The position numbers were made by a program, and so were the translations under genes. DNA of 32,949 bases, from the NCBI GenBank assembly GCA_017472305.1, contig JAFUQP010000003.1, forward strand, positions 1 to 32,949. The letters run 5' to 3'. The notes under the pieces are model-generated. The model was not told the DNA's origin. It ran no database searches and saw only the letters and a program-made list of their open reading frames with translations. Origin of the DNA: Clostridia bacterium. Its GTDB lineage: Bacteria > Bacillota > Clostridia > Oscillospirales > CAG-272. Positions 1 to 32,949 of this stretch are shown one piece after another. Positions within the stretch are counted from its first letter, which is position 1, and each line of letters begins with the position of its first letter.

Positions 1-228
1 GGAGAAGCCACCACCCTTAACGTTTGCAACGATGTCAAACTTACCAACGGTATCGGTAACACCGAAGGGCTGGTTAACGATAAGCTTCATGGTCTCAAGA
101 CCAAAGTAATCACTGATATCTCTGCCGTTGATGGTAACAACGCCTGTACCGGGATAGAGGCGAACTCTAGCAACCGACTTCTTTCTTCTGCCGGTTCCGT
201 AGAAATAAGGCTTTGCACTAGTATACAT
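1..228 (-). CDS. rpsI: 30S ribosomal protein S9, 3' end cut by window edge
   Basis: Structural protein of the small ribosomal subunit. The reverse strand reads [20 protein letters not shown], the characteristic S9 start with its GTGRRK(K)S(V)AR block, and continues with the [11 protein letters not shown] segment and QPF. Only the first 76 codons are present; S9 is usually about 130 residues, so the C-terminal half with its basic tail lies left of base 1. The ATG at 226-228 is preceded by a GGGAGG ribosome binding site at a normal distance. It starts 18 bases after the rplM stop, the usual rplM-rpsI operon, so it should share the rplM promoter and leader control. Identity is secure from the sequence; the missing end cannot be judged. 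Confidence 0.97.
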
Positions 229-246
229 TATTCACTATCCTCCCTA

Positions 247-672
247 TTAGTCAACTACGATAGGCTTCTGAGCAGCCTGGTTGTGTTCTGCGCCACAGTA
301 AACGTGAAGGCGGGTAAAGGACTTCGCACCGATGGTGTTGTGGGGAAGCATTCCCTTAACAGCAAGCTCCATAGCCTTCTCGGGACGGGTGCTCATAAGG
401 GTCTTGTACTGAATCTCCTTAAGACCGCCGATGTAGCCGGAGTGGTGACGGTAGTACTTCTGCTCAAGCTTCTTACCGGTGAGAATTGCCTTGTCAGCAT
501 TCACAATGATAACGAACTCGCCGCAGTCAGCGTGGGGGGTGAACTCGGGTCTGTGCTTGCCGCGAAGAATATCCGCAGCCTTAACGGCGGTTCTGCCAAG
601 GGGCTTGCCTGCCGCATCGATAACGAACCATCTGCGCTCGATGGTGTTAGCGTTTGCCATAAAAGTAGACAT
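247..672 (-). CDS. rplM: 50S ribosomal protein L13
   Basis: Large-subunit ribosomal protein, an early assembly protein of 23S rRNA. The 141-residue product has the L13 landmarks: [15 protein letters not shown] near the N-terminus, the [12 protein letters not shown] block, a [12 protein letters not shown] block near the middle, and a MLPHN motif followed by a RLHVYCG stretch near the C-terminus. The frame stays open upstream, but ATG at 670-672 is chosen because GGAGG lies a few bases before it and the product then starts MSTFMANA, the usual form in Clostridia. First gene of the rplM-rpsI operon, with its promoter and a leader hairpin just upstream. Lysine is nearly always AAG, as expected of a highly expressed gene. 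Confidence 0.97.
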
Positions 673-696
673 TTTGTATTCCTCCAAATTTGTTCT

Positions 697-727
697 GCGT
701 AAGCTTCGGACGGACCGAACTGTACGC
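697..727 (-). promoter_or_regulatory. L13-type leader hairpin in the rplM 5' UTR
   Basis: Between promoter and start codon the minus-strand transcript can fold into a hairpin. The outer stem is GCGTA with TACGC, the inner stem is TTCGG with CCGAA around a five-base loop, and a small asymmetric internal loop separates them. Position and size fit the L13 leader known in Firmicutes, where L13 is thought to bind its own mRNA leader and repress the operon. The fold is seen in the sequence; the family assignment is by position and shape and needs a covariance-model search. Confidence 0.6.
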
Positions 728-749
728 TTTACTTTTTTCAAGCCCGTAT

Positions 750-778
750 ATTATAACACACGGTGGCTCGCTTGTCAA
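750..778 (-). promoter_or_regulatory. Consensus sigma-A promoter for rplM-rpsI
   Basis: On the minus strand TTGACA (773-778) and TATAAT (750-755) are separated by exactly 17 bases, a perfect match to the housekeeping consensus. Transcription should start near 743, giving a leader of about 70 bases that contains the L13-type hairpin. Confidence 0.9.
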
Positions 779-830
779 CAGTTTTTGGAAATTTTTTTGA
801 AGAAATTTAAATTAAAAAACCAAAGCTCCG

Positions 831-870
831 AATATCTCCCAAAATCTCCCGAAATCTCCCAAAATCGCCG
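831..870. repeat. Four 10-bp tandem repeats between divergent promoters
   Basis: Four consecutive 10-base units, close to AAATCTCCCR with drift in the first and last, lie between the leftward rplM promoter and the rightward lipoprotein promoter. The region from 780 to 960 is otherwise A/T-rich with no gene. The period is close to one helical turn, so a bound protein would meet every copy on the same face; that is inference. Confidence 0.6.
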
Positions 871-965
871 ATGCGCCAAAATACAAAAATTTTCCTAAAC
901 TTTGTCAAAAATGCTCAAAAATAAAAATTAACCGAAATTTTCATTCAAATTTTGGAAAAACCCTC

Positions 966-994
966 TTGAAAAAATCCCCCCTCTCTGTTATACT
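966..994 (+). promoter_or_regulatory. Sigma-A promoter for the first lipoprotein gene
   Basis: TTGAAA (966-971) and TATACT (989-994) with a 17-base spacer, 32 bases before the ATG at 1026. Transcription should start near 1001, giving a very short leader. Confidence 0.8.
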
Positions 995-1025
995 AATATG
1001 GTAATAAAACAATTTGGAGAATATT

Positions 1026-1724
1026 ATGAAAAGCTTAAAGAAGATATTATCACTTATTCTTGCGCTTATGATGCTTTTTACCTCGGCGTTTGCTCTCGCG
1101 TCCTGCTCGGATGACGGAGATAACTCGGGTGACGGCACTTCGGGCAGCGGCTCGGGCGACGGCGGCAGCGCAGGCGGCAGTGCGGACTTCACCTACACCG
1201 TCTATGTAAAGAGCGGCAATAAAGGAATTGCAGGCGCGGACGTTCTCTTTACCAACCTCGCTGATTCTACAGATAAGAAGCTTGTTTCTACTGACTCAAA
1301 TGGCAGGGCAAAGATTACTACCGAAGTTGAAACCGAATTTAGCGCAACTGTGACTAGACTCCCTGTTGACTACAGGGGAGACGATCCGTTCATTCCTGAA
1401 ACGAAGACTCTCGTTGACGGCACCGCAACCTTTACTTACACCGCGGTTGACCTTCCCGACTGGACGGTTACTGTACTCGACCCCGACGGTAATGCCATAG
1501 CAGGCGTCGTTATTCAGATGTGCTCGGGCTCTAACTGCTTTATGCCCAAGACCACGGGTGAAGACGGCAAGGTTGTCTTTGCTGATTTCGTAACCGCGGA
1601 ATACCACGTACAGATTAATTCTATGCCTTCGGGCTACAGCTACCCTGAGGGAAAGGATGCTGACGACTACTACTATTTTGACGGCGAAACCTCTATAACA
1701 ATCACTCTTTCTAGAGCTAACTGA
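1026..1724 (+). CDS. Surface lipoprotein with two Ig-like/CnaB-type modules
   Basis: The 232-residue product starts with a lipoprotein signal peptide: basic MKSLKK, a hydrophobic core and lipobox L-A-S-C with Cys27 as the predicted lipidated residue. An acidic Gly/Ser-rich spacer (about 28-55) follows, then two beta-sandwich-like modules (about 58-148 and 149-232). Each opens with a TV(Y)V or TVTV strand and a G-(I/V)-x-(I)AG(A/V) turn typical of carboxypeptidase-regulatory/CnaB-like folds. I recognise no catalytic motif. GGAGA precedes the ATG at 1026; a TTG twelve bases upstream overlaps that site and is less likely. It has its own promoter and terminator, so it is monocistronic. The signal peptide and architecture resemble the larger lipoprotein at 2011, suggesting distant paralogues. 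Ligand unknown. Confidence 0.85.
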   Translation: MKSLKKILSLILALMMLFTSAFALASCSDDGDNSGDGTSGSGSGDGGSAGGSADFTYTVYVKSGNKGIAGADVLFTNLADSTDKKLVSTDSNGRAKITTEVETEFSATVTRLPVDYRGDDPFIPETKTLVDGTATFTYTAVDLPDWTVTVLDPDGNAIAGVVIQMCSGSNCFMPKTTGEDGKVVFADFVTAEYHVQINSMPSGYSYPEGKDADDYYYFDGETSITITLSRAN

Positions 1725-1734
1725 ACAGACTACT

Positions 1735-1767
1735 AAAAAACGACGGACACTCTCCGTCGTTTTTTTT
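1735..1767 (+). terminator. Rho-independent terminator after first lipoprotein
   Basis: CGACGGA (1741-1747), a five-base loop and TCCGTCG (1753-1759), followed by eight T. A run of A before the stem means it could also work in reverse. It begins 10 bases after the stop codon. Confidence 0.93.
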
Positions 1768-1872
1768 CTGAATATTTGGAGTAAATACTCAATTTTTTTA
1801 GAACATTTAATCATATTCTTTAATCTAACCTTTTAACATTTATACAAACTTTCAGTAATTTCAGATATTCTA

Positions 1873-1901
1873 TTGAAAAAAATTCTTTTAAATGATATAA
1901 T
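1873..1901 (+). promoter_or_regulatory. Sigma-A promoter for the large lipoprotein gene
   Basis: TTGAAA (1873-1878) and a perfect TATAAT (1896-1901) with a 17-base spacer. The predicted start near 1908 gives a leader of about 100 bases containing the stable hairpin at 1926-1964. Confidence 0.87.
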
Positions 1902-1925
1902 TATTACATTAATAGGTGTACTTAT

Positions 1926-1964
1926 GCGCATACGACGGTGAGGGCCCCTTCGCCGCGCGTGTGC
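1926..1964 (+). promoter_or_regulatory. Very stable GC-rich hairpin in a lipoprotein mRNA leader
   Basis: Bases 1926-1943 pair with 1947-1964 almost without a break. Outer pairs are 1926-1931 with 1959-1964 (two G-U pairs), then one mismatch, then 1933-1934 with 1956-1957. Base 1935 is bulged; 1936-1941 pair with 1950-1955; 1949 is bulged; 1942-1943 pair with 1947-1948 around a three-base loop. The GC-rich block stands out in an A/T-rich intergenic region. It lies about 20 bases after the predicted transcription start and 46 bases before the ATG, and has no T-run, so it is not a terminator. A 5' mRNA stabiliser or protein-binding site is plausible. Confidence 0.6.
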
Positions 1965-2010
1965 TCGGAACATCTTTTATGAGAAAAAAGAACAGTTTCT
2001 TGGAGGACTT

Positions 2011-4779
2011 ATGAGCAAGTTTAAGAAATTAATCAGTCTTTTGTTGATGCTTATGCTCGCCCTTTCCGTGACCCTCTCCTTCGCTTCTTGTGGCGACGAT
2101 GATGACGGCGGTGACGGTGGCGACGGCGGAAGCAGCGATACCGGCAATGGCGGTAACACAGGCGATACCGGCAACGGCGGTAACACAGGCGACACCGGCA
2201 GCGGTGGCGGCACTCCCGGCGGCGACGAGGGCAATACTCCCGCTGAGCCTATCCCCACTCCCCCCGCAGCGCAGATTATCAAGACCTATACTGTAAAGGT
2301 GGTTGACCAGGCAGGCAATGCCGTTCCCGGCGTTACTGTTAAGCTTGTCGAGTACGACGATAAGGGCGTACAGAAGGGCGAGAAGCAGGGAACTACCGCG
2401 ACTGTAGATAACGCGGCTGTTGCAACCTTCTCGGTTGTTGAAAGCGCTTACCTCAAGGCACAGGTCGTTTCCGTTCCCACAGGCTACGTAATGGGTACCT
2501 ACGCAGACGGCAAGACCACCCTTAAGTATGACACGAAGGTTGACTTTGCTAACTACGAGGCAACTCTTACTGTCGTTAAGCCCACAGGCTACATAATCAC
2601 TGCGGCTGACGAAGACGGCAACGTTTTCAAGGGCGTTGAGATTACCTATGTTGTTACTCCTAATGACCCCGCTACTCCCGAAAACGAGGAAGTTAAGATT
2701 ACCGTTGTTACCGACTCTCTCGGTAAGGCAGTTCTTGACCTTCCCGCACTCGGTGTTGACGACGACCCCAATACCCCCGACGTTGACGAAACTGTAAAGA
2801 TTCCCGTATCCTTCAAGTACGAGAGCGAAACACACGTCGTTGAGTATGCTACAGGCGAGTTCGACGCTAAGCAGTATCAGACTGTTCTTATCGGTCCTGC
2901 TGTAGGTACCGTTCCCGAGAAGCCCGAGGCAATTGACGCTCTCGATAAGATTTCCCTCAAGGTTGGCGAGACCCGTTACTACACTCTTACCGCAGAGGCT
3001 GGACAGAGCATCATTATCAGAAATGATACCGTATCTGTTGCTTACGGTGATGAAAGCTTCTCGGTTGATGCAGGCGCAGGCGTTGCAATCGTTCCTCTTG
3101 ACGCGGGCGAGGCGGCGTTCTCTGTTACCAACGTAGGTACCTCTCCTATCACCGATGCCGTAACCGAGCTTGTAACAGTCAAGACCTTCGCAAAGCCCTC
3201 TGACAACACTCTCGAGGCAGCTATTGAAAAGGGTAAGTCTGCTTGGTACGAAATTGACTACAAGGCAGGTCAGTACGTAATTATTGATGTTGGCTGTGAC
3301 ACCGCAGAGGTAGTTTACCGCGAGCATCGCTATACTCCCAAGAACCAGAAGATAGAATTCCAGCTCAACGAAAACGGCGAGACCGCTGTATTCAAGGTAA
3401 TCGCTGGCGCCGGCGATGCTGATGCACTTGCAGCAAACGTATCCGTTAAGCTCATAACTCCTATAAACGACGAAACCGATATCGAGATTCCCGCAGGCGA
3501 GTCCATTTGGGTTTCCATAGCTTACACCGCAGGTCAGTATCTCCTTATAGATGATGCTACCGTAACTGCAGAAGGATACACATTCGGTGAAACTCTCGGT
3601 GCGGCTGCAGGCACAAAGTACATTAAGCTTACCGCGACAGGCGCGGCTGAAACTGCTATCAAGCCCGTAACTCCCCTTACCTTTAATGAGGGCACTGCCA
3701 CCGTAACCGTTAAGGGCGGCAAGACCGCTTGGTTTGAGGTTTCGGGCGCAGGAAAGTACGTCTTTATCGAAAACGCTGATGCAATTCTTGGCGGAATAGG
3801 CGAGGACGTAACCGCAATCAGCGGAATTATCGCGGCGGCTACCTCAGATAGCGAGACCGTATTCTCTCTCACCGTAGGTGACGAGAACTCCGACCTTGTA
3901 ATCAAGCTTGTTGAGGTTACCGAGACCGAAGAACTTCCCACCGCTCCCGCAGCTACGAAGGGTACCACCTGGTACAAGGTTCCTGCTGATGCAGGAAGCT
4001 ACATCTTCCTTCTTGACGAAACAGGTAAGGCGCAGATAACCTACAAGGGCTCGACCGTCAACACCGCGAACGGTGTTATCTCTGTACCCGTTACCGACGA
4101 GGACGGCTACGTAATCTTTGCGCTTGGCTTCACAGCAACCGTGGCCGATAAGACTGCTTCGGAATTCTCTATCGCAACCATTGAAACTCTTGCAAAGACC
4201 GAGGCTACCGTTCCGGTCGAGGCAAACGGCTCCGTTTGGTTCGTATATACCTCAAAGGCTGGCGAGATTATCCTCGTTGAAGGCGCTACCGCAGTTGAAA
4301 TCAATGGCGTTGATGCAAAATACGAGAATGGAAAGATTATCTTTGCAGCTGACGATGATACCGCGAAGACAAAGGGCACCGGCACAGCATACATCAAGGT
4401 TACCGTTGGCGATACCGCAGGCGACGTAACCCTCAAGCCTGTTACCGTTCTTAATACCGCGGAGCTTCTTGATACCACTAAGGGCGTAAGAGTTAACGTT
4501 CCCGCAGACGGCTCTGCGCGTTGGCTCCAGATTGACTACACCGCAGCAGGCACTCTCACTATCGACAGCACCAAGGTTATCGTTTACCTTGACGGTGCAA
4601 CCGAGCCCGTTGCAGTAGAGGACGATGCAAAGACCGTTACCGTTGAGCTTCCTGCTCTCGCTACAGGCGAAACCAAGGGTACTCTCCTTATCAAGGTAAC
4701 CTCCGAGGAGTCGGCAGAGTTCACCGCAACCTTCACTATCGTAGCTGCTCCCGCAGCTGACGAAACCCCTGCAACCTGA
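2011..4779 (+). CDS. Large repetitive surface lipoprotein (922 aa)
   Basis: A lipoprotein signal peptide with lipobox F-A-S-C (Cys27) is followed by an acidic stretch and a low-complexity Gly/Asn/Thr/Asp spacer with short repeats of the type NGGNTGDTG (to about residue 75). Two Ig/CnaB-like modules follow (about 91-190 and 192-300). About seven related modules of 75-95 residues then fill the rest, each marked by a G-x-(S/T)-x-W-(Y/F) strand and a following AG-x-(Y)-(V/I)-(I/L)-I strand. The aromatic marks lie near residues 320, 412, 500, 574, 654, 743 and 838. The spacing recalls pre-peptidase C-terminal-like beta-sandwiches. I see no catalytic motif and no LPxTG. Lysine is almost always AAG, suggesting high expression. 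GGAGG precedes the ATG. Probably an abundant surface or adhesion protein; the ligand cannot be inferred. Confidence 0.85.
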   Translation: MSKFKKLISLLLMLMLALSVTLSFASCGDDDDGGDGGDGGSSDTGNGGNTGDTGNGGNTGDTGSGGGTPGGDEGNTPAEPIPTPPAAQIIKTYTVKVVDQAGNAVPGVTVKLVEYDDKGVQKGEKQGTTATVDNAAVATFSVVESAYLKAQVVSVPTGYVMGTYADGKTTLKYDTKVDFANYEATLTVVKPTGYIITAADEDGNVFKGVEITYVVTPNDPATPENEEVKITVVTDSLGKAVLDLPALGVDDDPNTPDVDETVKIPVSFKYESETHVVEYATGEFDAKQYQTVLIGPAVGTVPEKPEAIDALDKISLKVGETRYYTLTAEAGQSIIIRNDTVSVAYGDESFSVDAGAGVAIVPLDAGEAAFSVTNVGTSPITDAVTELVTVKTFAKPSDNTLEAAIEKGKSAWYEIDYKAGQYVIIDVGCDTAEVVYREHRYTPKNQKIEFQLNENGETAVFKVIAGAGDADALAANVSVKLITPINDETDIEIPAGESIWVSIAYTAGQYLLIDDATVTAEGYTFGETLGAAAGTKYIKLTATGAAETAIKPVTPLTFNEGTATVTVKGGKTAWFEVSGAGKYVFIENADAILGGIGEDVTAISGIIAAATSDSETVFSLTVGDENSDLVIKLVEVTETEELPTAPAATKGTTWYKVPADAGSYIFLLDETGKAQITYKGSTVNTANGVISVPVTDEDGYVIFALGFTATVADKTASEFSIATIETLAKTEATVPVEANGSVWFVYTSKAGEIILVEGATAVEINGVDAKYENGKIIFAADDDTAKTKGTGTAYIKVTVGDTAGDVTLKPVTVLNTAELLDTTKGVRVNVPADGSARWLQIDYTAAGTLTIDSTKVIVYLDGATEPVAVEDDAKTVTVELPALATGETKGTLLIKVTSEESAEFTATFTIVAAPAADETPAT

Positions 4780-4795
4780 TTTGCAGGTTAGCTTC

Positions 4796-4855
4796 GGATT
4801 AACTTGAATAGCTTTCTTGTAGGCAACTCCGACAAGTCAGTCACAAGTCTAATCC
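4796..4855 (+). other. Structured 3' UTR element before the terminator
   Basis: GGATTA (4796-4801) and CTTG (4803-4806) pair with CAAG (4844-4847) and TAATCC (4850-4855). Inside, CTTGT (4816-4820) plus GG pairs with CC plus ACAAG (4832-4836) around a CAACT loop. The element is about 60 bases, starts 16 bases after the lipoprotein stop and is separate from the terminator. Role unknown; an mRNA-stability element or a processed small RNA are possibilities. Confidence 0.5.
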
Positions 4856-4872
4856 CAAAAATAACAAAAAGC

Positions 4873-4909
4873 GCACCCGTGAGCCTCGGCTCACGGGTGC
4901 TTTCTCTTT
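4873..4909. terminator. Bidirectional terminator between convergent genes
   Basis: A 13-base inverted repeat, GCACCCGTGAGCC with its complement at 4888-4900, is followed on the plus strand by TTTCTCTTT and preceded by AAAAAGC, which gives a T-run on the minus strand. It sits between the lipoprotein gene and the convergent ttcA-like gene and should stop both. Confidence 0.9.
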
Positions 4910-4976
4910 AAAAGCGTTGCACTTCTATCCTTTGTAAATATCGGTTGCAGCTTGCTTCTAAGCAAAACAGACTTTT

Positions 4977-5732
4977 CTATTCCTCGATTTTTCCCGCGTC
5001 GGGGTATCTGCCCGTCATCTTGAAGCCGTCAATTCCGCTCTTACACATAGCACCGAATATTCTGTGGCGAAGCCCCTTATTGTTGCGCTCGATTTCTCGA
5101 AGCAAACTTTTCATATTCTCGCGCTCGGTGGTCTTGTCCTCGGGACAAAGGCTCTTTATTATAGGCAGCTCGCGCCTGTTCGCAAAATAGCTGACGTCCT
5201 TTTCGGTGGCATAGAGAAGCGGACGGATAAGCGTTATTTTTCTGTTTGACAGATAGCTTTTAGGCGAGAAGCAGCCAAGCCGTCCCTCAAAGAACAGATT
5301 GAGCATAAATGTTTCGACAGCATCGTCAAAGTGATGACCGAGCGCGACCTTGTTGCAACCGTGCTCAACTGCCGCTGCGTGGAGGCAGCCGCGCCTCATT
5401 TTAGCACAAAGCGAGCAGGGGTTTGACTCCTTTCTGACGTCGAAGATAATCTTCGCAATATCGGTTTTCTGTACCGTATATTCAACGTCAAGCGCCTCAC
5501 AAAACTCCTTGATAGGGGTAAAGTCCGCCCCCTCAAAGCCCATATCGACAGTCACCGCGACAATCGAATATTTCTTCGGATAAAACCGCCGCATCTCGGC
5601 AAGCGCCGATAAAAGCGCGAGCGAATCCTTTCCGCCCGAAACACCAACCGCTATCCTGTCGCCCTCGTCAATCATACCGTAGTCGTCCACGGCGCGCCTG
5701 ACGAAGCTTAAGAGTCTTTTCATTTCGTTCAT
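4977..5732 (-). CDS. ttcA: TtcA-like tRNA thiolation PP-loop protein
   Basis: PP-loop ATP pyrophosphatase of the TtcA family, which adenylates and thiolates cytidine 32 of tRNA using a [4Fe-4S] cluster. In the 251-residue product the PP-loop is SGGKDS (32-37). The cluster-type cysteines are C106 and C109 (PCSLC) with a third candidate at C196, matching the three-Cys arrangement of TtcA. A GHHFDDAVET block (132-141) is the family's second conserved motif. The frame is open further upstream, but ATG at 5730-5732 is chosen because AAAGG lies 13 bases before it and the longer N-terminus is hydrophobic and not family-like; an ATG nine bases downstream is also possible. It diverges from the amidase gene. 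A related thiolation enzyme with another tRNA target cannot be excluded. Confidence 0.82.
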   Translation of the reverse strand: MNEMKRLLSFVRRAVDDYGMIDEGDRIAVGVSGGKDSLALLSALAEMRRFYPKKYSIVAVTVDMGFEGADFTPIKEFCEALDVEYTVQKTDIAKIIFDVRKESNPCSLCAKMRRGCLHAAAVEHGCNKVALGHHFDDAVETFMLNLFFEGRLGCFSPKSYLSNRKITLIRPLLYATEKDVSYFANRRELPIIKSLCPEDKTTERENMKSLLREIERNNKGLRHRIFGAMCKSGIDGFKMTGRYPDAGKIEE

Positions 5733-5772
5733 ATCAAAAAAATGCCTTTCGCATACACTGTTAGGGAATAGC

Positions 5773-5800
5773 GCGAGGAGTACCGCAACAGATTCCTCGC
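5773..5800. repeat. Inverted repeat in the ttcA/amidase divergent region
   Basis: GCGAGGA (5773-5779) and TCCTCGC (5794-5800), seven perfect pairs with a 14-base loop, sit in the 92-base gap between the divergent ttcA-like and amidase genes. No T-run follows on the plus strand; seven A follow. It could be an operator or a leader hairpin. I see no convincing promoter in this gap. Confidence 0.45.
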
Positions 5801-5824
5801 AAAAAAAGAAAAACGGAGTAGAAA

Positions 5825-6388
5825 ATGGCAACAAGAATATATATTGACCAAGGACATAATCCGCGCGGATTTAATACGGGGGCGGAGGGCAACGGCTTTT
5901 ACGAGCAGGACATAACCTACGAGATAGGCAGAAGGCTTTACGACCTTCTCTCTTCAAACCCCGACTTTGTCTTAAGGCTCTCACGCCCGACAGAGGACAC
6001 AATCCTCGGCACGAGCAATTCGTCAAGCCTTGTGGAAAGAGTAAGAGAGGCAGAAGAATTTGGTGCCGATATGTTCCTATCCCTGCACGTAAACTCTGCC
6101 GCGAACCCGAGTGCCACAGGTAACGAGGCGCTCGTCTACAGCCCAAGCTCAACTGTATCTATAGGACTCGGAGAGGAAATTCTCGAGCAGCTGACCTTGA
6201 CAACGGGACTTCGTAACCGAGGAATAATATACCGCCCGGGACTCTACGTCCTAAGGGAAACCTCGATGCCCGCGCTTCTCGTTGAAATGGGCTTTATAAG
6301 CAATCCGTACGATGCGGAGCTGCTAGCCTATTCGCCAAATCTGTTTGCAATAGGACTCTACCGCGGAATTCTCAATTACTATAGCTGA
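5825..6388 (+). CDS. N-acetylmuramoyl-L-alanine amidase (Amidase_3), no signal peptide
   Basis: Zinc amidase of the Amidase_3/CwlD type, which cuts the bond between N-acetylmuramic acid and L-alanine in peptidoglycan. The 187 residues are the catalytic domain alone. Expected zinc ligands are H11 (DQGHN), E27 (GFYEQD) and H88 (LSLHVNS), with catalytic E154 in LLVEMGFISN. A CGGAG site precedes the ATG. There is no signal peptide, membrane segment or cell-wall-binding module, unlike most CwlD or LytC proteins. That fits either export by another route, release by lysis, or action from the mother-cell cytoplasm; context does not decide. Its stop lies two bases from the stop of the convergent zinc-ribbon gene, with no room for a terminator. 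Confidence 0.88.
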   Translation: MATRIYIDQGHNPRGFNTGAEGNGFYEQDITYEIGRRLYDLLSSNPDFVLRLSRPTEDTILGTSNSSSLVERVREAEEFGADMFLSLHVNSAANPSATGNEALVYSPSSTVSIGLGEEILEQLTLTTGLRNRGIIYRPGLYVLRETSMPALLVEMGFISNPYDAELLAYSPNLFAIGLYRGILNYYS

Positions 6389-6390
6389 AA

Positions 6391-7038
6391 TTATTTAAGC
6401 TCAAGAGAGTCAATAGACAGCTCTTCCTCTGCCATAGATGGAGTAGTAGCCGAGAAGGCGTGAGTTGCGCCGCATCTCTCGCAATAAACCTCAACGCCCT
6501 TGCCAAAGTAACGGATATTGTAGCTTCCGTCACCGCAGGGGCATTTTATTTTGTTCTCGTCTGCAAGGTCGCAAACTAGAAATTTGAGAGTATCAAATAC
6601 CGCGGGGTCACATAGAATTTCGTCGTCTGAGAGCTCTGTGGGCTGAATATCCGAGAGCTCCTCGGCTTCAAGGCTCGTCATAAGTCTTTGGATTTCCGCC
6701 TCGGTTCTCTTAAGCTCGCCTTGAATTTTGTCCTCGTCACCGATAAAGGCGATATCCATACCTGTGTAAGGACAGTTAAGAAGGAACAAGTCGCGCTCGA
6801 AGAATACGTTCTCGCTGACAACGTAGTTATGCGGCTGCCTACAGAAGAGGCAGGGGACGGAAAGCCTGAGCTTTTTGTCGTTTGTCACGTTGATATCAAG
6901 AGGGAGTGAGTTCTCGCAGCTGCACTTAAGCCTTAACATATTTGCCTTCAATGCGAAGCGGCCGACAAGCCCGAATATCGAGCTTCCGCAGTCGGGACAT
7001 CTGTAAACTATATTTCTTTCTTTGGGCTTGATTACCAT
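6391..7038 (-). CDS. Multi-zinc-ribbon protein of unknown function
   Basis: I do not recognise a named family. The 215-residue product carries cysteine pairs at C14/C17 (CPDC), C39/C41, C63/C66 (CLFC), C167/C169 and C186/C189 (CERC), enough for two or three zinc ribbons. A charged helical stretch (about 100-145, rich in Glu) separates the N-terminal set from the C-terminal pair. There is no signal peptide or membrane segment, so it is cytosolic. ATG at 7036-7038 is chosen because CAGGAG precedes it by six bases; an in-frame start 33 bases upstream lacks such a site. It lies 48 bases after the DJ-1 gene and is probably the last gene of the ftsK group. A nucleic-acid or protein adaptor role is inference from fold only. 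Confidence 0.75.
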   Translation of the reverse strand: MVIKPKERNIVYRCPDCGSSIFGLVGRFALKANMLRLKCSCENSLPLDINVTNDKKLRLSVPCLFCRQPHNYVVSENVFFERDLFLLNCPYTGMDIAFIGDEDKIQGELKRTEAEIQRLMTSLEAEELSDIQPTELSDDEILCDPAVFDTLKFLVCDLADENKIKCPCGDGSYNIRYFGKGVEVYCERCGATHAFSATTPSMAEEELSIDSLELK

Positions 7039-7086
7039 TTTTGACTCCTGAATGTAAATTTTGGTTTGCAAAAAGCGTAATAAACG

Positions 7087-7590
7087 CTATTTCTTTGCCT
7101 TTGCAATTCTGACAAGCTCCTTTGAGAAGGGCAGGGAATATTCCATTCCGCGCCCCGTTGTAATATTGCCGTCTGTCACAAAGTCCTCGCCTGTAACGGT
7201 AGCTCCGAGAAGCTCTCCCTCAAAGCCCGGAAAGCAGGTAGCCCTCTTGCCCTGAAGCAGTCCCCGCCTGCCGAAACACAGCGGAGCTGCACATATTGCG
7301 GCAAGGTGACCGCCGTTTTCGGTAACCGCGCCGATTACCTTGTCGGTAAACTCCGACGCATCGAGATTAAGCGAGCCGGGCATACCCCCGGGGAATATTG
7401 CAAAATCAACGAGCGACAGGTCAACTTCGTCATAGCTCTTATCTGCCACGACCTTAATTCCGTGCGCTCCCGTAACCTCGCGAGAGGCAATACCGACGGT
7501 ATAAACCTCGCACTCGGCGCGTCTGAGCATATCTACGGGAGTGAGAGCCTCTATTTCCTCAAAGCCCTCTGCAAGTAATACGATAATCAT
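7087..7590 (-). CDS. DJ-1/PfpI family protein
   Basis: Class I glutamine-amidotransferase-like fold; relatives are annotated as deglycases, chaperones or redox sensors. The 167-residue product aligns along the whole DJ-1 core. It has EGFEEIEA at 8-15, where E14 matches the glutamate that sets the pKa of the nucleophile in human DJ-1. The nucleophile elbow is AAICAAP with C100, and a GG(M)PG(S) loop lies at 68-72. ATG at 7588-7590 follows AAAGGAAACAG. The frame is open upstream into ftsK, but that extension has no family similarity. It starts 46 bases after ftsK in the same direction with no terminator between, so co-transcription is likely. The true substrate is unknown. Confidence 0.9.
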   Translation of the reverse strand: MIIVLLAEGFEEIEALTPVDMLRRAECEVYTVGIASREVTGAHGIKVVADKSYDEVDLSLVDFAIFPGGMPGSLNLDASEFTDKVIGAVTENGGHLAAICAAPLCFGRRGLLQGKRATCFPGFEGELLGATVTGEDFVTDGNITTGRGMEYSLPFSKELVRIAKAKK

Positions 7591-7636
7591 TCTGTTTCCT
7601 TTCGGTAGGATAGTTGATATTTTTGATTTATGGATT

Positions 7637-10600
7637 TTAGTCAAGCGATATTCTCGAGAGCTTCTCATACCACTCGTCAGCGGTAATAAGCACGTCACGC
7701 GGCTTCTGTCCGTTAGGCTCGGAAACAATTCCCATACCTTCCATAATATCAATGAACTTTGCCGCCTTGCCGTAGCCAATAGAAAGCTTACGCTGAATAA
7801 GAGATGTTGAAATCTTCCTTGCGTTGACCGCAACCTCGACCGCATCAAGGAACTGACGGTCGTTGAGGTAGCCCTCGCCGCTGTCACCGTCATCGTCGTA
7901 ATCGTCGTCAGACGAGCCGCCCTTCTTCGAGCACTTCTGCGCCTGCCTCTCAATTTCTTCCATAACGCTGCTGTCGTAGCTTGCGCCGCCCTGCGACTTG
8001 ATGTGAGCCATAATATTCTCAACCTCACTGTCGGCAACGAACGCGCCCTGAACTCTTATCGGCTTTGTGGAGTTTGTGAATTTCAGAAGCATATCTCCCT
8101 TGTTAAGAAGCTTTTCAGCACCCGCAGAGTCAAGCACCGTGCCAGAGTCGCGGTTTGATGCCACCTTACAGGAGAAGCGCGTGGGAATATTTGCCTTGAT
8201 AACGCCGGTGATAACGTCAACCGACGGACGCTGAGTACCTACGATAAGGTGAATGCCCGCGGCTCTTGCCTTCGCGGCAATTCTCATAACTAGGTTCTCG
8301 ACAGGGTCCTTTACCTGCGCCATAAGGTCGGCAAACTCATCTATAACTATGATAATTCTCGACATAGGCTCGCCGAGCGATTTGTCCTTTGTAACCTTAT
8401 CGTTATACGCGTCGATATTACGCACGCACAGGGAATTAATAAGGTTGTAACGGCGTTCCATTTCCTCAACCGCCCACATAAGAGAGCCTGCCGCCTGCTT
8501 TGCGTCAGACACCACGGGAACGAGAAGATGGGGGATTCCGTTGTACATTGTAAACTCAACCTGCTTCGGGTCAATCATAATGAATTTGACCTCATCAGGG
8601 CGCGCTTTGTAAAGTATACTTATCATTAACGAGTTAATGCAGACCGATTTACCCATACCGGTAGCACCGGCAACGAGAAGGTGAGGCATATTTGCAATGT
8701 CGCTGAATACAGGCTGACCCGCAACGTCCTTACCGATACAAACGCTGGTTTTCGACTTCGCGCTGACAAATTCCTCAGCCTCGATAAGCTCACGCAGTCT
8801 TACCGTCGAGGGCTTCTTGTTGGGTATCTCGATACCTATTGCCGACTTTCCGGGAATAGGAGCTTCCATTCTGATGTCGCCTGCCGCAAGGTTGAGGGCG
8901 ATATCGTCCTGAAGGTTCATAACGCTGCTCGTCTTGACACCTCTTGCAGGCACAACCTCGTATCTCGTGATACGCGGTCCTCTGTCAACGCCCTTTATCG
9001 AGGCGGTAACGTTAAAGGAGGCAAGCGTGTCAATAAGCTTGTCTGCATTGTCCTGTATCTCCTCTTGAATACCCTCGTCGTCACGCTCAGCATCAAGACC
9101 GAGAAGGTCGATAGGGGGGAATACATACTTTGAGTAATCGGGCTTCTTTTCCTTCTTCGGCTCTTCCTTTACCGGAGCTACAAGACCGCCAAGTGCCGCC
9201 GGTACCTCGGGAGCTGTCCTCTGAGTCATAGCCGCCGGCATATCGAAGGGGGGCGCGTCGTCTTCGGCACCGTCCTCGTCACCCAAGCTCTCCTCGGTTT
9301 GGAGCTCAGCGCCGTCGGAGAAGGGATCGACTGAGTCAAGTGATGACTCCTCGTCGTCACCGAGCGAAAGCTCCTCGTACTCCTCATCGGAGTCGTCCTC
9401 GGGCTCGCTCTCATCGTTCAGGAAGGGGAACATCTCGCGCATTTTTATTACGTCGGGATTTTGTTCTTCGGGTGGGATTTCCTCGGTGATAATTTCCTCG
9501 CCCTCGGGGAAGCTCATCGCACCGTCCGAGCCGTCCTCGGACTCCCCGTCCTCGCCGTCGCCGAAGTCAAGGAATGTTCCCTCGTCACAGTTGCTTACGC
9601 TGATGCCGCCATCCTGTGCCTTCGGGTCGATAAGCGGCATATCCTCGTCAATAACCGTAAATCTGCTGTCGCGCTCAGGGCTTGCAGCCTCTTTTGCGGC
9701 AGGTGTGGGGGTGGGGGAGAGCAGGGTGCGCTCGGTTTTCAGAACGTCCGCGTCTGTACGAACACTCTCTGTTACCGTTGGCTCAACAATGCGCTCTATC
9801 GGAGCTTCGAACTGCTTGAATACAGGTTCTTTGGGCTCGCTCTGCTCCTCAATCTGCTTAAACGCGGGTGTCTCAAGCTCGCTCTGCTCCTCAATCTGCT
9901 TAAACGCGGGTGCCTCAGGCTCGCTTTGAGCCTCAAACCGCTTAATTACGGGCTCTGCGGGCGTAGCATCGTAGGTGCCTGCCGATGCAAAGGCGGGCTC
10001 TTTTTCATAATCCGCGCTCGCGTCCTCAAAGCGGACACCAGCTGCGCTGTAAGCCTCATTTTTCGCACCGTACGGCACGCTTGCATTTAGGTTCTGTGCA
10101 TCGGATATTTCATTTGCCGCGCTTCCGCCTATGTTAGGTGCGCCTTCTTCGCTTGCCGTACTATCTGCTTCATTCGAAGCCGCGCTATCTCTGATTTCCA
10201 TTCTTACAGACGTAGCGTTAAAGTTTCTTCTGTAGGCGGGATTGCTTAATGCAACCATTTCGGCAATCTTCTCAGACGCGCTGTCGGTGTCAGAGTGCTC
10301 GCCCTTGTCGAAGGTGAAGCTCATTTTGCCGTATTCGGTAGGCTCGGGAACAGCGCTTTCGGGCTTGTTTTCGACCCTGAATGCGACCGATTTCGTCATA
10401 AGCTCGTGTACGGTAGCCTCACTTGTATTAGGCGGTGTGCCGTAGGCTCTCTCCTCGCTGTTCTGACCTACCCTTTCTTTGCCAAGCGTGTGAAGTGACT
10501 CGCCGCCGAACACCTCGGTAACCCTCACAGCACTCTCGGGCTTCTCGACTGCGGGTGCGGTTGCCGTTACACTCTCTATTCTCGACGGCTCGACCGATTT

Positions 10601-11860
10601 GGGCTCTGCCGTGCGCTCGGCTTCAACGGTTACACCGGCGCTCTCGCTCACGTGCACGCGAAGCGCTTCCTCGCGCCTGCGCCTTTCTGCGATAATCTGC
10701 TGCTTTTTGCGCTCAAATTCCTCTCTGCGCCGCTCTTTTTCCAGCTCCTCGGGGGAAACAGAGGACAGCGGTCTTTCGTTTACCGAAATTCCCGTAGAAA
10801 GCACTCTCGGCTGCGCCTTGCTCGAGGGCCTTGAGGCGATTTTTTCGGCATTCATAAAATCGTAAGGGTCAAAGTCCCTTGTAAATATTGCATCTGCGCT
10901 CTCGTCGCCAAAGGACTCCGTGGGCTTCTCATAGGTCGGTGCCGCGCTTGCCTTTTTTTCAAAGGAAGGCTCGCTTCTTCGAATGCTCTCTCCGTAGGAG
11001 AGGTCGGGCGTCTTTTTCTCTGCCGCCCTCTCGGAAAAGCTGATTACCGTAGGCTCGCCGTCGTATGCCGACTTGTGTCTTACGCTCTCCTGGAGTGTGG
11101 GATTTTTCTCAATTGCCTCGCCGCTTTTGCTCTCGTGAATACCAAGCTCGCTAATGCGAAGCTCGCGCATTCCGTTATCCACCTCGAAGAATTGGTCGTC
11201 AAGCAGCTCAGCGCTTCTCTTGTCAGCCTCGCGCTCCTTTCTCGTTTTTCTCTGCTTTGCCTTCTTCGAGAACAGCTTTTTGAAGAAGCCCTCAACCGCC
11301 GACAGAGCGTTAACGATTGCCGAAAGAGCCGCGATAAATGCTCTCTTTACCGCGCCGTCGCGCCTTGAGAAGAAGAAGGATATGTAAACGAGGACGAGTG
11401 CCACAGCGAGAATAATAATTCCCACAGGCCCAAGCACGTTAATAAGCCCGAAGGCAAGAATACTGCCGATAAATCCGCCTGCCGTGCCCTCTGTGAAAAA
11501 TTCCACGGGTGCAAAAACGTAATCCTTGCCCCAGAAAACTATAGCGTATTCAACAACCGAAACGGCGAGAAGCGTTATAACAGAGAAAATCGTGCGCGAG
11601 AGTATTTTGCCCTCTGCGAGGTCCTCGGCATAGAATATTGCGTGTATGACGAGCAGTGCGGGAATAGCGTAAGCACCCGCGGAAAACAGCCCGATAAGCA
11701 CCGCCCCGACACCGTCGCCAAGCACACCCGTGCCGTCCGTAATATAGCAAACCGCGACGAATACCGCCAGGGCTGCAAGTATAATAGGCATTGCCCTATG
11801 GAAGCCCGTAAGGCTCGAGTAGCCGCCGTCCTGCTTCTTGTTTTCGTTATTTTCGTTCAT
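7637..11860 (-). CDS. ftsK: FtsK/SpoIIIE DNA translocase with very long linker
   Basis: Membrane-anchored hexameric DNA pump that clears chromosomal DNA from the division or sporulation septum. The 1407 residues begin with a membrane region (spans near 24-40, 52-77, 91-110 and 129-165). A hydrophilic, acidic, repeat-containing linker of about 735 residues follows. The motor starts near 905: Walker A GATGMGKS near 1065-1072, Walker B IIIVIDEFADLM near 1168-1179, and a C-terminal gamma winged helix (about 1330-1390) that reads KOPS/SRS sequences. GGAGG precedes the ATG, and a promoter lies at 11906-11934. SpoIIIE of Bacillus is near 790 residues, so the linker is exceptional. Whether it acts in vegetative division, sporulation or both cannot be read from sequence. 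It heads a group with the DJ-1 and zinc-ribbon genes. Confidence 0.95.
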   Translation of the reverse strand: MNENNENKKQDGGYSSLTGFHRAMPIILAALAVFVAVCYITDGTGVLGDGVGAVLIGLFSAGAYAIPALLVIHAIFYAEDLAEGKILSRTIFSVITLLAVSVVEYAIVFWGKDYVFAPVEFFTEGTAGGFIGSILAFGLINVLGPVGIIILAVALVLVYISFFFSRRDGAVKRAFIAALSAIVNALSAVEGFFKKLFSKKAKQRKTRKEREADKRSAELLDDQFFEVDNGMRELRISELGIHESKSGEAIEKNPTLQESVRHKSAYDGEPTVISFSERAAEKKTPDLSYGESIRRSEPSFEKKASAAPTYEKPTESFGDESADAIFTRDFDPYDFMNAEKIASRPSSKAQPRVLSTGISVNERPLSSVSPEELEKERRREEFERKKQQIIAERRRREEALRVHVSESAGVTVEAERTAEPKSVEPSRIESVTATAPAVEKPESAVRVTEVFGGESLHTLGKERVGQNSEERAYGTPPNTSEATVHELMTKSVAFRVENKPESAVPEPTEYGKMSFTFDKGEHSDTDSASEKIAEMVALSNPAYRRNFNATSVRMEIRDSAASNEADSTASEEGAPNIGGSAANEISDAQNLNASVPYGAKNEAYSAAGVRFEDASADYEKEPAFASAGTYDATPAEPVIKRFEAQSEPEAPAFKQIEEQSELETPAFKQIEEQSEPKEPVFKQFEAPIERIVEPTVTESVRTDADVLKTERTLLSPTPTPAAKEAASPERDSRFTVIDEDMPLIDPKAQDGGISVSNCDEGTFLDFGDGEDGESEDGSDGAMSFPEGEEIITEEIPPEEQNPDVIKMREMFPFLNDESEPEDDSDEEYEELSLGDDEESSLDSVDPFSDGAELQTEESLGDEDGAEDDAPPFDMPAAMTQRTAPEVPAALGGLVAPVKEEPKKEKKPDYSKYVFPPIDLLGLDAERDDEGIQEEIQDNADKLIDTLASFNVTASIKGVDRGPRITRYEVVPARGVKTSSVMNLQDDIALNLAAGDIRMEAPIPGKSAIGIEIPNKKPSTVRLRELIEAEEFVSAKSKTSVCIGKDVAGQPVFSDIANMPHLLVAGATGMGKSVCINSLMISILYKARPDEVKFIMIDPKQVEFTMYNGIPHLLVPVVSDAKQAAGSLMWAVEEMERRYNLINSLCVRNIDAYNDKVTKDKSLGEPMSRIIIVIDEFADLMAQVKDPVENLVMRIAAKARAAGIHLIVGTQRPSVDVITGVIKANIPTRFSCKVASNRDSGTVLDSAGAEKLLNKGDMLLKFTNSTKPIRVQGAFVADSEVENIMAHIKSQGGASYDSSVMEEIERQAQKCSKKGGSSDDDYDDDGDSGEGYLNDRQFLDAVEVAVNARKISTSLIQRKLSIGYGKAAKFIDIMEGMGIVSEPNGQKPRDVLITADEWYEKLSRISLD
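9815..9940 (-). repeat. Three 42-bp tandem repeats coding part of the FtsK linker
   Basis: Units at 9815-9856, 9857-9898 and 9899-9940 encode a 14-residue repeat close to FKQIEEQSEPEAPA. The middle unit is nearly identical to its left neighbour over its last half. The length is a multiple of three, so copy number can change without breaking the frame. This marks the linker as a fast-evolving spacer. Confidence 0.85.
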
Positions 11861-11905
11861 CTATGTATAACCTCCATACGGAACTGTCGATATTTTCACA
11901 CATAT

Positions 11906-11934
11906 ATCTTATCAAATTTTTCCCGAAATTACAA
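11906..11934 (-). promoter_or_regulatory. Sigma-A promoter for ftsK
   Basis: On the minus strand TTGTAA (11929-11934) and TAAGAT (11906-11911) with a 17-base spacer. The start would be near 11899, about 40 bases before the ATG. Both boxes deviate from consensus. Confidence 0.6.
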
Positions 11935-11974
11935 TAGGGGAGAATAAATATTTTTAATATATTTATTAAATTAC

Positions 11975-12003
11975 TTGACAAAGCTCTGCATTTCTGTTAA
12001 AAT
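11975..12003 (+). promoter_or_regulatory. Sigma-A promoter for the cysS-obg operon
   Basis: TTGACA (11975-11980) and TAAAAT (11998-12003) with a 17-base spacer. The predicted start near 12010 gives a leader of about 77 bases before cysS. Confidence 0.83.
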
Positions 12004-12028
12004 GATAGCCGAGTTATTATGCTTATTT

Positions 12029-12066
12029 GAGAGTAATCCCGCTCTGACCGAGCCTGGACGGCTCTC
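12029..12066 (+). promoter_or_regulatory. Foldable cysS leader with alternative pairings
   Basis: GAGCC (12050-12054) pairs with GGCTC (12060-12064) around TGGAC. An upstream GAGAG (12029-12033) can pair with CTCT at 12042-12045 or with CTCTC at 12062-12066, so two folds compete. There is no T-box sequence and the leader is too short for one. A regulatory role is speculative. Confidence 0.3.
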
Positions 12067-12086
12067 GTGCAATATAGGAGGCAGCT

Positions 12087-13532
12087 ATGCAGTTATACAA
12101 TTCACTTACAAGAACGAAGGACGAATTCCGTGAAAGAGAGGCTGGCAAGGTATCGATGTATACCTGCGGACCTACAGTTTATCACTTCGCGCACATCGGA
12201 AATCTCCGTACCTATACAATGGAGGACGTGCTCGAGAAGTATCTTCGCTATCTCGGCAAGGACGTGCTTCGCGTAATGAACATTACCGACGTCGGACATC
12301 TTTCGAGCGACGGCGATACGGGAGAGGACAAAATGCTCAAGGGCGCTCGCCGCGAGCACAAGACGGTTCTCGAGATAGCAAAGTTCTATACCGACGCGTT
12401 CTTCTCCGACTGCGACAAGCTTCATATCAAGCGCCCCGACGTAATCGAGCCCGCGACGGGCTGTATCCCCGAGTTTATCGAGATGATAGAAACCCTTCTT
12501 AAAAAGGGCTATGCATACGAGGCAGGCGGAAACATCTACTTTGATACCTCGAAGCTTGATAAATACTACGTGTTCAACGATTTCCGCGAGGAGGACCTCG
12601 AGGTTGGCGTACGCGATAGCGTCGAGGAGGACACAAACAAGAGAAACAAGGCAGACTTTGTTCTCTGGTTTACCAAATCCAAGTTTGAGGACCAGGAGCT
12701 GAAATGGGACTCTCCCTTCGGTGTTGGCTACCCCGGCTGGCATATCGAGTGCTCCTGCATAGCAGGCAAGCACGTAGGAGAGTACCTTGATATCCACTGC
12801 GGCGGAATTGACAACGCATTCCCCCACCACACAAACGAAATAGCGCAGAGCGAGGCGACCTACGGCCACGAGTGGTGCAAGCACTGGTTCCACGTGCATC
12901 ACCTTAACACAAATTCGGGAAAGATGTCGAAGTCCAAGGGCGAATTCCTTACCGTCAGCCTTCTTGAGGAGCGCGGCTTCAATCCTCTCGTTTACCGCTT
13001 CTTCTGCTTGCAGTCGCATTACAGAAAGAACCTTGTTTTCTCCTGGGAAAACCTCGAGAACGCGAGAACGGCATACAATAAGCTCGTGTCGAGAGTAGCA
13101 TCGCTTCTTTCCTCTCCTGACGGAGAGCTTGATGCCGTTGCCTTCGAGGAGGGCAAGCGCCGCTTTACCGACGCTCTTGATAATGACCTTAACACCTCTC
13201 TTGCGGTAACCGCGCTTTATGACGTGTTCAAGCTTGACACCAACAACAAAACAAAGCTTGCGCTTATCTCTGATTTTGAGAGAGTTCTCGACCTCGGAAT
13301 TGTAGACGCCGCAAAGGCGGAATACGAGGCTAATCAGAAAAATGAAGCCGAAAGCACACCCGACGTGTCAGACGAGCTTCTGGCATATATAAACGCAAAA
13401 ATTGAGGAGCGCCGCGCGGCTAAAAAGAACCGTGACTTCGCTACTGCCGACGCAATACGCGACGAGCTTCTCGCGAAGGGAATAACCCTTCTTGACACCC
13501 GAGAGGGAACGAAATTCGAGATAGCAAAATAA
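12087..13532 (+). CDS. cysS: Cysteinyl-tRNA synthetase
   Basis: Class Ia aminoacyl-tRNA synthetase that charges tRNA-Cys. The 481-residue product has the HIGH motif as HIGN (36-39) following CGPTVY with zinc ligand C27. It also has WHIECSCIAG with a further zinc cysteine, the HCGG(I)DN(A)FPHH block, and the KMSKS loop (279-283, GKMSKSKG). A C-terminal helical anticodon-binding domain ends at about residue 480, a normal family length. GGAGG lies six bases before the ATG. It is first in a rightward operon; the Sel1 gene follows after 19 bases. In many Firmicutes mrnC and rlmB follow cysS; here mrnC is not seen and rlmB lies about 10 kb downstream. Confidence 0.98.
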   Translation: MQLYNSLTRTKDEFREREAGKVSMYTCGPTVYHFAHIGNLRTYTMEDVLEKYLRYLGKDVLRVMNITDVGHLSSDGDTGEDKMLKGARREHKTVLEIAKFYTDAFFSDCDKLHIKRPDVIEPATGCIPEFIEMIETLLKKGYAYEAGGNIYFDTSKLDKYYVFNDFREEDLEVGVRDSVEEDTNKRNKADFVLWFTKSKFEDQELKWDSPFGVGYPGWHIECSCIAGKHVGEYLDIHCGGIDNAFPHHTNEIAQSEATYGHEWCKHWFHVHHLNTNSGKMSKSKGEFLTVSLLEERGFNPLVYRFFCLQSHYRKNLVFSWENLENARTAYNKLVSRVASLLSSPDGELDAVAFEEGKRRFTDALDNDLNTSLAVTALYDVFKLDTNNKTKLALISDFERVLDLGIVDAAKAEYEANQKNEAESTPDVSDELLAYINAKIEERRAAKKNRDFATADAIRDELLAKGITLLDTREGTKFEIAK

Positions 13533-13551
13533 TCAGACAAGGAGGCGCGCC

Positions 13552-14310
13552 GTGTACGAGAAATCGGTTGCCGACGTAAAATTTATAAACGGTGAATACA
13601 CGGCTGCCGCCGAAATGTATCTTGAAGGCGCGCGCGAGGGAGATGCCGTCGCCTCGTTCAACTACGGCTATTGCCTCTGGCAGGGACTCGGCATAACGCG
13701 CGACCCGACCGAGGCGAAGAGCTTCTTTGCCTATGCCCGTGACCTCGAGGGCGGCGAGGCGGCATACAACCTCGCTATGCTTTATCTCCACGGTGACGGA
13801 GTAACAAGGGACTATAAAAAGGCACTCGAATATATGAAGATTTCGGCAGAGCAGGGCGCGGTAGAGGCGCAGCTTTACCTCGGTATGGCGTACACCTCGG
13901 GCTGTATGTTCGAGCCCGACGTTATAGGTATCAGCCTCATACCCTATCACACGCCGATTTACCGCGACAGATATATGCTGCTCGAGGGTGAGTGCGAGTT
14001 CTCCGAGGAGGACGAGGCGCTTCGCTACGAGGCGGTAAAGCAGGATGCAAGACTTGCCTTTGAGTGGTTTCGTGAGGCGTCGCGCCACGACTCAACCTAC
14101 GTTGAGGAGCTTGTTGCCAAGGGCAAGTATCTCTACGCGAGGTGCTACGTTGACGGACTCGGCACGGACTTTGACAGAGATAAATCGGTGCGCCTTATGC
14201 TTGCGGCAGGCCGCTTTGGCTCACCCGAGGCTCTTGCCTACATTGCCGAAAACGGCATTACCGAAAATATGCTTGAGGGAAGGCAACAAAGAACTCTCAA
14301 GGGAAGATAG
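13552..14310 (+). CDS. Sel1-like repeat protein
   Basis: The 252-residue cytosolic product has tandem Sel1-like (TPR-related) helical repeats. The clearest copies cover about 34-70 (FNYGYCLWQGLGITRDPTEA), 70-105 (YNLAMLYLHGDGVTRDYKKA) and 105-125. A degenerate copy lies near 195-235, after an insertion (about 125-165) that breaks the pattern. Such repeats are protein-interaction scaffolds and no enzymatic motif is present. The start is GTG at 13552, set by GGAGG six bases upstream; no ATG fits. It lies between cysS and the DUF512 gene with short spacers, so it is expressed with translation and ribosome-assembly genes. Partner unknown. Confidence 0.87.
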   Translation: MYEKSVADVKFINGEYTAAAEMYLEGAREGDAVASFNYGYCLWQGLGITRDPTEAKSFFAYARDLEGGEAAYNLAMLYLHGDGVTRDYKKALEYMKISAEQGAVEAQLYLGMAYTSGCMFEPDVIGISLIPYHTPIYRDRYMLLEGECEFSEEDEALRYEAVKQDARLAFEWFREASRHDSTYVEELVAKGKYLYARCYVDGLGTDFDRDKSVRLMLAAGRFGSPEALAYIAENGITENMLEGRQQRTLKGR

Positions 14311-14372
14311 AATTTTGTAACAGAAAAAGTCGGTTGCCGACAAGGAAATACGACAGCTTACGGAGACAGATA

Positions 14373-15692
14373 ATGGTAAAAATTACCGAGGTGTTACCTC
14401 ATAGCCGAGCCGCACGCGCGGGAATTATGGCAGGGGACGACCTGATAGCGATTAACGAAAACTCAATACGCGACGTTCTCGACTACAGGTTTTACCTCAC
14501 CGAGCGCTCGGTCGAGCTTCGCCTTGCAAGGGACGGTGAGGAATATACCGTCACAATAAAAAAAGGCGAGTACGACGATATAGGCCTCGACTTCGAAACA
14601 CCGCTTATGGATAAGAAGCAGACCTGCAAGAACGGCTGTATCTTCTGCTTTATTGACCAGAATCCCGAGGGGCTTCGCGAGAGCCTATATTTTAAGGACG
14701 ACGACTCGCGCCTGTCCTTCCTTCACGGAAACTATATCACCTTAACGAATATGACCGACTCCGACGTTGAGCGTATAATCAAGATGCGCTTCTCGCCGAT
14801 TAATATATCGGTTCATACAACAAACCCCGAGCTTCGCGTAAAAATGATGAAAAACAAGCGCTCGGGCGAGGTTCTTAAGTATCTTAAGTCCTTTTACGAC
14901 GCGGGGCTTTATATGTCAACACAGATAGTGCTCTGTAAGGGTATAAACGACGGCGAGGAGCTTAGGCGCTCACTTTCCGACCTTGCTTCTCTTTACCCTT
15001 ACGTCAGCAGTGTTGCGGTAGTGCCCGCGGGACTTACGAAATTCAGGGACAAGCTCTATCCCTTGACCGATTTCTCGGCAGAGGAGGCAAGCGAGGTTAT
15101 CTCGCTTATCAATTCCTTTGGCGAGGAGCATAAGGCGGCGCACGGCACCCGTCTTGTCTATGCCGCAGACGAGTTCTATCTCAAGGCAGGGCTTCCTATA
15201 CCCGATGCCGACTACTACGAGGAATATCCGCAGATTGAGAACGGAGTAGGTATGCTCCGCTCGCTTCTTGACGAGTTCGGTATGTGCATTGAGGATATAC
15301 AGTGCTTTGGTAAAAGGCTTGACCGCTCGCGCACCGTATCGCTTGTAACGGGTGTAGCATCAGAGCCGACAATCTCGCGCCTTTGTGCGAAATTGCAGGA
15401 AATTTGCCCGAATTTGCAAATAAACGTTTACAAAATCATAAATAATTTCTTTGGAGAAAGCATCACGGTATCCGGCCTTCTCACGGGACGCGATATATGT
15501 GAGCAGCTCTCGGGACGGGAGCTTGGTGACGAGCTTCTGATACCCGACAACGCGCTTCGCTCGGGTGAGGACGTATTCCTTTGCGGAATGACACTCACGG
15601 AAATGAGCGAAAGGCTCGGCGTCAGAGTTACCCCCTCGGGCAAGGACGGCTACGAGCTTTGCGAGGCAATATTCGGCGCCCCGGCGGAGTAG
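14373..15692 (+). CDS. PDZ / radical-SAM-like / DUF512 protein
   Basis: The 439-residue product begins with a PDZ-like domain (about 1-70; HSRAARAGIMAGD gives the binding groove). A cysteine cluster CKNGCIFC follows, with C85, C89 and C92 in the CX3CX2C spacing of radical-SAM enzymes, and then a TIM-barrel-like region. The C-terminal DUF512 domain (about 225-435) contains GVGMLRSL and VTGVASEP. The family is a putative Fe-S oxidoreductase of unknown reaction. It commonly sits next to der in Clostridia, as here, which suggests a link to ribosome or RNA maturation. ATG at 14373 is chosen because GGAGAC precedes it; an upstream in-frame start lacks a good site. The der gene starts 40 bases later. 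Confidence 0.9.
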   Translation: MVKITEVLPHSRAARAGIMAGDDLIAINENSIRDVLDYRFYLTERSVELRLARDGEEYTVTIKKGEYDDIGLDFETPLMDKKQTCKNGCIFCFIDQNPEGLRESLYFKDDDSRLSFLHGNYITLTNMTDSDVERIIKMRFSPINISVHTTNPELRVKMMKNKRSGEVLKYLKSFYDAGLYMSTQIVLCKGINDGEELRRSLSDLASLYPYVSSVAVVPAGLTKFRDKLYPLTDFSAEEASEVISLINSFGEEHKAAHGTRLVYAADEFYLKAGLPIPDADYYEEYPQIENGVGMLRSLLDEFGMCIEDIQCFGKRLDRSRTVSLVTGVASEPTISRLCAKLQEICPNLQINVYKIINNFFGESITVSGLLTGRDICEQLSGRELGDELLIPDNALRSGEDVFLCGMTLTEMSERLGVRVTPSGKDGYELCEAIFGAPAE

Positions 15693-15732
15693 CATCCAAG
15701 GGTCGCAAAGAAATAGGAAAGGAACGTAAAAA

Positions 15733-17070
15733 ATGGCAAAACCAATAGTAGCGATTGTCGGCAGACCTAATGTTGGCAAGAGTACGCTTTTTAATAAGCT
15801 TATAGGCGAGCGCCGCTCGATAGTAGAGGACACCCCGGGTGTTACACGTGACAGAATTTATGCCGAGGCAGAGTGGTCAGACAAGCGTTTTCTGCTTGTT
15901 GACACAGGCGGAATTGAGCCTCACAGCGACGATACTATACCAAAGCAGATGCGTAATCAGGCGGAGATTGCAATTGCAACCGCCGACGTGATAATATTTA
16001 TGTGCGATATCCGCGCAGGGCTTCTTGCCGACGACAGGGATATTGCGGTAATGCTTAAGAAATCCGGCAAGCCGGTTGTCGTTGCGGTAAACAAGGTTGA
16101 CAGAGTGGGTGAGTTGCCCTTCGAGTTCTACGAGTTCTACGAGCTTGGCTTTGAAAGAGAGCCTATCGCGCTCTCCTCGCTCCACGGCACGGGCTCGGGC
16201 GACCTTCTTGACGCGGTGCTCGAGGAGTGCAGCTTCGACGAGGACGACGGCGAGGACGACGGAATTATCAACGTTGCGGTAATAGGTAAGCCCAACGCGG
16301 GAAAATCCTCTATTATCAACCGTATGTGCGGTGAGGACAGGCTTATCGTTTCGGATATCGCGGGCACAACGAGAGATGCCGTCGATACGAGGGTAGAAAA
16401 CTCGCACGGTGTCTACAACTTTATAGATACCGCAGGTATTCGCCGTCACTCGAAGGTCGAGGACAGAATTGAGAAGTTCTCGGTTCTCCGAGCCAATATG
16501 GCGGTAGAGCGTGCCGACGTCTGCCTTCTTCTTATAGATGCCAAGGACGGCATCACCGAGCAGGACGAGAAGATAGCGGGTATTGCCCACGAGGCAGGCA
16601 AGGCTTGCATTATAGTTATTAACAAGTGGGACGCTATCGAGAAGGAAAACAGCACGGTAAATACCTATAATAAGAATATCCGCACAGCTCTCGCGTATAT
16701 GCCCTACGCACCGATAATCTACGTGTCGGCGCTTACGGGACAGCGCGTAGCGCATCTCTACGAGCTTATTAATAAGGTTTATGAGGAGAGCCGCCGCAGA
16801 ATTACCACGGGCGTTCTCAACGACCTTCTCAACGATGCAACCAACAGAGTTCAGCCCCCCTCGGACAAGGGCAAGCGCCTTAAGATTTACTTTATGACGC
16901 AGTCCTCTGTAGCTCCCCCAACCTTCGTTGTGTTCTGCAACAGCGCGGAGCTGTTCCACTTCTCCTATCAGAGGTATCTTGAGAACTGTCTGCGCGATAC
17001 CTTCGGATTTGAGGGAACTCCCATAAAGCTGATAGTCAGACAAAAGGGCGACGACTCAACCAAGCCGTAA
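15733..17070 (+). CDS. der: Ribosome biogenesis GTPase Der (EngA)
   Basis: Essential double-GTPase needed for 50S subunit maturation. The 445-residue product has two G domains. The first has P-loop GRPNVGKS (10-17), DTPG and NKVD motifs. The second has GKPNAGKS (about 185-192), DTAG and NKWD. Between them lies an acidic linker (EDDGEDDG). A C-terminal KH-like domain (about 355-440) binds rRNA. Length and domain order are normal for the family. AAAGGAA precedes the ATG. It is followed after 16 bases by obg, so two ribosome-assembly GTPases are co-expressed. Confidence 0.98.
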   Translation: MAKPIVAIVGRPNVGKSTLFNKLIGERRSIVEDTPGVTRDRIYAEAEWSDKRFLLVDTGGIEPHSDDTIPKQMRNQAEIAIATADVIIFMCDIRAGLLADDRDIAVMLKKSGKPVVVAVNKVDRVGELPFEFYEFYELGFEREPIALSSLHGTGSGDLLDAVLEECSFDEDDGEDDGIINVAVIGKPNAGKSSIINRMCGEDRLIVSDIAGTTRDAVDTRVENSHGVYNFIDTAGIRRHSKVEDRIEKFSVLRANMAVERADVCLLLIDAKDGITEQDEKIAGIAHEAGKACIIVINKWDAIEKENSTVNTYNKNIRTALAYMPYAPIIYVSALTGQRVAHLYELINKVYEESRRRITTGVLNDLLNDATNRVQPPSDKGKRLKIYFMTQSSVAPPTFVVFCNSAELFHFSYQRYLENCLRDTFGFEGTPIKLIVRQKGDDSTKP

Positions 17071-17086
17071 TCGAGGTGACCGTTAT

Positions 17087-18370
17087 ATGTTTATAGATAA
17101 CATTAAAATTTACGTTAAGGCAGGCGACGGCGGTAACGGAGCCGTAACCTTCCACAGAGAAAAATACGTTTCTGCAGGCGGTCCCGACGGCGGCGACGGA
17201 GGCAGAGGCGGCAATATTATTTTCAGAATTGACGACGGCGCAAACACACTCCTCGCCTTCCGCTATAAGAGAAAGTTCATTGCCGAGAACGGCGAGAACG
17301 GCAAGGGCGGAAAGAAGCACGGCAAGTGCGGAGAGGACGTCATAATCAAGGTTCCTCAGGGAACTCTTATCAAGGACCCCGAAACGGGCAAAATTATTTT
17401 CGATATGGGTGCCGACCGCGAGTACGTCCTCTGTAAGGGCGGCAGAGGCGGCTGGGGCAACCGTCACTTCGCCACCCCCACGCGTCAGATTCCGAGATTT
17501 GCAAAGAGCGGAACGAAGGGCGAGGAGCGCGAGGTTCTGCTTGAGCTTAAGATGCTTGCGGAGGTCGGACTTATAGGCTTCCCCAACGTCGGAAAATCCT
17601 CTATTCTTTCGGAAATTTCCTCTGCAAAGCCCAAAATTGCTAACTATCAGTTTACAACTTTGAGCCCTAACCTCGGTGTTGTAAGCATCGGCGAGGGCAG
17701 AGGCTTCCTTGCTGCCGATATCCCCGGACTTATCGAGGGAGCGTCAGAGGGACACGGACTCGGCCACGATTTCCTCCGTCATATAGACAGGTGCAGGCTT
17801 CTTTTGCACGTCGTTGACGTTGCAGGCACCGACGGAAGAAACCCTATCGAGGATATAGATAAAATAAACAGAGAGCTTGTGAAATATTCTCCCGAGCTTG
17901 CAAACAGGCCGCAGATAATCGTTGCGAATAAGATGGACTCGGTGGACCGCGAGAGCGAGGAGCTTCGCAGCTTTGTCGAGCACGTAAGGGAGCTTGGATA
18001 CGAGCTGGTGTTCGTTTCTGCATATACAGGCGAGGGACTTGACGAGCTTGTTAGAGTAACAAAGGCTCGACTTGAAACTCTCCCACCAATCACACTTTAC
18101 GAGGCAGAATTCTCCCCCGAGGACGAGGCGGTTGCAAGCACTCAGGGCGCGAAGGAAACCTACGTTCGCCGCGAGGGTGATAAATTCATTGTCGAGGGCG
18201 AATGGCTCTATAACTTTATGGGGCAGATTAACTTCGATAGCTTCGACTCGCTTAACTTCTTCCAGCGTGTTCTTCAGAAAAACGGCGTAATCGAGAAGCT
18301 ATGCGAGGCGGGCGTGTCCGAGGGCGATACCGTAAGCATCTACGACTTCGAGTTCGACTTCGTATTCTGA
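17087..18370 (+). CDS. obg: GTPase Obg (CgtA)
   Basis: Essential GTPase of 50S assembly, also linked to stress and sporulation control in Bacillus. The 427 residues comprise the glycine-rich Obg fold (about 1-158, many GGxGG turns), a G domain with P-loop GFPNVGKS (164-171), DIPG and NKMD motifs, and a C-terminal OCT domain (about 345-427) ending in acidic and aromatic residues. GAGGTGA precedes the ATG. In many bacteria obg follows rplU-rpmA; here it follows der instead. It is the last gene of the rightward operon; only weak hairpins lie in the 91 bases before the convergent spore protease gene. Confidence 0.98.
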   Translation: MFIDNIKIYVKAGDGGNGAVTFHREKYVSAGGPDGGDGGRGGNIIFRIDDGANTLLAFRYKRKFIAENGENGKGGKKHGKCGEDVIIKVPQGTLIKDPETGKIIFDMGADREYVLCKGGRGGWGNRHFATPTRQIPRFAKSGTKGEEREVLLELKMLAEVGLIGFPNVGKSSILSEISSAKPKIANYQFTTLSPNLGVVSIGEGRGFLAADIPGLIEGASEGHGLGHDFLRHIDRCRLLLHVVDVAGTDGRNPIEDIDKINRELVKYSPELANRPQIIVANKMDSVDRESEELRSFVEHVRELGYELVFVSAYTGEGLDELVRVTKARLETLPPITLYEAEFSPEDEAVASTQGAKETYVRREGDKFIVEGEWLYNFMGQINFDSFDSLNFFQRVLQKNGVIEKLCEAGVSEGDTVSIYDFEFDFVF

Positions 18371-18461
18371 TTATTCCCGTTTGCCCGTAGCTTTGTAAGA
18401 ATGACGAGCGCGCTTTTGCTGATATTCAGGCTTCGGAAAGCTTTTAATAAATCCCTCTGAC

Positions 18462-19307
18462 CTAGAAATGCAGCCCGAATGCGAGGTTTATCGCGTCACC
18501 GATAGCACTGCCCGCAGTGGAGGCTATAGCGTCTATCTCGCGCGGCGAAACCAGCATACCAGATACCGCATCGCTTGCGTTTTCTGTAAGCGCCGCAGCA
18601 TCAATCACCGTCGGCACACCTATTGCAATTACAGGTACTCCGAGCGTTTTTCGGTCTATAGCCGAGGCGCGCCTTCCTATTCCCGAGCCGGGTACAATCC
18701 CCGTGTCGGAGAACTGAAATGTTGCCCCGAGTCTCTCGGGCGACGAGGTGAGTATTGAGTCGATGCAAATAAGCGCGCTCGGCGAAATCTCGCGTGATAA
18801 GCACCTGACAAGCGTCAGCGAATCAATTCCGCACTCGGCGCTTACGTCGGGAGCAATAGCCGCAATCTCCGAGCAGCACAGCCCCTCGAAATATTCAGGC
18901 TCGGCTACCCTTATCTGCATAGTCGGGTTTACGCGCTCTACTGCCCGCGGACCGACACTGTCGGGGGTAAGCCTCGGATTTCCAAGTCCCACGACGAGTA
19001 TCCGTTTGTCGGAAATTTCACCGTAGGTGAAAAAATCGGTTATCTCGCGGCAAAGCTCCAAGATAAGCCGCTCTTTTGCATCAGCCGACATATCGCATAG
19101 CCTTTCGGTGTGCAGCGCGTGGTATCTTCCGATAGGACGGCCAATCGCGCGCTCCCCCTCGCTATCGGTTATTCTTATTTTCTCCCATACAAACTCCCCC
19201 TTGTCCTCGCGCAGGAATTCAACGCCGCGTATACCTTCCGTGGCGCGCCCGCGCTCGGCGGCAAGGTCGCTGTAAGCTCTACTCCCGTCAAAGCCTTCTT
19301 TTCTCAT
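18462..19307 (-). CDS. gpr: Germination (spore) protease GPR
   Basis: Aspartic-type endopeptidase of family A25 that degrades small acid-soluble spore proteins during germination. The 281-residue product has VVGLGNPRLTPDSVGP with candidate catalytic D116, and ALICIDSIL with D183, matching the two conserved aspartates. It also has the DTGIVPGSGIGRR block and GVPVIAIGVPTVIDA. Near the N-terminus SDLAAERG (13-20) resembles the autoprocessing region of the zymogen. It is shorter than the Bacillus enzyme (about 370 residues). AAGGA lies eight bases before the ATG. GPR is normally made in the forespore under sigma-G; I found no convincing sigma-G promoter upstream. This gene is the best single marker that the organism forms spores. 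Confidence 0.95.
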   Translation of the reverse strand: MRKEGFDGSRAYSDLAAERGRATEGIRGVEFLREDKGEFVWEKIRITDSEGERAIGRPIGRYHALHTERLCDMSADAKERLILELCREITDFFTYGEISDKRILVVGLGNPRLTPDSVGPRAVERVNPTMQIRVAEPEYFEGLCCSEIAAIAPDVSAECGIDSLTLVRCLSREISPSALICIDSILTSSPERLGATFQFSDTGIVPGSGIGRRASAIDRKTLGVPVIAIGVPTVIDAAALTENASDAVSGMLVSPREIDAIASTAGSAIGDAINLAFGLHF

Positions 19308-19325
19308 TTGTCAAATCCTTTTTTA

Positions 19326-19338
19326 GTCAAGTCTTGAC
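19326..19338. repeat. 13-base inverted repeat just upstream of gpr
   Basis: GTCAAG-T-CTTGAC is a perfect inverted repeat centred 25 bases upstream of the gpr start, beside its ribosome binding site. It could be an operator or a small leader hairpin. Confidence 0.4.
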
Positions 19339-19347
19339 GGCAATGCG

Positions 19348-19456
19348 GAATTTATTCCGAAAACGAAGCTTTGCAGCGCAGAATTTATTCCGAAAACGAA
19401 GCTTTGCAGCGCAGAATTTATTCCGAAAACGAAACTCTACAGCATAGAATTTATTC
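19348..19456. repeat. 33-bp tandem repeats between gpr and the DUF4364 gene
   Basis: Two identical 33-base units (19348-19380 and 19381-19413) are followed by a third with several differences (19414-19446) and a 10-base partial fourth. Each begins GAATTTATTC and contains GAAGCTTTGCAGC or a variant. They fill most of the 205-base gap between two divergent genes. The minus-strand frame through them is open and would encode an 11-residue repeat, but nothing supports its translation. Confidence 0.9.
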
Positions 19457-19512
19457 AAAACACTGCTGTTCCAAGAAAAAACTTCGCCGATTTCGGCAGA
19501 ACGGAGCCCCCG

Positions 19513-20067
19513 ATGAAAAAGCATAAGGAATTCGGTCTGAATACTATCACCGACCTTAAGGTGTTCATACTCTTTCTTCTCGATAACATAAGGTACCCAA
19601 TAGACCATACGACGGTAAAAAGGATTGTCGAGGAGAACGTAGACGATATTTCTCTTGACTTTGAGGAATGTCTTGCCGAGCTCACCGACTCGGGACATCT
19701 TCTCTATGAGGAAATTGACTCGGAAACCTATTATATGATATCCGATAAGGGCAGGGCAGTTGCAGGCGAGCTCTACGATACCCTCGACAAGGGCTTCCGC
19801 GAGCGCAGCCTTCGCTCGGCAACGAAGCACATCAGCCTATCGAGAAGCGAGGCGACCATTCGCTCGTATATTACCGAAACACCCACAGGCCGTTTCTCGG
19901 TCCATATGGAGGCAAGAGATAAGCGCGAGGAAATTATGAGCGTATCGCTTACCGTCACAACCCGTGCCGAGGCCGAGAAGATTAAGAAGAATTTTGAAAA
20001 CAAGCCCGACGGAGTTTACAGAGGAACGCTCTTTGCGGCGACGGGACGTCTGGATTTTCTTTCCTGA
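19513..20067 (+). CDS. DUF4364 family winged-helix protein
   Basis: The 184-residue cytosolic product matches the DUF4364 family, common in Clostridia. The N-terminal half (about 10-90) has the pattern of a winged-helix DNA-binding domain: helices around LKVFILFLLDNI and TVKRIVEEN, then a wing with HLLYEEID and YYMISDKG. The C-terminal half (about 110-184) is predicted alpha/beta, with a TTRAEAEKIKKNFE helix. CGGAG precedes the ATG by six bases. It faces away from gpr across the tandem repeats. A transcription-regulator role is inferred from the fold; no target is known. Two hairpins follow the gene, the second of which may terminate it. Confidence 0.83.
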   Translation: MKKHKEFGLNTITDLKVFILFLLDNIRYPIDHTTVKRIVEENVDDISLDFEECLAELTDSGHLLYEEIDSETYYMISDKGRAVAGELYDTLDKGFRERSLRSATKHISLSRSEATIRSYITETPTGRFSVHMEARDKREEIMSVSLTVTTRAEAEKIKKNFENKPDGVYRGTLFAATGRLDFLS

Positions 20068-20138
20068 GTATTCGAATAAATTTGATATTTACAAAAGCTT
20101 ACGCCGGTATTCTGAAAGATACGGTGTGAAAGAATGAA

Positions 20139-20191
20139 AATCAGCCGCGGAGTGCCGTCATATCCGACTGCCCCGGGCTGATTATTATTTT
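20139..20191 (+). terminator. Probable terminator after the DUF4364 gene
   Basis: AATCAGCC (20139-20146) pairs with GGCTGATT (20176-20183). The interior folds imperfectly, and ATTATTTT follows. A smaller hairpin lies at 20104-20125. The distance from the stop codon (about 70 bases) and the weak T-run lower confidence. Confidence 0.5.
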
Positions 20192-20313
20192 GCACCGATT
20201 TTTCGGAATTGACCTTGCCGCACTGTTACACCACTGCTGAAAAGCCCGAATTATTTAAATAAAATCTTGTTCTTTTGGACCGAAAAGAGTAAAAATTCAA
20301 GACCTTCGGACTC

Positions 20314-20400
20314 TGCGTAATGTAAACCGGTGGAAAATTTACCCAAAGAATTGCATAATGTACAAAAGAAGGGTAGGGGGCTTCGTCGAAATTGTACAAA
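20314..20400. repeat. Spaced TGTA-containing repeats upstream of the sigma factor gene
   Basis: Related boxes occur at 20314-20326 (TGCGTAATGTAAA), 20352-20366 (TGCATAATGTACAAA) and 20391-20400 (ATTGTACAAA), with their TGTA cores 38 and 34 bases apart. They lie within the roughly 420-base non-coding region 20068-20489, just before the promoter. Multiple operator sites are a reasonable but unproven reading. The rest of that region (20192-20313) shows only a small CCGA/TCGG hairpin. Confidence 0.4.
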
Positions 20401-20436
20401 GTTGAGAAAAAATGTATATTTTTTTTGACAAAACCC

Positions 20437-20465
20437 TTGACAAGATGTGAATTAATAGTTATAAT
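20437..20465 (+). promoter_or_regulatory. Consensus sigma-A promoter for the sigma factor gene
   Basis: TTGACA (20437-20442) and TATAAT (20460-20465) with a 17-base spacer, a perfect match. A second TTGACA lies 12 bases upstream (20425-20430). The start near 20472 leaves a leader of under 20 bases. Confidence 0.9.
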
Positions 20466-20489
20466 ATATCCAAATGGAAGTTTTTACAA

Positions 20490-21059
20490 ATGAAAACTCA
20501 AGATAACAAAGAGCTGCACTCACTGATTTTGGAATGCCGCGGAGGTGACGAAGAGGCATTTTCAACTCTGTTGACCCAATACACACCAATGATACGGAAG
20601 GTTATTTCGGAATTTGCTGACGGAGCGTACGATAGGGACGAGCTGTTTTCGGAGGGCTGTATAGCACTTCACTCGGCAGTTATGCGCTACGACCTCGGGC
20701 AAGAAGACGTAACCTTCGGTCTTTACGCGCGTATATGCATTCACAACAGACTCGTGGACCTTTTCCGTAAGAGCAAGGCACAGCCGCAGATTTTGCCCTA
20801 TGAGGCAGAGGAGCTTGCCGACTTCGAAAGCATTGAGTCGGGACTTGCGAACCGTGAGTCAATAGAGCTTATTATGAAGGGCGCCTCGCGTCTTTTGTCG
20901 GAGTACGAGTATTCGGTGCTCCTGCTCCATATTCAGGGTTATAAGACGCAGGATATAGCGGCGCGGCTTGGTAAAACGGCGAAATCGGTTGATAACGCTA
21001 AGGCAAGGCTTTTTAAAAGGCTGCGCGCAGAGTTTTCGGGGCTTGTTGGCGGTGCGTAA
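20490..21059 (+). CDS. sigH: SigH-like sigma-70 family sigma factor
   Basis: RNA polymerase sigma subunit of 189 residues. Region 2 (about 25-95) includes DRDELFSEGCIALHSAVMRYD and FGLYARICIHNRLVDLFRK. Region 4 (about 135-180) includes a helix-turn-helix at 153-173, ending KSVDNAKARLFKRLR. The KS(V/I)DNA..R..K(R/K)L ending is close to that of SigH, the transition and early-sporulation sigma factor. Regions 1 and 3 are absent or reduced. Presence of cysS and rlmB nearby echoes the cysS-rlmB-sigH cluster of Bacillus and Clostridium. The gene has a consensus promoter after a long non-coding region with repeats, and GGAAG before the ATG. Sigma-factor identity is firm; equivalence to SigH is inference from region 4 and neighbourhood. 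Confidence 0.85.
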   Translation: MKTQDNKELHSLILECRGGDEEAFSTLLTQYTPMIRKVISEFADGAYDRDELFSEGCIALHSAVMRYDLGQEDVTFGLYARICIHNRLVDLFRKSKAQPQILPYEAEELADFESIESGLANRESIELIMKGASRLLSEYEYSVLLLHIQGYKTQDIAARLGKTAKSVDNAKARLFKRLRAEFSGLVGGA

Positions 21060-21128
21060 CGCTATTTTGCCGCTTTAGCCTTCGGCTTTCATTTGTAAGT
21101 GCTCCTCTCGGAGCTTAAAAAGTTAATA

Positions 21129-21192
21129 TGCCCATGTAGCTTAAGGGAGAGCGTTGGTGACAAAGGCGTCGGTTGGAATCCGTCTAAGGGCA
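21129..21192 (+). other. tRNA-like element before the zinc-ribbon gene
   Basis: The 64 bases resemble a shrunken tRNA. TGCCC (21129-21133) pairs with GGGCA (21188-21192) as an acceptor-like stem. GCTT and GAGC frame a D-loop-like AAGGGA. A T-arm-like GTCGG, loop TTGGAAT and CCGTC follow, with G in place of the conserved C56 and one stem mismatch. The anticodon arm is reduced to TTG-GTGA-CAA and no normal anticodon loop or variable loop exists. A functional tRNA is excluded. A decayed tRNA gene or a tRNA-mimicking leader RNA are both possible. A weak promoter (TTGTAA 21093, TAAAAA 21116, 17-base spacer) would start transcription right at its 5' end. Confidence 0.5.
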
Positions 21193-21225
21193 AATAATAT
21201 TTATACCTATCAAGGGAGAAAAAAC

Positions 21226-21501
21226 ATGTACCAGGACGAAACATTGAAGTGCAGAGACTGTGGCAACGAGTTCGTGTTCACCGCAGGTGAGCAGGAATTC
21301 TATGCATCGAGAGGATTTGAGAACAAGCCCTCCAGATGCAAGGAGTGCCGTGCCGCTAAGAAGAACGCGCAGAAGAGTGCAAGAGAAATGTTTGATGCTG
21401 TCTGCGTTGAGTGCGGCAAGGAGTGCCAAGTGCCCTTCAAGCCCACCGAAGGTAAGCCTGTTTACTGCAGCGAGTGCTTTGCAGCAAAGAGAGCGGAGTA
21501 A
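21226..21501 (+). CDS. Small double zinc-ribbon protein (zf-trcl / CxxC-x17-CxxC)
   Basis: The 91-residue cytosolic product has two four-cysteine sites. C9/C12 with C38/C41 is separated by a charged segment (GEQEFYASRGFENKP) typical of the zf-trcl family. C60/C63 with C81/C84 has the exact CxxC-x17-CxxC spacing. Family members are abundant in Clostridia and unassigned in function; binding to nucleic acid or the ribosome has been suggested by fold only. ATG at 21226 is chosen because AAGGGAG lies just upstream; a longer frame would begin inside the tRNA-like element and is rejected. It lies 166 bases after the sigma factor gene, is preceded by the tRNA-like element and is followed by a strong terminator. 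Confidence 0.88.
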   Translation: MYQDETLKCRDCGNEFVFTAGEQEFYASRGFENKPSRCKECRAAKKNAQKSAREMFDAVCVECGKECQVPFKPTEGKPVYCSECFAAKRAE

Positions 21502-21530
21502 TTTAGTATTCCGATACCTGCAAGCATTAA

Positions 21531-21576
21531 AGCAAAAAGGATTTGGCAGAGAGCCAAATCCTTTTTGCTTTTTTTA
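21531..21576. terminator. Strong bidirectional terminator
   Basis: A perfect 17-base stem, AGCAAAAAGGATTTGGC (21531-21547) with its complement at 21553-21569, has loop AGAGA and is followed by T7. The complementary strand also reads out into a short T-run. It separates the zinc-ribbon gene from the convergent MATE gene. Confidence 0.94.
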
Positions 21577-21611
21577 TTCTTTTAAGATTTCATAGCCTAT
21601 CTTTTATTCGG

Positions 21612-23015
21612 CTAAAGGCTATTTGCCTCTTTTTGTAAATCTTTATTTACATTTTTGCGCTTTTTAAGTGCGAACACAAGAACCAGTGCGAGCATTGCCG
21701 ACGTAACCGCCCAGGATATCGGGTAGATGGTAAACAGACCGACCGGCGTATGGAACGTATCGAGCCTGAAGGCGGTGAGAACCCAGAGAATACGCAGTCC
21801 GCATACACCGCCAATGCACATAACCATAGGTGAGATGGAATAGCCAAGACCGCGGAGCGAGCCCGAGAGCGACTCCATTATACCGCAGATAAAGTAGGTG
21901 GTAAGAAGTATCGACATCTGGTCCATAGCCCTTGCTATTACAACGTCTTTGGCAGGGTCGAGCGGGTCAACAAAGAGATTTGCAAGCCCCTCGCCGAATG
22001 CGAGCATAATGCATCCGCCGACGATACCGATTACCGTGACCTGAATCAGACAGTAAAGCACGGACTTTTTTATTCTGTCGCGCTTTCCGGCGCCGAAGTT
22101 TTGCCCCGCGGCGGTCATAGACGCGTGCATATAGCTGTTGAGAGTAACGTAAATTATGCCCTCGATATTTCCGGCAATGGTCTTTGCGGAGATTACAGCC
22201 TGCTCGAATCCGTTTATTGCGCTGGTGATAATTACGTTGGAAATACCGAACAGAGAGGATTGCAGCGAGGCGGGAATTCCAAAGCGGAGAATACGACCGA
22301 GTATCGTTCCGTCTATTCCCAGCTCCTTAAAACGCAGTCCGTAGGAGAGCGAGCCGCGCTTTACAAGCACACCTGTCGCAACTGCTGCGGACAGATACTG
22401 TGAGATAATTGTCGCGTAGGCGACTCCGTCAACCGACATACCGCATATTATAACGAAGAACAGATTGAGGATAACGTTGATAAGACCCGAGCTTGACAGA
22501 ATATAAAGCGGAGTTCTCGAGTCGCCGACAGAGCGAAGGATAGCTGCGGCGAAATTGTATACCGCGAGCGCGGGAATTCCGCAGGCAATTATTCGCATAT
22601 AAAGCGTAGCCGAATCAATCAGCGCCGACTGCGTGCCCATGAGAGCAAGCGCGGGGCGCGAAACGAGAAGCGCGACCAGCATAAACGCAAGACCGCCAAT
22701 AACCGAAAAGGACATCGCAGTGTGAATGGCTCTCGAGAGCATCCTATCCTGCCTTGCGCCGTAGGCGTGAGAAACCACGATGCTGGCACCTGCCGAAATA
22801 CCTATCAGCATATTGATTATGAGGTTGACAAGCGAGCTTGTAGAGCCGACCGCCGCCAGTGCGTTCGGGTCACCCGAGAACTTGCCGACCACGATATTAT
22901 CAGCCATCGTGTATAGCGACTGTAAAATACCCGTAAGCATTATGGGTATGGCAAACGCTATGATTTTAAAGAACAGCGGACCCTCGGTCAGGTCACGCTT
23001 ATCCGACTTAATCAT
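21612..23015 (-). CDS. MATE family efflux transporter
   Basis: Multidrug and toxin extrusion antiporter of 467 residues with about 12 membrane spans in two six-helix halves. Family features are the N-terminal DLTEGPLFFKIIAFAIPIMLTGILQ-type start, YTMADNIVVGKFSG, a GISAGASIVVSHAYGA loop, and in the second half the matching MTAAGQNFGAGKRDR loop. ATG at 23013-23015 is chosen because AAAGGAAAG precedes it; an in-frame start 51 bases upstream would add a hydrophilic tail and lie on the operator-like repeat. A consensus promoter and an inverted repeat at its start point indicate regulated single-gene expression. The coupling ion and substrate are unknown. Confidence 0.94.
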   Translation of the reverse strand: MIKSDKRDLTEGPLFFKIIAFAIPIMLTGILQSLYTMADNIVVGKFSGDPNALAAVGSTSSLVNLIINMLIGISAGASIVVSHAYGARQDRMLSRAIHTAMSFSVIGGLAFMLVALLVSRPALALMGTQSALIDSATLYMRIIACGIPALAVYNFAAAILRSVGDSRTPLYILSSSGLINVILNLFFVIICGMSVDGVAYATIISQYLSAAVATGVLVKRGSLSYGLRFKELGIDGTILGRILRFGIPASLQSSLFGISNVIITSAINGFEQAVISAKTIAGNIEGIIYVTLNSYMHASMTAAGQNFGAGKRDRIKKSVLYCLIQVTVIGIVGGCIMLAFGEGLANLFVDPLDPAKDVVIARAMDQMSILLTTYFICGIMESLSGSLRGLGYSISPMVMCIGGVCGLRILWVLTAFRLDTFHTPVGLFTIYPISWAVTSAMLALVLVFALKKRKNVNKDLQKEANSL

Positions 23016-23046
23016 TTCACTTTCCTTTCCTGCTCGGCAGCTTGAA

Positions 23047-23059
23047 TTGACTTTGTCAA
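23047..23059. promoter_or_regulatory. Operator-like inverted repeat at the MATE transcription start
   Basis: TTGAC-TTT-GTCAA, a perfect 13-base inverted repeat, overlaps the predicted start point (about 23058) of the MATE promoter. This is where a repressor would block transcription. No linked regulator gene is nearby. Confidence 0.5.
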
Positions 23060-23064
23060 CTGAC

Positions 23065-23093
23065 ATTATAGACCTTTATTCTCCTCTTGTCAA
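23065..23093 (-). promoter_or_regulatory. Consensus sigma-A promoter for the MATE gene
   Basis: On the minus strand TTGACA (23088-23093) and TATAAT (23065-23070) with a 17-base spacer, a perfect match. A promoter this strong on an efflux pump usually implies repression. Confidence 0.9.
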
Positions 23094-23174
23094 TACCAAA
23101 AAGTTCATTTTACAATGAAAAACTCTCTTTTTTTCCGCGCGTATAAAATGAAATTTATTTTTTTAAATAAATAC

Positions 23175-23203
23175 TGTACAAATCCTTTGCTTTATGGTAT
23201 AAT
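23175..23203 (+). promoter_or_regulatory. Promoter for the rlmB operon
   Basis: TATAAT (23198-23203) with a weak TGTACA (23175-23180) 17 bases upstream. The start near 23210 gives a leader of about 75 bases. The -10 box is perfect; the -35 matches four of six bases. Confidence 0.6.
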
Positions 23204-23285
23204 TAACTATATTATTCAGGCGAGACTCGCCAAATTCCGACACCGGAACGGGAGTCGGGACAATACGGAATTTTTGAAGGTAGCT

Positions 23286-24113
23286 ATGGAAAAGGGAAAT
23301 CGGGATTTCAAGAATAAAAGAAACGGTAAAGGTGAATACAGACGCGAGGAGTACAGGACGGCGCCCGTCGAGGTTGACGAGTGCATTGTCAGCGGCAGAA
23401 ATGCCGTCAAGGAGCTTCTCTCGAGCGGCAGAGCAGTCGAGAAGATGTTCGTGCAGACGGGCGACCGCGAGGGCTCGGTGAAAATGCTCGTTGCGATAGC
23501 CGTCGAACGGAAAATTCCGATTTTCGACGCGGATAAAACCAAGCTTGACAGAATGTCGGGCGGCGCAAGGCATCAGGGTGTCGTATGCATTGCCGCAGAG
23601 CGCGAGTATTACTCTGTTGAGGATATTCTTGATTATGCCAAGGAGCGCGGCGAAGCGCCGTTTATAGTAATTCTCGACGGAGTCGAGGACCCTCACAACC
23701 TCGGTGCGATTATCAGAAGTGCAGAGTGCTCGGGCGCACACGGAGTAATAATACCGAAGCGCCGCGCCGTAGGACTCACCACAACGGTTGCGAAGGCTTC
23801 TGCGGGGGCTATAGAGCATATGCGTGTTTGCAAGGTAACTAATCTTGCCCAAACGCTTGATGAGCTTAAGGAAAAGGGGCTTTGGCTCTATGCCGCCGAT
23901 ATGGGTGGAGAGAGCTACTACAGCCTCGATATGAAGGGGGCTGTCGGACTCGTCCTCGGAAGCGAGGGCTTCGGCATATCCCGACTCGTGAAGGAGAAGT
24001 GCGACTTCGTCGTATCAATTCCCCTTTACGGCAGTGTGAACTCAATGAACGTTTCCTGTGCCGCATCGGTAATTCTTGCCGATATCGCACGTCAAAGACA
24101 TACTCTCGACTAG
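23286..24113 (+). CDS. rlmB: 23S rRNA 2'-O-methyltransferase RlmB (TrmH family)
   Basis: SPOUT-class methyltransferase that, in the characterised enzyme, methylates G2251 of 23S rRNA. The 275-residue product has a basic N-terminal tail (1-30), an L30e-like RNA-binding domain (about 32-108, VSGRNAVKELL) and a SPOUT domain. SPOUT motif 1 is DPHNLGAIIRSAE (N138, R144), motif 2 is LGSEGFGIS (224-232) and motif 3 is IPLYGSVNSMNVSCAAS (246-261). GAAGG lies five bases before the ATG at 23286; the frame is open upstream but that stretch includes the promoter. The stop codon TAG is part of the ribosome binding site of the next gene, implying tight coupling. A neighbouring-site specificity cannot be excluded. 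Confidence 0.93.
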   Translation: MEKGNRDFKNKRNGKGEYRREEYRTAPVEVDECIVSGRNAVKELLSSGRAVEKMFVQTGDREGSVKMLVAIAVERKIPIFDADKTKLDRMSGGARHQGVVCIAAEREYYSVEDILDYAKERGEAPFIVILDGVEDPHNLGAIIRSAECSGAHGVIIPKRRAVGLTTTVAKASAGAIEHMRVCKVTNLAQTLDELKEKGLWLYAADMGGESYYSLDMKGAVGLVLGSEGFGISRLVKEKCDFVVSIPLYGSVNSMNVSCAASVILADIARQRHTLD

Positions 24114-24126
24114 GAGGTAAATAATC

Positions 24127-26730
24127 TTGGATAAGAAGCCATTTGGCGAGGAGATAGAGAAAATACTCGAAAATGCCGATAAAAATTATAATAACATAGA
24201 GCCCGACGACGCCCTTGAGCTTGGCGGTATGGCACCGCGCGGCGAGGCGGTCTTTGAATTCGTATCGGGCAGCGAGCCGACACCTGCGTCAAAGACGTCG
24301 GCAGACACAAAAGAAATTAAGTCAGAGCCGAAGACGTCGCCCACACTGGAGGTTCCCGACGTGTTCTGTGCTGTGGAGGAGCAGGAGTACAGCGCGCTTG
24401 CCGAGGCTACCGCGAAGATTAGAACGACCTACGTTCCGCGCTTCACCGAAGCGAGCGAAACCTACCGTATGAAGAACGACCCCCGTCCCCGTCGCACACC
24501 CGCGGCTGTCGAGGACAAGCCGTCTGCCGCCGTAGAGAGGCAGACACCAAAAAACGAGGCTACCGAGCCTTCGGTGGACCCCACCGAGGAAATGGACACA
24601 GAGGTAGCGGAGGCAGTTGTGGTTGACGTGCAGTCACCCACTCGCGAGGAGAGCGGCGACCGCCTCAACGTATATAAATTCGCAGAGAATCCCGAGAGGG
24701 AGGAGGCTCCGCGCGAGCGTACTCTCGAGGACGAAAGGGCTGAGATAGAAAGCATTATCTCCCGTGCTGAGCTCGAGCCCGATAAGGGAGAGCAACTTGC
24801 GCCTGCCGAACAAAAAGAGCCTGAGAGGGAAGAGCAGCGCGAGTTCTCAATTCCCGACCCCGAGCCCGACGCAGTTTACGTGTCAGACTCAGATATTCTT
24901 TCGGAGGCTCCCGAGGAGAGCGCGCCGGATTGCATATCTGCCTCTCCCGAAACGCGTCGCGCCGCCTATTCCGAGTTCACCCTTCCGATACAGCGTGACG
25001 CCTTCAAGGATAAGTTCCTTGATAGCATTATGGGCATAAAAATCAGACTCGTTGCGGCAATTGCATTTTCGGTGCTGCTTCTCGGCTTTGAGATTGCCTT
25101 TGCCTTCGGTATGTTCACAAGCGATATATTCGGTATGCCCGTTAAGCCCTTCGCTGCGGCGGTCGTGGATTATCTTATTGCGCTTTGCTCGGCGCTCGTA
25201 GTATTGCCCGAGGCAGTCCGTGCGGTTAAGCTGCTCTTTAAAGGAAGGGTGCTTCCCGAGCTTTCTGTTATAATTTCGTTTGTCTTACTCACCGTATATA
25301 CTGCAGTGATTTTTGCGGGCGGCGGACTCTTTGACTATCCGCTCTTCGGCTTTATGCTCTCAGTCGGTACGGTAGCTGCGGCTCTCGCCTCATATTTCAG
25401 GCGCGACGGCGATTTCCTTGCCTTCAAGCTCATATCAAAGAACGGCGAGAAGCGTATATTCGATAAGAAGCCCACGAGAAACCTCCCCGAGGAAAACCTT
25501 GCCCTCGACGGCGCCGTTGACGAGTACAAATCGGTTACGGCAAAGCTCTACAGAGCAAGCTTCATTACCGATTTCAACAAAAACGTTTCAAGAGTGTCGG
25601 AGGGCGGAAGAGCTGCGGCTCTGGTTATAGCAATCCCCCTCGGCGCGGCGCTCGTTACCGCCTTTATTTGCTATTTCCTTGTAGGAGGAATTTATTCAGC
25701 GGTAAGTGCGCTTACATTCGTTATGCTGCTCGGTATCCCGAGCTTTGCCGTGCTTTCGCATAAGCTTCCCTACAGGGACTCCCAGCTTGCCTCAAGGTGC
25801 GAGCTATCCGCCGCTGTTGGCGAGAGTGCGCTCGGTGAGTTTTCCGAGGTTGACGTTGTCGCCTTTGAGGACAGCGAGATATTCGGTGAGGACGACGTAA
25901 ACCTCAAGCGCTTTATGCTCTACTGTGACAGCGAGAATATGGAAAAGACTATGAGAAGAATGTGCTCGCTATTCTCGGTAGTCGGCGGACCGCTTCTGTC
26001 GATGTTCTCCCGCTCGCTCGACGGTGCGGCGACACATACACCTGCCCGCAACCCCGAGATTGAAGCAGACGGACTTTCCGGTGAGGTCGGCGGTACGAGA
26101 ATTTACGCAGGCAGCGAGGAATATATGAGCCGTCACGGCATACCTGTTCCCGACGTAGGAAAACGGAAGGAGAACGGCCTCGATACCATCAGAATAATGT
26201 ATGCCGCAGAGGGTAGCGAGATACTTGCAAAGTTTTACGTGAGGTATTCCTTCTCCGAGGAATTCACAATGCTCCTGCCGCAGCTTCGCGAGGAGGGAAT
26301 AATTCCTCTTATTTACACAAGAGACCCGAACGTTTCCCCCGAGCTTATAAAAACGCTTACCTCGGGTGCTGACAGTATAAGAATTGTCAAGAAGCTCACC
26401 CCCATAACCGAGGATAAGCTGTATAGCCGCGTTGGAGCGCAGCTCGTTACCTTCGGCGATAAAATCAATGCCATAAACGTAATACTCCTCTCAAAAAAGT
26501 ATAAAAAGCTTTCAGAGAGGCTTGCAACGAGCGAGCTGTACGCTATGGCGGCAGGCACGGTGCTTGCCTCTGTGCTCTCGGTGCTGGGTATGACGGGCGT
26601 TCCCGCCCTCGTGTTCGGCACATGGCAGATAGCCTGGTGTCTTGTGCTTCGATTTGTGAGCCGAAACACCTTCCTTAAGGATAAGAGCCGCTCAGAGCTT
26701 CGCTTTGATGAGGAGGAGCGCCTCGGTTGA
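24127..26730 (+). CDS. P1B-type ATPase-like membrane protein lacking catalytic residues
   Basis: The 867-residue product has an acidic hydrophilic N-terminus (1-295) and eight membrane spans in the P1B-ATPase order: four (308-328, 341-360, 379-398, 404-424), a cytosolic loop, two (498-520, 523-545), a large cytosolic part (546-800) and two more (806-826, 828-848). Landmarks are present but dead. Where DKTGT is expected after a VDVV strand there is FEDSEI (580-585), so the phosphorylated Asp is Glu581. TGD is TRD (731-733), GDGIND is GDKINA (777-782), the CPC site is IPS (P538), and no TGE is seen in the short actuator loop. The nucleotide-domain pattern persists near 655-690. The start is TTG, set by AGGAGG nine bases upstream. 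Transport is therefore unlikely; a regulatory, structural or sensing role is inference. The homology is my reading and unconfirmed. Confidence 0.72.
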   Translation: MDKKPFGEEIEKILENADKNYNNIEPDDALELGGMAPRGEAVFEFVSGSEPTPASKTSADTKEIKSEPKTSPTLEVPDVFCAVEEQEYSALAEATAKIRTTYVPRFTEASETYRMKNDPRPRRTPAAVEDKPSAAVERQTPKNEATEPSVDPTEEMDTEVAEAVVVDVQSPTREESGDRLNVYKFAENPEREEAPRERTLEDERAEIESIISRAELEPDKGEQLAPAEQKEPEREEQREFSIPDPEPDAVYVSDSDILSEAPEESAPDCISASPETRRAAYSEFTLPIQRDAFKDKFLDSIMGIKIRLVAAIAFSVLLLGFEIAFAFGMFTSDIFGMPVKPFAAAVVDYLIALCSALVVLPEAVRAVKLLFKGRVLPELSVIISFVLLTVYTAVIFAGGGLFDYPLFGFMLSVGTVAAALASYFRRDGDFLAFKLISKNGEKRIFDKKPTRNLPEENLALDGAVDEYKSVTAKLYRASFITDFNKNVSRVSEGGRAAALVIAIPLGAALVTAFICYFLVGGIYSAVSALTFVMLLGIPSFAVLSHKLPYRDSQLASRCELSAAVGESALGEFSEVDVVAFEDSEIFGEDDVNLKRFMLYCDSENMEKTMRRMCSLFSVVGGPLLSMFSRSLDGAATHTPARNPEIEADGLSGEVGGTRIYAGSEEYMSRHGIPVPDVGKRKENGLDTIRIMYAAEGSEILAKFYVRYSFSEEFTMLLPQLREEGIIPLIYTRDPNVSPELIKTLTSGADSIRIVKKLTPITEDKLYSRVGAQLVTFGDKINAINVILLSKKYKKLSERLATSELYAMAAGTVLASVLSVLGMTGVPALVFGTWQIAWCLVLRFVSRNTFLKDKSRSELRFDEEERLG

Positions 26731-26772
26731 CGTGGGCAGGGTCAAATTTTCGCTTGCCTATAGCCATACAAA

Positions 26773-26795
26773 GGGAGCGAGTTATGCTCGCTCCC
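26773..26795 (+). terminator. Intercistronic hairpin, possible attenuator
   Basis: GGGAGCGAG and CTCGCTCCC form nine perfect pairs around TTATG in the 89-base gap between the ATPase-like gene and the radical-SAM gene. TCGGTTTA follows, not a clean T-run, so partial termination or a processing or stability site is more likely than full termination. Confidence 0.5.
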
Positions 26796-26819
26796 TCGGT
26801 TTACTTGAAAGGACTTGAA

Positions 26820-28667
26820 ATGCTAGAAAAAAATATGTCCTCGGTGCTTAAATCGGTATCCAAGCCGGGCAGGTACGTCGGAGGAGAATATAACAGTGTA
26901 AAAAAGAATAAGGACGAGGTGAAGTGCCGCTTTGCCTTCTGCTTTCCCGATACCTATGAGATAGGAATGTCAAACCTCGGTGTGCGTATACTCTATGACG
27001 TGCTTAACCGAGAAAAGGATATATGGTGCGAGCGCGTTTACGCGCCCTGGACCGATATGAGAGAGAAAATGCAGGAGTATTCCATACCCCTCACGGCACA
27101 GGAGAGTGGCGATGCTATGAAGGCGTTCGATATGCTTGCCTTCTCGCTCCAGTATGAGATGTGCTATACCACTGCTCTCGGTATGCTCCGCCTCGCGGGA
27201 CTTAAGCTCTACGCCTCGGAGAGGGAAGAGTGTGACCCCGTGGTTATCGCGGGCGGCCCTTGCGTATACAACCCCGAGCCGTTTGCCGAGTTTTTCGACC
27301 TTATCAACGTCGGCGAGGGTGAGGAGGTTCTCGTCGAGATATGCAGGCTTTATATCGAAATGAAGGAGAACGGAAGCTATACGAAATCCGCCTTTCTCCG
27401 CCGCGCCTCGCAGATTGAGGGAGTGTATATCCCCTCGCTTTACGAGGTCGAATATAATGCCGACGGCACTATAAAGGAATATAAGCCGAAGTACCCCGAT
27501 ACTCCGAAGAAAATAAGGAAGAGAATAATTGAGGATATGGACAAGGCGCCCTATCCCGAGAAGCTCGTTATGCCCTACATAGAAACCGTTCACGACAGAA
27601 TAGTCCTCGAGGTCTATCGCGGCTGTATTCGCGGCTGTCGCTTCTGTCAGGCGGGTATGGTTTACCGCCCGATAAGGGAGAAGTCACCCGAGGTTCTCTG
27701 TAAGCAGGCGCGTTGCCTCTTTGACAACACGGGTTACGACGAGATTTCCTTGATTTCGCTTTCAATCAGCGACTACTCCGAGCTGCCAAGACTCACCGAT
27801 TCGCTTCTTGAATGGACAGACGAAAAGAGAGTCAGCCTGTCCTTGCCCTCGCTCCGTATAGACTCCTTCTCTGAGGAGCTTATGCAGAAGGTATCCTCGG
27901 TCAGAACAGGCGGAATTACCTTTGCCCCCGAGGCAGGCACGCAGAGGCTTCGTGACGTAATAAACAAGAACGTTACCGAGGAGGACCTTCTTCGCTCGGT
28001 GAATATTGCCTATCGCGGCGGCAAGAGCAATATAAAGCTCTATTTTATGAACGGACTGCCGACCGAAACTCTAGAGGATATCGAGGGAATTGCCGAGCTT
28101 GCAAAGCGAGTTGTCGGTCAGTACTTCCGTATGCCGAAGGAGGAGCGCCCGAAGGGCGTCGGTGTTACCGTGAGCGTTTCCTGCTTCGTCCCGAAGCCCC
28201 ACACCCCCTTCCAGTGGGAGGCGCAGGACAGCTACGAGATGCTTATGAATAAGCAGGAGCACTTAAAGAACGCGATAACCGACCGCCGTATAAGATACAC
28301 CTATCACGATGCAAAGGTATCTGTAATCGAGGCGCTTCTTGCAAGAGGCGACCGCCGCCTCGCACCCGTGCTTGAGCTTCTTACAAACGAGGGCGTAACC
28401 CTTGAGGCGTGGGATGAGAATTTCGACTACGACAAATGGGTATCGGCGCTCGATAGGGCTGGCGTTGATATGAGCTTCTATACAACGCGCGGCTTCGGGC
28501 TTGACGAGGTTCTTCCGTGGGATATAATCGACATCGGCGTAACCAAGGCATACCTTCGCCGTGAGCGCGATAAGGCATACGAGGGCAAGACTACGCCGTC
28601 CTGCGCCGAGCAGTGCTCTGGCTGCGGTGCAAATAAGCTTGGAGGTAAGAACAAATGGTGCAGGTAA
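26820..28667 (+). CDS. TIGR03960-type B12-binding/radical SAM protein
   Basis: The 615-residue product belongs to the TIGR03960 family. An N-terminal cobalamin-binding-like Rossmann region (about 25-190) includes FPDTYEIGMSNLG and VIAGGPCVYNPEP. The radical-SAM core follows, with cluster motif CIRGCRFC (C269, C273, C276), then a TFAPEAGTQRLRDVINKN block, and the C-terminus ends in a cysteine-rich CAEQCSGCG motif. The reaction is unknown; the family is almost always paired with a DUF2344 protein, as here, and often lies near ribosomal or RNase genes. ATG at 26820 is chosen because AAAGGA precedes it; the frame extends 93 bases upstream through the hairpin, which is not credible as protein. It overlaps the next gene by 13 bases. 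Confidence 0.93.
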   Translation: MLEKNMSSVLKSVSKPGRYVGGEYNSVKKNKDEVKCRFAFCFPDTYEIGMSNLGVRILYDVLNREKDIWCERVYAPWTDMREKMQEYSIPLTAQESGDAMKAFDMLAFSLQYEMCYTTALGMLRLAGLKLYASEREECDPVVIAGGPCVYNPEPFAEFFDLINVGEGEEVLVEICRLYIEMKENGSYTKSAFLRRASQIEGVYIPSLYEVEYNADGTIKEYKPKYPDTPKKIRKRIIEDMDKAPYPEKLVMPYIETVHDRIVLEVYRGCIRGCRFCQAGMVYRPIREKSPEVLCKQARCLFDNTGYDEISLISLSISDYSELPRLTDSLLEWTDEKRVSLSLPSLRIDSFSEELMQKVSSVRTGGITFAPEAGTQRLRDVINKNVTEEDLLRSVNIAYRGGKSNIKLYFMNGLPTETLEDIEGIAELAKRVVGQYFRMPKEERPKGVGVTVSVSCFVPKPHTPFQWEAQDSYEMLMNKQEHLKNAITDRRIRYTYHDAKVSVIEALLARGDRRLAPVLELLTNEGVTLEAWDENFDYDKWVSALDRAGVDMSFYTTRGFGLDEVLPWDIIDIGVTKAYLRRERDKAYEGKTTPSCAEQCSGCGANKLGGKNKWCR

Positions 28668-29350
28668 CTCCCGAAAAGCTCTTTATTCGTATAAAATTCC
28701 GCAAAACCGGACGTCTACAGTATATTTCCCACCTTGACCTTGTGAGAACTATGAATAAAATAGTCGTAAGGTCGGGACTGCCGCTTTGGTATACCGAGGG
28801 CTTTAATCCAAAGCCGAAGATGGTCTTTGCCGCCCCTCTGTCAATAGGCACCGAGAGCCATTTCGAGTTTATGGATTTGAGACTCACCGAGAGAGTTGAT
28901 ACCGACCTCGCTCTCGAAAGGCTTAACGCAAATATGACAGACGAGCTCGTCTGCACAGAGGCGTACTATCCCGAGAGCCCCTTTACCGCCCTTCGCTGGC
29001 TCAAGTATGAAATGGAGCTTGTGACAAGCGGCGCGTCCGAGGAGCTGGCAGGGAAATGTAACGAAGCGCTCGCCTCTGAAAAAATGGAAATACTCAAGAA
29101 AACCAAGAGCGGCGAGACTGTAGTTGACATAAAGCCTCTTGTTCACTCGGCGACTGCTCGCTTTGAGGACGGAAAAATCAAGATTTCGGCTATTCTCTCC
29201 GCCGACCCCTCGTCCTTCCTTAACCCCGAGTATGTTGTAAAGCTTCTCCGTGAGAGATGCAACGTTCTCTCATCATCTGACCTTACCTCGGAGCATTATT
29301 CGATACTCCGTACCGAGGGATATTTTTTCGATATGACCTTGTTCCGATAA
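28655..29350 (+). CDS. DUF2344 / TIGR03936 radical-SAM-linked protein
   Basis: The 231-residue cytosolic product matches the TIGR03936 family, a partner or detached domain of TIGR03960. Signature stretches are KFRKTGRLQYISHLDLVRTM (14-33) and GLPLWYTEGFNPKPKMVFA (41-59), followed by an alpha/beta region and an LRERCNVL helix near the end. It overlaps the radical-SAM gene by 13 bases and GGAGG within that gene precedes its ATG, so the two are translationally coupled. Members may handle a tRNA or an rRNA-related substrate, but no reaction is established. It ends the rlmB operon, before a structured 3' region and a terminator. Confidence 0.92.
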   Translation: MVQVTPEKLFIRIKFRKTGRLQYISHLDLVRTMNKIVVRSGLPLWYTEGFNPKPKMVFAAPLSIGTESHFEFMDLRLTERVDTDLALERLNANMTDELVCTEAYYPESPFTALRWLKYEMELVTSGASEELAGKCNEALASEKMEILKKTKSGETVVDIKPLVHSATARFEDGKIKISAILSADPSSFLNPEYVVKLLRERCNVLSSSDLTSEHYSILRTEGYFFDMTLFR

Positions 29351-29356
29351 CCCTTC

Positions 29357-29413
29357 GGTAGCCAATATCACTTTGAATCGAATCTGCTCAATTTAAGTCG
29401 GCATTGGCTAACC
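29357..29413 (+). other. Inverted repeat element before the terminator
   Basis: TAGCCAAT (29359-29366) pairs with ATTGGCTA (29403-29410), extendable by two G-C pairs across a bulge. It encloses about 36 bases, and A-rich sequence separates it from the terminator. In size, position and a CTTCGG just at its start, it resembles the 4796-4855 element. Function unknown. Confidence 0.45.
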
Positions 29414-29429
29414 CGGAATTAAAAAAACA

Positions 29430-29479
29430 GCAGTCGGCGTGCCTGAGTCCTTGTGGGATGACACGCTGACCGCTTTTTT
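29430..29479. terminator. Bidirectional terminator between convergent genes
   Basis: GCAGTCGGCGTG (29430-29441) pairs with CACGCTGACCGC (29462-29473) with one mismatch and one G-U pair around a 20-base loop. T6 follows on the plus strand and seven A precede it, giving T7 on the minus strand. It lies between DUF2344 and the MFS gene. Confidence 0.85.
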
Positions 29480-29481
29480 AT

Positions 29482-30690
29482 TTATTTGCCGACCTTTGAA
29501 GGCTTTATAATTTTTCTGTAGGGAAGGGAGATAAGCACTCCGATAACCATAAGTCCGCACCACACGAGTATAAGGTTACCCCAGCCTATCGAGGATGCCG
29601 CGTTCGCAAATATTACGTTTGCAAGCGCCGCCGCCATATAGCTTAGGAAGTCGAGGAAGCCGGTAGCGCCTGAAACGAGCCCTGTTTCGTATAGGCTCGG
29701 GCAGTACATACTCCAAAGCACCGTCGAGGAGCCGTTTGCCGCGATTATCGCAAGCACAATCCAGATAATGTTAAGCACCGGCGTGCCGGTAAGATAAGTC
29801 AGGAGGAAGAAGAGCGCCGAGGCAGAGAACATAACGAGAACGGTGCGGTTCATTTTGCAGCCCATCCTCTCGTGAACGAAAACAGTAATAAAAGCCGAGA
29901 GCGATATTGCCACCGAGGAAACTGTGAAAATCACCGCCGACACCTGCGGAGTGAAGCCGAGGTGCTGAGCAATATATGTCGGAAGCCAGAATACAACCGA
30001 GGTTCTGACAATTCCCGTCAGAATAGCAACGAGCGAGTATGTAACAATCTGATGCTTGAAGAGTACCCTTACGCTCGACCTTTCGCTTTTCTCACCCTTG
30101 TATTTGTTGTGCTTAACAAGGCCGCTTCTCTCAAAGAGCGAGAAAGAGAGAAAGCAAACAACCGCCATAACGATAAGCGCACCGCTTCCTACGTCGAATA
30201 CCGTCTGCCACGCAAGAAGCGAGGCGAGCAGTCCTGCCGCGGGTGAGCCGAGGAAGGACGAGAAGGTGTAGCCAAGACTGCATCTTGTTGCGTAAAGCGG
30301 TTCAACGTTTTCCGAAACAACCTTCGTCATAGGGCCGTATACCATAGAAAGGAAGAAGCCCACAAAAGCATACGCAAGACTTGCCGCCTCGGGGTAGGGG
30401 GTAATTCTTGAGAACACAAGGTTTGCAGCACCTGCGCCGAGGAGTCCTATGCTCATCATCCATTTAGCATTGATTTTGTTGCCGACAATTCCGTTAATAA
30501 GCTGTCCTACCGCGTAGAACGTAAAGAACAAAGAGGAAATCGAGCCGATGTGCGCCTCGGTGTATCCCTCACTCACCATCGCGGGAGTTACCGCGCTTAA
30601 TATGTTTCTGGCAAGATAAACGGCAAAATATGCAACGGTGCAAAGTGTGCCGAGATAGAAGGCGTTTCTTGCCTTAACATTCATTTTCAT
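29482..30690 (-). CDS. MFS transporter, organophosphate:phosphate antiporter type
   Basis: Major facilitator of 402 residues with 12 predicted spans in two six-helix bundles and a charged central loop (about 190-215). The N-terminal pattern NAFYLGTLCTVAYFAVYLAR, the GQLINGIVGNKINAKW segment and the central organisation resemble the GlpT/UhpT sugar-phosphate family. ATG at 30688-30690 is chosen because CGGAGA lies about eight bases upstream; an ATG six bases later is also possible. It lies 46 bases after the RpiR regulator gene in the same direction, with no terminator between. A phosphorylated sugar or amino sugar is the likely substrate, but specificity cannot be read off. Confidence 0.85.
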   Translation of the reverse strand: MKMNVKARNAFYLGTLCTVAYFAVYLARNILSAVTPAMVSEGYTEAHIGSISSLFFTFYAVGQLINGIVGNKINAKWMMSIGLLGAGAANLVFSRITPYPEAASLAYAFVGFFLSMVYGPMTKVVSENVEPLYATRCSLGYTFSSFLGSPAAGLLASLLAWQTVFDVGSGALIVMAVVCFLSFSLFERSGLVKHNKYKGEKSERSSVRVLFKHQIVTYSLVAILTGIVRTSVVFWLPTYIAQHLGFTPQVSAVIFTVSSVAISLSAFITVFVHERMGCKMNRTVLVMFSASALFFLLTYLTGTPVLNIIWIVLAIIAANGSSTVLWSMYCPSLYETGLVSGATGFLDFLSYMAAALANVIFANAASSIGWGNLILVWCGLMVIGVLISLPYRKIIKPSKVGK

Positions 30691-30736
30691 TTTTATATCT
30701 CCGATATGTAAATAATAGTAGTCAAAAATGCAAAAA

Positions 30737-31588
30737 TCAATCTCTTTCGCTGTGAAGCTCGAGTATCTTCTTTGCGGTGTAATATCTCTTGTCGCCGTCC
30801 TTATCAATTCTGTGCTGTATGTATGCGCATACCGCGTCAATAAGCGCGAGCTGCGACATTCTTATTTCCTTCTCGAAGGAGAAGTGCGAGCTGCCGCTCG
30901 ACGCCGCGATTAACAACAGGTCGGAAAGCCGCGCTAAGGGAGAATTTTTATAGGCGGTAATTACGGCAACCTTAGCTCCGTTTTCCTTTGCAATCTTGAC
31001 AGCGTCAAGTATATCCCTCGTCTTTCCCGAGGAGGAAATTGCGATTACAAGGTCGCCCTCGTGAAGTAAGGACGCCGAGAGCGCGCAGGTAAGCACGTCA
31101 CTGACAACGCTCGACGGAATTCCAAGCTCTAAAAGCTCCATATTCAGGTCTGATGCCACAATCGCCGAGCGGTAAATTCCGTATATGTCAATCCTCTTTG
31201 CCTTTAATATCAATTCCGCCAGACCCTCAAGACCCTCACCCGAATTGATGTTTGCGGTATTCTGTACCGCCGCGGATATTCCCACAGCCCCCTTTTTTAG
31301 TGCCGTGTGTGCGCTGTCCTCACCGGTTATTACGCTGAGCGGCGTTTCCTCTCTGCTCGCGAGCGAGGCGGCAACAGCCATCTTCAGGGCAGGGAAGCCG
31401 CCACCCGCGTATTTGTTTGAAAAGTTTATAATGCTGCCTTGCGAAACCTCGGCAACCGATTCAAGCTCTCCAAGTGACATCAAGGTAAAGCTTTCGGGGC
31501 TCGAGAGTATGACCGAGGCTATCTTTTTCTCGGTGTTGCTCATAAACTCGGTGCTGGCTTGAAGCTCTAATATCAGGCTTTTTTTCAT
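30737..31588 (-). CDS. MurR/RpiR family transcriptional regulator
   Basis: The 283-residue product has an N-terminal RpiR helix-turn-helix domain (about 1-75; SNTEKKIASVILSSPESF, then AEVSQGSIINFSNK as recognition region) and a C-terminal SIS sugar-isomerase domain (about 120-250; DIYGIYRSAIVASDL and VIAISSSGKTRDILDA) that binds a phosphosugar effector. ATG at 31586-31588 follows AAAGGAG. Strong promoter at 31635-31663 and an inverted repeat in the leader fit autoregulation. Downstream by 46 bases is an MFS transporter of the organophosphate type, so sensor and importer of the same sugar phosphate is the natural reading. Whether it represses or activates is unknown. Confidence 0.92.
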   Translation of the reverse strand: MKKSLILELQASTEFMSNTEKKIASVILSSPESFTLMSLGELESVAEVSQGSIINFSNKYAGGGFPALKMAVAASLASREETPLSVITGEDSAHTALKKGAVGISAAVQNTANINSGEGLEGLAELILKAKRIDIYGIYRSAIVASDLNMELLELGIPSSVVSDVLTCALSASLLHEGDLVIAISSSGKTRDILDAVKIAKENGAKVAVITAYKNSPLARLSDLLLIAASSGSSHFSFEKEIRMSQLALIDAVCAYIQHRIDKDGDKRYYTAKKILELHSERD

Positions 31589-31602
31589 TGGCTCTCCTTT
31601 GT

Positions 31603-31613
31603 GAGAAAATCTC
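31603..31613. promoter_or_regulatory. Operator-like palindrome in the rpiR leader
   Basis: GAGA-AAA-TCTC, with flanking T/A pairs, lies about 15 bases after the predicted start and before the ribosome binding site. It is a candidate site for autoregulation by the RpiR protein. Confidence 0.4.
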
Positions 31614-31634
31614 AATTTCTAAAATTGCAAAATG

Positions 31635-31663
31635 ATTATATCACAACAAAAGCGTAATGTCAA
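31635..31663 (-). promoter_or_regulatory. Consensus sigma-A promoter for rpiR-MFS
   Basis: On the minus strand TTGACA (31658-31663) and TATAAT (31635-31640) with a 17-base spacer, a perfect match. It lies just downstream of the DUF4363 stop, with no terminator between. Confidence 0.9.
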
Positions 31664-31671
31664 TATAAAAA

Positions 31672-32046
31672 TCAAATAATTGAGTCAATATTGAAACCCG
31701 ATAGCCTGCGTAAGTGAAGAAGCGCGTTTTCGAGCTTGTATTTTGTTACCTCTGCTCCGTCCTTATCCTCAACCGAAAGGTAGCCGATAAGCTCTGCAAA
31801 TCCGTCCTCAATGTTAGTCAGGTCGTCGTGGCTGACGGTTATGCTGATATAGGGCTCCTTTTTCTTGAATTCGGTGAAGAGTGCGTCGGCTCTCGCTTTC
31901 GACTCCTCGGGAGTGACTCCTCTGATATTCAACTCGCTCACCGCCCGTGCAAGGCTGGAAATCTCCTTGTTAAGAACAACAGTGTTTATCACAACAGCAC
32001 CTATTACGGTAATTATTGCAACCGCTGCAAAAATTTTAATCTTCAT
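31672..32046 (-). CDS. DUF4363 family membrane-anchored protein
   Basis: The 124-residue product has one N-terminal membrane anchor (about 5-24, IFAAVAIITVIGAVVINTVV) and an extracytoplasmic helical domain rich in charged residues. It matches DUF4363, which in spore-forming Firmicutes is regularly paired with YetF-like DUF421 proteins. ATG at 32044-32046 is preceded by AAGGAGCAGG inside the end of yetF; the genes overlap by 11 bases, so translation is coupled. Function unknown; the pairing suggests a membrane complex with YetF. Confidence 0.85.
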   Translation of the reverse strand: MKIKIFAAVAIITVIGAVVINTVVLNKEISSLARAVSELNIRGVTPEESKARADALFTEFKKKEPYISITVSHDDLTNIEDGFAELIGYLSVEDKDGAEVTKYKLENALLHLRRLSGFNIDSII

Positions 32047-32674
32047 TTTCCTGCTCCTTTTTAATAACTGTAGTCTTTCCGTCGCCGTCAACCGTCATAA
32101 GAAAGGTTTCACTGACGGTCATCTCAAGCTCCGCGAGCCGCTTTTCGACCCACCGCCTGTCAAGACCGAGCCTGTAAACCGAATCGGTCAGTATCTCGCC
32201 GTCAATCAGTAGTGTGTGTGCGATGCTTTCTCCGTCGTATTTTTTAACCGAAAGCGTTCCGTTCTGCTCGATAATCGCATACTCAACCTCGCAAATATCG
32301 AACACCCCCTGACTTCTAAGCTCCGAGAGAAGCTCGTCAAGCGATATTCTGTTGTCGCGAAGGTTGCTTTGAAGAAGTCTACCATTATATATTATATATA
32401 CAGGCTCTCCGTCGAAGGTCCGCTTGAGAAACGCCGATTTGTTTTTTAGCGTAGACAAAATTATTTCGAGAGAAATAACGAGAAGAATAGGTATAACGGC
32501 GTTCATAAGCGGAATGTCGGGGTCGTCAATCGGAATAGCCGCAAGCTCCGACACAAGAAGCGTTGAAACCAAGTCCCCAACGTCAAGCTCGCCGATTTGC
32601 CTCTTTCCCATAATCCGAAGCGAAACAGTCAGAAGAATATATATAATGACGGTTCTTATTAATATTGACGCCAT
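32036..32674 (-). CDS. YetF/DUF421 membrane protein
   Basis: The 212-residue product has three N-terminal membrane spans (about 3-20, 35-52 and 57-75). These precede a cytosolic alpha/beta domain with KRTFDGEPVYIIYNGRLL and DELLSELRSQGVFDICEVEYAIIEQNG, the DUF421/YetF signature. Crystal structures exist for the cytosolic domain of relatives, but the function remains unsettled, with links to spore membranes. AAGGAGGT precedes the ATG at a good distance. It heads the YetF-DUF4363 pair. I found no strong promoter between it and the divergent rRNA-type promoter; TTCAAG-17-TATTAT on the minus strand is a weak candidate. Confidence 0.9.
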   Translation of the reverse strand: MASILIRTVIIYILLTVSLRIMGKRQIGELDVGDLVSTLLVSELAAIPIDDPDIPLMNAVIPILLVISLEIILSTLKNKSAFLKRTFDGEPVYIIYNGRLLQSNLRDNRISLDELLSELRSQGVFDICEVEYAIIEQNGTLSVKKYDGESIAHTLLIDGEILTDSVYRLGLDRRWVEKRLAELEMTVSETFLMTVDGDGKTTVIKKEQENED

Positions 32675-32753
32675 ATATCGACCTCCTTTTTCTAATTATT
32701 CTATTAATTTTGCACAATAATACAAAAAAGTCAAAAAAACTTGAAAAAAGGGC

Positions 32754-32782
32754 TTGACTTTTTATTTTGGTTATGATAAAAT
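32754..32782 (+). promoter_or_regulatory. Promoter of a probable rRNA operon
   Basis: TTGACT (32754-32759) and TAAAAT (32777-32782) with a 17-base spacer, facing the right edge. Transcription would start near 32789. Confidence 0.75.
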
Positions 32783-32788
32783 AATAAG

Positions 32789-32949
32789 GCTCCGCTTCGG
32801 AGGAGCGTAAATTGCTCATTGAAAATTGAACAACACGAAAAGAAGAAAAGCACAAATTGTGCGGCACAGAGTAACGGAAGTTACGAAGTGCTATCTTGTC
32901 AAGAAACACATTGAGATAACTCAAAAAGTAAGAAGAAGCTAAGACAATA
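32789..32949 (+). other. Probable rRNA operon leader with boxA, cut by window edge
   Basis: The leader holds CTCCG-CTT-CGGAG, then TGCTCATTGAAAA (32813-32825), close to the boxA antitermination element found before Firmicute rRNA genes. Hairpins follow: GCACAA/TTGTGC-type at 32850-32862, and GTAAC-GGAA-GTTAC (32871-32884) nested within GCAC/GTGC. No open frame is convincing. A 16S gene is expected just beyond base 32949, but none of it is visible. Confidence 0.65.

Follow-up and report, generated by a model that had tools for sequence, protein, structure and literature searches.

The closest described relatives of the protein studied here are the P1B-1 copper pumps of the CopA type (LpCopA, 3rfu/4bbj), which rank first in profile, profile-profile and fold comparisons, and with which it shares the eight-helix 4+2+2 plan, the P and N domains, the M4 proline, the Thr and Asp of TGD and two N-domain glycines. 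Unlike CopA, its family lacks DKTGT, the actuator TGE, GDGxND, CPC and HP (one stray S.HP in 80 members), has a short actuator loop, and carries an acidic tail in place of the metal-binding domains. The P1B-2 zinc/cadmium ATPases (ZntA, CadA) have the same fold and differ by the same losses, the match being weaker than that to CopA; KdpB gives a weaker fold match, and none of the 29 PDB sequences found at E <=1 is a KdpB chain. Pseudokinases and pseudoproteases are well known. For P-type ATPases, the accessible text of two papers reports degenerate modules beside protist guanylate cyclases (PMC6592433, PMC7858053): the P4-ATPase module of PfGC-beta has most signature residues gone and is part of a functional protein (PMC6592433), and the related module of PfGC-alpha is reported to be probably active (PMC7858053). 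As reported there, PfGC-beta resembles the present family in that a P-type ATPase body was retained with most signature residues gone, whereas its module is eukaryotic, belongs to the P4 class and is fused to a cyclase. No bacterial pseudo-P-type ATPase family is described in the accessible text of the open PMC literature among the matches listed, the review PMC10654040 included.

The gene lies in a window of 32,949 nucleotides, i.e. the whole stretch of DNA that was analysed (Table 1). By its sequence, the family is descended from bacterial copper pumps and has lost the parts needed for pumping, and we consider it rather probable that the protein is a P1B-ATPase stripped of its pumping machinery and kept as a non-catalytic membrane protein, a scaffold or a regulator.

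Table 1. Features of the gene and its neighbours, in window positions
Feature	Position	Strand	Residues	Basis and remarks
rlmB, 23S rRNA Gm2251 methyltransferase	23115..24113	+		TIGR00186 E 2.2e-69, 233.6 bits; longest frame
Shine-Dalgarno AGGAGG	24112..24117	+		sequence; 9 nt 5' of TTG
Pseudo-P1B-ATPase gene	24127..26730	+	867 aa	frame, homologue alignment, PDB profile search, fold
Acidic N-terminal tail	24127..25011	+	1-295	73 D/E vs 36 K/R
TTYVPRFTEASETYRM	24424..24471	+	100-115	short motif kept in close genus members (alignment)
Membrane helices MA, MB, M1, M2	25024..25434	+	300-436	AF2 secondary structure
Actuator domain remnant, no TGE	25450..25602	+	442-492	loop length, P1B profile gap
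M3-M4	25606..25761	+	494-545	Pro538 at Pro of CPC, both flanking Cys lost
FEDSEIF	25864..25884	+	580-586	replaces [hydrophobic]DKTGTL; profile alignment
N domain	25897..26244	+	about 591-706	VGGPL replaces SEHPL; Gly649 and Gly662 kept
TRDPN	26317..26331	+	731-735	replaces TGDN; profile alignment
GDKINA	26455..26472	+	777-782	not conserved; profile-profile alignment
M5-M6	26479..26676	+	785-850	AF2, helix positions
B12-binding radical SAM protein	26727..28667	+		TIGR03960 E 1.9e-278; overlaps gene stop
Radical SAM-associated protein	28655..29350	+		TIGR03936 E 1.3e-49

Homology and fold

Searched as a single sequence, the window protein gave DUF3219 as its best Pfam match (E 0.062), best NCBIfam and PHROGs matches at E 0.024 and 0.042, no NCBIfam model at E 1e-3 and no match among the PDB sequences. 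These misses are due to divergence, since profiles succeed. Of 59 near genomes, the own one among them, 54 have relatives, and a 49-member profile matched LpCopA (3rfu) in the PDB with E 3.7e-18, the cadmium ATPase 7qbz with E 1.6e-9 and plant HMA4 with E 1.9e-8. Two further matches, to the zinc transporter 7y5g (E 5.3e-4) and to a receptor fusion (E 0.04), cover membrane positions only and were taken as hydrophobic chance matches. In hhalign comparisons within the same genome, the family profile aligned with the CopA-type pump over 511 columns (E 2.5e-13) and with the second P1B pump (E 6.3e-10), and the comparison with L064, one of two P2-type pumps (L063 being the other), gave no match (probability 0.5, E 0.11).

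Eighty members were aligned, 60 of them rows from the 142 order genomes described below and 20 genus relatives; beyond those 60, membership of the order genomes is by profile score. When members were scanned singly at E <=1e-3, the heavy metal P-type ATPase model TIGR01525 was matched by 38 of the 80 (lowest E 1.9e-12) and the CopA model by 29 (lowest E 7e-17), the window protein being in neither group, and a Pfam scan at E 0.1 was nearly blank apart from PF00702 and PF00122 in two members each. Matches to the heavy-metal ATPase model in genomes of this order need not mean pumps.

The predicted fold is that of P1B-ATPases across the membrane, P and N domains, with N-domain structures superposing at 2.2-2.9 A rmsd, and the 50 matches listed in the structure search include no known fold outside the P-type ATPases. 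The eight membrane spans in 4+2+2 order on which the initial annotation had based its P1B assignment agree with the AF2 predicted secondary structure, and family profile positions 28-200 (the MA, MB, M1, M2 part) match P1B pumps. That assignment is upheld by the structure prediction, by the profile-profile comparison and by the homologues, which align with P1B-ATPases and have their losses in common. The short actuator loop without TGE, also claimed at the outset, is a family-wide trait: the loop (433-493) measures 45-75 residues, with a median of 58, in 78 of the 80 members (two start too late to count), and TGE[SA] occurs in two of the 80, in each case well C-terminal of this loop. Moreover, in five true P1B pumps the match to the profile runs up to positions 181-200 and resumes at 237-241, with none between.

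Lost motifs and retained acidic residues

As controls, nine true P1B pumps from the order, each carrying DKTGT, were aligned to the family profile. The phosphorylated Asp falls on Glu581 in all nine, with Asp582 on Lys, Glu584 on Gly and Phe586 on Leu, so that FEDSEI indeed stands where DKTGT was expected, and none of the 80 members has DKTGT. The replacement is not fixed as Glu: column 581 holds E (18), D (15), S (11), R (9), A (7), T (7), N (4), K (3), Y (2) and four single others, and varies even within the genus. The 15 members with Asp at this position never have Lys next to it. They are scattered over the tree (seven rows in family f1, eight in f8, f15, f17, f19, f23 and f25), but one supported clade (f9, f15, f23, f25) has Asp in five of its six rows; going by the tree, there may be an early branch that kept Asp581. 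The idea of Asp582 as a shifted nucleophile was set aside, as the nine controls align without a gap and place it on the Lys of DKTGT.

The other motifs are lost as well. TRD takes the place of TGD, as had been proposed, in the five controls of nine that have this stretch aligned; TGD is found at 731-733 in none of the 80 members, and Thr or Ser together with the Asp in 67. The proposed IPS (from residue 537) falls on CPC in 9/9 controls, whose CPC aligns to lPl of the family profile. None of the 80 members has CPC, CPH or SPC at 537-539, Pro538 being kept in 69, Cys537 in five and Cys539 in none. The HP of the nine controls aligns to gP. One early claim, that GDKINA is a remnant of GDGIND, was rejected: in the profile-profile alignment the GDGIND of the own-genome CopA falls on LTPITE (757-762), with the unconserved GDKINA further on, and GDGxND is absent from all 80 aligned members.

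Around these losses, several residues are strongly kept, namely Asp733, the Asp of TGD (79/80), an Asp or Glu at 584 (74/80), Asp582 (71/80) and Thr or Ser at 731 (67/80), together with the N-domain glycines Gly649 (78/80) and Gly662 (80/80). The acidic trio 582/584/733 occurs jointly in 68 members, and 60 have all four of Asp582, [DE]584, [TS]731 and Asp733; Lys or Arg at 755 is found in 42. Because the acidic positions are held though the catalytic motif is gone, selection seems to maintain an acidic pocket, and the dead site, as far as residue conservation tells, is more than an eroded one.

Distribution and the rlmB locus

The order belongs to the Clostridia and is probably Oscillospirales. 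A sample of 147 of its genomes (completeness >=85%, own genome included) was searched with a match threshold of 114 bits. A family member was found in 142 of them, three as partial matches (G046, G110, G113) and never two in one genome, split pieces aside; among the true P1B pumps listed, the highest score was 81 bits. Three of the five remaining genomes gave weak matches (best 6.2e-16), and two none at 1e-12. On the question of a joint loss with rlmB, four of these five (G094, G119, G133, G158) are also without an rlmB match over the cut-off; two of the four are in one genus, and missing assembly is possible in their case. In the fifth, G061, rlmB lies 0.4 kb from a contig end. Outside the order, the absence of the family rests on a gap in score: in the class sample, 12 order genomes reached E <=2.3e-55 and the best of 231 others 2.6e-24, and in the phylum sample, which has some genomes in common with the former, seven order genomes reached E <=5.2e-97 and the best of 391 others 3.0e-38, the outside matches covering the P-N region only.

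In a tree, the 80 members split from the nine P1B pumps with full support and a branch length of 1.5. The P1B outgroup joins at L104, L116 and L128, a possible long-branch effect that leaves the root unsure. Members cluster largely by taxonomic family, as vertical descent would predict.

An rlmB match over the cut-off is present in 141/147 order genomes. Both genes occur in 140, on the same contig in 133 and on different contigs in seven, and in 133/133 one-contig genomes rlmB precedes the gene on the same strand, at a distance between matches, tail included, of 120-2685 bp (median 686). In the 20 loci fetched to look for intervening genes, the two frames are at most about 210 bp apart. rlmB is the next gene upstream in 32 of 33 named loci, the remaining one starting inside the gene, and from its stop to the start of the longest frame there are at most 60 nt in 31 of 33 two-gene loci (window included), the exceptions being L065 (130 nt) and L069 (1093 nt). 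Additionally, G095 has an rlmB fragment at a contig start just ahead of the gene.

In the window itself, the frame is uninterrupted from its TTG to the stop, and the Shine-Dalgarno sequence overlaps the rlmB stop codon (24111-24113), so that the intact frame and the strong, rlmB-coupled ribosome binding site of the initial annotation both hold. The matched domain of rlmB comprises residues 91-328, hence its true start may be later than that of the longest frame. The linkage with rlmB may reflect co-expression only. Downstream, 16 of the 33 named loci continue with the TIGR03960 gene, once truncated by a contig end; in the other 17, the fetched stretch has no match to it. Downstream of the pseudo-P1B-ATPase gene, the contigs of ten genus relatives (G030, G012, G017, G022, G013, G028, G007, G035, G006 and G011) run on for about 3.7-4.0 kb and then stop, and such breaks at near-equal distance in many species' assemblies suggest a common repeat or rRNA operon there.

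The acidic tail and possible functions

The long acidic N-terminus that had been described is present as such in the window protein, almost entirely before residue 281, where the folded model starts. Of 51 members examined, a set without L141, L142 and the nearly tailless L146, 50 have a net negative tail. Among close genus members, the motifs TTYVPRFTEASETYRM, DPT[AE]E, NVYKF and IPDP are conserved and the remaining tail drifts. A motif resembling S-[ILVA]-[DEA]-[DE]-[IL]-L lies near the N-terminus in several families (L130, L134, L136, L137, L140, L148, L083), and its pattern is one that may act as a docking peptide. In family f10, the open frames have about 550 residues (541-564), and L146, the member inspected, is almost tailless; the core function therefore probably does not reside in the tail.

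A copy at the same place in nearly every sampled member of the order suggests that the pump was converted to something else, most likely, as judged from what is missing, a membrane scaffold or regulator. In the order's ancestor, a CopA-like gene would have become established downstream of rlmB. Its product would neither hydrolyse ATP nor pump; the eight-helix body would tether the P and N domains to the membrane, the mostly acidic tail and the rebuilt P-domain site (Asp582, Asp/Glu584, Asp733) would offer docking or ligand-sensing surfaces, and the protein would thereby scaffold or regulate a cytosolic or membrane partner. A more specific version, which we put forward tentatively, is that of an order-wide, probably housekeeping pseudo-pump whose dead site was rebuilt as an acidic ligand- or partner-sensing site, a membrane regulator co-expressed with the rRNA methyltransferase. 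A near-universal gene of this kind lends itself well to knock-out, and its family is a natural experiment on a P-type ATPase body without its cycle.

The same residues could be read as a site for phosphate chemistry, with Asp582, Asp/Glu584, Thr731 and Asp733 forming a HAD-like centre in a phosphatase, a phosphotransferase or a nucleotide-switched protein. The high joint conservation of the four positions and the kept N-domain glycines speak for it, as does the D-x-[DE] of the family, which we take to resemble the DxD of HAD motif I; compared with HAD phosphatases, D-x-[DE] and T/S are there, one residue off the classical register. We nevertheless regard this as doubtful, as the controls put Asp582 on a Lys and not on the nucleophile, the Mg-binding GDGxND is missing throughout and a basic residue at 755 is found in just over half of the members. 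In the 15 members with Asp at the phosphorylation position, residual chemistry is conceivable. Somewhat less probable still is a channel or carrier working without ATP, in which the membrane path of the P1B pumps was preserved and the coupling to ATP dropped. Each of the eight helices is there, as is the M4 proline (69/80), and Glu322 (38/80), Asp348 (36/80) and Cys789 (33/80) are partly conserved within predicted helices, but no Cys, His, Met, Asp or Glu in these helices reaches 50% conservation among the 80 members, only two of the ten best conserved positions are in helices and the other eight would be superfluous for a bare channel, and the CPC-type triplet is gone, so that with the metal ligands missing a transporter is unlikely.

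That the gene is a relic decaying under weak selection is the least credible reading, even though genus members diverge down to about 20% identity, the catalytic position is variable, and one relative has an in-frame TGA. The presence in 142/147 genomes with strict rlmB synteny, the frames nearly all open in the match and the kept acidic residues contradict it, and the two former strongly support the initial view of a maintained pseudo-enzyme as opposed to a pseudogene. The in-frame TGA splits the gene of G056 (L142) into two frames and is an error, a break or recoding. Finally, a role in sporulation is highly improbable: the order mostly has spore genes, with SpoIVA in 134/147 genomes (E 1e-20), and gpr lies upstream in the window, but of the 13 genomes in which SpoIVA is not matched, 12 still carry the pseudo-pump gene, four of them from a single genus. 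Also within the window, neighbouring frames at 1014-1724 and 2011-4779 have lipoprotein-like signal peptides and repeated-looking domains.
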